DNA of 64,000 nucleotides, from positions 1,798,001 through 1,862,000 of the forward strand of contig JAPDRO010000003.1 in the NCBI GenBank assembly GCA_030247885.1, written 5' to 3'. The DNA is from Taxawa tesnikishii (nom. ined.) (Eukaryota > Ascomycota > Dothideomycetes > Dothideales). Below, piece after piece: positions 1 through 64,000 of the stretch. The notes under the pieces are model-generated. The model was not told where the DNA came from, did no database searches, and saw only the letters and a list, made by a program, of their open reading frames with translations. Made by a program: the position numbers and the translations under genes. Numbering within the stretch: position 1 is the first letter of the stretch; each line of letters opens with the position of its first letter.

Positions 1-713
1 ACGTGTTGCAGCGTCATAGTACCCCTTTCGGAAGGGATCGAAGCCTTCTAGGGAAGATTCCCACGGGATCTAAGTATTGAGTGTGCATCTCAGCAGTAGT
101 GAACGAGGGTCCGTGTCCAGTGTTGCCGGGGATTCGGCTTTTGTCTCTTCAAGACATTTCGACAGTCGACTGAACACTGAAGCGTGGCAGCAATAGCGAG
201 CTACTCAACGCCAGGGTCGCCGGCTTTTTCCTGGGTTGATGCTTCGCGGTGCCCATGTCGTGATGTTATGCCTAGTTAAACTTCGTTTAAAAGGAAGAAG
301 GACCTAATGATAGGAACTGAGCAATGAACAAAAAGTGGTCAGGTGAACACCGATCACTGATATATGGCGCCTATCGTTTTGACGCGCCCAATGACGGATA
401 ATCTCCACCTCTGCAGTATTTCATCTTAGACCTGCGATTCTGGTGTGCTACACAACCCGCTTTTTCCGGCATGCTTTTCTCCAACTACTTGTTACGAAGC
501 CTAATACGGTAAGTCGTATACTCCTCAAGTCCAAACATGCGCCAATCTGAACCGCCTTGGCTGTAAACAGCGAAACTTTCGTTCGTCGGCGTCCCCATTT
601 AGTTGTGTTAAACGAACCTATCAGGATTGCAAAGCGTTTCCTCTCGTCCATCGGTCAGGTTGCTTCAACTGGTGAAGTGCTGCTCTTGTTTCCATCGAAG
701 GCTTGCCAGCAAG
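1..713. other. Intergenic / upstream region, nothing recognised
   Basis: Only short overlapping open frames on both strands; none has a recognisable motif or convincing splice sites. It may hold the promoter and an upstream exon of the methyltransferase that follows, because that gene's first ATG (714) is only a provisional start. Confidence 0.5.
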
Positions 714-1989
714 ATGGTGCCACAACCGCTGAACGATGAGACAATCGCTTTGTTCGGAAGAGAGTTTCAAAAATATGCTGTGGATTCCGGGATGTATTGC
801 ACACCAGTCGATGAAGTATGTGCTCAACACTGTCGTGAAACCCATTACAGAATGACGGGACACTCACACCACTTCCTTGAGCTCCCCTGCACTACTGATA
901 GACACTTCGCTCACTCAGTGAATATTTTGTGCTAATTTTCGCTCCGTACAGCCCGAAGAATGGCGGCAACGATCTCTCTCGAATCTCTTGTACGCCTGGT
1001 TCGACCTGAGATACATCCTGCCGCCAGAGGCTGATGAAGATCCGGACTTGGTCCTCGATTGCGGCGCCGGGTATTGTACATGGGCAGACGACGTCGCAGA
1101 AAACCACGACTCAGAGGTCAGCGAATCTTTAGCCTAGGAGAGGCATGAACAAGTGCAGGACAGGATCTGCGGAACCCTCGTCCAAGCTCTCGTGCGATCC
1201 AGTGGTTGCTGACGCAAGTTCCTTCAGGTCACTACGATAGACATGTTTCTCAACGACCACCCCGACGGCAACGGATTCCTCAAAAGAGATGGAACTTGAA
1301 CAACCCCTTCCGCAGCGATGGGGACGAGCTTCGAAGAATAAGATATGACCTGATCAACTCACGCTTCCTCGCGGAAGGTATTGACGCTACTCGCTGGCCG
1401 GCCTACATTCGAGACCTTAGAGGAAGACTAACCGAAGGAGGATGGCTGCAGATGCTCGAGTTCAACTTGAATATCCAGTCCGACAGTGGCAGAAGAGAGG
1501 AGGCTCATAGTCTCGTGACATGGATGGACCATTACAGCCAGGCTATGCAACGGTTGCAGCGAGATCCGCTCGTTGGGAACAAGCTGCAGCAATACATGGC
1601 AGCCGCGGGGCTGGTGGACGTCCGTTATGAACGTCAGAGGCTTCCGATAGGTCCATGGCTTGGTATGTCGCAACGACGTCGACTAGGATTCCTGTCGACC
1701 CAGGCATGCACCCTTCATGACCACTAACAATGGAATCCATAGGCGCACAGTATATTAGTCTGGAGGTCATGAAGGAGATCTTGAAAGCAACAGGCATATG
1801 GGCTTGCTGTCACGTTTTCGGCATGACCCCTCAGCAATTCAACGCGCTGGTTGATGGCGCTGTTCGCGAAATGGCAAACCCTGCCCTGAAGTTATATGTG
1901 CCACTGTAGGTGAACCCATGTTTGCCGTGTTCTTCGCTGATTTGTTCTCTAGATGCGTTGCTTGGGGAAGAAGACCTCCCAGCCGCTGA
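714..1989 (+). CDS. Class I SAM-dependent methyltransferase (fungal TAM/LaeA-like group)
   Basis: Predicted five-exon gene: 714-815, 952-1116, 1228-1662, 1743-1905, 1953-1989 (about 300 aa). Motif I is visible as VLDCGAGYCTWADDVAE. Later come a DLINSRFLA segment, the post-motif GRLTEGGWLQMLE block, an RLPIGPW segment and a C-terminal LYVPLCVAWGRRP, all in the order seen in fungal LaeA-like/UMTA methyltransferases. Branch sites (GCTAAT, CTGAC, CACTAAC) precede the acceptors. The 5' site at 1117 (GTCAGC) is poor. One base appears to be missing near the AAAA run at 1282-1285, and with it the exons sum to 301 codons. The family alkylates small molecules or regulates secondary metabolism; the substrate cannot be read from the sequence. 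No biosynthetic cluster surrounds it. The start is uncertain. A decaying copy cannot be excluded. Confidence 0.65.
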
Positions 1990-4202
1990 CGTTCGCGATC
2001 ACGGAACGGAGGCGGTGTGAAGCTCCATGTCGGCAACAGCTCGCTAGCCGGCAAGCATGCGGAATTCGCAGGACAATGGTGTTGTTGCGGTTTGGATATC
2101 TTCTTGTGGGCCTAAGGTCGATAAGGCAGTAGTAGAATTCCACCCATACAGCCTGCAAAGTATGACGTTGAGGTCTTGTCAAAGGCGGAAGGGACAACCA
2201 GGACACAAAACGAGAGGCAATCCGGCAGACCTGACCATGATTTCTCCTCCCAAAATCTTCTTCATCTTTGTCTGTCTTTCTTCTTGTGCTTTCCAAGCAT
2301 CACGTCCTCTTCCGAGGGGACATCGAAATTGGCCTTGACGCTGTCCACCATGACCGATCTGCAGGTGGCGCAACCTTCAGCGCTTCAGAAAACGATCCTC
2401 CAGCAAGCTTCTACGTCGCATGCCGAACCAGTCGCACAACAGCTCTTTGTTAAAGTAATTCCCCATTTCGTCCGCTGTGCTAGCCATAATTCGCCGATCC
2501 CAACTTCACATTCCGAGTTTAGGGCAAGTAATACCGTGCAGCGACAGCGGTCAGGCTGATGAATGACGACGCTTGTTCCCTCATGCATAGCAGACTTATC
2601 AATCTGAGCACGGCATCTGGAAGGAAGCTGTCGGAATCTTTACTGAAACCGGATCGGATTCTATGTCGGCTAGAGTAAACGTGGGAGCAGGTTTTGGGTT
2701 GACATGTTGATCCAAGTACACGTCGGGGTGAAGATGGCAAAACGGACGTGCAAGAGACGAGAGAAGGAGGTGCGCAGTCAAAGAGACACAAGAGGGAAAC
2801 ATGGTCCAGAACGACGGTTGAACGGGAGGAAGCTGAAGGACGTTGGAAACCCAAGACAGATCGAAAGACTTCTTACGTAGGCAGACCCGACACGCTGGAG
2901 CCGAACAGTTAGATCAGAAGTCGCTCAGACTTATCTGGACTTCCCACTGTGAGACGACTTGAGCGTCTGCAGACATATGCGGTGGAGAAGCAAGAACGAC
3001 CACCACCACCGCTTAGTTGAGCTATGCGTTTCCCAAAGCATCTAGGATTGGCTGAAATGAAACACACCATGCGTCCTGACAGTCCGCATGTTGAAGTCCC
3101 TTACACAGGCTTCGTGGTTGAACAACAGGTGGATTCGGAGCCGGTGTGCCTATGGCTGCCAATCCATCAGGGAGAGCGACTCAGTGGCATGCTCCGTTCG
3201 GTGAAGAGCAACTAATGCATTGCGGATCCGTTTAGCTTTCGGGGAGCCTCTAGACCACCTCGGAACTCCGGCTCCTCACTCGACTGACGGCTTGGCTCCG
3301 GTACTTGGACAGTGCTCGGGAATGATCCATGTGCATGAGTATGCCTCGCATGAGAGGAAGATCACGGGTCTGCTCGGCTGTTCATCTTGGGTGAAGATCC
3401 TCCCTCCCGGTCTGTTTCTCGAGTGCAGGGACAGCCGCATGGAGCCAAAAGCAGTCCATTCCTGAATCTTACTAGGATCTTAGAAGCGCCAAACACTTAG
3501 CATCGACACTCATGCACGCTACCGTGGGCATGCCCTACCCGCAATGCCAAGCATTGGCTTCAGTCTGTTGGCGTCTTATAAGACTGTTGCTACTTCTTCT
3601 CTTCCGAAATGTATAGAAAGCAAACATACCTGGATTAGTCTTCAGTTCCTGAAAATGGGGACAGGGGATGCCGATTCCACGTGCGAACTGGATGCTGCTG
3701 ATGGGATCTCGGCCTGTTCTCGGAACACATCCAATCAGATATGGGTCCAATTCGCTTGGGAAAACTACATCCCTCGTGCCCCTTTTGTTTGGTCAAGCTC
3801 ATTAAGCATGTCCTAACAATGGAGGAAACCACAACAATGAAGCCCTGCTAGCACAGCAACCCTACACAATGCAGAAGTGTATCCCTGACAAGACTCAAGC
3901 TCCGTTGCTCCGCCTGTTCGTACCTGATCGCCAAAGCTTTCGACCAATTCAAGTTCAGCCTAAATCGACTCCATTTCTTCTCCGCACCTCATGCACAGCC
4001 GCGGTCTATACCGTAACATAGCCGCACAGCCTGCAGGCTCTGTCATCTAGCCATATCAGATGCGGAGAAAGTCGATGAAAAGCTTGACACAGCGCGGCTC
4101 CCCATATATCCCCATGGGTCTTCTCGATACACGTCACGTCATGTGCGCATGTGCCGTGCCTTGCAGCGCTGAACAGGCACGGCTAAGTGGGTGATTTCTT
4201 TC
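1990..4202. other. Gene-poor stretch, nothing recognised
   Basis: About 2.2 kb with only short open frames on either strand (the longest about 127 codons at 2176-2559 on +). None shows a domain I recognise. The minus-strand frame around 3535-3832 has some protein-like composition but no clear family or splice sites. The last part is presumably the promoter of the esterase gene. Confidence 0.5.
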
Positions 4203-4209
4203 TATATAA
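4203..4209 (+). promoter_or_regulatory. TATA box of the GDSL esterase gene
   Basis: TATATAA about 107 bases before the ATG at 4310, followed by a strongly pyrimidine-rich leader (4226-4300). This arrangement is typical of well-expressed filamentous-fungal genes. Inferred from sequence only. Confidence 0.55.
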
Positions 4210-4309
4210 ACCCAGACTAAGTTGCCATCTTCTTTTTCTCCTCGCCTTCCTCTTCTCCGCCTTCCTCACCTGGTCTTGCTCCTCTTCCTCCTCTTCCTCC
4301 ACCGGCAAT

Positions 4310-5426
4310 ATGGTCAACTCGCTCGTCCTGTCGGCGGTCTCTGCCCTGTCCATCGGTGCCCAAGTCGCCGTGGCCAGCCCTCCCTTTACCACTGGGGTTC
4401 CGGATCCTCTTCTTCGTCATCCTGGGGTCTGAAGAAGTTCTCCTCCCTCGTCGCGTTCGGAGACTCCTACACCGACGACTCGCGCCTGGGTTTTTCATCA
4501 ACAATAACGGCAGTGCTCCGCCAGTGGGATGGGTCGACCCCGCAAATTACCACGCTGCTGATGGTGGACGCCCCTGGCCACAGTATGTGGCCCAATACGC
4601 CGGCGTTGACGTGTACAACTACGCCGTTTCGGGTGCCGTGTGCTCGAACGAGATCACTCCACGCTGGTTCTCTGCGATCAACGCGCCTTTCCCTGACATC
4701 GCAGGCTACGAGCTGCCAGCGTACATTGCCGACAGCCACTACGTGTACCCGAACGGGACCAAGTTCATGAACGATGTGCCCTCGTCGACCGTGTACGCCA
4801 TCTGGATCGGCACCAACGACCTCGGGAACTACGCCTTCATCACCGACAGCCAAGTGCCCGGCACCAACCTGACCTCTTACGTGGACTGCGTATACGACCA
4901 GATCTCCCGCGTCTACGCGAACGGCGGCCGCTACTTCGTCATCATGAACATCGCCCCACTCGAACTCGCGCCTCAGTACTCGCCCCCAAGCAAGGGCGGG
5001 CTGAACGCTACCCAGTACTGGCCCGACAAGACCAACAGCAGCGGCGGCAACATCACCGAGATCTCGTACCGCATGATGGAGCAGGTCGAGACCGTGAACG
5101 CCATCTACGACTACCGCACCCCCTTCGCCGCCGTCATCTCGGACAAGTACCCCGGCGCCCACTTCGCCGTGTACGACGTGAACGCGCTCATGACGGACAT
5201 CTACAACAACCCCAGCGAGTACTTGAACGGCACCCAGCCGCTGGACGTCGAGAGCTACGCGCACAAGTGCAACACGAGCGGCGCCGACTGCGTGCTCGCC
5301 GCGAGCCCGGACAGCTTCATGTGGTACGACGAGCTGCACCCGAGCGAGCAGACCGAGCGCGTCGTGGCAAGGACCTTTGTCGACGTCGTCAAGGGAACCA
5401 GCAAGTGGGCTACTTACTGGTCTTAA
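4310..5426 (+). CDS. Secreted GDSL lipase/acetylesterase (carbohydrate esterase family 16 type)
   Basis: The ATG at 4310 opens a signal peptide (MVNSLVLSAVSAL, with a cleavable AVAS end), then a short Ser-rich spacer and the catalytic domain. SGNH blocks are present: VAFGDSYTDD (nucleophile Ser), WIGTNDLG (block III Asn) and YDELHPS (catalytic Asp and His). Several NxS/T sites fit an extracellular glycoprotein, and the length (about 372 aa) fits the family. CE16 enzymes remove acetyl groups from plant cell-wall oligosaccharides; the substrate is inferred. The frame slips at the GGGG run 4394-4397 and at GGGTTTTT 4488-4495. Each is one base short, there is no room for an intron, and the protein is otherwise complete, so these look like sequence errors. 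A TATA box lies at 4203. Confidence 0.85.
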
Positions 5427-5862
5427 ACGAACCCCGTTTTCAATTCGGGGGCGGGGGTGTGAGTTAAGGACGTAATGAGAACATGTTATATACAGTATCT
5501 ATATCAATCATGTGCAAACAGCCGAAATCAATCATCGTTGATTCGCAAATGTCGGGATCAATTTCGGAGGCCGCTAAATCTGTAATCTCGCCTTCGTGCC
5601 GAAAAGGAAGATCGAGGGTCCCCAAGTCCAGACCCGCTTCTCGCGCTAACCCGACCCTTCAGATCGAGTTTCCGAATCAGAGGTTAATCGTCGCAGTGAG
5701 ATAGATCCTTTGAACATCTGCAGCTCGCATAGAGATGTAGACTGCCAGACGGCATTATTCAGGGCGGTGAGAACCAGCCAAACCCAATAATGAGCCAAAC
5801 CTGGATCCATGTGATCTCCCACGTGCAACTGCTGCACAAGTTTCGGAAAAAAGATGGAAGGG

Positions 5863-5898
<36 letters not shown>

Positions 5899-5953
5899 CC
5901 TGCACAGAGCACAAAGATTCCGTTCATCCCGGAGGGATTGCAAAATGGTCCGT
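5427..5953. other. Convergent 3' intergenic region
   Basis: Lies between the ends of the esterase (+) and the CobW gene (-). It holds a CA dinucleotide tract (listed separately) and presumably both polyadenylation regions. No gene seen. Confidence 0.5.
5867..5897. repeat. (AC)n microsatellite
   Basis: About 15 perfect AC units in the 3' intergenic region. In translation it gives only a poly-Thr/His or Cys/Val artefact. Confidence 0.95.
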
Positions 5954-7703
5954 TCATCCTAACACGTCTCTCTGCAAACTCTCCTGCAATTTCTCCCTCC
6001 CGTTACCCGCAAGTCCCCGTCCGATAATGACGATTTTGCCCCCAAGTCCCATGGTGCCGTCTCCAGGACCGGGCGCGGCATCCGGAGCGTCTAGGAATTC
6101 GAAAACCTCCCTCACGCCCTGCAGCAGCTTGACGCTCCCGTCCAGCATGGGGAATCGACCTTTGATGCGATGGATGTCTGTTTGTCTGGCCAAGGTCGAC
6201 TCACTGATATCTTTGGCGTCCGGGTGCATGAGGAAGAGATCCTTCCAAAGTAGCGCTCGCAGCCATCGTTCAAGCTTTTCGAGCTGATGGTCCGACAGTG
6301 CGGGGACGGCGAGCGTTATGGTGCTGATCGTCTGCTGTCTGTCAGCTGGGACCTGACTACTTTCAACACGAAAGAATGAACGAAAGAATGAACGAACGAA
6401 TGAATGAATGAATGAATGAATGAATGAATGAACCGTAGAGTATACGTACGGGATCAAGATGACTATGTCCCTTTGCATCAAACTCCTCCAGCGCTGCAGC
6501 GTCGACGTTGTCGTATGCATGCAGGTCCAGCAGCACGCCCTCCAAAACGGGAATCTTGCTGTGATCCGTGACGTGGATCTTGGCTAATGCATTGATCGAC
6601 CGTATGCGCGCCTCCACGGCTTGTAAGTCATACCCCGAGACCAGGTCGGCTTTGTTCAGCACGATGACGTCCGCGTGTGAGATCTGCAGGTGTGCCGTAC
6701 TGAGTTCCGGACCGTTGTGTTTGTGGTCGGCATCCGGTAACGCGGCTTCCTGTGATGTTTCGCCCATGGCAGAAGCGCTGGATCGTGCATCGGCGCCGGG
6801 TAATTCGGAGGGTGCGGGCTGGTCGAGACACCGAAGGATGTTCTTTGCGTCAACAAGCGTGACGATGCCATCGAGGTAGATTGTGCTTCCCAATCCTTCA
6901 TCGACCCAGAACAGAGGCGCGAGATTGCCGGGATCCGCAAGACCGGTTGTTTCGAGCAGGATGTAGTCGAAAGTGCCACTGCGTTCCATCAGACCCTCAA
7001 TAGCGGCCACCCCACTGTCTCTGTAACATCGAGTCAGCATTGAGTATGGCCAGCGGGGAATTTGGGAGAGTACGGTGAGCGGAGAGGAATACTTTACGGT
7101 ACAGCAGAGACAACCATTGGCAAGCTCAAGCCATTCTTCGACTTCCTGGCCGTCTTGGTTGACGGTCAGGGACTTTTCGATGTCGGCAGAATCGCCAAAC
7201 TCTGCATTCAAGGCGCGTCGATTAGATGGTCTGTCAGCGATATACGGGACGGGATTGGAGGAGGCCTTGCCATTGAGGATGACGGCAATCTTCTTTCCGT
7301 GCCGCTCGTTGAGGATGTAGTTCAGGAGAGTAGTCTTGCCCGCTCCGAGATAGCCTGCCTTTTCGTTATGGACGTTTCTATGAGGGCGTCGATGCAGGAA
7401 ACAACGGACAATCTGATGTGGCTAGGTCATGCGCCAAAGCAACAGTTGTCGCCTGGTGTCACACGATGAAAAGGTAAAAGTATGTTGCTACTATTCACAA
7501 CCGAAAACCCTTCTTTCCATACGCCTCCCCAATACAATCAAATGGTCGAAACCTGTATGTGACTTACCTGTGATGATAGTGATAGGCACCTTGGTGACGC
7601 TCATATCATCCATCTCTGCAGAGAGGTTTTCGGGCGCATCTGGCTGTGCACCGCTGACCACGAGCATTGGTGGAGCGTCGTCGTCAACATCCATATCTGC
7701 CAT
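5954..7703 (-). CDS. CobW/COG0523-family G3E GTPase (putative metal chaperone)
   Basis: Five exons on the minus strand: 7703-7568, 7354-7271, 7201-7093, 7020-6450, 6331-5954, giving 425 aa with no frame break. Walker A is GYLGAGKTT, followed by the family signature VILNEFGDS, the metal-binding GCLCC, a switch segment [10 protein letters not shown] and the G4 motif NKAD. The C-terminal CobW domain ends in GRGLAG. G3E GTPases of this type deliver zinc or other metals to client proteins (ZNG1-like in eukaryotes); the client here is unknown. The second intron is GC-AG (7270-7202, donor GCAAGG), required to form the NEFG motif. The fourth intron carries a tetranucleotide repeat. A His-containing acidic insert (around HKHNG) lies in the GTPase domain. 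Confidence 0.9.
6371..6432. repeat. (GAAT)n/(GAAC)n microsatellite in an intron
   Basis: Tetranucleotide repeat inside the fourth CobW intron (6332-6449). Read through, it would encode FIHS repeats, but the flanking splice sites (donor GTACGT, acceptor CAGCAG) remove it. Confidence 0.9.
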
Positions 7704-8008
7704 GGCGAATAGGGTGAAGTGAAAGGGAAAAGGAGAGGTGCAGGATACAGGGAAGTTGACGGAGACACGGTGTGTAGAGCGGAATGGCTGAGAGAAACCC
7801 GATTGGGCAAGTACATTAAGTCTTGGCGCGGCCAAACAGCTTTCGAGTTTCACATGCACAGCATCAACACGAGACCTTCCTTCCCAATCACCGGATAGTA
7901 CCACTACGTTGCACACAGAAGCCCGCTCTACCCGCTTCAACTCCCATCACATAAAACAGACGGCCCATACGCCCACAGGAACAGCGACAGTGAATTGGTA
8001 TACCCGGC

Positions 8009-9801
8009 ATGGCGTCTCCCGCCAGCAGCCCGCGGCTCCCAAGCCCACCGCCCATGGCCGAAGACCAGATCAGTCCGGCATCGCCCAGCGCCGCCATGCT
8101 CGACACGTTCGGTCAGCCCAGTTCAACTTCTCGAGCCGACTCATCCGCATCACGCCGCATACGACCGGGCACAAAAGCCTCTGAAATCGCCGAAGGGCCT
8201 CCCTTGGTCGACCTGCACGAGGTATAACCCCCCCTCCCTCCCTCTCTCTCTCTCTCTTTCTTTCTCTCCCTCCCTCCCTTGCGCATACAGCTAGCTCTAC
8301 GGTAGCCCGTGTGTCGCCTGTTCCCTTCGAACTGACAATGACAATGATCCCCCAGATCGACTCCGCCTTCCCGCTAACCGAGCACCTCTCGGCGCTGCAC
8401 ACCTCCTTCACGCACCCGTCCGCGGACGCTACCGAGCCCATAGCCAAAGCGACCGCGCTCTCGCTCGCCCAGCCGCCCCCGGGCGTCGACCGCGGCATCT
8501 GGCTGTACGAGCTCTCGCGCTTCCTCGTCTCCAAATCCAACGCCCTCCCCATCGCCCTCTTCGGCACCACGCCCCCTGCAGCGCGTCCACGTGTCCCGAG
8601 ATGCGCGCCTCGGAGTGGCAGTACCTGTGCGCGGCGCACGAGCCGCCCAAATCCTGCTGCGCAATCGACTACATCACGCACACGCTCGACAGCTCGGCCA
8701 CGCTGCTCACCAGCTCCAAGCTCTTCCCCAGCCGGCTGAACCTGGGCCTGGGCATGGGCGGCGACGGTGGCGGCGGCGGTGTTGGCGGTGGCGGCGCCCA
8801 CGTGCGCGAGGACCTGCTGACGCTGCAGTGGCGCAAGATGACCGAGGTGTTCCGGCGCGTGTACCGCATCTACGCGCACGCCTGGTTCGCGCACAGGGAC
8901 GTCTTCTGGGCCGTCGAGCGCGCTACGGGCCTCTACACCTTGTTCAAAACCGTGTGTGACGTCTACAGACTCATCCCCGAGGACAACTATACCATCCCGC
9001 GCGAGGCCGAAGAGGGAGGGGAGGGGAAGGGGACGCGCTGGCTTCGGACGTGGAAGGTGGCGGTGAGGCCGAGAGCCAGCGACCTCCGCCTAGCCTGTTG
9101 AGGAGGGAGCGGGAGCGGGAGCCGCAGAGTGCCGAGGGGGATGCGAGTGTCGAGGAGCCGGTGGGGAATACGACGCAAGCGACGGGGAACACGACAAAGA
9201 GGCACAGACACACGCCCTCGAATCCGTCCAACGCGCACACGAGGACCACGAGTATTTCGACGGTGATACAGGAGGAGGTTGAGGAGGAAGAGGAAGAGGA
9301 GGAGGAGGAGGAGGAGGAGGAGGAGTTGCCGCCGCATGACAGGCCGGAGCCGGAGGTGGTGGCCCCGAGTCCGGATAGGACGCAGACGGCGGTACACGAC
9401 ATGCTTGAGGAGTCCGAAAAGCCGGGGGATCGGGGGCGGCAGAAGGGCAGGAAGAGAAGGGAGAGGTCGAGGAGGTGGCGCAGGAGAAGGCCGAGGAAGG
9501 GCAGGCGGCTGAAGAGGCGGAGGCGCGATCTGCACCGCGAGAAACGGAGGAAGTAGCGGAGACTGGGGTGCAAGATGCGCCAGTACCGGTGCAAGTTGGC
9601 GTTGAGAAGGTCGAGGGCGAGGGGGATCAGAACGGGCAGAAGACAGAGACGGGGAAAGAAGATGGTCACGAGGCGGAGGAGTCGATGACGGCAGGTGACG
9701 GCGCGAAATCCGCAGACGAGCATCCCGTCATTGAACCCATGGAGCCGGAGAAAGCTGCCGCGGGCGACGCCGACGAAGCAGATAAATCCGTCGGTGATTG
9801 A
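8009..9801 (+). CDS. mob3: MOB3/phocein-like STRIPAK subunit with long acidic C-terminal tail
   Basis: Exons 8009-8221 and 8356-9801; the CT-rich intron has donor GTATAA. The order is a Pro/Ser-rich N-terminus, the DSAFPLTEHL start of the Mob domain, the signature TCPEMRASEWQYLC, then PPKSCCAIDYITHTLD and FPSRL. A Gly-rich loop and the helical RRVYRIYAHAWFAHRD segment end the domain. The Cys and His pairs of the Mob zinc site are visible. The TCPEM and CCAIDYI forms match phocein/MOB3 better than Mob1 or Mob2. MOB3 is a subunit of the STRIPAK phosphatase-kinase complex controlling hyphal fusion and development (established for Neurospora/Sordaria). The roughly 220-residue tail is Glu-rich, with a (GAG)n-encoded poly-Glu run near 9282-9325. 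One base appears lost at 8572-8576, 9029-9032 and 9424-9436. Corrected length about 553 aa. Confidence 0.85.
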
Positions 9802-10132
9802 GAGGGCACGTGACAAGCTGGTAATGACGAACGTGGATGGGGAGGGATTGTGGTATAAAGCAGGGTTGGATTAGGCACAGGTTCTGTAATCGATTCACCG
9901 GAAGAGTGGATGCTGGGAGGAAGCGTTGATACCCTGATGATATCGTTTTATCATCCGATGGTCTTCCTACGAAGACAAAGGATACCTCCACACCGTATTG
10001 TTGGTATCACAGGAATGTCAGAATGCCACGATATTGTGAAGTGAACACCTAGGTTGCGTGTCACATGGAGAACCCATGGTCATCCATGGAAAACCTCATC
10101 TTCTTGTAGTACAACGCATGCCATTCCTGGCT
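9802..10132. other. Convergent 3' intergenic region
   Basis: Between the ends of mob3 (+) and NOT2 (-). No gene or repeat seen. Confidence 0.5.
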
Positions 10133-12345
10133 CTAGAGAGCAGCCGGAGGCTGCGCGACCTGATGTCTTTGATCCAGATCGTCGTAGTCGAGGACGAATT
10201 GCCTCTGTAGCATAACGTCAGCGCCACGTTTCCAGAAGAATGAAAGAGACGACGCAGCACTCACCCTCTCCCTCCTCCAGTTCTCCGCATCGAAGAAGAC
10301 ATAAACGCCCTGCTCTGCTCTATCGGATATCCTCACGGGCTGCGGCATGGCAGCATCCTTCATCATCCACCTCCGCTGCTTGATATGCCACCTCCAGTCG
10401 CGCGAGTACAGCTCCGCTGCGGCATCCTCTTGGATCATGTCACGTGGGTTCTGGTAGAAGATGGCAAACAGCGTCTCGTCGGAGAATGCATTGAGACGGC
10501 TGCGGAGGGGTGGGACGTTGTTCACGATGTATGCGGACGGGATGTTGAAATCAGGGACCATGGGCCGGGCCGTGGGATCGCCAAAAGGGGAAGACCATGT
10601 CTGGAAGAGCGGGTCTTGGCTGCATGTTCGTGATATTAGCATAGCCGTCTGCACCGCATCGTAAAAGGACGTGACCCTGGAGACTCACCTGCTAAGCTCC
10701 AATCCTAGACCATCCAAGTCCATGCCGTAGACAAGCGGACTGCCGCTCGCCATCTTATGGCGCAGTCCCTCCAGTCCGAAACGCTGCGCCTCCGTCATGT
10801 CAGAAGCTTTCAACTCGCCCCCGAGCGCTTGCTGCGTCGTCGAGCGAGGGGAAGCAAGCGACGCCGAGTCCGTCCCTTGTACGCCGTTGGGCTGGCTCTG
10901 CGACAGAGACGGCAGCGGATTTGTACCGTCCCTTTGCGCGATCGTGAACTGCTGTGCGTTGCTCGGCGGGCCGCTCGGACTGCGATGCTGTTCTGTCGGC
11001 GATTGCACACCTGTAACACCTTCGTCTGTTAGTCATCTTCACGTCATGTTTCCCTCGAGTATCGGTTCGCGGGCAAGCAGAATCTCACCGTCCGTGCCAT
11101 CTGTGCCAGCCTGGCTCGGTACCGCAACTCCTTGTCCGTTCGTCTGGCCTGGCCTATCCGAGCCCGGGAACGCGCCCAAGCCTTGTCCTACACCTTGTCT
11201 GTTGCCATCACCATTAGGCAGGCCTCCTAGAGGTGGAAACTCCTCTTGCGTGTTGTTGGTCGGCCGTTGCACCGCGCTCTGTCCGTCATACTGACCCTCC
11301 AAGCTCGAACCGAACTGTGAACTGCTCTCCTGCTGAAGTCCTTGTTGCTGTTGCTGCAAAGGTTGGGTGGATGGTGCCCGTTGGGTGTTTTGGATGATGT
11401 TCTGGGGGCGCTGCAGGGATGCCGCTTGCGGCTGCTGTGCCTGTCTGAGCGCCGTGCTGTTCCAGGCTTGGGGAATGTTGTTCGGGATTTGGGACTGTTG
11501 GGGACCGCCTGACAGTGAGGGAAATTCACTTTCATTATCGTCAGCATTGGCGCCGAAGTCGTTAGCCCAAGCAGCATTATCCGTCTCGGTGTTGTTGCCC
11601 CATATCCTTTTGTTCTCGTCCTGGGAGAGTCTGCGAAACTTCTTCTTGCCCTTGGCCATGGTGGAAAGAACAAGAGGAATATGCAGTGATATGGATGTGT
11701 ACGCACGAGAGATCAAGCGGTGCTTGCGAGGAAGAGCCTCCTATAGCTTGGGCGAAATTGCCCAGCGTCGTATTTGTACGTGACGGCGGGTTTGACATGC
11801 CAGGTCCTCCTGCCATTTGAAAGCCCCAGCCTGTACCGCTCGTGCCTGCTGTTTGTGAGAACGTGACCGTATCAGTGATTGCCCTCTTTGCGTGCACGCG
11901 ATCGAACGCCAGGCGTTTGTCAACCGGATCTCGATTTACCTGGTTTGCCATTCTGTAATCGCTGCGATGCCAGCTGTGGATTTTGTCGCGCATTCGGTGC
12001 TGAGTTCTGGAACACGTTGCCGGCCATGGATCGGAGGGGTTGCGGTGCTGCACCTGGGCGTGAAGAGTTAGATTAGCTTGCTGTCGCAGCGAAGGGGTGA
12101 TGTGAGGACGGGGCTGCGGCGCCCGTGAAGGATGGCTCGGTAGCAAGGAAGTGGCGGTGTGAAGCTGCAGGTGTGCTGTTTTCTCTCAAAGCGCTGTATG
12201 GCGCTGTGTTGTCGAGCGCCGCTTGTGAATGACGGGCAAGAGCAAGATATGCAGGTACCAAGTGATGTTCAAGGCGAGCAGCAGCGTATGTTGTGTGACA
12301 GGCTTGAGGCCAGGAGCGAGAGGTTGACTTACCTGGACGGTTCAT
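10133..12345 (-). CDS. NOT2: Ccr4-Not complex subunit NOT2 (CNOT2)
   Basis: Seven exons: 12345-12333, 12053-11940, 11848-11707, 11528-11089, 11010-10689, 10619-10265, 10204-10133 (485 aa, frame intact). The N-terminus reads MNRPGAAPQPLRSMAG. The middle has the LDLSEFPSLSGG motif and a Gln/Pro-rich linker with EEFPPLGG. The C-terminal NOT box includes LVYGMDLDGLGLEL, SPFGD, DETLFAIFYQNPRD, AAAELYSRDWRWH, GVYVFFDAENWRRE and FVLDYDDLDQR. NOT2 scaffolds the deadenylase complex that shortens mRNA poly(A) tails. The first exon codes only four residues plus one base. The 178-nt fourth intron holds an ATG in strong context (11659) that is open into the next exon (see findings). Confidence 0.95.
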
Positions 12346-13064
12346 TGTTGCGACAGAGTGCGCGCGCGAGATGTTGGAGCTCAAAGTTTGGCAGCCGAAT
12401 CTTGTGTACGTTTACTGTCTGGCTGTATCACGAATGCGGCTCTGGCTGGCTCAGACTGGCTCTGGCTGTAGGTATCTGATTGTGGGGAATATTAAGCTTT
12501 CGCTATAGGGCTTAGTGTCCGCTTTGACCGCCGACATGTACAAGGGTCCACCAACCGCCTCCAAAGCACCCAGCAAGGGCCAAAACTTCGTGACATGAAT
12601 GAGAAACTCGCATGTGCATCTGGCAATGACTTCGAGGGTCCGTCGCGCTCACGTCAAAAGCAAAGCTTGTTGCTACCATGAATGAAGCATATCAGGCTCC
12701 ATGCCACGCCGTCGTCTTCGAAAACGGCACTTCCGTGTAGCATGGTAGTGGACGCACCTTGGGGTCATCAACCACCATCACTGATGAACACGAGTCATTC
12801 TGTTTGCACCAGCAATGAAGGTGGAAACGAAGGTGGAGATGAAGGTATAAACGTTATGCGAAGTATTTTCATTCGTCTTCTTGACAACAAAACATAGCGC
12901 TGTAGTTCTCCAAAGTAGTTGACCTCCTCATTTCATGCACCGCCTCATGTTGGGCGGGCAGCAGTACCACCGTAGTAGGCTTTTTGTCGCGCCAGGTATC
13001 AATATCCTCCCAAGTTCCCAGATTGCCCTATCCCAACTCTCTCGTTCACGCACCAGTAGCACGT
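12346..13064. other. Intergenic: NOT2 promoter and LEU1 3' region
   Basis: About 0.7 kb. No gene recognised. The 12346-12500 part is the 5' leader/promoter side of NOT2, and the 12900-13064 part lies just past the LEU1 stop. Confidence 0.5.
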
Positions 13065-15442
13065 TTACCACTCAAGCGGCTCATCCTTCTCCTCACCACG
13101 GTTCGTCTTCGGCACCGGCGCAGCAGGAACCTGTACCGGACCCTTACGGTCACGCTTGAGGTAACCGCTGCCGTCCAACCAAGGCGTGTCCTCAGTACGA
13201 CGGCGCTCGAACTTGGCGATCTTGTCGTCAAGCTGCATGGTAAGTCCGATGTCATCAAGGCCGTTGACCAAGCAGTGACGACGGAAACTCTCGACTTCGA
13301 ACGGTGCTAACTCGGTACCGTCAGCCTTCTTGATGGACTGGTTGACCAGGTCGACCTCGATCTCGCGGCCGGCAGAGGCTTCATCAAAGATGGCGGAGAG
13401 GGCGGCCTCATCTTCGATGCGGATGGGCAGCATGCCGTTCTTGAAGGTGTTGTTGAAGAAGATATCAGCGAAGGAGGGGGCGATGATGCACTTGATGCCA
13501 AAGTCAAGGAGGGCCCAGGGGGCGTGCTCGCGGGAGCTGCCGCAGCCGAAATTAGGGCCCTTGACGACCAAGATCTTGGCGTGGCGGAATGGCTCCTGGT
13601 TGAGCACGAAGTCGGGGTTGTCGGAGCCGTCGGACTCCTTGTACCGCCACTGGTTGAAGAGCGCAGTGCCAAGACCGGTACGCTTGATCGTCTTGAGAAA
13701 TTGCTTGGGGATGATGGCGTCGGTGTCGACGTTGGAGCGGTCCATGGGTGCTGCGATACCCTTGAGCTGAGTGAACTTGGGCATGCCGGTCGAAGTGGAT
13801 GGAGCACCAGTCGAGACGGTGTTACCCTGGGATGTCTCATCAAGGTCCATCGTCCTGATCAGATCGTCGTCGGTCTCAGGCTCATCAACTTGAGGGTCAA
13901 GCTCAACCTGGTTTGGCGCCTTGCCACTGACTTGCTGGAGGTTATCGACATTGCGCACATCGGCAAGTCTGCCTGCAAGAGCACAAGCCGCGGCCATAGC
14001 TGGAGACATCAGATGGGTACGACCACCTGCACCTTGGCGACCCTCGAAGTTGCGGTTGGAAGTACTGGCGCAGCGTTCTTTAGGGGAGAGAATGTCTGGG
14101 TTCATGCCAAGGCACATGGAGCAACCAGCCTCTCTCCACTCAAATCCAGCCTCAACGAAGATCTTGTCAAGGCCCTCCTTCTCGGCTTGCTGCTTGACAA
14201 GTCCAGAACCAGGAACGATCATTGCGCGCTTGAGGTTGGAAGCAACCTTCTTGCCTTCCACGATCTTTGCCGCTGTCCTCAAGTCCTCGATACGTGCGTT
14301 GGTGCAAGATCCGATGAAAACCTTGTCGAGAACAATATCCTGCATTGGCGTACCCGCCTCAAGACCCATGTATTCCAGCGCGCGCACGCAGGCCTTCTTC
14401 TTGTTTGGGTCCTCGAAATCGTTTGGGCCTGGAACCTTGCCGGTGATGGGAATAACGTCCTGCGGAGAAGTGCCCCAAGACACAGTCGGCTCAATATCCT
14501 TTGCGTCAATGAAGATCTCGATGTCGTAGCTCGCACCGTCGTCACTCTTCAAGCTCGACCAGTACGCAACAGCCTTCTTCCACTCCGGACTGTCGACCTT
14601 CGGCGCCAAAGGCTTGCCCTTGAGGTATTCGAATGTCGTCTGGTCCGGCGCAACCATACCAGCTCTTGCACCACCCTCAATGGACATGTTGCAAATGGAC
14701 ATTCTTGCTTCCATGCTAAGACCACGGATCGCAGATCCGCAGAACTCAATGACCGCTCCAGTACCGCCTGCAGTACCAATCTTGCCGATAACGTAGAGGA
14801 TGATATCCTTGCTGCTGACGCCTGGTGCGAGCTGGCCATCAACCTGCACCCTCATGTTCTTGCTCCTCTTGGTGATCAAGGTTTGTGTAGCGAGGACGTG
14901 CTCGACCTCACTGGTGCCGATGCCGAAGGCCAGCGCACCGAAAGCGCCATGGGTAGAAGTGTGACTGTCTCCGCAGACGACTGTGGTACCTGGGAGAGTG
15001 AAACCCTGTTCTGGGCCGATGATGTGCACGATTCCTTGCCGCTTGTCGCCGAGGCCGAAGTATGTAAGGTTGAAGGCTTTTACATTCTCCTCGAGGGTAA
15101 CGCATTGTGTTCTTGAGTCGTCTTCCTGGATGAATTGCGCGACGTTCTTGAAGTTCTTACGGGGAGTGGTGGGGACGTTCTGCCAGATGTTAAGATCTCA
15201 TACCCCCCACGCTCGTTCAGTTGCTTTGTACATACGTGATCTGTGGTGGCCAACGTGCAGTCTGGCCGTCTTACCTTGCGGCCTGCGTTTCTGAGGCCTT
15301 CGAAGGCTTGTGGAGAGGTGACCTCGTGAACGAGATGCCTGTCAATGTAGAGCAGGACTGTGCCGTCATCTTTCTCGTCGACGATGTGGTCCTGGAAGAC
15401 CTTGTCATAGAGGGTTCTCGGTCCTCTGACTACGCCGGGCAT
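13065..15442 (-). CDS. LEU1: 3-Isopropylmalate dehydratase (isopropylmalate isomerase), fused LeuC-LeuD form
   Basis: Two exons, 15442-15236 and 15179-13065, 773 aa, no frame break. The enzyme interconverts 2- and 3-isopropylmalate in leucine synthesis with a [4Fe-4S] cluster. The N-terminus starts [31 protein letters not shown] and [13 protein letters not shown] mark the aconitase fold. The cluster cysteines lie in FIGSCTNAR and [11 protein letters not shown]. The swivel (LeuD) domain begins near [19 protein letters not shown] and holds [13 protein letters not shown]. The linker between the halves is acidic. The length matches the fused fungal enzyme. An in-frame ATG 24 bases upstream is possible, but the MPGV start fits homologues better. 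Confidence 0.97.
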
Positions 15443-15812
15443 TTTTGTAGGATTGTTTACAATCAAGGAGAAGAGAAGGGGCTACGGATCGAGGGGAGTA
15501 GGGGAGATCAGAGAGGCACAGAAGAGGAGGAGAAGGATGCAATGGGTCAGGTGTACTGTAGCTGTGCTTGAAGATCTATATAGAGAGGCGGGCGTAATTC
15601 GATTCCCCTCCGCTATCGGACTCGAAATGGCTCTGACTGAATTTCGTAGAACAACTGACAAAGCAGTGCCATTCATTGGCTCACGAACCCCGCGTTCGTC
15701 ACCCGGTATCGCTGCGGAAGGCTGCAGAACCCGTCGCTTGCCGCCGTGGGGCAAATCATCGCATTCGAACAAAAAGAATTATACACCCTATACAAGATGT
15801 TGCTGTCATCAA
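15443..15812. other. LEU1 promoter region
   Basis: Upstream of LEU1 (-) and of the tRNA (+). A TATA-like TATATAG lies around 15578-15585. No leucine-responsive site could be identified with confidence. Confidence 0.45.
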
Positions 15813-15904
15813 GGCCCGCTGGCGCAATGGTAGCGCGTCAGATTCCAGTGTTTCTAGGACCAGGAACATCCTGAAGGTTACCCGTTCAAATCGGGTGTGG
15901 GTCA
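15813..15904 (+). tRNA. tRNA-Trp (CCA) with an intron
   Basis: The acceptor stem GGCCCGC (15813-15819) pairs with GTGGGTC (15897-15903), with two G-U pairs and discriminator A. The D-stem is GCGC/GCGC around AATGGTA. The anticodon loop TTCCAG places CCA at 15845-15847. The T-arm is ACCCG-TTCAAAT-CGGGT. A roughly 20-nt intron (about 15849-15868) sits one base 3' of the anticodon, the usual place for tRNA introns. The innermost pair of the anticodon stem looks like an A-C mismatch. Single-copy status cannot be judged. Confidence 0.87.
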
Positions 15905-16313
15905 TCGACTCGAATAAGGGTGCTCACGGCACCTACCTCTGTTTTTCTTTTTGTCCTGTTCTCCGTCTCATCTCCCAGACACGCCGCTGTACACCTAACA
16001 GGGTTTCCTTTTGCTTCGCCGTGCAGCTTCCTACCGGCTTTTCTTGTTTATTGTTCTGTTGTGCTAATGTTCAAGTGTGGAGAGTGACAGTAGACCTTAT
16101 GTGTACCGAACAGTATTGACAACTTGTATGTCTATCCAAGCAGTATATGGCATGGGCAAGCGAAGACGATCCTGTCTCAATCAAAAGGCACCAAAGACTA
16201 CGGCCTTGCTACAAATATTGTCCTGCTGGACGAGCGACTCTTCAATCTTTCGAAGAAGATGGGTAGTCTTCACAAGTAGTTCTGTACGACGTTAACGCAA
16301 TCGCGGCGGGGGC
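15905..16313. other. Intergenic, nothing recognised
   Basis: Between tRNA-Trp and the 3' end of the F-box gene. T-runs occur shortly after the tRNA (pol III termination likely near 15941-15952). No gene seen. Confidence 0.45.
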
Positions 16314-17198
16314 TCACGGCGGGATATGCTCACCTTCGAACTCGATGTAATAGCTGACAGCAACCTCCTCTTCTGCCGAGTATAGGATGGGGTTGTCCCG
16401 CCTCCACTTCCTCTCCCTGACCCTGAACTTGATCCCGACTGCATTGTTACTATTGTTCACCCATAGGATGCTTGGATCTTGTGTCAGGTCTTCGACCGAA
16501 CCCTCTTTCGAGCTTTGCGCACTTTTCCGGCCCGCACCAATCTGTCCAGCCAACCAATCTCTCCACACTCTGATAGTCCCATCGCTAACCTCCACGATGC
16601 TCATGAACAACCCTCTCCTAGGCCCAATCTTTACCAGGTTCGTCACCGCGCACAACTGGCTGAACAGCTCATGTGCATCTAGGCTGACCGTCTCGGCCAC
16701 AAGCTCACTCCCCGCACTCTGGTGCTGCGTGCTCTGACTTGCGGAACTCGGATGTGTCCTCGAGCCTGGTATATCACCGGCAGGATGCCTTCGTACAATA
16801 GTCGGCGACCCCGGCTCGCGGTCTGGCTCTTTCCTCGAGGGCCGGAAACGGGTGTACAGTTTCCCCATTGCACCGACCTCTCCGACTTGGTAGTTGCCAT
16901 CTGGATCGCAGGGCTCGAGGCTGTCGGACAGATTCGGCGTTCCTAGAGAGGTGCAGTACAGATGACCGGCGAAGAGCTTAGCGGATGGATGATAGCATTC
17001 GAGAATGAGAGTGTGGTCGCCTAGTCCAGCGGCGGTGGTCAGGCGGTGATGAAGAATACGGAGAGTCAAAGCGTGAAACCGCTTCGATACAGGGGTGAGA
17101 GCGAGAAGGGTGCTGGTTGGTAGTGGTTGCAGGATACTGTAGATAAGCTCATTAGGTAGGGCATTGATGCCGTTGCTGTAACTTTTTGATGACTCCAT
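16314..17198 (-). CDS. F-box domain protein
   Basis: Single-exon, 294 aa, ATG at 17198, stop at 16314. Residues about 12-55 read as an F-box: INALPNELIYSIL, then LTPVSKRFHALTLRILHHR. F-box proteins link substrates to SCF ubiquitin ligases through Skp1. The rest has no repeat domain (no WD40 or LRR). It includes a polar low-complexity stretch (about 120-165) and a C-terminal segment with the WRRDNPILYSAEEEVAVSYY motif seen in other fungal F-box proteins of unknown substrate. The DNA shows no break. Confidence 0.8.
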   Translation of the reverse strand: MESSKSYSNGINALPNELIYSILQPLPTSTLLALTPVSKRFHALTLRILHHRLTTAAGLGDHTLILECYHPSAKLFAGHLYCTSLGTPNLSDSLEPCDPDGNYQVGEVGAMGKLYTRFRPSRKEPDREPGSPTIVRRHPAGDIPGSRTHPSSASQSTQHQSAGSELVAETVSLDAHELFSQLCAVTNLVKIGPRRGLFMSIVEVSDGTIRVWRDWLAGQIGAGRKSAQSSKEGSVEDLTQDPSILWVNNSNNAVGIKFRVRERKWRRDNPILYSAEEEVAVSYYIEFEGEHIPP

Positions 17199-17483
17199 GC
17201 TGATATACTGTTGTTCTCGGATCTGACGAAACGACAGACGGAGTAGAATCGAGTTGTATCTTATCGGTGGAATGGATAATTGAGGACACCCACTTTAGGA
17301 AAGCACTCATGTGACGTCGCGACCGCGTTTGCCAAGAAATACTGGGCGATAAGGGCTTATCTGATCGTTTTGTCGCGTCCACGTTTGCCTTTGGAAAGCA
17401 CGTCCAGATGGACCCTCAAATACCGTAGTTCGATGTCGGAAAAGATGGCGCAAGGGTAGATTCACTCCAACGACGTGCCAAAC

Positions 17484-19114
17484 ATGCCAACCATGACGGG
17501 CTTTGTCAACAGCCGGTCGAGCACGCCGGTCCCTGGCCAGCCGCCGGTTAGGCCGAGCATGAATGAAAGCAGGCGAGCAGCATTACAAAAACTCAAAGTT
17601 TGGGTACCGCCAACAAGTCTCAGCCAAAACCAGCAAGTCCAAGATCGCCCTCAGACGCGCGGTCAGGCGGTTGCTGGGAATGTTCAGATTAAACGTGACG
17701 CCTACGACACCGATGTATCAACCTTGGACGACACCACTACGACCGTCACCGAGAGAGGTGCGGACGTTCCTCACCAACAGCAATCCTACCAACAGGAACG
17801 CTATGTTCGGCGCGAACGATTGCCGGACGGAAGCTACGAAGACGTCGAATATGTAGATGAATACGAGACCGGGTCCGGCAGTGAAGTTGAGGACGAAGAT
17901 GGCCATGATGAAGACGACCAGCATGGGACAGGTCAACTAGCTGACCCTGACCTCATGCATGCAATCGCCAACCCATCTCACAGTCCTACTTTCAATCAAG
18001 TCATGCAGAGCAAATTGCAAGCGGCTCCAAAATCATACCCATCTACGACATCCGGCGCACCAGAGCGTATAGCAAATCAAGGATATGGCGACTATGCTGG
18101 AAAGCACTACGCGGTTGATGATAGGAACTACAAGCAAGTTCATCCTCAGCAGTCACACTTCGCAGCACAAGGTCCTGTACCAGCTCAATTCCAGACCGCC
18201 CAGCCACAGCGTCAACAGTCGATTCCGTTCCGTCATGATCAGAACCAGAGTGCTGTAAAGCAACCTCCTCCCGCTAATGCGGCGATTGTTTTGCCAGATA
18301 TACCAAGAAATAGAGAGCAACGCCGACTCGAGGCAGAACACGCTCAAATGCAACCGGCCAACGCAAATTTGAATGCCGCGAAGCCCGCAAATACTACTCG
18401 TACGATACCTTCACGTGCGAGAGAGCCAGTCACAGTTGAGGTAGCCAAAACAATCGAGTCGCCAAAGGGGACTGTCATGTTACACCGCGCCAAGGGCGCG
18501 ACGAAGGCCCAAACCAACAAGCAAGCGCCAGAGCAGCTTGGAGCGATGACGGAAGTTGCTGATCGTGTCGGCAATGGCGAGTCTGGGGAGCACTTTGTAG
18601 AAACCCAAAACCCGATCCAAATGGAGCGAGCTGGTCAGCACCCTGCCTGGAACCCCGAGCAGCTTGAAGCTGACCAGCTTGATCACGACCCGGACGAACT
18701 GTTCCAGATGGATTACGCTACCCTTAAGAACGAGCCGTTCGACAACGACCCTCGACACCCCGGTTCAGTTCTCCCAGAAGAGTTGTTGAACGTCGACCTT
18801 CCGGAACGGCTTCAACATTTGGCTGAGCGCAGTGCCCAGGATCAGGCAATGTTTTTGCGAGCTTGAACCTGAATGAATGGGAAAGGGCTGGTGATTGGTT
18901 CTTCGATCAGTTTTCTGAGATCATGCAGAAGCTCAAGGCGGCTCGTCAACAGAAGCGTGAGCTTGAGCTTGATTTCGAAGCCGAGATCGAGAAGAGGCAC
19001 CAGGCGCTTGTTCGCAAACGTGAGGTGACAGATGAGGCCCTGAACGCCATGAAGAAGAGCGGCGGACAGGTACTTGCTGTTACGCCGAAAAAGAAGCAGA
19101 AGTGCAAGGGTTGA
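17484..19114 (+). CDS. ECM11-domain protein (extracellular mutant protein 11 family)
   Basis: Single-exon, about 543 aa; the first ATG is at 17484. The long N-terminal part is polar, Gln-rich and disordered. It has a short basic RRAALQKLKVW motif and an acidic YEDVEYVDEYETGS stretch. The C-terminal ~85 residues form the ECM11 domain: LNLNEWERAGDWFFDQF, then KLKAARQQKRELELDFE and an EIEKRHQAL coiled coil. The frame slips at the TTTTT run 18852-18856, one T short, exactly at the domain's start. In budding yeast Ecm11 is a meiotic synaptonemal-complex protein that is SUMOylated. The role in filamentous fungi is not established, so the function here is inferred from the domain alone. Confidence 0.75.
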
Positions 19115-19574
19115 TGCGCAACTCACGCTGCGAATGATCGATGGGGAAGTTGGCGATTGATTGCTTGTTGGCAATACCGTTGCCTTGATGGAATTTTGAA
19201 AGGCCGCGTGCATGGTTTGCTGGATAGAGTCTTTGTTGTGTCGTTTGCTGTTGCTGTTCTGCTGGTGGACGCTCTATACCCATTTTGCTTGGCCATTTGC
19301 TTGGGCTTCTTTTACGACGGGCTTTGCTTTTATCAGACGGCATGACAACTCACAATGATGTGGTTTAGTTCTCAAGGTTGTGATCAGGATGTTGTTCTTC
19401 GTACGAAAGATCGCACGGTGATGCTGCAATACACGCTTCCTCAGGAAAGGTGATATACAAATCCGCCAAGCAATTCGACCCGACTCCGTGTCTGTCACTT
19501 GCCTCAACTTTGCAATACGACGCTCCACGTCCACACTCACGTTGCCCCAATTACGGCAGAGGCGGTCATCATGA
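19115..19574. other. Intergenic: RBR ligase promoter
   Basis: About 0.46 kb between two + strand genes. No independent gene seen; the open frames here are short. Confidence 0.45.
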
Positions 19575-21646
19575 ATGCCCTCCGCCCCTTCCGATCTTAC
19601 ATTCCACCACAAAACTTCTCCGAGAGCGTCGCTTACAATGACGACTGTCTTCTCAGCTATCCCTATGCCCAAAGGCGGCCTCTTCGCTAGAAAGCCGGAC
19701 CTCTTCAGATCACCCTGGAGCACAACCGATGCACCGCTCTTCTTCGACCCAGACGCCACTGTTGTCGATCCTGAAGAGCCGGACCTTCGAGACCTTAACA
19801 CCGCCCTACGCGCCTTGACGGATATCTTTCCGGACGTCCAACCTGAGGTGTTTCGCGAGATGCTGTTGAGCCTGGGAGAAGAAAGCAGAGTAGCAGTAGT
19901 CACGGAACATCTGTTGAGGGACAAAGCTAAATGGGTACGGGGACGATACAGGAAGCCCGCAGGGCGGGAGCAAGAGTCCCAGCGTACAGCTGGAAGTAAG
20001 AGCACCGCCAAGGAGGTGGAGCAAGGCCACGCATACACTCTACCGGTCGAGGAATCGTTCCGCAGCGAGTGCTATAGACAGGCTGTAAAGATGGCATTCT
20101 ACCAAGAGTTCAAATCCCTCAGTCACTCCACTATCAAGGCAGTCATGGCGGAACACAACTACTCTTACACGCAGGCTCGACCGACTCTCCAAGACCTGAC
20201 GTCCAAGTCGTGGAGAGCGGCGTTGTCAAACTTTTGGTACCGGAAGAAGTCGCCTACTTCCGAAGCGGACGTCCATCCTTTGATCATCTGGCAGCAGAAT
20301 CTCGCAGGTAGTGGAGAAGTGGTACCTTTCCTCAAGCCAACCAAAAGCCCGCAACTGAATCGTGAGCTTTACGACACGCTAATTGCGCCCTCGATTGCCA
20401 GGACGCGAGAAGAGCAGTACCGTTCTGATCTTGCTTTGGCGTTCCAGATCAACGACGCAGAAGCAGAAGAGGCGGAGGCATTGTACGACTGCGAATGTTG
20501 CTATACGCCCAGCGCATTCGAACAAACTTCTACCTGCAACGATGGCTGTCACTACATCTGCTTTCGCTGTATCCGCCATGCGGTCAATGAAGCGCTGTTC
20601 GGGCAGGGCTGGGCCCGCAACATTGATCTCGAGACTAGCTCCGTACGGTGTCTGGCGCCCACGCTTGAAGAATGCCATGGTTCTGTACCAGCGCCATTCG
20701 TTCAGCGAGCGTTGCTCGAGGAAAAAGACGGCGAGCACACGTGGCGCAAACTGCAGGATCGATCGGCCACCGAATGCTTGCTCAAGACGCAACTTCCGCT
20801 CTTGCGATGTCCTTTCTGTCCATACGCCGAAGTTGACGAATTGCCCACCCCGCGGTTCAAGTCTTTATCTGCCTTACAGGAGCAGCTACTGCGTATCACT
20901 CCTACGCCGTTCTTATCATTCATGCTACTTCTCCTCACGCCCTTCCTATATCCACTCATCCGTACCGTCTTCGCCATTTTTCTACCGCTTTCTCCCTTCC
21001 TTCCCCACCTCCACGCCTCCTACACGCGCATTGCTCACCGTCGCCGGGGCCTCAAATTCATCTGCCGCTCCCCTCTCTGCGCCCAGCGCTCCTGCCTCAA
21101 CTGCAGCACCACCTGGACGGACCCGCACAACTGCTCCAGCAACGCCAACACGCCTCTCCTATCACTGCGTCACGCCATCGAAGCCGCCACGACCTCGTCC
21201 ATCAAGCGCACCTGCCCAAAATGCCACCTGAGCTTCGTCAAGAGCAGCGGTTGCAACAAGCTCGTCTGCACCTGCGGCTACACCATGTGCTACGTGTGTC
21301 GCTCCGAGATCGGGAAGGAGGGGTATACGCACTTCTGCCAGCATTTCAGGGAGAGGGGAGGCAGGTGTGCCGAGTGTGATCGGTGCGACTTGTATGTTAC
21401 CGAGGACGAGGATGTGGTGCTGCGCAGGGCGGCCGAGAGGGCGGAGAAGGAGTGGATGGAGGTGGAGGGAAGGGAGTTGAGACTGAGGAAGGGGAAGCAA
21501 CCGGGCCCCAAGGGGAAGATGGGGAGGGAGTTGAGGGGTTGGGGCTGGATAAGGTGAGGGAAGAGGTGCTGATGGGCGCGCACGGGAAGAAGAGCTGGAG
21601 TTTGGACGAGGTATTGGATAAGGTTCTTGACTTGGTTTTGGCGTAG
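19575..21646 (+). CDS. RING-between-RING (RBR) E3 ubiquitin ligase, RNF216/TRIAD3-like
   Basis: About 690 aa, intronless. Start taken at 19575; the ATG at 19638 is an alternative. Residues about 75-115 (LNTALRALTDIFPDVQPEVF) look like a CUE ubiquitin-binding helix bundle. RING1 has CECC, CNDGCHYICFRCIRH and RCLAP spacing. The IBR has the CRSPLCAQRSCLNC form. RING2 reads CPKCHLSFVKSSGCNKLVC, whose last Cys is the likely thioester residue, followed by CGYTMCYVCRSEI and HFC. RBR ligases pass ubiquitin through a RING2 cysteine. Between RING1 and IBR is an unusual ~45-residue hydrophobic stretch (around FMLLLLTPFLYPLIRTVFA). One base seems lost at 21535-21544 near the C-terminus. Confidence 0.85.
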
Positions 21647-22088
21647 GCGTTGGGACTTGCGATGGGATGGATGCATGCGAAGATACCCTCTTGATTATCT
21701 GTTACGAGTCTCTCTTTCTACGTCTACAGCATCGTTTTGGAAATGGTGAATATTGTACGATCTGGCCACAACCATTCACATCGGCGGGCCGCTCGGAATC
21801 GAGGTCAAGGAGCGATCGCCATATAAAATGATTATTCTATTCATCCCTTCTGATCCGAGCGCTCGCACTTGCCTTTTTCTATTTTTCTTTCTCTTCCTCT
21901 CTAGGTCTCCCAATCTCCCATCGTACTCATTCTCACATGCCATGATACCGTCAGGTACCTCCGTCTCCCGTCCGTCGTGCAACTCAGCTCAGGATCCAAC
22001 CCACCACTCCCCACGAAACAAACCCGCCCGACGACCCCTCCACCCTCGGGCCCTTCCAAACCGAACCCGATTCCGCCAAGGTTCCATT
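21647..22088. other. Convergent 3' intergenic region
   Basis: Between the ends of the RBR gene (+) and GluRS (-). Pyrimidine-rich around 21870-21900. No gene seen. Confidence 0.5.
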
Positions 22089-24006
22089 CTACTTCGCCTT
22101 GCCCGTCGGGATCTGGAAGAACAAGGCCGGCTCGCCGTTCCTGAACGGTCTATCAACGCGATAGAAGCCCTTGCGGTCGAACTGCATGACATCGCCCTCC
22201 TTCAACTCGGCCACGTTGCAATCGGCCAGCGCCTCCGTCTTGGTCTCCGTCTTCGGGTTCAGGAAGTCCTCGAAGTTGTCCGTCTCTTCCAACTTGTCCT
22301 TTGTGAGGAGGTAGTCGAACTCGTACAACTGCACGGGCACCAACTCCTGATCCGTCGACAACCAAGTCACTTTCTTGCTCGTCTTCTTGACGTCGCCCTG
22401 GAGGTGCAGCTCCAGCTCTAGGTTGGTGACTTTCGGCGTCTGGCCGGGGAGGAGGCCGATCGGATTCAACGAGTGTGAGATGTTGCGCACGATGGCGTTG
22501 CCCCAGTTCATGAGAGTGATTTCCTCGTCCTGGGCGAAACTCGCCGCGTCGGCTTGGTCCAGGATGATGTTCTTGCTGTACACGACTTTTTCTTGCCCAG
22601 GTTCGTGTACTTGGCGTGCTTGTCTTTCTCCTCAGTGAAGGGGCCTCGCGCGCTCCGACGACCGTGCAGGTGACTTTGTCTTTGTCTTCGACGGCGGTGA
22701 AGCGCGATGCGAGCGGGTCAATGTATTTCTTATTCGTCGCCCAGAAGGTCGTCCAGTCCATCAGGGTAATGGATTTGCTGGGGCCTTGCTTCAGAATGAA
22801 CTCTTGCAGCGCTTCGATCGTCATGCCGCGCCGTCGGATTCCGCGTACGGTGGGCATGCGCGGGTCATCCCAGCCCCAGACGGAACCTTGGTCTACCACC
22901 TTTGTAAGCTTGCGTTTTGACAGGAAGGTACGGATGAAGGCCATGCGGGCGAAGTTCCAGTTGTACACGTGCCGCAGCTTGAGCGCTTTCAGCATCCATT
23001 GGTACTGCGCGTCGCGGTCGTTGTACTCGGTCGTGCGGAGTGCGTGCGTCACGCCCTCGACGGCGTCGACGACGGGACAGGCGAAGTCGTACGTTGGGTA
23101 AATCTTCCACGTCGAGCCGGTACGGTGGTGTGGCTGGGGTGAGCAACGGTAGAGAACAGGGTCACGCATGGCTCCGTTGTTGTTCTGCATGTCCAGCTTT
23201 GCACGGATGTACCACTTTGTGCCCTCGTCGCTGCCTGACTTCATCTCCTCGAAGTGCTGCAGGTTCTCCTCGATGCTGTTATTCCGGTTCTTGCTCTCAA
23301 CACGAGCCATGCGCTCCTTCTGAAGAATATCCTGTGGCGTGTTGTCCGCATATGCCATGCCGTCCTTGATCATCTGCACCTGGTAGTCGTACAGTTCCTG
23401 GAAGTAGTCACTGGTGTGCGTCACCTGATCCGGCTTGATACCCATGAGTTCCAGATCCTTGACAATCGAATCCTCAAACTCCTGCTTCTCCTTCAGTGGA
23501 TTGGTATCGTCGAAACGCAGGATCATCTTGCCCTGGTACTTCTTGTGCGCGAAGTAGTCGTTCAACAGGGCCGCCTTTGCGTGACCAATGTGCAAGTATC
23601 CCGACGGCTCAGGTGGGAAACGAGTGACGACGCCGTGCTCGGTGTCCTGCAATCCGATATCGTAGTTGCCTCCCTCGTCCTTCTTCTCAGCCTGCTTCAC
23701 CTTGTCCTCCTTCGACCGCGTCGGCAGGTCGAGCGTTGGGTTGACCGTCTCCTCGATGTAGCGGAACCAGCGCGAGAGGTTGACCATCAGGTTTTGCTTG
23801 ATGTAGGCGTGGGCCACGCGGTTCGCGCGAAGTGTCTTCCATACCGTGGTGTCGGCATCGGTGACGGTGTAACCGACGATGTAGGAGCGGAGAGTGAGGT
23901 GGGTGTCGAGCTGGCCGAGGGGCTCCTCGATCTGCTTGAGGTTGAGGGGCTTCAGTGCCTCAGCGCGGTCCTGCCATTCCTTGATCTGCGCACTGTTGTC
24001 TGCCAT
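22089..24006 (-). CDS. GUS1: Cytosolic glutamyl-tRNA synthetase
   Basis: About 639 aa, intronless. ATG at 24006 (MADNSAQIKEWQ); the frame is open upstream but has no ATG. Charges tRNA-Glu with glutamate in the cytosol. The N-terminal ~110 residues are the GST-like domain that in yeast binds the cofactor Arc1. The catalytic core has the class I HIGH motif in RFPPEPSGYLHIGHAKAAL (the PSG form marks GluRS, not GlnRS), FDDTNP, and a KMSKS-type loop in FLSKRKLTK. The C-terminal beta-barrel anticodon domain ends in FFQIPTGKAK. Two single-base losses (GGGG 22640-22643 and TTTTT 22587-22591 on the + strand) disrupt the frame between core and barrel. Confidence 0.95.
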
Positions 24007-24641
24007 GTTGGCGACGATGAGTGGTTCCGAACCGGAAAGTGATCGTGTGCTTTCTGCCTTTAGTGTTTGGGCGTGTCTTGTGGTGCTGCAGCGTATCTGA
24101 TACGCCGGTTGCTCTCTCCAAAATGCAATTGAGAGTTGTGCACAAGCTTGAGTGTGTAGTGGAAAGAATTTGTGAGTAGCAGGTACAGCGTTTCGCGCAG
24201 GAGCGAAGAGGGTCCTCGTCACAGAAAAAGTGGGATGGCGGGGTCGGGGGCGGTCAAACCTCGCCGACCTTCAGCCTCCATCCATCTTCGTTCGTCACGC
24301 GTACATCTGTTCCATGCCACTGACAGATTGTCTGCCCGTGTCTCGTTCTGGTCCCTTCTGCCAGCCTTGCTCGGAAGATCTGGACGAGGCAAAACACCCA
24401 GTGGTGATAGGAAGAAACAGAAGCCGAAAGAGGTTGTGTATTAGCAGTATCTGGTACTATATACGAAATCGCAGAAGACAATCCAAGGGGTATCACAATC
24501 CAAAACACATCCTTCATCTCTCTCGCACATGGACCAGAACACCACACCAGTAGCCCTCCTCTTTGAGTACAGAGACAAGCTCGCGCCCAAACGCAATATC
24601 CACAAAAGAAAAAGAAAGAGAGGGATGGAGGGATGAAACCA
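24007..24641. other. Intergenic: GUS1 promoter and 3' region of the coiled-coil gene
   Basis: No independent gene recognised. The frame of GUS1 stays open upstream to about 24222 without an ATG, so a longer, organelle-targeted form would need a non-ATG start. Confidence 0.45.
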
Positions 24642-27094
24642 TCACTCCATCAAACTCTCCCTCAAGCCCTCCTCATCCAACGTCCTTAGCACCGGCTCTC
24701 TGGGCCTGGAACCTGTCTCTCTCGCAGGAGTCGGTGGCGCATTCGCAAACCCGAAAATAGGACCCGGTTGATTGATCCCCGGCGGCCTCAGCTTCATCAC
24801 CGTTCTCTCCCGCTCTATCTGTCCCCCACCCTCGTCAACTGCACGCTCGCATCCACCTTTGTTGTCGCGGTAGACGCCTGCGGTGTGGCACCCCAACGAC
24901 CCCAAACCCACCCACCGACTCTGCGGCCTAGAGTAGCCTTGGCTGCAGACGAAGCGTTGCCCGCGGGGGCGCGCTGGTCGGCTGCCATGCCGCTGAGCAG
25001 GTCTCTGCTTCGATCCGAGTTGCGCTGCGTAAGTGCGGGCCGGGCGGCGTGGGCGACGGTGGCACTGACAACAGGTTGGGAGGACATGGTACGGTTGACG
25101 TTCGCAGAGGCGGTTAGAAGCTGCGAGGGACGGTTCTGCAAAGTGTGTATGTCCATGCCGGAAATCGACAGGAGGGATTCGTGCGAGTTGGCACGACGGA
25201 GCGGACGAGTGAAGAGGTCTCGCTGCTGTACAGGTAGGGATGTATCATCCATGAATGTCGCTGTGGTCTTTTGAGCGTGGTTGGCCCCTGCATCGTAGAG
25301 CGTTTCCTCTCGTGTGGACTCCTCTCCTTCGACAGGTCCGTTGATGTCAGTTTCATCGTCTGGCATCTCAACCGGCGTATCCAACGGCGCCAGTTCATTC
25401 AAGTTGAAATTCGAGAGCGGTGGCGCCGTAAAGTTGCGACTAGAACTTCCTGATGCCCGCTTTGCTTGCACGGCCGTGAACATCGGCGAGCCGGGGTCTT
25501 CACTATCAGGCGTCGTGGGCCGGGACGAGTCCATGTCCATTTCGCTGTAAGTCCGATCGAAGATTGATGGTGCGTAGGACATAGGGGTGCTGGGTATGGA
25601 GGACATGGTCAAATTAGACTGCATAGACCAACGATGGCCGGGAGCAGGTCTGCTTGGAATGCTCACGGCCGTCTGAGACAAAATTGTCGCAGCAGACAAA
25701 GGCGTGCTTGGGCCGATACCAGACATGGACGATCTGGGCGTCCGCGTGCCAGATGGAGGTGTGAAATGGCCGGCGGTAAGGGAATGGCGTTTCTTCTTGG
25801 GCCTCCGTAGAGTTTGGGTCTGCGCTCGTAACCCATCCACCGGCGTTGGAGGAGCATGGTAGTGGTGATGGACATGCAGCTCTTGCGGATTGGCGCGGGA
25901 CAGCTCTTGACCAAGACTCGTCTTTCTTTCCCCGGGCGGCGAAGCTTCTTCGACATCTTCCAATGTGGTGAATTGGGATAGTTGTTCCCTCAGCCTCTCC
26001 ACCTCCTCGTTGGAGTTCGTCAACATTCCCCGGAGCTCGACGATACCGACTTGCAGATTCGCGTTATCCTGAAGGATGTCTTTGACAAAGTGCGACACAA
26101 CGTTGGTTCCGGTCTGTTCGCGGCCCGTCGTCTTCGCAGCAGCAGCACCCTTCAGCCTACCTGCTGCCGTGTCCAGCTCTTTTGCCACCGCCAGCCTCCG
26201 CTCCATCCGACCAACGATCTCTACGTGTCTCTCCTTCTCTTCCTTTGCTTCGTGTTCGATCTGTTCCAGTTGCCCTTCCAACAAAGCCAACTTCCGCTCA
26301 GACTCCCGCCATCTGAGTGTCACCGCCTTCTCGTCTTCGGTTTTGCTTGCCAGACTCTCTTGCAAAGCAGCCTGTTCCCGCTCATACTCCTCCAGCTCTC
26401 TCTCCAAGCGTTCCGTCCTCGAACTCAACAAGTTGAGTTTCGTGAGTTCCTCCTGGGTCGAACGTAGTGTGGAGGTGAGGTTTTCGATGTGGGTCTCCGA
26501 GTCTAAGACGGCGGTGTTCAACTTCTCCAATTGATCCAACAGGCTCCGGTTCTCCTGAATGACGGCGGCATTGGTACGTTCCAGCTCCAGCTTCTCCACA
26601 CCCAACTTCTCAATCTCAGCACCCATCCGACCGCGCTCTTTCTCAGTATCGGCGATTAGTGCTTCGTGGCGGACAAGGAGCGCCTGAAGGGACCATGTCA
26701 GTGAGTTTGTTGCCTCCATTTGCTTCGACGACAGTGTGCGTGAGACGACAAGGGCAGGTTGCAGCATGGCAAGGGAACATGTTTTGATATGTATGAAACC
26801 TCACGAGGTGTTGTGGTACGGCTGCGACTATTGGTATAGGAGATTGCGGGCGCAACGGCTATCGCAAGCAATCGAAATGAGCAACATTGGACAGGAAGAA
26901 CAAGGACTCACACTTCCAAGCCGGCCAGCGTCTCTCACGGTGTCTTGGAGGGCCTCGATCTCTCGCAGGTTGTGGCGTAGGAATGCGCAAGACGTGTTCC
27001 CACAGCAGCATTGTGGCCGCGCGGGTGTGGAATGCAGGGAGGAGTCGCCCTCTGGATCGAAGGCTTCGAACGGTTGGAAGCCGTTGAACGACAT
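24642..27094 (-). CDS. Large coiled-coil protein of unknown function
   Basis: Two exons, 27094-26912 and 26722-24642, about 754 aa. Exon 1 has a Cys cluster (PQCCCGNTSCAFLRHNLREI). Exon 2 starts QMEATNSLTWSLQALLVRHE, followed by a long heptad-rich coiled coil (about residues 70-300, many EEL/ERE/LERELEEYE patterns). A Ser/Pro/Thr-rich disordered region carries HVHHHYHAPPTP and RRPKKKRHSL, and the Trp-rich GGWVWGRWG motif lies near the end. The tail RPPGINQPGPIFGF is in another frame, reached if one G is missing in the run at 24823-24827. The architecture is shared with uncharacterised fungal cytoskeleton/septum proteins. I do not assign a function. Confidence 0.75.
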
Positions 27095-27416
27095 TATTGC
27101 GGGCTGCCGGCGCGTGCAGGCAATCGAGATGGGCGCGAAAAGGGCATAATAACTACTCAAGGCAAAGGGATCAGGGGTGTTGTTTGTGATGTTTGCGATG
27201 CACAGGTAGAGGTGGTGTTGTGTTTGTGTTTGCCGAAAGCAGGCTGCGAGAGTTACACAAACACCGTCCCCAGCCACCATGCGCCCACCAACCCCACACT
27301 CCTTGCATCTTACCCGAATCACGTGCCTGCAACAACTGAATTCTGAGACACTGAACTAATCGATCAATCATTACTGTTCATTATATCTCACAAACACGCA
27401 CAATCGCTTCCACCGT
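27095..27416. other. Intergenic
   Basis: Short region between the promoter side of the coiled-coil gene (-) and the 3' end of the AIF3 gene (-). Nothing recognised. Confidence 0.5.
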
Positions 27417-29233
27417 CTAGATCTTGACCTCTGCAGGAACGCTGATCTCCAGAATGTCAACCCCTCTCTCAATCTCCGACTTCTTCGGCATCGCCTTCCT
27501 CCGCATGAGCTCTGCAGCCTGCGTCATGTACGGATCCTTCATCATGCTCGACACAGCAACCACTTCGTCGCCCTGGGTAAAGTACGCGACGAAGCTCGGT
27601 CCCTTCTGCACATCCGTCTCGCCTTGCACGATCACGTCATCGTAGCCGCCGACTGTGTTTCCGCAGTACCGCAGCTGGGCGCCAAGGGCCGACCAGAAGA
27701 CAGGAATGAAAGGCTTGGGACTCGCGGATGGATTGTTGATCTTTGCCGCCACGCTGCGGCCGGCGTTCTGTGCCACATCCCAGTGCTCGATGCGGATGGG
27801 TTTGCCCTCGCCGCCTGGGCCGTGGTATGGGTACGTGGCGATGTCGCCGATGGCGTACACATCCTTGAGGCCCTCCACTTCAAAGGCTTCGTTCACTCTC
27901 ACGGAGCCGTCGTCCAGCAGCTTGACCTCCTTGGCGTCTTGAAGGTAGTCGGTAGATGGTCTGATACCGACACCTTCGACGACGACGTCCGCTTCCAAAA
28001 CCTTGCCACCCTTGAGATGTACGGCCCCAACCTTGGAAGAATCGGACTTGGATGGCGTGGCCTTCTCGACAGAGCTCTCCATGTGAAACTTGACACCGTT
28101 CTTCTCGAGGAGACCCCGGAAGATGGCACCGAGCTTCTCACCCATGACGCCAGCCATTGGCTCCTTCTCCATGCCGATTACCTGAACCTCGTGCTTCTTT
28201 GAGGCCAGGCAGTTTGCGACCTCCATACCGATGAAAGAGCTGCCCACGACGACGATCTTCTTACCACCATCTTCGCCTGCAGCTTCAATGATCGACTTGG
28301 CGTGAGGAATGGCTCGCAGAACGAACACGTTTCCAAGATCACCCTTCAGGCCGTCCATTGGCAGCCACTTGGGTGTACCCCAGATGCCATGACGAGCTTG
28401 CTGTAGTTGTATTCCTTGCCGTCTTCCGTAGAAACCTTTCTGCTGCCGAAGTCGACGCTAGTGACGTTGCTCCAGACAAACTCAACGTCACCACCCTTGT
28501 AGAAGTCCTCCGACCTCCAGGCGAGCTTCGAGACATCGGTCATTAGAGCCTTGGAAAGCTTGGTCCGGTCAATGGGCTGGTAACCTTCTCGAGAAATGCA
28601 AGTAATGTGGCCGGTGTAACCGCCGCCGCGGAGGCCTTCTATGGTACCCAAGGCGCCACTGCCGCTGCCGATAACCACTACTCTGTCCGAGCCCTTGGCC
28701 GAACACTTGATGCTGAGGCCTCTCCTGTTGGCCTTAATCTGTGCCTCCTCGCCCTTGATATACACGGCTCCGTCTCTTTCGATGACCTGGAATTTAGCAA
28801 GAGGGTCCAGTGCTGGTGCGTCTTCGACATCACCGGTCGAGACCTTGAAGCAGGCTGTCCGGACGCGTTAGTACAACAGCTGCCAATTCACTGAGGTTTA
28901 CCCACCTCCATGCCATGGGCAGGTTAATCTGCCTTCGGGTGTCAGAACACCCTTGACTAGTGGGGCACCGTAGTGTGTGCAGTTGGGGCTCATAGCATGA
29001 ACCTCGCCGTTGACCTTAGCCAACAGAACCTTGCCATTCTCAATGCCCTCAATCTCGCACTCCTGCTTCTGGCCGTTCTTGAGGTTGATGCCAGTCAACT
29101 CCTTGAGCTTGAACTCTTGCGCCATGATTCGCGAGCTGGTGCCGAAAGTCGCTTTGAATGTGCTTGGTTTATACTGTGTTCTCAGGAGTGGTTTGAAAGC
29201 TTGGCGGAGGACGAAAGGACGTAGGGGCAGCAT
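27417..29233 (-). CDS. Rieske-containing AIF-like (AIFM3-type) FAD/NAD(P)H oxidoreductase, probably mitochondrial
   Basis: Two exons, 29233-28906 and 28854-27417, about 588 aa. The intron has a perfect TACTAAC branch site. The N-terminus MLPLRPFVLRQAFKP is basic and amphipathic, fitting mitochondrial import. A Rieske [2Fe-2S] domain follows with CTHYGAPL and CPWHGACF, the second completed only by splicing. The flavoprotein part has the FAD motif VVVIGSGSGALGTIEGL, the NAD(P) motif VVVGSSFIGMEVA and the second FAD motif DVYAIGDIA. The C-terminal dimerisation domain begins near IEHWDVAQNAG. In AIFM3 the pair shuttles electrons between NAD(P)H and an iron-sulfur centre; the partner here is unknown. 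One base is missing in the CCCC run at 28378-28381. Confidence 0.9.
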
Positions 29234-29737
29234 ATGTAGACAAGAGGAGATACAGGAGAGATAATCCGGAGAGTGTCGCCAGCTTCGGGATACTTATGTG
29301 GGATAGTAGTGCTACCTGCTGCAAGTGTTTACGTCGTGCTACCGAGTCGTGCCTTCCTAGCAGCGGGTCATCACCAATTCCTGCCTCTTCTGATTGGACG
29401 GATCAGCTGCGAGGTGACGTTTATTTATCGATAGCAGCTACCCCACTATTCATCAATGGCTGTCGCTCCCGTCAATGGTCAGCAAGTGAATCCTTCATAG
29501 TGTCGCGTAGTCAAAATGCTTACAGAACACTTATTCGAGCCTCGTCTGCTAACATCACCACTGATGGGGTACTGCAGGATACTGTTCGTTACAAAGTCTC
29601 GGGTCTTTCAAGTGTCCTACAACTGGCCGCGGCAAGGCAGTTGCCTTCGACGGTGATGGGCATTAACACAGAGAAGCCCAGAACTTCTGTAACACACACT
29701 GAGAACCGGCCATGCCTGATAACAGGACCATCTACGG
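29234..29737. other. Intergenic
   Basis: Promoter side of the AIF3 gene and 3' side of the aquaglyceroporin. No gene recognised. Confidence 0.45.
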
Positions 29738-31609
29738 TCACGTTTTGTGCCTGTGCTGCTTCCACCTCGTCCGGATTTCCTTCTTGCTCGGCAGTCGATA
29801 ATTGATTGGACTCTCGCCTCCCGTAAAGATGAACCAGTCATACAGCACACAACCACAGATCGTCCCGACCAGTGGTCCCGCCCATGCACCGTAGATCCAC
29901 CACCCAGTCGTGAACGTCTGCGATCCATAGCCCTCCCACAGCGCAACCAGTCTGGGTCCGAAGTCCCTCGCAGGGTTGAGCGCTGGTCCGGTATTGTATC
30001 CCATGACCATCATGAGCACACTGACCAGCAGGCCGAGGATGAAAGCGTTCATCCCGGCGCCAGGTGGTGCGTTCTGATCATCTCCTAGGGCGAGCAGGAT
30101 GCACATGAGGATAGCACCTCCAACAACCTCGCTGAAGAAAGCCGTCGCTGTGCTTATAAACGGCTGCGGTACGGTGTACAGGCAGGTTCCAGTCTTCATC
30201 TCCTCGTGTCCGGGGTCAAAGTTGGTGACTGCGTCTCGGTAAACGTAGAAGGCCATGATGCCCGCCACGAGGCCGCCGAACATTTGTGCGATCACGTAGT
30301 AGAAGCATCGCTTCCAGGGAAAGCCACGGAAGATTGATAGCGTGATGGAGATGACAGGGTTCAGGTGTGCGCCGGAGATACCACCAGCTAGGTAGATGGC
30401 GAACATGAAACCGAAACCCCAGGACCAACATTTGGTCTCGTACGACCCGTACGTCCCGTTGGAGGTTGTCACGGATAGGTTTGCCGCTAGGCCGATGCTG
30501 CGAATATGTTAGTCTGTACATCGAGTGTTTCATAAACAACGCTCTCAACAGTCAATTCAGCTGACTGACTGACTGACTACTATAGCAAGGCAGCAGCATT
30601 ACTGCTGTATTCGCATGTAGACAACACACGCGCAGATAGGACACGCCGTGCTTGATCCTCGTGCTTGGCCGTGGCAAAGAGGCAACAAGGCCTGGCGCTT
30701 TAGCCTCGATAGTGCCTCTCCAGCTATGGAGTTGCGTTGCGGTAGTAATCAGTCAAGGAGTCCAACCGACTGTCGAGAACATTGGTAGGAAGTCAAGAAT
30801 TTAGGGCCTGCCTACTAGATAGCCATAGTAGTAGCAAGAAACTCGGCGAAAGGTTCAGGGAACTGAGCCCTCCGCTTCGCCCACGCGTTGCGAAAATCAT
30901 CGAAGTCACGATCTCGAAGCCGTTGCTGTTGTTGCTGTTCTTTGCACAGCTGCTGTCTGCTCGACGCCTCGGTCGCGATCCTCTCAAAGTCCGGGTTGTC
31001 GTCCTCGTCTTCCGTCGGCCGTCTGGAAATCGAAGCCGACTCGTTACGGCTTTTGCTCTCCTCTTCCTCCTCTCGCTGTACCCGATCATGCGGCATGACT
31101 CTGGTGATGGGCCAGCTGTCTTCTGAGCGCACATCTACCGGAATAGATTGTCCTTCCATGTTCGCCGCCCGCAGCCCAGGAACCGCAACAACCGGCTGAG
31201 ACCTTAGACGTCCGTCAGACCCTATCTGCAGGTAACTCGGCAGTGCATTCTCGTCGTGTTGACCTCTCTCGAGATCGGCCTCTTCACCGTTTTGGTGTTG
31301 CCCGCCCTGCTGTTGGCTGCGCTGTGGTTCCTGCTGTTGGTTTTGTTGCTGTCCCTGCTGCTCCTGCTGTTCTATGGCCAGCCTTCCGATACCTGCGAGC
31401 ATGCCAGGTCGCACTGTTCTCGGGAGCGCAGCGGCTAGGCCGAACAACGGACCACCCGGCGGTGGCTGTCCATACCACGGGTTGAGAAGAATGTATGCTG
31501 GATCAACGTGAGCTTGCCGTGGATCGCTTTGTTGAGACTCTCCATGCTGTTGTGAAGATCCTTCACCCTTATCTTGACCCCCTTCCCGCTGAGGCTGTGG
31601 TTCCAAATC
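29738..31609 (-). CDS. Aquaglyceroporin (MIP family) with long N-terminal cytoplasmic domain; 5' end unresolved
   Basis: Exons 31609-30816 and 30497-29738 join through a 318-nt intron (branch GACTAAC) to 517 residues without a break. The first exon begins after an acceptor (GACCTCTAGCAG), so a further 5' exon with the ATG is expected and not found. The N-terminal ~250 residues are Gln/Glu-rich. They contain NPWYGQPPPGGPLFGLA and LPRTVRPGM, a pattern of fungal Fps1/Yfl054-type channels. Pore motifs are SGAHLNPVIS (NPV in place of NPA) and GPALNPARDFGPR; the Asp after Arg marks glycerol-permeable members. These channels move glycerol and water across the plasma membrane and respond to osmotic stress. 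Regulation by the N-terminal region is inferred from Fps1. Confidence 0.85.
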
Positions 31610-32814
31610 CTGCTAGAGGTCAGCAAAGATCTATGCTTGTGCAGTGGTCTCAATAGGCGATAGACTGCGAGGATGAAGCTATAGCGAGGTAGCAGCAATG
31701 CTAGCGTATCTGCAGGTGCATGACACACATAGATGGACGATGCATGATGCTTGCCCCCGAGCATTTGCCGGCTACTACTATATGGGTCTGAGGAGCCTAT
31801 CTAACAAGCATCCTGATGCGTGTATAGTTGGCCCCCGGCTTGCGATAGCAGTCAGCCAAGCAGTTGAACGGCCTGTTGAGAGCACTTCGCTGATTGACAT
31901 GCCAGTGATTACAGGGTACCAGCACGCACATTGTCTGATTTTGAGCTCATTCGCTCATTCTGCTGAGAACCTTTTCGCCCATTTGAAAGCCGCAGACTTT
32001 CTTTGGAGGACGAGCTTCTTTTTTCTTGTCCGAAGACCTCTCCTTGCTTGACCTGACCATGTCACGGGCTTTCTTTTGTGTTGTTGTAATGACTCTGTTG
32101 TAGGAGATAGGAGATCGCAATCAAGGTCAGACTCGAGAAAATTTATGCCGTGTCGCAAACTGCTGGTAAGTTCCAGATGTCGTGTGAACTATGTCGTGTG
32201 GTGGGCCGTTTCCGCTGACAAAGGTCACGGTGAACGAAAAGGTATTCGTTTCGTGAGCTACTACTGTGGTAGTAGCGAAGCCAATCTTGTTCTACAGCAG
32301 CAACGACTTCGTGAATATTGCTTCGCAAGCACCACTGTGGCTCGTTGATTCTGTTGGAGGGTCGCGATGGACAGCAACAATAGAAGGTTAACGGTTCATG
32401 CAAAGCTTGCAAAGGCTACTACGCACATACCTACACGTTCCTCAAGTTATGGTTTTAGGACAGCGCTTGTCACGAGCACGTCAGATGAACGTAAAACAGC
32501 AAGAGTCAGCAATTAGCATGGTCTGATGCTGGTCGACGAAGTATCTCGGAGATCGAACCGAGCGCAGGATGATTGGTCGTAAGGATCAAGCTCTAAGCAC
32601 GAGCACAAAGCTCAACAACGGATGCTGGTGTGCCGAACCGCCGGAGTTTGACGCAGCTTTTGGGGTATGGAAAAGTATGAAGACAATGTTGCAGACATGA
32701 CGTTGTTACGAATTTCGCCTTTTGTACATGATTAATCGCAACCCCTGTACGCGCTTGATCTGCTCGCTAACAACTTATGATCTCTGACAAAGACCCTCTA
32801 GAGTGTGCAATGCC
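31610..32814. other. Intergenic, 1.2 kb
   Basis: Should contain the missing first exon and promoter of the aquaglyceroporin (a frame starting MLGGKHHASSIY near 31764 on the minus strand is one candidate, not proven). Otherwise no gene recognised. Confidence 0.4.
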
Positions 32815-34256
32815 TTACACCTCAGCACCAAGGCTCTTGCGAGCTTTCTTCTCCTTCTTCTTGTCTTTCTTGGAACTGGCAGACACGCTCTGCGCCTGCG
32901 CCTGCTTTGGCGTCTCTGCAACCGGCGCCGGGGTTGAGACCGGAGCCTCTTCACCTGCTGGCTTAGCCTTGGCCGGCCTTCCCCTCTTCTTCTTCTCCGG
33001 CTCTCCGTCAGATTTGGCGGTGGGACCTTGCTTGCGCTTGAGGGTAGGACTCGATTCCTTCGTCTGCCCATTCACGGAAGTGAAGCCGCCGTTTGCTTTC
33101 GATTTAGATGCAGGCGTGGGCATGACGGGCGAAGAGTGCGCATCTGCTGCTTTGTTCTTGCGACGACCGGTCTTTGCTGGCGGCGGGGTTGGTGCTTTCG
33201 CAGGAACCTCGTCTTCGCTCTCGGACTCGCTGTCGGTGCTAGACTCCGATGTTGTAGAAGACGTGTCTGATTCTGCGCCGGCCTTCGCCTCCACGGCAGC
33301 ACCTGCAGTGCTAGCTACCTCCTCCTCATCGTCGTGGGCCTCTTCTTCCTCATCTCCCTGAGCATCAAGTAATCTCGCAAGCGCCTCACCTTCCTTTGCA
33401 GTATATTCCTTCATCTCTTTCTCGTAAAGATCCTTGGAGGCCTGGTACCGAGCTTTCCACTCCTGCGACCGGGTTAGCCGTTGTCGAGATCACGTTGTGG
33501 CTATAACAAGAGAGTAATACCTCCTTCGTCGAATCGGGCAATTCATTCCACCGCCTGGTAGCTTCAGCTGCAACATCTCCTCTTTTTGATCCTTTCCTAG
33601 CTCTGCGTTGATCTCCGGACGGACGCTTTGCAGGAAGAGGAAGTATGCGGTGAGCGGGCGTTTGGGTGCATTGGGATCCTTGGGCTTTGTCGTGTATTTG
33701 CGCTTCTGCTTTCCTTCTGGTTCGGGCTCGGCCTTCTCGACCTTGAGTGATGCGTCGCTCTGAGATCCTAGAATTCCGAGTTGACCAAGGATATCTAACC
33801 TGCTTGTGTCGAGTTGCCCCTCGCCGTTGAGAACAGAGTTGGTATGGTTGATATAGGCAGTGATCGTTTCCGTGATGGCGCCATTGAGTTTCATGTATGA
33901 TGTGACAAGCTGCAGGAGTCAGTGAGGTACTGTAGACTATGACAGGTAGTTGTATGGAAGCCGGATATTTTGCGATGACGACGCGACTGTTTACGCGACG
34001 CGACGCGATGACTGACGACAGCAACCAGTTGCACGCATCCTGTTCAGACTCTTGTATGTGTATTGAAGCGCTTCGAAGAGATGTGTATATGTGGATTGAA
34101 TGCGCAAGGAAGATTGCAATGCGCGCAAAGGAGGGAACTTACTGCATCTCTTGTGCGAACGAACTCGGCGCGGTCTACGGTAATCTGCGCCTGTTGCGCG
34201 GGCTCTTGCGCGGTCTTCTGTACAGACTCTCTTGCTGTCTGTTTGGTCCTGGCCAT
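32815..34256 (-). CDS. HMG-box chromatin protein with a histone H3-like N-terminus
   Basis: Three exons: 34256-34143, 33909-33521, 33462-32815, about 383 aa. Exon 1 starts MARTKQTARESVQKTAQ. Its first nine residues are those of histone H3, and its last codons (AEFVRTRDA) join LVTSYMKLNGAITETITAY, a helical N-terminal region seen in fungal HMG-box proteins. The HMG box follows: PKDPNAPKRPLTAYFLFLQ, RRWNELPDSTKE, EWKARYQASKDLYEKEM. The C-terminal half is acidic and then Lys/Pro-rich, with an AT-hook-like KKKRGRPAK and a basic tail KKDKKKEKKARK. It probably binds and bends DNA in chromatin. One base is missing in the TTTTT run at 33583-33587, inside the box. Splice sites are good (GTAAGT, GTATTA; branch GCTAAC). 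Confidence 0.88.
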
Positions 34257-34712
34257 GATCGCGTACTATTTGCGATGCCGTGTGAACAATATTTGACGGG
34301 AATGTCTGCGATACATGTGCGTGCAAGAGGGAGGGGAAAGCAAGGTTGCGACGTCGAGAATTCGGTTAGAAACCCCTGCTTCGACCAGCCACCGTTCTTG
34401 CCAATCACTGGGATTGATCTCACCAATTTCGGCCGCTAAATGCTTCTAATCTAACCAATTTGCTTCAGACGCTGCACAACCTACTTGGTGCAAGACACGA
34501 AGGAGACAATCGGGTACTCGAAAATAGAGTCAAAACAGTCCAATTAGGTCGAACAATCCCGTCCAATTTCAGTCCAGGGCGTCAGTGGTATCACACAATC
34601 CTAAACGCCATTTCCTAAAAGTCGATCCTCTGCCTTCAGCGGCACCAAATCGCAGAAGGCCTGCTGTGCACATAGCCTCTGCCCCATAGCGAGTCCACCT
34701 CAGCACAACAAA
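34257..34712. other. Intergenic
   Basis: Promoter of the HMG-box gene and 3' side of the zinc-ribbon gene. Nothing recognised. Confidence 0.45.
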
Positions 34713-35194
34713 TCAGCGGTACTGTGGCTGACCCGGCGGCCCGCCGCTCTTGATAGGTTGCATCGGTATGTTTTGGCCTTGGTGTGGGTTGTCCATCATC
34801 TGTTGGACGTCCGGCCGGTATCTGATGTCTTGGTAGAAGTTGCAGATGTGGCATCCCACTTCACGCCAGGGCTGAATAGTTCCTTAGTACCGCTACAATC
34901 TCTGCTGGCAGTATACTTACCTTGAGAGAGAATGGAACGATCGGCACGAAACAGAAGGTAAACCATTCCCACCTCTTGTATACTTTGCCGCTGAAGTCTG
35001 CATGATGTAAGTTCCGTGGCCGTAGGGTTACACGTTTAGAACTCACTGCCGCAGTTTTGACATTGTACAGTGATGTTCTCATAACCTTGAAGGAGTGAGT
35101 TGAACGCTATGTCGCTCAAGTCAGTATTCTAGCGGTGTGATAATATCGTAATCTGCCGCTTACTATGGGTACCGCACGTGAAGATAAAGGCCAT
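34713..35194 (-). CDS. Small double-CxxC zinc-ribbon protein
   Basis: Four tiny exons on the minus strand: 35194-35164, 35106-35047, 34997-34921, 34871-34713. They sum to exactly 109 codons. All three introns (49-57 nt) have good donors (GTAAGC, GTGAGT, GTAAGT). The product of 108 aa starts MAFIFTCGTHTFNSLLQGYE, carries VQCQNCG and, after an aromatic stretch YKRWEWFTFCFVPIVPFSL, the second pair GCHICNFYQD. The two CxxC pairs can bind one zinc ion, and the hydrophobic segment between them may associate with membrane. The tail is Gln/Pro-rich. Similar small fungal zinc-ribbon proteins are known but uncharacterised. Confidence 0.75.
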
Positions 35195-35652
35195 CGTGAG
35201 AACTACTCGTCTATAACTGTGGTTATGAGGCGGTGATGTGTGCGACTTTGTAGAATATAGTTGTAACAGTTTACCAGGCAAAGGTGTTGTCGAGGGGTGT
35301 TGTTCGCGAGTCGTCATCATCCAAGCCGTCACAGCCACACTTGGTATCCTTGGCACATACACACGGTCCGTCCCTTTCCTCTTGTCCGTTCCGTCCCATA
35401 ACAACAGCGCACTGCATGAAGGGTTCCTTCGAACGACTTCTGAGTACATGTCACGGTATAAATGGTTGACAAGGAGCAAATGTGAAGCCTTGACACCAAT
35501 GCTGCATTACGGGAGTTGAAATATAGAATCAGCTCTGGGTTTATTGCTCCGTTGCACTCTACACAAACACAACGCTGTTCGGAGGAGCAAAACGCAGATC
35601 AATGGTACTCAAGCCCAGCCTCACCACGCACTCTTAAACGGCCGCTTTGCTC
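35195..35652. other. Intergenic
   Basis: Promoter of the zinc-ribbon gene. Short open frames only. Confidence 0.45.
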
Positions 35653-36372
35653 CTATATGTCGGCGCTGTCGGCGATGCTTTCACTCTTTCGTGGCCATTC
35701 CACTCTCCGCTCAGCCCTCACATACAATTTCACACACCCAATCAACTGGAACACGGGATCATACTGCAGCGCCCCATCGCTTGCCGAAAACTTATATCGG
35801 TACACTAATTGCGGAAGGAAAACCTCAGCCTCCATGAGTGCGAAATTGAATCCGATGCAGCCTCTTGAGCCTGTCGCGGAGGGCACGTATGCGGCTTTGT
35901 GGCAGGGGGCAACAATTTGTTTGCGGTTTTTAGTTCTCGTTCTCTGTGTCGCACCGGCTTGTTGGTCTTTGGTACCGTAGAGTGGGGGCGCTTCTATGGT
36001 TTCTTGGTGAAGAAATTGGATTCGAGAGAAGACGATGGCGGCGATGGTTGGGTCGTTGGTGTGGTATACTGTGCTGTCCATGCTAGTAGTCTGAATGATG
36101 AAGCCGTAGGTTTCAAAGAGGCGCTGGCGGTTTCTGAGATGGTCTGGGCAGATATCGTAGTAGGAGCCTAGCTTTGGTCAGCCAAGAGAGTGGTACGTAG
36201 GTTGTAGAATGCTGCGCTGCTTATCGACGTAGGGACATCCCTTTGGTCCTGGGACCTCCCTAAACATGTGACCGTCGATTGCGACGGCAATGGGACCCTC
36301 TGCAGACAGAATGTTCGAGAGCTCGATCGATGCTGTGTTGTCGACAGAGGAACCGATGTCTGTGGGCTTCAC
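35653..36372 (-). pseudogene. Cytochrome P450 relic (collapsed)
   Basis: Two P450 pieces in the right order on the minus strand. An N-terminal proline-rich hinge (EVPGPKGCPYVDKQRSI, near 36250) is followed within about 400 bases by the haem-binding region GSRGCIGFNFALMEAEVF (near 35850) and a C-terminal beta region. A complete P450 needs over 1 kb between these. The I-helix and ExxR regions are absent, and the haem loop lacks the usual Phe-x-x-Gly start. It is therefore a truncated, internally deleted copy. The intact P450 at 56.3-58.2 kb is of a different subfamily by its haem loop. Confidence 0.6.
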
Positions 36373-37515
36373 GACGGCGAGATGGCCCGCGACTGTGTGG
36401 CGGAGTGTCTGGTTGCCTCCAGGTGGCGGTGGCCTTTACGGGTAGCGGGCAGCAAGGTGCTCAAGCACCTCTAGAGCTCTTGACCTCTCATCTCCTATAG
36501 GTCAGGCCTGTGGGTTGTCACAGCATCAATATCAAGTATAGCCGTGGGTTGGAAACACGGATTGCTTTTCTCCTTTCTTGCCTTCCATAGTTGGAGATCC
36601 TGACTATGCCGAAACTGCGCTCCACCTGGCGGCGCACAATAGCCGCCTTGACGGACTCACAAATGGCGCAGAGTTGCGGTCCTCTGCAGAGGATAAGGCT
36701 AAGGGGTTCCAGGAAGCGCATTATCCGGGTCATGACTCTGATACAGCGAAGGTAGAACCTCAACAGATTCTCTCATTGCCGCCCAACGTCAACTGGTCCT
36801 GTATTCCTTCTTCAACCGTGGAGACATTACACTAGTCCTCCACAGAACGATAGCAATCATCGACCTTGCATCCCCGAGTCCACCATCCATCGAATCGTTG
36901 AAGTAAGAGCAATACCGGGCATGTTTGCGTGATTGACAGTACCGGTCTGTAGCCGTATCTCTTGGCACGCGCTGGCTGAGGTTCGTTGAGGTTAGAATCC
37001 GTCCTGCTGTTGTAGGGTCTCAAGGATGGGAGGAGGGCTTACCAGAACGGTATAGAGCTGACGTAGATATAACTTCCTCAACAGCGCTCCGCCTCAAATT
37101 GATTGGCACATTCGCATGACGATCATGATCGGCTTGCGCGCCCCTCCCTTGCCATCGTGGTTTAATTGCAAAAAGGAAAGAGACGAGAGTAGGCATACAT
37201 ATTTGGAGAAATTGCGCTAAGGAAGTTGGTGAGGGTAATCAGGTCCACCAGGAAGAAGGGCGGCAATATCGGATCGAACGGAGTAAAACGATCTCAGCGA
37301 CATGCAGAATACATACACAGGGAGGAGCAGCACGAACTCGGCACTATACGTGTTCTCTTGTTCTGCATCGGCTGGGCCACAGTACGATTCCTATCGCTGT
37401 CTCCGCATCTTATGCATCTCCAGGTATACTGTCGGATGTTGTTCGGAAGTCAATTGAGACTTCTCCGAGCCGATAAGCTTGGCAGACGCTAGTCTCGAAG
37501 CGGCATTGTGCCCTC
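36373..37515. other. Gene-poor stretch
   Basis: No supported gene. A short + strand frame at 36578-36835 contains ALHLAAHNSRLD, faintly like one ankyrin repeat, but it has no neighbours in phase and is too short to call. Confidence 0.4.
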
Positions 37516-37526
37516 AGTTCGAGTCC
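37516..37526 (+). promoter_or_regulatory. B-box-like element downstream of the U6 terminator
   Basis: AGTTCGAGTCC matches the TFIIIC B-box consensus (GGTTCGANTCC) at 10 of 11 positions. It lies about 82 bases beyond the U6 terminator, in opposite orientation to U6. In budding yeast the U6 gene uses an extragenic B-box downstream of its terminator. It could instead be the T-arm of a decayed tRNA-Ser/Leu (a GGCATTGTGCC hairpin precedes it), but no acceptor or D-stem can be paired. Confidence 0.4.
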
Positions 37527-37607
37527 GACCATCGTCAATTTGAACTCGTCAAAACTGTCGCCGACTTCTTCTTCGACGTTCTACTCAAGACAACAACGCT
37601 GACGAAG

Positions 37608-37764
37608 AAAAAAACTTGGAGCATCTCTTTGTTTGCATGTGTCATCCTTCTGTATTAATTATTAGCATTGTTCCCAATATTGTAGGGGTAGAGAAGATGC
37701 TTACAGTGCAGGGGCCATGCTAATCTTCTCTGTATCGTTTCAAATTGACCAAATGCCCGAAGGC
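37608..37764 (-). ncRNA. U6: U6 spliceosomal snRNA interrupted by a 55-nt mRNA-type intron
   Basis: On the minus strand the RNA starts with the 5' hairpin GCCTTCGGGC, then TTTGGTCAATTTGAAACG, the ACAGAGA box in ATACAGAGAAGATTAGC (with the AGC triad) and GGCCCCTGCACT. Here a GT-AG intron (37704-37650) begins with GTAAGC, has branch-like GCTAAT, and ends TACAG. The second exon is AAGGATGACACATGC and continues to a T7 terminator at 37614-37608. The exons sum to about 102 nt, the normal U6 size. The intron falls in the internal stem-loop next to the catalytic core. A pol III TATA sits upstream. Introns in U6 are known from Schizosaccharomyces pombe and scattered fungi. Confidence 0.93.
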
Positions 37765-37784
37765 GAGAAAAATATCAAATTGTT

Positions 37785-37794
37785 GAAAATATAT
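37785..37794 (-). promoter_or_regulatory. Pol III TATA box of U6
   Basis: TATATATTTT on the minus strand, centred about 25 bases upstream of the U6 5' end, the spacing used by TFIIIB at U6 genes. Confidence 0.75.
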
Positions 37795-40106
37795 ACTGTG
37801 CTCGTATGCTCTCGCATTCAGCCCGAAGGAACCAAAAGCGCTTTTTTGAGGTATCAAGGCATTTTCTTTCTCGCCTCCGTCTTCTCTTGCCTGTCGCCGT
37901 ACATCATGCAGCCTTACAACAATGTCGTCCATTGGCAGCCTCATGCTTGTCTCTATTCCTCGCCATGTCGGCTTCTCTTTCTACCGTTGTCTGAGTGTGT
38001 GTTTGGGAATGTCTGTTGAGCTAGGGTGATGACCTATTTGTGCGTACATTGTCGACATGAGGAGCAGCTAGCAAACTACCATCAGAACGATTCATCCGAC
38101 CAAAGGACAGCAAGAAGTGTAAGGAACAGGTCTATTCTGTGCTTCTACTCACCATTCAGGTCGAAAATGCACAGCACTTCGCTGTGTGGGCCCACTAGCG
38201 GATACACGAGGAGCGCCCCGCATACCTATTCGGCCGGTCAAACCTGTACCATCGTCTGCTGAACGTCTCACATATACACTTGTTTAGATATGTCTAGAAC
38301 AACGCGGACGCTTGAATCGGCAACTGTAGAAAGGGACTGCGTCGTCCCGAAAGTTCATTGAAGTCGATCGAGTTGTTTGACAGGCAACACTTGTAGCCTA
38401 CTGAAGGACGACGCATGCCAAAAGAAATGCTTCAGGTTTTTCTTGTTTTTCCTTCGTCAGCAGTACTGCCTGAGCAGGACGTTGAGAAACTTGGATCATT
38501 ACGAGGCTCAGAAACCATGGTTGATGACGTGGATATTGAAGGTTATCCCCCTGCAGCACGCCCTCTGGTCCTCACCAACCAACGCGAAGAGTGCTTGGCT
38601 CTCAGAAGCTCCCAGCAGCGTCCGATGAGCACCGCCTATATCAAGATCTTCAGCCCTGTGAAGATGAATTCGAACCCGAGCCCTGGTGTACGAGTGGGTG
38701 GAGCATCAGAGAGTGGAAGCGTTCGGTATCCCAACAGCCTGAATTGCAGCTGATGCGGGGCGTTCAGGCATTATGAGAGGTGTGTATACTGTAACGACAG
38801 CGGCTTTGCTACGCGCGACTCGAAAGTGGAGAACAGTCAATACCGCGCTTCTCCGCCCGGACACGAAAGACGTTCAGTACGTCCTTCGGGTGCTGAAGAT
38901 CCCTCTAATCAGAACCATGCGTCTGATCGTCAGTCCAATCTGTCACTGCCTCAGCCTTTGAGAGACAGCAATCGTGCCCTAAGAGTCTGGGTGCTACCAC
39001 AACTGGGTAACCTAGGTACGGGTGATCCGGCGTTGGACTGATTGTTGATGAAACATGGATATGATCCTCCAAGATATCAGAATGATCCTGTGTAAAATGT
39101 TGAGATTATTCACTACCTGACGGGCTTCGGGCACGCCCTTCTTTCTACACAGGGTAAAGAGTTGGCGTGGAAGAAATCATGAGGGGTTTAAAAAGCGTTT
39201 TGGATTTCAAGATGCTCGGTCTACTTGCTTTGCGGCTGCTGGAAACGCCGATCAACGATAAGATCACTGCCTGGCCAGCAATGGATACACCGCTCCTCGT
39301 GCTTAATTGATCACGGGCGGTGACAGTGGGTGCTGGAAAGCTCTTTGCGGCATGTGCAATTTGAGAAGCTGCGAGGATTCTAGGATCCCTCTGCTGATTG
39401 GTGGTTGTTAATGATGCTGCTTGTGGCTCTATACCACTGCCGTGGCTTCCAGGAAATTTCTTTTGCTGGTTATGGAGGAGACTGACGGCGAGGAACATAT
39501 CCGCTAACCTGGCGGATGGAACTTTTGGTGGCGATGCACACGGGGGTGGAGAAGCGTTTGTCTTTGCTTGCTTGGTTTGCAATTAGTACAATATTGACTG
39601 CTTTGCAACTCGGTCCATCCCCGTATTGCAATGGCAACAATGAATCCGGAACCCAATTCCACCTTACCTCTCAGGGCGCCGTCCTGGAAACTGTTGAAAT
39701 GAGACACGTCTTAATGATGATACATGGACTCGTTTGACGCTGTCCCCAGCTGTGGTGAGCGAGTTCGATTCTGGTGCAGTGATGAAGGAAGTAGGAAACC
39801 ATTCGAGAGGACGACGATGAAGGAAACAAAAATGAGAAGGAGTAAGACAGAAAACGTGTTCTGCGTTTTCCATCGACAACGATACCGTGCAGGATGAAGC
39901 TTGCATACCACAAACACAAGATGCTGATCCACTTAATGATCTCAACCACCCCAGTCATCGAGATGGTTGTTTCACATGCTCCGATATCAAAGCCATCACG
40001 ACCGTTACTCCAAGCAAGGCCGTGGTACGTAGTGTCAATAACGGCACCCACATCTGTCGTTGTAAGGCTGCCTTCCATACACACTGTGCTATCGTTTCCA
40101 ATAGGA
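37795..40106. other. Gene-poor stretch, unassigned open frames
   Basis: About 2.3 kb without a recognisable gene. The best candidates lie on the minus strand: a frame near 39880-40060 with a membrane-like GVVEIIKWISILCLWYASF, and a 145-codon low-complexity frame 39582-39145. A TACTAAT branch site and GTAAGG donor near 39590-39690 could link them, but no start codon, homologous motif or complete model emerges. The + strand frames at 38377-39041 have no domain. Confidence 0.35.
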
Positions 40107-42030
40107 TCATAACCCAAACTCCTCCGCCCAGAACCACACCTCCCCTGCATCCCCACTTTTGACGTACCTCCCCACTTCCCTCCTGACCTCTCTGCTCATC
40201 CCCTTCGGTCCACACACAACCACGGCCACCCGTTCCGCTGGAGAGACACCGGCAAAGTCTCATCGACCACCTGTCGGAGGTCCGGGCGGCCGTAGTGGAA
40301 TTGTGAGTCCGAGACTGCATCTATGGCGGGCTCAGAGGAGGAGGGCAGGAGGCTTTGCATCTCGACGCCGTCCTCATCATCCTCATCCTTCGCTGAGATT
40401 CCACTGTTTTTCGTCTTTAAGTACCCCCTAGCATTAGCGGGTGAGGAGATTGAGGCGGAGATCCCATCACCCCGCGTGACGAAGATCTCACAGCGTTCCA
40501 AGAACGCATGTCTCTCCTTCTCCATACTTTCGTCTCTCACTTCCTTCCCTGCCTTCTCCGCTGAGCCCTCTCCAACCCCACCCGGAACAGCCCACGCGGC
40601 CTCTCCCAAACTCCCAACGGCCCACACGAGCCTCACTCTCTGCCGTCGCACGCTTCCAGCACTAGGACTCAGATCAGACAGCAGCCGTCTGTACAACGGG
40701 ACAACAAACGTAGCGCCCACGCCACCAGCTACAAAGAGCACCTTGTTGAACCCTAAAAGATTCAGAGAGTGCGTCGAGAGACCATACGGTCCTTCCAGTG
40801 ACATTTTCTTCGGTGAGGATGACGGGGAGGAAGAGTGCAATGCCAGCGTCTTAGTATTGCCGTCCAAGACACGTGTGACCAAGGTCAGGTGGCCATCAAT
40901 TGAGGGTAAGGAGGCGATGGTGAAAGGGTTGGAGCGGAAGGTACGGGTTAGTGCGTGTGAGGGGAGGGAGAGGTAGACGTGTTGGCCCGGTTGCCAGGTC
41001 CAGGTGCCGTTCACGCCGGCTTTTCCAGCCTCGTTGACAGGAATCTTGATTTCAAGGAGATTGGTATCGGGCACAAGCTCGATGGTGCCTGAGACAGTTC
41101 TGGTCGCGAAGACGCGGAAGACGGTGTTGATGATGTACACAGCCAGCGTTTCGAGGATGTAGAGCCGGATGTGGTGGACGTGCCAGTAGAGCACTGGTAG
41201 CAATAGCGTTGCGAGAACCACATGCACGACGTAGAAGATGCGGTAGTTGCGCTTTCGGACCCAGGAAAGCGCAGTAGTACCGACGAGTGTGAAGGCGGTG
41301 ATTCCGATGAGCCCGAGAATAACATCCCGGTCGCGGATCCGTTTGCCCAGCACGTGTGCCCGAACGAAGAAGTTGAGGTAGAAAGCCGTGTGCAGAGCGA
41401 ACAATAGCGTCGTAATACGGCCGAGCAGTTGGTGGGCCACATTGAGCGAGTCCCAGGAACTGCGGGTGAGAAGTTGAAGTGGGGAGAAGGGTGAGCGCAT
41501 GGCGAGGAGGTAGTGGAAGGGGAGCTGCGAGGCGCCGACGATTCCAAAACGTTTCGTCAGATGAAGGTAATCTGCAAATCAACCCCTGATATCAGCGTTT
41601 CACGGAAACTAAAGAGGAAGATGCAAGATGGGTGATTTACCATTCCCTGTCTGTAGCACACAAAGTAACAGCAACCACGCCGTCCACGCCACCGCCGCGA
41701 CACACTCGCCCTTTTTCCCCAATTCATACCCTCGCACGTCGAGTGGTTCACCCAGCCACCAGGTCACGCATCTCCAGCCTTGCTGCCAGCCTCTCGCGCT
41801 CCCCCACTTTGCCCTCTTCCTCTCCATCTTCATATACGGGCTTCCCGGCATCTCCCCGTCTCATTTCCGCGGAGTTTTGTCCGCGCCCAGCAGACAAGGA
41901 AGTAGGCCTGTAACGCCAGCAACGGAACCAGAATCGAGACCTGGGCTAGGGCACCGTAGAAGTCAAGCTTCAGTCTCCGATCATGTTTTTGCTCCGGGGT
42001 GAGCTGCACGAAAGACCATATGAACCCCAT
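40107..42030 (-). CDS. Ferric/cupric reductase-like transmembrane flavohaemoprotein (FRE family)
   Basis: Exons 42030-41641 and 41571-40107, about 618 aa, ATG at 42030. The N-terminal half has several hydrophobic helices with haem-ligand-type His residues (NVAHQLLGRITTLLFALHTAF, VVHVVLATLLLPVLYWHVHH). The C-terminal half is an FAD/NADP module: WQPGQHVYLSLP, TFRSNPFTIASLP (FAD), LEGPYGLS, VLFVAGGVGATFVVPL (NADP) and a terminal VVVCGPKGM with EEFGL. Such proteins reduce ferric or cupric ions at the membrane using NADPH. One base is lost in the CCCC run 41854-41857 and one at AAA 40254-40256; both restore conserved segments. It may be a plasma-membrane or an internal-membrane isoform; this cannot be told apart here. 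Confidence 0.88.
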
Positions 42031-42788
42031 CGTATCTCACGGAACAGAGATTGAGATGATTGGAAAACGTAACAGCTCTGAAATAAGTCGCCCGGTCTTG
42101 AGAACGTGTAGTAGTGGAAGGAAGACCACTTTATTGGTAGATCGGAGCGGACAAGCCTTGTTATAGGAACGATCAACGAACCGAGTCAAGCAAGTATATA
42201 AAAAGCCTCAGAGAAAGGGAACCGCGCTCTGGTAATTCTTTTCTGTCATCGCCTGCTTCTCAGCAACATCTCTGTTGTAGTCGACATGATCTTAGGGAGT
42301 AGTCAATGTGGATGGATTACGACGCTCACAGCTCGGATTTATCAATGCCCGTGTTTGTCGATATCCGACGGTCTAAATTTAGGTCAAAGACCAATCAAAA
42401 ACAACGTCCAAGTACGAAGAAGTTTGACAGTCAACAAGTATTGTACATTCTTCTACCCTCTCCATCAAGACAATAAAAAGTAGAGTTACAGCAACCTTCC
42501 TTCAGAGCGGTGATTCTGCGCGCGAACGTGATGCGAAAAACGAAACCTCCATGCCATTCCCGCCACTCCAGCCCAGATGCTCTCGACGCATGAATGTTGC
42601 AGAACATGGAGAACAGTCCCTTCCGCCATGCCTGTCTGCCCCTTTGTATATCCTACACTTTCTCCCTCAGAAACTTTTTACAGCCCAATACTCCCCGCTT
42701 CCGGGGCACCAAATGTGCGATTCCATCTATCGCTTCCACTCTTCATGAATGTCACCACGGTCGATGATTGCAATCACAAGGCAGCGAT
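42031..42788. other. Intergenic
   Basis: Promoter of the reductase gene and 3' region of CLU1. No gene recognised. 42190-42240 contains TATATAAA-like sequence on the + strand without a following gene. Confidence 0.45.
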
Positions 42789-45700
42789 CTACTGCGCCCG
42801 CTGCTGCCTCCTCTTCGGATTCGTCTGCTTCTTCTTAGGCGTTTTGTTGCCACTCTCACCGTTGATGTACTTCAGCAACTCATCCACACTCCTTGTATCC
42901 AGTCCCTCCCTTCCGCTCCTAGGCTGCACCGCCTCAGCCGCGCTCTGACCCACCTGTGGCTGCGGTCGGGCACCCATCTGAGCGACGCGCGGCGCACGCG
43001 GACGCATCATGAGCTTGCGGGTCTGGATATCCTTCGCGTGCTTGGCAATGGAGACGGCGCTCTGGGTCAGGCTATCGAGCCAGGCCTCCGCTTCCTTTGT
43101 GTTGCGATCCTCAGGGCCGAGCTCCTTCTTGAAGATGTTATAGGATTCACGCATGCGGTTGACGGCGCCCTTTGCGTCGCGGTCGAGCGCGAGGGCTTGC
43201 GCGAGCTGGAAGAGGAGGGTCGCCGTGTTGATGGAGTTCTTGCCCGAGACTTCCTCGCATACGGCAAGGGAGGCTTCGAACCAGATGCGCGACTCGTGGT
43301 ACTGCTTCAATGCCTGCAGCATCACGGCTGCGTTGTTGATGGTCGTGATGGAGTCAGGGTGCTTGATGCCGTACACAAGCTTCCAGAGGTCGAGAGCGTG
43401 TCTGACGTAGGCAAGCGCGTTCTTGGTGTTGCCGCTCGCGTGCTCGAACAAGCTGAGGTTGAGGTAGCTGAGCACTGTCTCCGCGTGGTCAACACCGAGC
43501 GTGCGCTCCGAGATGATGACGGCCTTGCGCGCGAGCTCAACGGCTGCACTCTTCTCGTCCAGACCATAGTACAGAGAAGACAGAGTGTAGTACACTCTGG
43601 CAACCTCTGGGTGCAGGATGCCGTAGATTTGCTCGTGAAGGGAGAGATTCGAGCAAAAGCTCCTGGCCAAGCTCCTTCTGGTCCTGCGCGATAGAGATGC
43701 GGCCGGCTTCCAAAGCTTCCTCTGCTAGCACACTACGAGGCGAGGCCTCCTTGACGGTTGGTATAATGTTGAGGATGTTGTCAGGGTGGAAGGTTTGCTT
43801 TGGTGGCGCTTGCGTCGCTGCACGACTGGGAGACTGATCACCGCTCCGCTTCTTCTTCTTGCCTCCGGTGCTTTGGCCATTCGTCGCGGACGCCTTGAGC
43901 GAGTCAGAGGATGCCTTTGTCTCCAGAGCCGGAGAGTCCTTGGTGAACGCGTACTCCTTAGCCTCGAGCTGGAAGCCGAGCTTGACACAAACTTCGCGAA
44001 GAAGCTGTAGCTGCTTGCCCTCCTGGATCCAGCTGTCCTTCATGTCGTAGCGGTAGCGGATGTAGATCTGCTTGACAATGTCGGATTTTAAGCCCTCCGG
44101 AGTGACCTTCTCGAAGGCGAAGTCCTCCTCGGGGTAGAGAGGCTTCAGGGCCTCGTCGGATTCGGGAGTGGGCTTAGCGTTGGCGTCCGCGCCAAGCAAG
44201 CAGTTCAGCATGTGAGCGATGCATGCTTGAGCGAAAACGGGGAAAGGTGTCTCAAAGTCTTTCCTGCAACGTGCTTGAAGCCTCTGGAAATCATTTCCTG
44301 CATTGCAAGCTGCTTGAGCGCCTGCAAGCGGAGGTCTTCCTTGTCTGCCAAGCGGGCAATCTCTCCAAGATATCTCATGTTGACACCGCGCTTGTGCAGG
44401 AGACTCGCCAGGGACTGACCGTCCATTGGGAATCCAACGTCACCTTCCTGCAAGTCTTGGAGCTTGAAAATATGTTAGCTTCACTCTCACTCACCGGCTT
44501 GTTCTGATACGTACCATTTTGGGGATAACCTCTCCTGTAAGGTACTTGCAAGCAGCCCGAACCTCAGCCTCGTCCTTGGCCCATTCCTCCTTCTCTTCAT
44601 CCGTCTGTGGGCGCTGGCCGCAGTAGACGTCCGGATTCAGCGTGAATTGGAAACCAGAGACATCGACGCGCTCCTGCTCCTCCTTCTTGTCTGCAGGACC
44701 CTCGCTCGATCCCTTGTTCTCTGCGGTGACTTCGCCATTCGTAGCCTTTGCGAGTGCGTCCTCTGGAGCGCTTTCATTGCTTTGCTCGGCTCCGGCATTG
44801 GCTTCCGTGTCCTTCTTGGCCTTTTGTCTCTTGGTGACCTCAGCCTGGACATACTCACGCAACTTCAGCCTCCAGTAAGACTCTACCAGCTCTGGACGCA
44901 GGACAGCCATCCTGTGCGGGTAGTTGTCCGTCTCGCCGTCGGCAGACCCATCTGACGGGGCTCCTTGCGGTGCTGCTCCAGCCATGCTACATCAAGGGGT
45001 GTGATACGGTAAAGGTCCAGAACGTACTTCCTGCCGTCCGTACCCAACAAGCCCTTGGTTTCCACAGAGCCCTCGAGGTCATGTCTTTGGTTCTCTTTAT
45101 CCCACACAGCGTGCTTCTTGACGCGCATAGCCTTGGAGAGCTCTGCGAATGGCTGTTTGAAGGCTTCGTGCTCGGCAATGATATCCTTGCCCTCCACTCC
45201 ACCATAATCGATCTGGTGCTCCCCTGGCTCTCTCTGCTTGAAGATACCGGGAACGATACTCTGACCAACCAGACGCTTGCCGAGGTAGTCAACGACAACG
45301 GTTCCTGGCGTGAAAAGGCCGTTGATGTCAAGCTGGTTGACTGCCTTGACACCCATAACGTCCTTACCAGTTGCAACGCGTGCTGCCTCGTCACCGCCGT
45401 CGGAAGCGAAGGTACCAACACCATCGGCACCGAAGGAGTAGAAAACGTTGTTGTAGACGAAAATCTGTGCGTCTCTGGCTTCAGTGGGGTTCAACGGAGC
45501 AACCTCGCCGCGTGCAACCAGAACAGCGCCTCTTACAGCAGCCTCGTTGTACTCAGCAAAGAGTTTTGAGGTCAAGCGCTCGCGAAAAACACGGTCTTGG
45601 ACATTCTCCTTTGGAAGCTCCCTGGTTGACTGGAATTCCTCATTCCAATCCCGAAGGGTTTCCGCATTCTCTGGTCCTGACAAGAGGTAGCTTTCTTGAC

Positions 45701-46929
45701 TCCTTGCGACGTCCGGCACGTGGCTGGACAGAGATGCGGATTCCGAGGAAACCACCCATGGGCTCGCGGGAATAGCATTCGCGAGTTGGTACGCCGCCAG
45801 TGGGTCCTTCTTTCCGTTGTACTCTTGCAGGGCTTTGAAATTGGACTCGAACGATGGGGAAATCTGAGAAATCAAGTTGAGGAGGGAGTGGGCTTGGTGT
45901 GACTTGGGCGAAGATCGAGGGAAAGGATCGAACTTGTTATTGGTCGACTTGTTGACGAAGAAACCGGAGACGTGGGAGGTAACGTGGTATTGCTCGCCCT
46001 CGTTGGTGGTGACAAGGATGTAGAGAAGGTGGCCCTTGGCGCGCAGGTTGTAGGGAGGTGGATTCCAGGGTGAGAGAGAGTGCCTTGACGGTCTTTGGTG
46101 CGGGTTCTTGCGCTGGGGCAAGCAGGGTCTTGACGGATCCAGGAGCGTCCAGGTCGTAGTCCACCATAGCATGCTTCTCTGGCGAGGTATCCTGCTCCTT
46201 GCCCTCTGCATTCGGCGGAAGTTCGGAAACGTTGTCGTGCAGAGACAGCCCAGCCTGAATACCGTGCAACAGATCCGTCCGATCACCCGAAGCACCAACC
46301 AATTCCCTCACTCTTACAAAGTGCATCCGCGACTGCGTCTCGGTGTATGGGTCCTCCACGAGCGTCGCAACTGGGTCAGATGTGATATCCGGCACCTCTG
46401 ACAGCTCCACAAAGTCGTTGATGCGCTTGCCCTTGTGCTCGAGATGGAAGCAGGAGTACTGGAAGGTGAATGGCAGGTCGATGATAGATTGGCGAATGTC
46501 CTGGACTTGCTCTTGGGTGGACTTGGTTCATCAGTACCCTGGCCTCGGATAAACATGCAAGGCCAACGTACCACCATGATCTGGGCCTCCCTGGAGCATG
46601 AGGCAGCTTGATTTTGAGCTGGAAGACATCTGTAGCATTGATGAGCAACTGAGTGTAGATGAGACCGTCTCTTTTACGTACTCTCAGGAGCCTGGGTGTC
46701 TGCAGCGTCTCCATCGGCGGTCTTGTCTGTTTCGTCTCCGTTTGTCATGGATCCGTTTGCTGTCGCGTGCGACTCCGAGGCAGCTTCGTTCGAGGTTGGT
46801 GTGGACTCGGAGGAACCTGTGAGATTGTGCTCAGCCCAATGTCCTCGAAGAACCAATGCTGGTCATGTATCTGCAGCAATTGAAGGAATGGAAAGTACCT
46901 TGTGCGTCATGATTGGTGGTAGCGGCCAT
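42789..46929 (-). CDS. CLU1: CLU1/TIF31, clustered mitochondria protein
   Basis: Five exons: 46929-46899, 46816-46682, 46629-46572, 46521-44515, 44462-42789, about 1303 aa. The acidic Ser/Thr-rich start MAATTNHDAQGSSEST precedes the N-terminal domain (VFQLKIKLPHAP; INDFVELSEVP). Next come SPWNPPPYNLRAKGHLLY, the CLU domain (ITPLDVAWLEQHRKE; RMAVLRPELVESYWRLKLRE), and GVNMRYLGEIARLADKEDL. The C-terminal TPR region has ARVYYTLSSLYYGLDEKSAA and LSYLNLSLFEHASGNT. CLU1 binds mRNAs for mitochondrial proteins, associates with eIF3 and controls mitochondrial distribution. Five frame slips occur: GGG-type run 46589-46591, (GA)n 46072-46080 (two bases), GGGG 44956-44959, near 44265, and the CT repeat near 43640 (two bases). 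With them the reading frame is complete. Confidence 0.93.
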
Positions 46930-47617
46930 TGTGAAGAGAGCGAATGCGGAAAAGGAGGACGCAGTCCAAGTGGTATAATGGTGTACAGGATTCGAAGAGC
47001 AAATGTATATTACAGAACAGAGATCTCTCTAATGTACAAAAGCGAGACTCAAACAGGGTATGGCGGTATGCAGATGGTAGTGGTAGCGTTGGAGATGGAA
47101 CAATATTTTCGGATTGCCTGGAGCTCGCGCCGCCGAGATTCGGGATAGCTGCGCTCAGATCACAACTACCGGCTACCGGAAGTCTACCTTCCTTGATCCA
47201 GTCCAATCATCTCTTACTAGCAGGACAACCACCCCGTCATGATTTGCAGTCATGGAAAAGGGGCGCCTTCCTTGCCGTCGTACGAATGCCTGTCTGATCC
47301 ATGAAACAGAGAACATGTGTGAGGGCGACGTTGCGTAACGGCACCGCCGCAGTGCCAAGAGCGGAGGAGAGCGGAGGACGGGGAGACGGCGCGGCTTTGA
47401 CTCGTGTTTGACTTGCACTCTCTAGCTATTGCCTTGCCTCTACGCGTCCATCACCAGTTTCTTCCTCTCATTTGTCAACCTCTTCTTGCTGTCGCGTCTT
47501 CTTGCTTTTTCCTGTAGTGATTTCGGCTCTGAAGTTGTTTTCCTTCAACTCATGATGCGTCTCCGATGAAGCACTAGTGGCACGCGATCCCTGTACTTCC
47601 CCTTAATTGATCAAACC
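46930..47617. other. Divergent promoter region (CLU1 / mitochondrial ATPase)
   Basis: About 0.69 kb between two divergently transcribed genes for mitochondria-related proteins. Shared regulation is possible but no specific site is identified. Confidence 0.45.
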
Positions 47618-49575
47618 ATGCATCATCTCGCGCTGCGAGCGGGACGCCTAGCACGAGTATTGCCAATTCATTGTACAAGACCTCTACCGGTATTAACTTC
47701 AACACTCTCAAGGCCTGTGGTACCTGCACACACCGGCCACGTGCGAAGTTTCATCGGCGGTCCGCAGCCACTGCCCGGCCAGGAAGATCCGGAAGAAGCA
47801 TCCAAAGATGAATCTAAAGACAGCAAATCAGGATGGGGAGCCTCTTTCTACAAGGTCGCCGAAAGTGCCGTCACGACGTGAGATTAGCATATTCCATTTC
47901 TGTGCGAAACTCGACTAACCATAGACCAAAAGGCTGGCGTCGGTAGCGGTGCTTGGAGTCATCGGTTACTCTTATACTGTGTACTACAAGCGCCACGTAA
48001 GGATTCAACGACGATGAGACTCGGGATGCAGTTCTGACATCCACAGGTTCTCGACAAGATGGAGCACGCCTTCAGTCCTGGTGATCCTGTTCTGGATCTC
48101 GCCGCCAAAAGCGTAGCTCGAACACCAGATGACGAAGAATCTTCGGATCGGTCTCACTGGGTGCTCAGAGAGGAACAACGTACGGCGCCAAACCCCTACC
48201 ATCATATTACATGGTGTACTGACTGCAATCCCAGACTTACTGGACAAGATCGTCAGCGGTCAGAAAAGGGGACAGTACCATCTCCTTATTGGGGAAAAAG
48301 GGACCGGAAAAAGCTCCATGCTCATCGACGCAATGGCCAAAATCAACGGAGAGGAGTCGCCATGTTCGACGCGCATGCAGATCCCGAAATCTTCCGCGTA
48401 CGGTTAGGTAAAGCGCTCGACTTTGAGTACCATGAGGACAACATTGGCGCGCTCTTCTCCATCCGAGGTCCGCGTGACGCGTCCGCACTCCTGGATATCG
48501 AGCGTGCCTTTAACAAGTTAGAGAAGGTCGCGCTGAAGCGGCGAGACAGAGTCGGACGGCCTTTGATCCTCATCATCAACAGCATGCACCTCCTGCGCGA
48601 TGACGACGACGGCAAGGACCTTCTCGAACTGGTCCAACAGCGCGCCGGTAAGGCTTCCATTCCTTCCTACACAGTCTTGACTACAAGCTAACCCAACCCC
48701 CACAGAACAATGGGCCGCCAGCAACCTCGCCACGGTAATCTTCAACAGCGACGACTACTGGATCTATGAGCGTCTGAAACAATACGCGACGCGCATGAAC
48801 GTAATCCCGATCCTCGACCTCACCAAACCACAAGCGCTCGCCGCTCTCCGCAACTACCGCTCGCGCTACTTCAACGAGACCTTTGTCGACCCGCCGCCCA
48901 ACATCCTGGACCAAGTGTACGATAAAGTGGGCGGGCGTCTATCCTTCCTCAACCGCGTCGCCAAGAGCCAGGACATGCTCAAGACATGCGACGACATCTG
49001 CCGGAGCGAGAAGACCTGGTTCCTGAACCAATGCTGGATCCTGGGCCAGGAAATGGACGACGACGTCATGGACCAGCAAAGTACGCCAGCGCCGCCATGG
49101 TGCTGGCCAAAGCGCTCGTGGACAAGGAGAAAGCGATGGAGGGGCGGCATTACGATGCCGAAAGGGCCATGTCCTCGCGCAGATCCCGCTGCACGAGGCC
49201 AGGTACATCATGACGCGCGCCGACTTCATACAGCAGTACGACGCCATCAACCTCTTCACCATCGACAGCACGGCCATGGTGAGGGCCGACAGCGTGCCCA
49301 TGATGAATGCGTTCAGGGAGATTTGTGCTCAGGAGGGGTTCGAGGAACATCTGGAAAAGACGTTGGATCGGATCAGCGCGATTGAGAGCTTGGGCCGTAC
49401 GAGGGAGTTGACGATCAAGGATCTCTGGAATAGTGGGAAGTATAGGATCACAACGAGGAATGCGAAGGGTGCAGTGGACAAGACGATCGAGTTTGAGGTT
49501 GAGCCGGGGAAGGAGGAGGAGGAGGATGATGATGATGACGATGCTGGTGAAAAGGGGGTGGAGGAGGGGAAGTAA
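47618..49575 (+). CDS. Membrane-anchored mitochondrial P-loop (AAA+/ORC1-like) ATPase
   Basis: Five exons: 47618-47877, 47933-47996, 48047-48179, 48235-48647, 48706-49575, about 580 aa. The N-terminus MHHLALRAGRLARVLPIH is basic and suits mitochondrial import. One transmembrane helix follows (SVAVLGVIGYSYTVYY). The ATPase part has Walker A IGEKGTGKSSMLIDAM and a Walker B-like PLILIINSMHLL. A helical C-terminal region (ARYIMTRADFIQQYDAINLF, KDLWNSGKYRITT) and an acidic tail with an Asp run complete it. Related fungal proteins are annotated only as AAA/ORC1-like ATPases; the function is unknown. Branch sites CTAAC/CTGAC lie in three introns. Single bases are missing near 48351, 49079-49081 and 49173. 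Confidence 0.8.
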
Positions 49576-50325
49576 CGGAGTGGAGATGGTCTGCTGTGTA
49601 CGATGTGCGACCTGGTGGCGGGTTTGGTATTTTCTTGTCATTCGTAGCATTGTGGGTCTTGAGATGAAGCCATCGCCGAGGCACTTTGACAGCATTGTCA
49701 GGTGAGATCTAACTCACCACGGTATCATAGCGTGGCTCATATTCCTTTTGCTGACCAGCACAGAGCTGGTGACCACAGCGGGAACCACTCCACCATACAG
49801 TCCCAACCGCTCTCCCATCGTTACTCGTGACAAGGATATGAGGAACAGACTTGTCTGGTCGCTGCCTGCACGAAACTCTAGCGGATCAAGGGAGAGGACT
49901 TGCACGTCTACTGAGCGAACAACGCTAGCGAGGCGGTAACGGTAGCGTGCTAAGATGTTTCTGACCGTGACCAAAATGACGCAGGACTGTCTGTGGCAGC
50001 AGGTGAGTGCGCTGAGACCCTTCAGAAGTGTTGCTGGATGGAGGTGTGAGGAGAAGCACGGTACGCTCGCACATCATGTTGAGAAAGGCTGCCGAGTATG
50101 TTTCGCACGTCCCCAAACGATGGACGAGTTTCCAAGGCCGCCATTGGTGCCACTATCCCAGTGGGGACAGTGATAAACCACATCGAACGAACCCGAACCG
50201 GGGGCCGTCAATTATCAAAATCGTCATTGTCATATCCTAACTGAAGTCCCAAATCCTATTCCCCCAACGCCAACCGTCGAGCTTTCCATCTTCTACAGTC
50301 CAGCTCACCCATCCACCTCACGCTC
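49576..50325. other. Convergent 3' intergenic region
   Basis: Between the ATPase (+) and aminotransferase (-) ends. No gene recognised. Confidence 0.45.
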
Positions 50326-52246
50326 TCAGCAGTTGCCAAAGCCAGCAAGACAACCCATAGCATCCCCCTGCCTGGCCAATCTCGTTTCCAGCGCCTGCTC
50401 GTCCTCGTCCAAAAGCTCATCGATCTTGCCAACGCTCTTTATTCTGAAGAAGGCTTGCACGGCATCCGTCAACCTCTGGGTGATAGGCCCCAGCTGTTCC
50501 TCATCGCAGGCCGCGAAACACATTCGGAAGTACTTCCAGCCCTCGTTGTCCCTGATGTCGTCGGTCGGGCTGAAGATCTGACCGGGGAGACGAGCACGAG
50601 GTAGGGTTTCGTGGTCCAGAAGATCCACATGGCGCGGCTCAGCCTCGCGCCCGGGACTTTGGAGAAGAGCGGGTGCGAAGCAAAGTTCATCTTCAGCCAG
50701 ACGAACATGCCGCCGACGGGCCAGGTGAAGTCGTACAGCGCGGTCTTCTCCACAACGGCCCACTCGTCGTCGTCGTCCTCTTCGTCGCCGTTGGAGGCCG
50801 AGGGGGAGAGCGAGACGGAGGCCAGGGCTTCGTTCAGACTTCCCCTGCGTCCGCTCTTGACCAGTTCGCGGCCGTCGTGCAAGATGGAGCACATGTGGTT
50901 CATGCGTCTTTCGTAGTTTCCTCTCAAGCCCTCGAGCCAGCGCACCCAGCCATCGACCTCCCAGCCCTTGTCCTCGCCGTCCTTGCGCCCGCCTTTGCCG
51001 TCGTCGTTAGGGCTGGGACCGAGTAGGAGTTCGGCGATCATGCTCTGCACGAAGCCGGACGGCTGCTGCGTGCTCGTCTCGGTGATGCGCAGGATGCGCT
51101 CCACGAGCGCTGGTTGGGCCGTGATCCAGCCCAGACGGCAGCCTGGCGCTACAGTCTTACTGAAGGTGTCGAGACGCACGACACGCCCGTCGACGTCGAT
51201 TTGGAGGAAGGAAGGGACCAGAGAGTCTAGGAATTCGTAGCCGGAGGACTTCCATTGCGAGTGCGGGGCCTTGAAGGGCACGGTGGTCGAGGTCGCGGAA
51301 GGGTACTGGAGGTACCAGTAAGGGTCGTCTTCGACGATTATGATGTCGTATTTGGAGCAGAGGGCGTAGATTTCGCGGCGGCGGGGAAGGGAGAGGACGC
51401 CTGAGGTTGGGTTTTGGCCCATGCTGTGAGCACGGATGTCAGCGCGAGAACAAGAAGTTTGTGGTCGACGAAGCGACACTTGTACTCACGTCACGGTATA
51501 CATGATATGCGGTCGCTTGCCCTTCTTGTGGTCCCAGTTCTCCAAGACATCGCGCAGCCCACCAGGTCCTTCGGCCAGCATTCCCTCGTCATCAATGGCA
51601 ACGGGAGTGACGTTCAGCCCCTCGGGCGCGCAGCCTGGATGGCGTTCATGTAGCAGAACTGCTCACACAGAAGACCTTGTCTGTCCCTGATCCAGTCCCG
51701 CTCCTCGCTCCATTCTTCTGTGAAAGTCTGCAGAGCCTTGGAGAAGCCATCGGTGCTTCCGACGGTCAGGATCACCTCAGGTCCGTCCTTGTAAGGCACG
51801 TTGGGGTGCAGGTTGTCGCGGGTGAACTGGCGGATGAAGTAGTAAAGCGGTGGGTAACCTTGAGCGGTACCATATTGCAGCGCAGAAGCAAGGTCGACTT
51901 TCTTGAGCGGGTTCTGGGCGCCCGAGGTGTGTGGAACGAGGAGGGTGGATTGCGGCTTGTTGAGGAATTTGGACTTGTCGCTCGCGGTGGATACGTCGCT
52001 TGGTGGAGGATCAATGGGGTCATTGGGTGTGGGCTTCCAGCGGTTTGGGAGGGCGATCTTTGCCTCGAGCGTGTCGAAGGGGAAGTAGTACTGGTTCGGT
52101 AGACCGCCTGCGAGCTGGCCAATGCCGGGGATCTGGAAGTACTTGTAGAACTGCTTGATGGAGCTTGGTGCTCTGGACTTGGCATTGCGCGAGAGGTGGT
52201 GGGAGAGGTCCTTTGGAGGCGGGCGAGGATCTGCGGAGGTGGCCAT
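50326..52246 (-). CDS. ARO8: Aromatic amino-acid aminotransferase, PLP fold type I (ARO8-like)
   Basis: Exons 52246-51490 and 51423-50326, about 618 aa. Transfers the amino group between aromatic amino acids and 2-oxoacids. Seen: the substrate-binding start IPGIGQLAGGLPNQYYFPF, LQYGTAQGYPPL, VILTVGSTDGFSKAL, MYTVTMGQNPTSGVLSL (PLP-region Asn, completed across the intron), DIIIVEDDPYWYLQY (PLP-binding Asp and Tyr) and LDTFSKTVAPGCRLGW with the Schiff-base Lys. The small domain has WPVGGMFVWLKM and ends FRMCFAACDEEQL. A long acidic insert (NGDEEDDDDEW) sits in the small domain. One base is lost in runs at 51624-51626 and 50584-50587. ARO8 versus kynurenine/2-aminoadipate specificity cannot be separated by sequence. 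Confidence 0.88.
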
Positions 52247-53049
52247 GATGCTACTTTCCAGCGGCGCCGCAAGGTTGATTATCGAAGCTTATCTCGATCC
52301 ACTGCAGACTACTATAGAGCAAGGTGAACAAAAGGCCGCAGGAAGACGAGAACAAGCACGTAATTGCCGCAAGAAACAGAGAGATGCAGCGGTTGATGAA
52401 GGCGGGGATGGATGATTGATTAGTAGCAAAGTAGAAGGCGGCGATAGGAACACGATAGTGGTTGATGCCGATAGCCTACCCTCGTGAATCCGACGGATTC
52501 CTCGTTGGCACCTTACAAATCAGGTAGTGACCTCACTCCTTGTTAATCAGGCAAGCCCGCCTTCCCGTTCGCTTGTCCAGCCGAACAGCTTCGGATGAGG
52601 ACAAACCTGGTACAACATCGAGATGCCTGCTATTGTGACATTGTGACAAAGTCCGCCAGGGCGTTAAATCATTTGGACCATATATCTTACAATCGTATCT
52701 CGCCAGCGCGGTAATGTTACGCCCGAGGGGGCATGTCAGGTACGGCATACACACTGCTCCGGCTGCCGAACTAGCGGCACGCCAATCGCTGTACGACATC
52801 TCCACAATGAGGCGTTAGATCGTCTCCGCCACGAACCCTCTTGGCAATCCACCAGTTACCCGTGAGGTATTCCTTTTATCGCCTCTTCTCTATTCTATCC
52901 TAGCTCTCTTGTTTTTCATGTGCATGTCATTCCGGAGTTTGTTGGACATCGTAAGAGCTGGACATGATTGAATAGGTGATACCCCACTGCAAAGGACCGT
53001 CAGGACAAACGGGATAGAAGTGGAGTTGGCGCATCTGGCTCGGAAGAGC
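52247..53049. other. Divergent promoter region (aminotransferase / LCCL protein)
   Basis: About 0.8 kb. No gene recognised. The LCCL frame extends upstream to 53020 only through GTG. Confidence 0.45.
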
Positions 53050-55074
53050 ATGGCAAGAGATCAGACAGGCATCACCGTGCGTGAGGGGCAGGGAGACGAG
53101 GAGGCAAATACAAGTGCGAGACATGGGACCCCGAGATACAGGGATGACAGTGCGTCTGAGGGGTCGGATACGCTGATGCCGCCCGAGTCTGTGGAGAGCA
53201 TCGATCCAGCGCTTGGAAATACAGCGGAGCAAGACACATGGGCGGGAAGAGTGAAAAGACGGATACCAAGTCCAGTACAGCGGGTGTCAGGTGCGGTAGT
53301 GAGGTGGGTGAAGGGACCGCAACCTCCGAGACCGTACAAGATCGAACCTTTCTTCCCGCGGATCCAGCATGCGCCGTTGAAATTGTTGGATGCGTATGCG
53401 CCCAAGAGGACACACCGCTTCTGGTTACTCGCAGGCTTCTACTTCCTATGGCTTCTGGCATTCGCAGCCGTCCTCCACAAGTCTGCCTTCGCGAGCGACG
53501 TTCCCGGCTACGGTTCGCCGGTGCGGTTGAGCTGCGGTGCGACGTACTGGGGCAAAGGCAACGACTGCGGCGTCAACGGAGATCAATGCCGACCCTTCTC
53601 AAACTCATCCATGGCATTCCGCTGCCCTGCCAACTGCGTCAAGGAACAAGTCCTAAATCCTCACGCAGTCGGCGATCAGGAGGTCGTCTACAGACCTCTA
53701 GTCGTGGGCGGACCAACCGACCCCTCGCAACCCATCTCAAGCTCCATCTACCGCGGCGACTCCTTCATCTGCGGCTCCGCCATCCACGCCGGCTTCATCA
53801 GCAACCGTGACGGCGGCTGTGGCGTCCTTCGTCTCATCGGCGAGAAATCCGACTTCCCATCCACATCTGCCCACAGTATCCGAAGCGTCGGCTTTGACAG
53901 CTACTTCCCCCAATCCTTCACCTTCCTCTCCGGCACAGCCTCTCAATGCCGAGACCTGCGCTGGCCCCTCCTCGTCATCAGCGTCTTCTTCACCGCCACC
54001 CTATCCCTCTTCACCACCTCGCCCCTCATCTTCTTCGCCTCCGTCTTCGTCGGCATGTTCTTCCAGACCGGGCTCGCGTCCGACCCGCCCAGCCTCACGG
54101 ATTACTACAGCCTGGTCTCCCTCGCCCTCGGCCGCTTCCTGCCCGCCGCCTTCTGCGCCTGGGTCATCTACCAGACCTCCGTGCGCCGCACTCTGACGGG
54201 CGTGACCGCGCAGGTCGAGAAGACGGTCTTGTGGTTGGGCCCCGCGTGGGTGGGTGCTCTGAACAACTACACCTTCGACCGCATACCCATCCAGCGACTG
54301 ACGCCGCACGACATCAAGGCCCAACCAGGCGCCATCCCCGCCCTCATCTTCATCGTGCTTGCCATCTTCGTCATCGCGCTCGGCCAGGCCTGGGGCTTCC
54401 GCGTCGAGGGTCGCATGCCCAAATACCTCGGCATCTACGCCTTGCTCGGGCTCTCCCTATTACTGCTCGTGGCCGTGCCGGGGATGAATCTCCGCGTCCA
54501 TCACTACATCCTGGCGTTGTTGCTGCTGCCGGGCACAGCGATCCAGAATCGGCCCAGTCTGGTGTACCAGGGCCTCCTGGTCGGCTTGTTCGTCAACGGG
54601 ATCGCGAGGTGGGGGTTCGACAGCATACTCCAGACCCCCGGCGAACTGCTGGGCGACGCGACCATGGGCACGCTTCTCCCCGCCATAGCGAACCCTGGGA
54701 TCGGCGACGCCAACATCACGTTCACGCTCGGACCCTTGCCGCCTCCGGACAAGAAGGGCTGGACGTACGACGGTGTCAGCGTGCTGGTCAACGACGTCGA
54801 GCGCTTCAGGGGCTATCCGGATTACGTCGACTCCGAGGACGTGCCGGAAGGCGGGGCTTGGGTCGACGGCAGGAGGAACTGGACCTGGACGAGGCACGAG
54901 GAGGGCTTGCCCGAGTACTTCAGATTCGCGTACATGAGCGGCAGCACGGCGGGCGATTACACAAAGGCGGGGACTTGGTTAGGTAACGGGAGCTGGGTGC
55001 AGATGGCCAACGGTCCGAGCAAGCGGGACGTTAGGGCGAGAAGAGAGGTGATTGGGTTGGGCGAGGTGGACTGA
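53050..55074 (+). CDS. LCCL-domain polytopic membrane protein
   Basis: Intronless, 674 aa, first ATG at 53050. A cytosolic, charged N-terminus (about 105 residues) leads to a helix (FWLLAGFYFLWLLAFAAVL). A lumenal or extracellular Cys-rich part follows, with the LCCL signature: FICGSAIHAGFISNRDGGC, then SVGFDSYFPQSF. Several hydrophobic helices come next (LLVISVFFTATLSLF; PALIFIVLAIFVIALG; GIYALLGLSLLLLVAVPGM) and a soluble C-terminal domain with NxT sites. Fungal LCCL membrane proteins of this layout are widespread and uncharacterised. Cysteines in the LCCL fold probably form disulfides outside the cytosol. The frame is intact over more than 2 kb. Confidence 0.85.
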   Translation: MARDQTGITVREGQGDEEANTSARHGTPRYRDDSASEGSDTLMPPESVESIDPALGNTAEQDTWAGRVKRRIPSPVQRVSGAVVRWVKGPQPPRPYKIEPFFPRIQHAPLKLLDAYAPKRTHRFWLLAGFYFLWLLAFAAVLHKSAFASDVPGYGSPVRLSCGATYWGKGNDCGVNGDQCRPFSNSSMAFRCPANCVKEQVLNPHAVGDQEVVYRPLVVGGPTDPSQPISSSIYRGDSFICGSAIHAGFISNRDGGCGVLRLIGEKSDFPSTSAHSIRSVGFDSYFPQSFTFLSGTASQCRDLRWPLLVISVFFTATLSLFTTSPLIFFASVFVGMFFQTGLASDPPSLTDYYSLVSLALGRFLPAAFCAWVIYQTSVRRTLTGVTAQVEKTVLWLGPAWVGALNNYTFDRIPIQRLTPHDIKAQPGAIPALIFIVLAIFVIALGQAWGFRVEGRMPKYLGIYALLGLSLLLLVAVPGMNLRVHHYILALLLLPGTAIQNRPSLVYQGLLVGLFVNGIARWGFDSILQTPGELLGDATMGTLLPAIANPGIGDANITFTLGPLPPPDKKGWTYDGVSVLVNDVERFRGYPDYVDSEDVPEGGAWVDGRRNWTWTRHEEGLPEYFRFAYMSGSTAGDYTKAGTWLGNGSWVQMANGPSKRDVRARREVIGLGEVD

Positions 55075-56292
55075 GGTAGATGTGAATGAGATCTAGATTT
55101 GGGTATATCACGCGATCTTTTTCCCCTTGTACAGAACGCGCTCGGGTGCGACTGTCCCTGAGTCCTTTGAACTCTGTTCTTCGGGCCCCGTGGAGGGGAA
55201 CGGGTGTTTTCACTGTACACGGCGGAATCATCTGGTCACGCTAGGCGCTTTACCGCCCTCGCTAGCCTGGCTCTGCAAGAGATATATGCTGATCCTCTGT
55301 CTGTAAGGAAAGCATTTGTACTGGGGTGGAGCTTACCTTGGGTCCGTCGCTTTCCCACCAGTGAATGAAGCCACTTCAGAATCTATCTAATTCAACTCAC
55401 CAAAATCAGCCAACCCCTCATCGTCCCCCATGAATCCTACCAAGCATGCATTGGTTCCCGAAGAGGTGGCCAGCTTGGAGAGATGTGAATCGTTCCATCG
55501 GCGCCGAGTGCGAAGGTGCGCTGTGCAAATCGGGTGTGTGAAACGCATTGGCGAAGACTGCAGGCGATGCAGGTTGCACAAGCCGCATCCTCAGCCGCAA
55601 GCGACGTGTATATAACTGATAGTGGCGTTTGAAGAAGGAGACATGTCTAGCTAGGCCTGGCATAAGAATGGCCAAGTGCTTGCTCGTCAACGACGCGACT
55701 TCTGCAAACATCTCAGCTTGGGGGTCCTCTGCTTGCTTTGCCGAAGAGAGATCAGTATCAGTCCACCGAGTAACTCTCGGCACGAAGGATTGAAGCCCTC
55801 CTAAGCGCTTGCTCCACGTCTCACGCAGCTCAGGATCGGCTGTATACTTTGTACTTTGCATGCACTGTATTCGATTCGCAGGGCCAAGGCCAACGAGAAA
55901 CAAAGAGAATCCAGGAATCCGGGGATTCGCGTTGTGGAAGCTGTGGAGCCGTGGTGCTGTGGAGTAGCCGAGTAAGAGATCGACCAAAAGGACATTGTGG
56001 TCGACCGTTTTTAGTCTAGAGCACTTGAGATTCGAGCCTATCATTGGGCATCTCGTATGGATCAAATGCATCCATGTGTATTCATCCGTCTCCGCCGATG
56101 CTGACCTCAGACAAACCCGCTTCCCTTCGCTTAGATCGCGTGTGTGACAGCTGGGGGCCTAGTCTTGGTTCCTCTGGCACAGCAAAGCACTGATGCTGCG
56201 TTGCATTCTCTCTTAAGGCATCCTTGACTGCCTGCCACCGTCTACATCTTCCGACTCTAGCGACTCCCGTGTCTGCGCAGCAACCAGCGAGA
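55075..56292. other. Intergenic, 1.2 kb
   Basis: Between LCCL gene and P450 gene, both +. Apart from the minus-strand open frame listed separately I see nothing; the last ~200 bases are the P450 promoter. Confidence 0.4.
55418..56071 (-). CDS. Unassigned 217-codon open frame
   Basis: ATG at 56071, stop at 55418, uninterrupted. No signal peptide, transmembrane helix or motif recognised. The composition is protein-like in the middle (ETWSKRLGGLQSFVPRVTRW) and basic after that (RHYQLYTRRLRLRMRLV). No neighbouring evidence supports transcription. It could be a lineage-specific gene or a chance frame. Confidence 0.25.
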   Translation of the reverse strand: MHLIHTRCPMIGSNLKCSRLKTVDHNVLLVDLLLGYSTAPRLHSFHNANPRIPGFSLFLVGLGPANRIQCMQSTKYTADPELRETWSKRLGGLQSFVPRVTRWTDTDLSSAKQAEDPQAEMFAEVASLTSKHLAILMPGLARHVSFFKRHYQLYTRRLRLRMRLVQPASPAVFANAFHTPDLHSAPSHSAPMERFTSLQAGHLFGNQCMLGRIHGGR

Positions 56293-58198
56293 ATGTCGCA
56301 GTTCACTGAGTTGGCGTATAGTTACTATGGGCTCTTCGCCGTCGTCGGCCTCTCGTTGGCCCTCATCTACGCGTTCGGTTTCTCCCAGCCCGCATTCCCC
56401 AAGGGCGCGCCGAAGCTGGTAAAGGCCAAACCCCTGTCTCCGCAATTGAATCGATCGAGCCACTGACTCGGTGAAGGTCAGCGACTCATGGCCTCTCGTA
56501 GGCTCGTATGCTTTCTTTACGAAACGATGGGACTTCTTCCGCCAGCAGATCGCACACTCGTCGACGGGCCAGTTCTCCTTCTACGTCGGGCGTTACCCTG
56601 TTATCGGCCTGTCGGGTGAAGAGGGCAGGAAGGCCTTCTTTGAGAGTAGGCAGTTAAACTTCACGGCTGGGTATGTACGAGCATCTCGTTCTCGTTGAGA
56701 CGCTGTCGCGGTGTTACCGCTCTGCTGCATCCAACCCCTCTATCAGCTTCTCCGTACAGGATCTTTGTGTATCGACGTTTCTCAGCCGAGGTCTGGCCTG
56801 GCTGACGTTTAAACCAGATATTCCACCCTGCTGGCTGGTGGTCCGAAAACGAAGGCAAACGATGGAAACACGGCCGAGTCAGACCAGAATGAGTTCTCTG
56901 GCTATTTCCAAAAAGGCTCATGGCGATGTTGAAGAGGCATCAGTTTGACAAAAGTATGCACATCTCGCTTTCCCTAGTTGCCCCAATCCATCCATTTCCA
57001 CTGGCTTCACACTTTATTACACAGCGACGTCAGCAGCCGCAAGAGAGCAGAAGAGTACTAAGACGGTGAAAAACAGACTTGCCAGTCCTGATCTCCGATA
57101 CCAAAGCGCGCCTGGATGAGCTTGCCGCCGACCCTAGCGGGGTCACGGATCCTTTCGACAGCATCTACCGCATTGTGTACCAGCTCACAATGCGCACCGT
57201 CGCCGCCAACGAGATCGCCAATGACCGCGCTCTGCTAGACAAGACACTCAAGCTCTACGAAAGCATCGAAAATGCCTCGACCCCCTGGCTGATCATGTTC
57301 CCGCATCTGCCGACACCGGCCAAGCTGCAGCAAGCATGGTCGGGAGCGCAGCTGTACAAGATCTTTGCTAACCTGGTCGAGGAGAGACGCAAGACTGGAC
57401 GTAGAGACGATGACGCCCTTCAGTATCTAATCGATCAAGGTGATGACACTTTGCATATCATCACAGTGAGTGTGAAGTAGAGAAATGGGACCTCGTTCGG
57501 CACTGACAGAAGACGCATCAGTTTGTCCTAGGCTCCCTCTTCGCAGGCCAGCTCAACTCCGGCATCAACGCCGCCTGGGTGCTGACCTACCTCGCCGCCT
57601 CTCCCTACTGGCTCCAAAAGTGTCAAGACGAAATCTCAGCCGTGGCCGAAAAATACGATCCGGACACGAGCAAACCGCTCGCCGACCGTCTCACCAACGT
57701 CCCGCTCGAAGCCTGGGAAACCGAATTCCCAATCATCGACCTCTGTCTCCGCGACAGCATCCGCCTGCAAGCGGTAGGCACAGGCTTCCGCAAGAACACA
57801 TCCAACACCCCCGTCCCCGTCGGCAACGGCAAAGAGGTGATCCCGCCAGGTTCTTACGCCGCCTACGCGCTCGCAGACGTGCATCTCGACCCGAACATCT
57901 ACCCGAACCCGGAGCAGTGGGACCCGTCGCGCTATCTCCCGGACAAGGCCGAAGACAAGAAGGTCAGCTATGGCTTCCTCGGTTGGGGGTCGCGCGGCAT
58001 CCTTGCTTGGGAATGCGGTTCGCCAAGCTGGAGCAAAACATCATCACGGCCTTCTTTTTGGCGTATTTTGATGTTAGTGTTTGCGACAGCGAGGGCGGGC
58101 CGAGGATGGGTAAGTTGCCCGTGACGGACAAGAACAGGTTCACGGCGCATAAGCCGAGTGAGAAGGTTTATTTGAGGTATGAGGTCAAGGGGAAATGA
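56293..58198 (+). CDS. Cytochrome P450, membrane-anchored, with atypical I-helix
   Basis: Five exons: 56293-56418, 56477-56670, 56818-56953, 57077-57465, 57522-58198, about 507 aa. An N-terminal anchor (LFAVVGLSLALIYAFGF) precedes the hinge KLVSDSWPLVGSY. The I-helix region reads FAGQLNSGINAAW, lacking the usual acidic-Thr pair. The K-helix is CLRDSIRL, with Asp for the normally invariant Glu of ExxR. PERF-like WDPSRYLP follows, then the haem loop (GWG, then RHPCLGM with the Cys ligand). Class II P450s use reductase-supplied electrons in the ER. The neighbours give no pathway. One base is missing at the AAAAA run 56910-56914 and one at GGGGG 57985-57989. The donor/acceptor set is consistent and closes to 508 codons. 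Confidence 0.88.
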
Positions 58199-58441
58199 AA
58201 CTTTTCTTGGTTGGAAGGGTTCGGGGAGAGTGTATCTTGGGAGCTGCGTGGGTCAGCCCTCTCTCTGTTTGGATGAAGCGGCACTTGGAAAGAACGTGGG
58301 ACGAGAACACTGAAGGAAGGTACTTCCTGTCAGTGGTGGAAGACGTTCGTTCCGGGGCATCATGTTCGTGCAATCTGACTTTACGTAACCCTACCTCCGT
58401 CCCTAACCCTTCGATATCGTTCATCCGTTCAAGCAGGTCTC

Positions 58442-60501
58442 TCAATCGTCATCCTTCCCCTCCTCACTTCCGTTCCCCTCCTTCTCTCCTTCCAACTTCT
58501 CCTTTTCTGCCAGGTACCCGTCGCACCAGCTCTCCGCCTCTTCAGCCGCGGCGCGTGGATCGCGCTTGTGCATCAGCAGATAATTCTGCACATCCGCAGG
58601 CGCGAGGACCCGATCCGGCAACGCATCGGCAAACGCATCCGCCAAGCCCGCCAACTCATCTTCCGGACCCTTGCGTTTCTTAACCGGAGGCGAAGCAGCG
58701 CTTTTGGCGCGCCCGTTCGCCACCGCAACCCCATCCCTCCACTCCTTCCTCTCCCCGTCGACCTCGCCATCCTCCTCCTCCGCACCACCACCACCACCAC
58801 CACCACCACCACGACGCGCGGCAACCTCGTCGCCCGCCCCGTACATGCGCAGGAACAACTCCCGGATCTGTCCGCTGCTCGCGTTGGAGAACTCGACCTT
58901 CATGTCCACGCGGCCCGCTCTGATGAGCGCCGCGTCCAGCTTCTCGGGATGGTTGGTCGTCATGATCAGGATCCGGCCTTCGTGCGATGCTACGCCGTCG
59001 ATGGCGTTCAGCAGGCCAGACAGAGAGATGCCCGCGGGTGCGGGTTGGCCGGTGACTGGGTTGGGGCGGCCACGGCGGGCGGGTTGCGCGGGCTGCGCGG
59101 GCTGCGAGGGTTTCTCGCTGGCGACGGATTTGAGGGCGCGCGCGAGGTCCTGCAGCGTCCACTGGGTTTCTCCGGTGGGTTTCTTGTCTTCTTCTCCTTC
59201 CTTCCTTTCCCCGTTCGTGGCTGCTTTGCCATCTGTCCGATCGCCCTTTTTGCTTTCCTCGTTTTCCTTTTCGTCGCTTGGGGAGGGTCTTTGGGTCCTT
59301 TGCCGCCTCTGGCGGATCTCTTGCCCTTCTTCCCGGTCCCGTCTTCTTTTCTGTCCTGCGTGATGCCGGCCGCGTCGATGTCTTCGAGCAGGACGACGCA
59401 CCGCCTGGGCAGGCTGTTGAACAGGTTCCCGAGCTCCGCTTCGGTCAGCGAGGCATCGCTGAGCGGCACGACGTGGATCTTCAAGCCGAACAAGCCCGCG
59501 AGCGCGAACGCCAGACTCGTCTTACCCGTCCCCGGCGGGCCGTGGAAGAGATAGCCGCGCCTGTACGGGATCCCTCTGTTCGCATACCACCGCGGGCTGC
59601 TCGGATTTAAGAACTCGTTCATGTCCTTTTGGATCGTGGCTTTTTGCTCCGCATCCAGCACGACGGTGTTCATGGGCCTCGACGGGCGCTTATTGGTCGT
59701 GAGCCACGAGTCCGGCCCGCGAAAGCCCATACCCATCATGCGTGGGTACTTGATCTCGGTCAAGCGCAGGCCCTTCTGCACGTTCCAGAGACGGATGTGC
59801 TGCAGCAGACGCTTGATGGGCTCGGTGCTGCGGCCCAGACACTTGAGTCTGATCATGTCGTCATCGCGCTCATTCTCCCCGCTCCTCCTCCCCAGCCCAT
59901 GGTGATCATCTGCTTGTTGGCCGACTTGCGATCGAAGGTGAAGAGATTCCCCTCCCAGACCCACGCCCCCGCGGACAGAACCAGAAAATGTGCGCGCCGT
60001 AGTTGGGCTCGTAGCGCGGCGGTTTCCGCACCTGCCACGCGCCGTAGTTGAACACGCCGTCCCCGGGTACGGCGTCGGCGTCGGCGGCGCTGTCGAAATC
60101 GTCCCACTGCGACGACGCCGTCTTGACGCGCACGTCACGCGCCCGCTGGCTGACGCGCTGCTCGGCGATCCACCGCATCACGTCCTGGTACAGGTCATCG
60201 CTCTCGTCGATCTGCACGCTCGCCTTGCAGTACGTATCGAAGACGCCGGCGACGGTGGCGTAGACGTACGCGAGAGAGCGGTGCAGGCCGAAGAGCAGCG
60301 CCAGGACCGAGACGAAGAGGCTGATGTCTACGCCCGTGTAGGTCAGAATGGACCGGCTGATCAGGCCGTAGCCGGGGATGAAGGCTTCGAGAAAGTTGAC
60401 GGGGAAGTCCAAGGCTAGGGTGCCGTTGGCGCCGGTGAGGTTGAAGTCTTGCGGTAGGGAGTTGAGGTTGAGGCTGCGGGGAGATTCCGCGCGATGTTCA
60501 T
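58442..60501 (-). CDS. BCS1-like mitochondrial AAA ATPase
   Basis: About 687 aa, intronless, ATG at 60501 (MNIARNLP, then RSLNLNSLPQDFNL). One hydrophobic helix (LFVSVLALLFGLHRSLAYVY) is followed by the BCS1 N-terminal domain (CLGRSTEPIKRLLQHI; IKYPRMMGMGFRGPDSW). The AAA core has Walker A LFHGPPGTGKTSLAFALAG and Walker B CVVLLEDIDAAG. After a long Lys/Glu/Pro linker come ISLSGLLNAIDGVASHEGR, MTTNHPEKLD and the Arg-finger segment LIRAGRVDMKV. A poly-Gly tract (CCA repeats, 58784-58812) interrupts the C-terminal part. True BCS1 inserts the Rieske protein into complex III; this divergent paralogue may act elsewhere. Single-base losses lie at 60478-60481, 59985-59988, 59890-59893 and 59280-59283. 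Confidence 0.88.
58784..58812. repeat. (CCA)n trinucleotide repeat, coding
   Basis: Nearly perfect CCA/CCG units that encode the poly-Gly tract of the BCS1-like protein on the minus strand. Confidence 0.9.
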
Positions 60502-61874
60502 GATGGCGGTTTTCGTCGGAGAAGTTATGACGGGCGTGCGTGGCCGGCCCGTCGAAATCTGAGGAACGGTGTATCGTAGTGTGTGTGAGTTGAGATCCAG
60601 CGAACAGAATAGTATAATCTGCGCTTTCTATAGGGAAACAAACGGTCTCGCCGGCAGAGGTGAGATTCTGGAACCAAGGCCCTCCTTGCGGAGCTTCGAT
60701 TCCTTCCGGATGAGATAGATGCAATGATACTTCAGGCTCTCCTTGCACCTGAGACGAAGTCTGAAACGGTGTGGGCTATATATGTATATATACTCAGAGA
60801 GAACGAAAGAGACGCGATGGGCAAACTCACAAGAAGGCTGCCTGCCTGCACTGCCACACGGACAGGAGCCACGTCTTATAGACAAACAAGCATTCAGCCA
60901 AGCTCTGTCAGACGAACTTCTATTCGCTGTAGGCAGTAGGAATACGGCAAAATGCAAGTTGCTGCTGCCTTGGGGGTGGCGAGTTGTTGCGCTACTGCTG
61001 CAAGCTTGCCGGACAAAGAGTGGGGTTGGTCTACGTACTGCTCTTTAGCCCGTAGAAGGTGTGAGTTGGTGAGTCAGGCTTTGCGGAAAGAGACTGCAAT
61101 CATCAGGCATCGATGTTTGCGATGATTTGCAGAAGCGGGAGACGTTCACCCTTGTCGATCAACGTGCGGTGCAAAGACCGCCGACTTTCTTTAGTGGATG
61201 GCGTGCATCCTTCCGACAAGGGTTTGGCAGGGGCCTGCAGACCGGCTAGTCGAAACCGAGAATGCCCTCTCTCGATCATGCGCGTTTGTACTGCATGCAT
61301 GCACCCACCTTATCGACAGCGCACCGGTATTCGCTGATCAGTGGGAGGTGCAAGGGAGGTGCACCCATGCGGCTCACCAACCCGCAGGGACATCACCTGC
61401 AGTCACATCCAACGCCAGTCACAGTCAACGTTCATCACATCACGACAATGGAAAAAAAGAATGGGGAACAGAGAGTCTTGTTTTGAAGGTGATTCGGGGT
61501 TTTCGTTCCCATCTCTCCTCCGCGCTATCGGAAAGAAAAAGAGCACTGTCATCACGTCGTCTCCACCAACTGTATGCTCAGGGAGAAAAGCAAAAAAGTT
61601 ATCGAAACAAAAAAGGAAGACATCCAACCGCACCGCACCGGCGCAACCCGCAGAATGTCCTGTTTTTTGGCCTCTTTCGTGCCGAAATTTCCGTTTATAC
61701 AAGCTGCAGAGAACCAGCCCCGCATTGCCTTGCTCTTGAGAACTGCCGGTGCTAAGTGGGATGGAAGCTCGTATGAACAGAAAAGGGGGTTGTGAAAAGG
61801 GTATAAAACATGGGGTGGGGGGCATCAAGTGCATATCCAGTGAGCCTCCGCGAACACGCTTCACACGATCACGT
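60502..61874. other. Intergenic, 1.4 kb
   Basis: Promoter of the BCS1-like gene and 3' region of the DUF1996 gene. The BCS1 frame stays open upstream in one frame to about 60748 but with no ATG. A TATATATGTATATATA stretch lies at 60778-60793. No other gene recognised. Confidence 0.4.
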
Positions 61875-63764
61875 TTAGCGGCGCGCAAAGTCGCGGCGAC
61901 CGCGACGGTGCTGGTTCAGGTGGCGCTTGTGCTGCGCGGTTGGCGACGCGGTGGCTGTCACGGTCACCTCGACCTCCTCAATCATGACCTCGACGACCTC
62001 GTTGCCCTTGGTGATGTACGAGGTGGCGACAATGTTGGGGTTGTAGGCCGCGGCCGACTCCAGGGACGGAGCGGCAGTCACGGTCGATGCGGCAACACTC
62101 GTGGAGAGGGCAACACTCGTGGAGATGGCAGCGCTCGTCGATACGACCGCCTCCTTCTGCTGATAAGAAGACGCCACGGCGGAGCTCGACTCTGGGGCGG
62201 AGGAGCTGTCAGTGGCAACCATGAGGATACCGCCACCGTACTTATCGGACTTGGTCTCGGTAGCCGACGAGTAGGTCAGAGTTGGCACGTTCGCCGATGC
62301 AGAGCGGACAGCCGAAGAGTAAGCAGAGGTAGCCTGGGATGGCTTGATGGAGGTTGCAGCGCTGGCACCGACGACGGAGTAGGTCGTGGCGTAACCTGGA
62401 CCGGCCTGGATGGGGACGTTGATAGCGAGACCGTCACGCGGACCGGCTGGGTTGTCATCAGCAATGACGGATGGCTCATCGAAGAAACACTGCTCGGAGT
62501 CGGAGTCGGACTGGATGTCGAAGAGAGGGCAGTCCTGGATCTCGCCAGACACGTTGGTGCAAGTCTCGATGGCGCTCTGGAGGAAGTCCTTCTCCCAACC
62601 CATCATGAAGTCGCCGTGGTATCCGTATCCTATTCCAGGTCAGTCTCATGTTCCATCAGGAAGGGAGGGGTATGCCGCCGTGGCCAGAGCCCAGAGCAGG
62701 CATGCTGCGTCTTTTCCTCGTCTCTGTTACCACAGGATGACACCGTCGGTCATCTTTCGCACGTCACATGCGTGTCACGCGCAAGGCACGAGGCAGGGCA
62801 GAGCAGAGCAGGCAGAGCGTCACAGACAGTAGGGGTTTGGCACTTACCAGTTGGGTCACCAGTGGAGAGGACGAACTGTCCCTCAACACCAGCAAAGGCG
62901 TAGGTGTTCCAGATGGTCTCGTAGAAGAGCGATGGGAGCCAGGTGTCGTAGCCGTCTGGGCAGGTACCGCCCATGATGGCGTTCGGGTAGGCCATGTGGG
63001 ACATGTCGCCATCAGCACCGTTACCCTTGCCGTTCCAGCAGGCGGGGAACATTAGCTCGAGACGGATACCGTCAAGGCAGTTGGCGTCAAGGTAGTCCTT
63101 GTCGGGAAGGAAGTGACGGTAGAGGGATGCCTCTGGGTTCGCGGCGTAGTTGAGGCAGTTGAAGCCAAGAGCCTTCTGGCGGAGAGCGGCCTGGCTGGCC
63201 TGGTCACCGGACCACTCGCTCTTTGGCGGGTCAGGGACAGGGTAGGTGAAGTTGCGTTGGCGCTTGTCACCGGCGACCATCATGAAGTCCTGAGGGAAGG
63301 CCTGGATATCATCTCCGTAGAGGAGGTAGTACCTAGAAGGTCAGTTGTTGTGCAAGGTGATGCTGGGTTCCTGAGACTCACGCAAGCATACCGCCCACCT
63401 GGGGGACGATGACGGTGGTTCCGTTGGGGTACATGAAGTGGAGAGATGGAGTCCAGTAGGCGGAGTGGTCCTGAGTAACCGAGCAGGACGTGCAGTTCGA
63501 GCTGAGGAGGTCCTCTGGAGTGGTTCCCATACCGAAGTCTGTCATGGCATTAGTAGCATGTTCAGTTGATGGCTTGCTGTCGAGGTGCGACTTACTGTTT
63601 CCACCGTGGATGGTATGAACGTGGTCGGAGATGGTGTTCGCGTCCATGATGGGGTCAATACGACCAAGACCAGTCCGTCCACGGCAGGGAAGACGCCAGA
63701 AGGCGTTCGCGCTGCCGGCGAGGGCGAGGGCAGTGACTGCCACAGTCTGCTTCATGCCAGGCAT
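61875..63764 (-). CDS. Secreted DUF1996 protein with Ser/Thr-rich tail
   Basis: Four exons: 63764-63596, 63538-63382, 63332-62848, 62629-61875, 521 aa, frame intact. A signal peptide (MKQTVAVTALALAGSANAFW) is followed by the DUF1996 core: RIDPIMDANTISDHVHTIHG, YWTPSLHFMYPNGT, FPACWNGKG, TCPDGYDTWLPSLFYE and YGYHGDFMMGWE. The conserved His, Asp and Cys residues suggest a metal-dependent or disulfide-stabilised extracellular domain. No activity is established for the family. The C-terminal ~170 residues are Ser/Thr/Ala-rich (probably O-glycosylated) and end in a basic RRGRRDFARR with no GPI signal. The third intron (218 nt) is longer than the others. Confidence 0.88.
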
Positions 63765-64000
63765 GTCGAGCGTTGTGTTGTCGAGAGTGTGTGAGGGAGG
63801 TTGTTCTTCAAGCTGCGCGAGGTTGCAGCTTGAAGTTCGGTGGGCGGTTGTGAAGGTGAAGGGACAAAGAGAGCGCGTCTCGTCCGATTGCGTCGATGTG
63901 ATGAACGACCCTTTTGGTTTGGCTCAGGGAGAATTGTCGGAGGTGGTTCAGTCAGTGAGACGGTCTCTCGAAAGATTGTGGATGCGCAGGTTGAGATGTG
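63765..64000. other. Promoter region of the DUF1996 gene, cut by the window edge
   Basis: No gene seen in the last 236 bases. Confidence 0.4.

What the first reader, a model, noticed from the sequence alone, without database searches (positions are those of the whole stretch)
34143..34256. HMG-box protein whose N-terminus copies the histone H3 tail (MARTKQTAR)
Seen: the first exon of this HMG-box gene encodes MARTKQTARE, identical to histone H3 for the initiator Met and residues A1 to R8 (R2, T3, K4, Q5, T6 all present), diverging at K9 (Glu here). The downstream exons are a separate HMG-box protein, so this is not an H3 gene. Known: readers and writers such as PHD fingers, WDR5-type subunits and COMPASS recognise ARTK at a free N-terminus. 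Inference: this protein could be methylated like H3K4, or compete for H3K4 readers, as described for other histone mimics. Loss of K9 would leave only the K4 module.
Basis: partly seen in the sequence, partly recalled or inferred. Interest (0 to 1): 0.82.

Follow-up and report, generated by a model that had tools for sequence, protein, structure and literature searches.

The report
HMG-box protein with histone-H3-like start
A DNA-binding chromatin protein of a fungus begins with the same nine amino acids as histone H3, so it could pass for an H3 tail to enzymes that read or write marks there, but whether relatives keep this start could not be checked here.

Summary
Exon 1 (34256-34143, minus strand) encodes MARTKQTARES..., identical to H3 for Met plus A1-R8 and S10, with Glu at 9. 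By consensus splice signals it joins a protein with a divergent box A-like segment, a DPNAPKRPLT HMG box and a Lys-rich tail: best read as the Hmo1/HmbC-type HMGB protein, with no close paralogue. In the 29.4-Mb genome MARTKQTA is encoded at two places, this gene and canonical H3. Seven of eight codons differ synonymously from H3, so it is not a recent H3 fragment. Chance is about 1e-6 to 1e-3 per genome. Set1 N-SET, haspin, BIR and amine-oxidase/HMG (LSD1-like) genes are present. No orthologue could be fetched, so conservation, the decisive test, is untested. The intact part is the A1-K4 module, so the T3 (haspin/BIR) surface is kept as well as K4. The HMG box is split by a one-base frame break, probably an assembly error: the nearby glutamyl-tRNA synthetase gene has two breaks of the same kind. 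Functional mimicry about 0.5, coincidence about 0.35.

The parts
34143..34256 (-). Exon 1: MARTKQTARESVQKTAQEPAQQAQITVDRAEFVRTRDA; H3-identical Met + A1-R8, and S10
   Evidence: direct reading and splice signal; comparison with H3 of the same genome
34230..34256 (-). The nine codons that give the same residues as H3 (M + A1-R8); 7 of the 8 codons after Met differ synonymously from H3
33910..34142 (-). Intron 1 (233 bp): donor GTAAGT, branch-like CACTGAC, acceptor CTGCAG
   Evidence: sequence reading; inferred, no RNA data
33583..33909 (-). Exon 2, first part: box A-like segment (LVTSYMKLNGAITETITAYINHTN...) and first part of HMG box B (DPNAPKRPLTAYFLFLQSVRPEINAELGKDQK)
   Evidence: Pfam HMG_box positions 1-22, 20.5 bits, below the curated cut-off 25.4; PDB HMGB1 match; similarity to Hmo1 as recalled; coordinates
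33521..33583 (-). Exon 2, second part: rest of the HMG box (RGDVAAEATRRWNELPDSTKE) in another frame, overlapping the first part by one base
   Evidence: three-frame translation; aligns to Hmo1 box B when joined to exon 3; no Pfam hit for this 21-aa piece alone
33463..33520 (-). Intron 2 (58 bp): donor GTATTA, branch-like GCTAAC, acceptor CGCAG
   Evidence: sequence reading; inferred
32815..33462 (-). Exon 3 (215 codons and stop): end of the HMG box, acidic Ser-rich stretch, AT-hook-like KKRGRPAK, Lys-rich C-terminus
   Evidence: open frame; no Pfam hit over its cut-off; motif name recalled

Best explanation
This is the Hmo1/HmbC-type architectural HMG-box protein of a fungus, and its N-terminus carries a working copy of the first part of the histone H3 tail. 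The initiator Met before Ala should be removed as in H3, exposing A1-R2-T3-K4-Q5-T6-A7-R8 on a leader of some 33 residues ahead of the box A-like segment. H3 N-terminus binders (Set1/COMPASS, PHD fingers and other K4 readers, haspin, the BIR protein) could then dock on DNA coated by this protein, or be titrated away from nucleosomes. Shown: the sequence, its rarity in the genome, splice signals and homology for the gene model, and the presence of the enzyme genes. Inferred: Met removal, free amino end, modification, binding.
For: Nine-residue N-terminal identity plus S10, in the genome shared only with H3. Low chance. The carrier is a chromatin-type protein: HMG box and Hmo1-like order of box A, box B and Lys-rich tail. 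All 9 base differences from H3 over the 27 bases are synonymous. The start looks true: in-frame stop 4 codons upstream, A at -3 and G at +4, and exon 1 leads into the box A-like segment. H3-tail enzymes and readers are encoded: haspin, BIR, N-SET, amine oxidase plus HMG box. Precedents: Sgo1's histone H3-like AKER tail binds the Survivin BIR domain (PMC9253516, passages); SNAG domains mimic the H3 tail and recruit LSD1 (PMC12612597, passages).
Against: No orthologue seen, so conservation is untested. Similarity stops at residue 10 (2 identities in the next 21) and the following stretch is Gln/Ala/Glu-rich rather than basic. The leader's bias to A, Q, T and R raises the chance estimate about 500-fold over ordinary composition. 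At the MARTK level the genome shows little excess over its control (22 against 14 for MA[RS]TK). S. cerevisiae Hmo1 (recalled) lacks this start. The gene as assembled has a frame break in its HMG box. There are no expression or protein data.
Confidence: 0.5

Rival explanations
1. Coincidence. The N-terminus is a short, probably disordered stretch rich in A, R, K, T and Q. In one of many sequenced fungi it happens to spell the H3 start; it serves only as a leader.
For: Residues 2-30 are biased (A and Q 0.207 each, T 0.138); with that composition chance rises to 1.4e-3 per genome, and the scan that found it looked at many windows. The rest of exon 1 is not H3-like.
Against: With ordinary composition chance is 2.5e-6. 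0 of 11 other MARTK sites extend to Q. The carrier is an HMG-box protein, not a random one.
Confidence: 0.35
2. Old capture of H3 exon 1. H3's first exon here encodes exactly MARTKQTA plus the first base of R8, and the run of identity ends at R8. A duplicated H3 exon 1 may have landed ahead of an HMG gene. This concerns origin and is compatible with function.
For: H3 exon 1 is 25 nt and ends inside codon R8; the identity run ends at R8.
Against: 7 of 8 codons differ, so any capture is ancient. The 60 nt upstream of the two starts do not look alike (by eye, not aligned). S10 lies beyond the H3 exon.
Confidence: 0.1
3. Artefact. The gene is dead or wrongly read, so no protein with this N-terminus exists.
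For: A one-base frame break interrupts the HMG box.
Against: Exon 3 is open for 215 codons, against an old pseudogene. The glutamyl-tRNA synthetase gene in the same window has two breaks, each with the same one-base overlap of frames, pointing to small assembly errors. Exon 1 is unbroken.
Confidence: 0.05

Closest known systems
Hmo1 (S. cerevisiae) / HmbC (A. nidulans AN10103, F. fujikuroi FFUJ_00508; N. crassa NCU03126) / PaHMG4 (P. anserina)
   Same: Box A-like segment, canonical HMG box B after DPNAPK, Lys-rich C-terminus (against recalled Hmo1; domain layout from PMC4812653 passages; fungal names from passages)
   Different: H3-identical N-terminus; an acidic Ser-rich stretch and AT-hook-like motif before the Lys-rich end. 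The N-termini of the fungal HmbC proteins were not seen, so how far they differ is unknown.
Histone H3 (canonical gene of this genome, L002)
   Same: Met, A1-R8, S10
   Different: No histone family match; residue 9 is Glu; H3 residues 11-31 are matched at only 2 places
Shugoshin Sgo1 N-terminal tail (AKER) binding the Survivin BIR domain (PMC9253516, passages)
   Same: An Ala N-terminus that imitates H3 on a non-histone chromosomal protein
   Different: Sgo1 imitates with AKER; here eight residues are identical. Binding not tested here
SNAG domain of SNAIL1/GFI1 recruiting LSD1 (PMC12612597, passages)
   Same: H3-tail imitation on a DNA-binding protein
   Different: SNAG is not H3-identical in sequence (recalled); LSD1 recruitment not tested here
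Influenza NS1 and other viral histone mimics (recalled; PMC3510240 seen only as search listing and abstract start)
   Same: Short H3K4-like motif outside histones (recalled)
   Different: Viral and not at a free N-terminus (recalled); here the organism's own HMG-box protein

Membership tests
Hmo1/HmbC HMGB proteins | One canonical HMG box (box B) | tested here: met
   HMG_box model 1-22 at residues 120-141, 20.5 bits, under the cut-off 25.4 on its own; PDB HMGB1 match E 6.3e-7; the rest of the box aligns to recalled Hmo1 in the next frame. The box is split by a frame break.
Hmo1/HmbC HMGB proteins | Divergent box A ahead of box B | tested here: inconclusive
In phmmer of that Hmo1 against 7 strings from this genome the window pieces score 23.2 and 17.9 bits, L007 26.3 and L008 24.9; the main L007 and L008 alignments cover box B only.
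Hmo1/HmbC HMGB proteins | Lys-rich C-terminal extension | tested here: met
   SSKKDKKKEKKARKSLGAEV
Hmo1/HmbC HMGB proteins | Orthology by tree or synteny | not testable with these tools
   no fungal relatives held; Hmo1 not in the PDB sequences searched
Hmo1/HmbC HMGB proteins | DNA bending, linker-histone-like compaction | not testable with these tools
   needs the protein
Histone H3 | Histone fold | tested here: not met
   no histone family among Pfam hits (E up to 1) of the three pieces
Histone (H3K4/T3) mimic | H3-like peptide at the gene's N-terminus | tested here: met
   (start codon inferred, no RNA or protein data)
Histone (H3K4/T3) mimic | Peptide conserved in orthologues | not testable with these tools
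   scans of viral contigs and genome contigs found no relative
Histone (H3K4/T3) mimic | Modified or bound by H3-tail factors | not testable with these tools
   only the presence of such genes was shown
SNAG domain | SNAG consensus at the N-terminus (recalled) | not tested
   no model run for it

The most novel reading that the evidence does not exclude
An Hmo1-type, linker-histone-like HMG protein carries a genuine, selected H3K4/T3 tail module. It supplies a substitute H3 N-terminus on DNA that it occupies in place of, or beside, nucleosomes (for example rDNA), so that K4 writers and readers, or haspin and the BIR-containing passenger complex, can work there without H3.
Probability: 0.25. 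Interest if true: 0.85.

Novelty: new variant of a known kind. Interest (0 to 1): 0.6.

Why it matters
Histone mimics that I recall are mostly viral proteins, internal motifs or looser imitations. A cell's own DNA-architectural protein with eight residues identical to the H3 N-terminus would be a second, non-nucleosomal address for the H3K4 and H3T3 systems. It would also be a trap for ChIP work: antibodies to the H3 N-terminus, K4-methylated or T3-phosphorylated, could detect it (inference). The idea can be tested with peptides and one tagged strain.

Tried and rejected
Orthologues: the search for related loci on viral contigs and genome contigs and DNA patterns for the DPNAPK HMG motif (genome contigs; viral contigs) gave none; these collections are viral and prokaryotic, so absence says little. 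The genome has no relatives in the whole-genome set (note). The metagenome collection is capped at zero and was not used. Paralogue: the only hit outside the gene was an Nhp6-like locus, E 0.05, 29%. Of the 9 other HMG-box matches in the genome (read), none lies at one of the 22 MA[RS]TK sites. Recent H3 fragment: rejected by codons. Other H3 genes: of 8 histone-family matches, two adjacent exons look like a CENP-A-type variant whose reading starts MARTHTG, the rest are not H3 by eye apart from canonical H3. Hmo1 is not in the PDB sequences. Literature, search listings with abstract starts only: MARTKQTAR in 5 papers, none of whose titles or abstract starts concerns an HMG or fungal mimic; 1 paper; 25 of 212 listed; 15 of 37 listed; 0. 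No structure was predicted: the one attempt failed on coordinate order and was not repeated, because a single-sequence fold would not decide the question.

Full report
What is there. On the minus strand, exon 1 (34256-34143) reads MARTKQTARESVQKTAQEPAQQAQITVDRAEFVRTRDA and ends at a consensus donor (GTAAGT). A 233-bp intron ends CTGCAG, and exon 2 continues LVTSYMKLNGAITETITAYINHTNSVL... to DPNAPKRPLTAYFLFLQSVRPEINAELGKDQK. An in-frame stop lies 4 codons before the ATG; the start has A at -3 and G at +4.

How good is the match. The H3 gene of this genome, divergently placed from an H4 gene recognised from its sequence, encodes MARTKQTARKSTGGKAPRK.... The HMG protein equals it for Met plus A1-R8 and at S10, with Glu at 9; beyond that the tails part (11 of 31 over H3 1-31). 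MARTKQTA is encoded at 2 places in 29.4 Mb, this gene and H3, with 0 for the backwards control. All 22 places of the looser pattern (14 for its control) were translated: 9 are MASTK, 13 are MARTK, and of the 11 MARTK sites that are neither this gene nor H3 none continues with Q. The pattern without Met gave 3 places (control 1); the third is ASTKQTA just after a stop. Chance per genome is 2.5e-6 with ordinary composition and 1.4e-3 if the biased leader is taken as background (11,000 genes is my assumption). The scan that found it read many windows, so these numbers argue against coincidence without excluding it.

Origin. Nine of 27 bases differ between the two starts, all synonymously; 7 of the 8 codons after Met differ. 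It is not a recent piece of H3. H3's exon 1 here is 25 nt long and ends inside codon R8, where the run of identity ends. That would fit an old exon capture, but nothing else found here supports it. A CENP-A-like variant in the genome has a reading that starts MARTHTG (by eye).

The carrier. PDB and Pfam (20.5 bits against a cut-off of 25.4) place the start of an HMG box at about residues 117-141. Taken one at a time, the window pieces (23.2 and 17.9 bits) score a little below two other HMG loci (26.3 and 24.9), whose main alignments cover box B alone. With the Lys-rich end, Hmo1/HmbC is the best assignment but not a proven orthology. HmbC is given as the Hmo1p homologue of A. nidulans in PMC6483251 (passages) and as the orthologue in F. 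fujikuroi in PMC10454146 (passages). PMC4812653 (passages) describes yeast HMO1 as box A, box B and a Lys-rich tail acting as a linker histone. The gene has no close paralogue in the genome.

The frame break. The HMG box changes frame at about 33583-33590, beside a run of five A, with the two frames overlapping by one base; exon 3 is then open for 215 codons. In the same window the glutamyl-tRNA synthetase gene has its catalytic domain in one frame and its anticodon domain in another, with two shifts about 53 bases apart, each again a one-base overlap. A conserved housekeeping gene broken this way points to small assembly errors, and the HMG break is most simply another. Neither gene was mended. 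Exon 1 is unbroken.

How it may work. Recognition of the H3 start can rest on its first residues: in PMC5415848 (passages and part of a table) A1-K4 of the peptide pair with the BAZ2A PHD finger, R2A weakens binding beyond 1000 uM, T3A gives none, and an ARTK 4-mer still binds (100 uM). The same table shows that K4A does not weaken binding there and that the 10-mer itself binds at only 51 uM. K9 is lost here. T3 is kept, so haspin phosphorylation and BIR reading are as possible as K4 methylation. The genome holds haspin (2 matches), BIR (2 neighbouring matches), N-SET (1) and a gene with amine oxidase and HMG-box domains, LSD1-like. Two precedents show an H3-like tail docking a non-histone protein: Sgo1's AKER tail on Survivin (PMC9253516, passages) and SNAG domains on LSD1 (PMC12612597, passages). 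Met removal and a free amino end are inferred from the identity to H3.

Limits. The decisive test, conservation across related fungi, could not be run: searches found no relative in viral and prokaryotic collections, and no fungal genome but this one was at hand. The species is not determined. No paper naming such a protein was seen in the listings (open-licence PMC papers; two searches listed only part of their hits). I therefore put functional mimicry at about one half and rate the finding as an unusual candidate worth an early alignment and a peptide assay.

Noticed in passing
window about 33583-33590 (minus strand): One-base frame break in the middle of the HMG box, beside a run of five A; exon 3 stays open afterwards, so likely a small assembly error.
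   Followed up: partly
window about 22,586 and 22,639 (minus strand): Glutamyl-tRNA synthetase gene: catalytic and anticodon domains lie in different frames, with two apparent one-base breaks about 53 bases apart; suggests small indel errors in this assembly.
   Followed up: partly
L002 (G000:C32:845,125-848,147): Canonical H3 lies divergently beside H4; its first exon is only 25 nt and ends inside codon R8.
   Followed up: yes
L046/L050 (G000:C29 about 496,100-496,850): CENP-A-like H3 variant whose reading starts MARTHTGSSNMGRR, recognised by eye.
   Followed up: no
L010 and L011 (G000:C12 and C2): Two HMG-box genes on different contigs that look closely similar by eye.
   Followed up: no
L012 (G000:C34:174,064-174,204): Amine oxidase followed by an HMG box in one open frame, LSD1-like.
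   Followed up: partly
window 34266-34316 (minus strand): A 16-codon upstream open reading frame, in the same frame, ends at a TAG nine bases before the start codon; possible translational control if transcription starts upstream of it (sequence).
   Followed up: no
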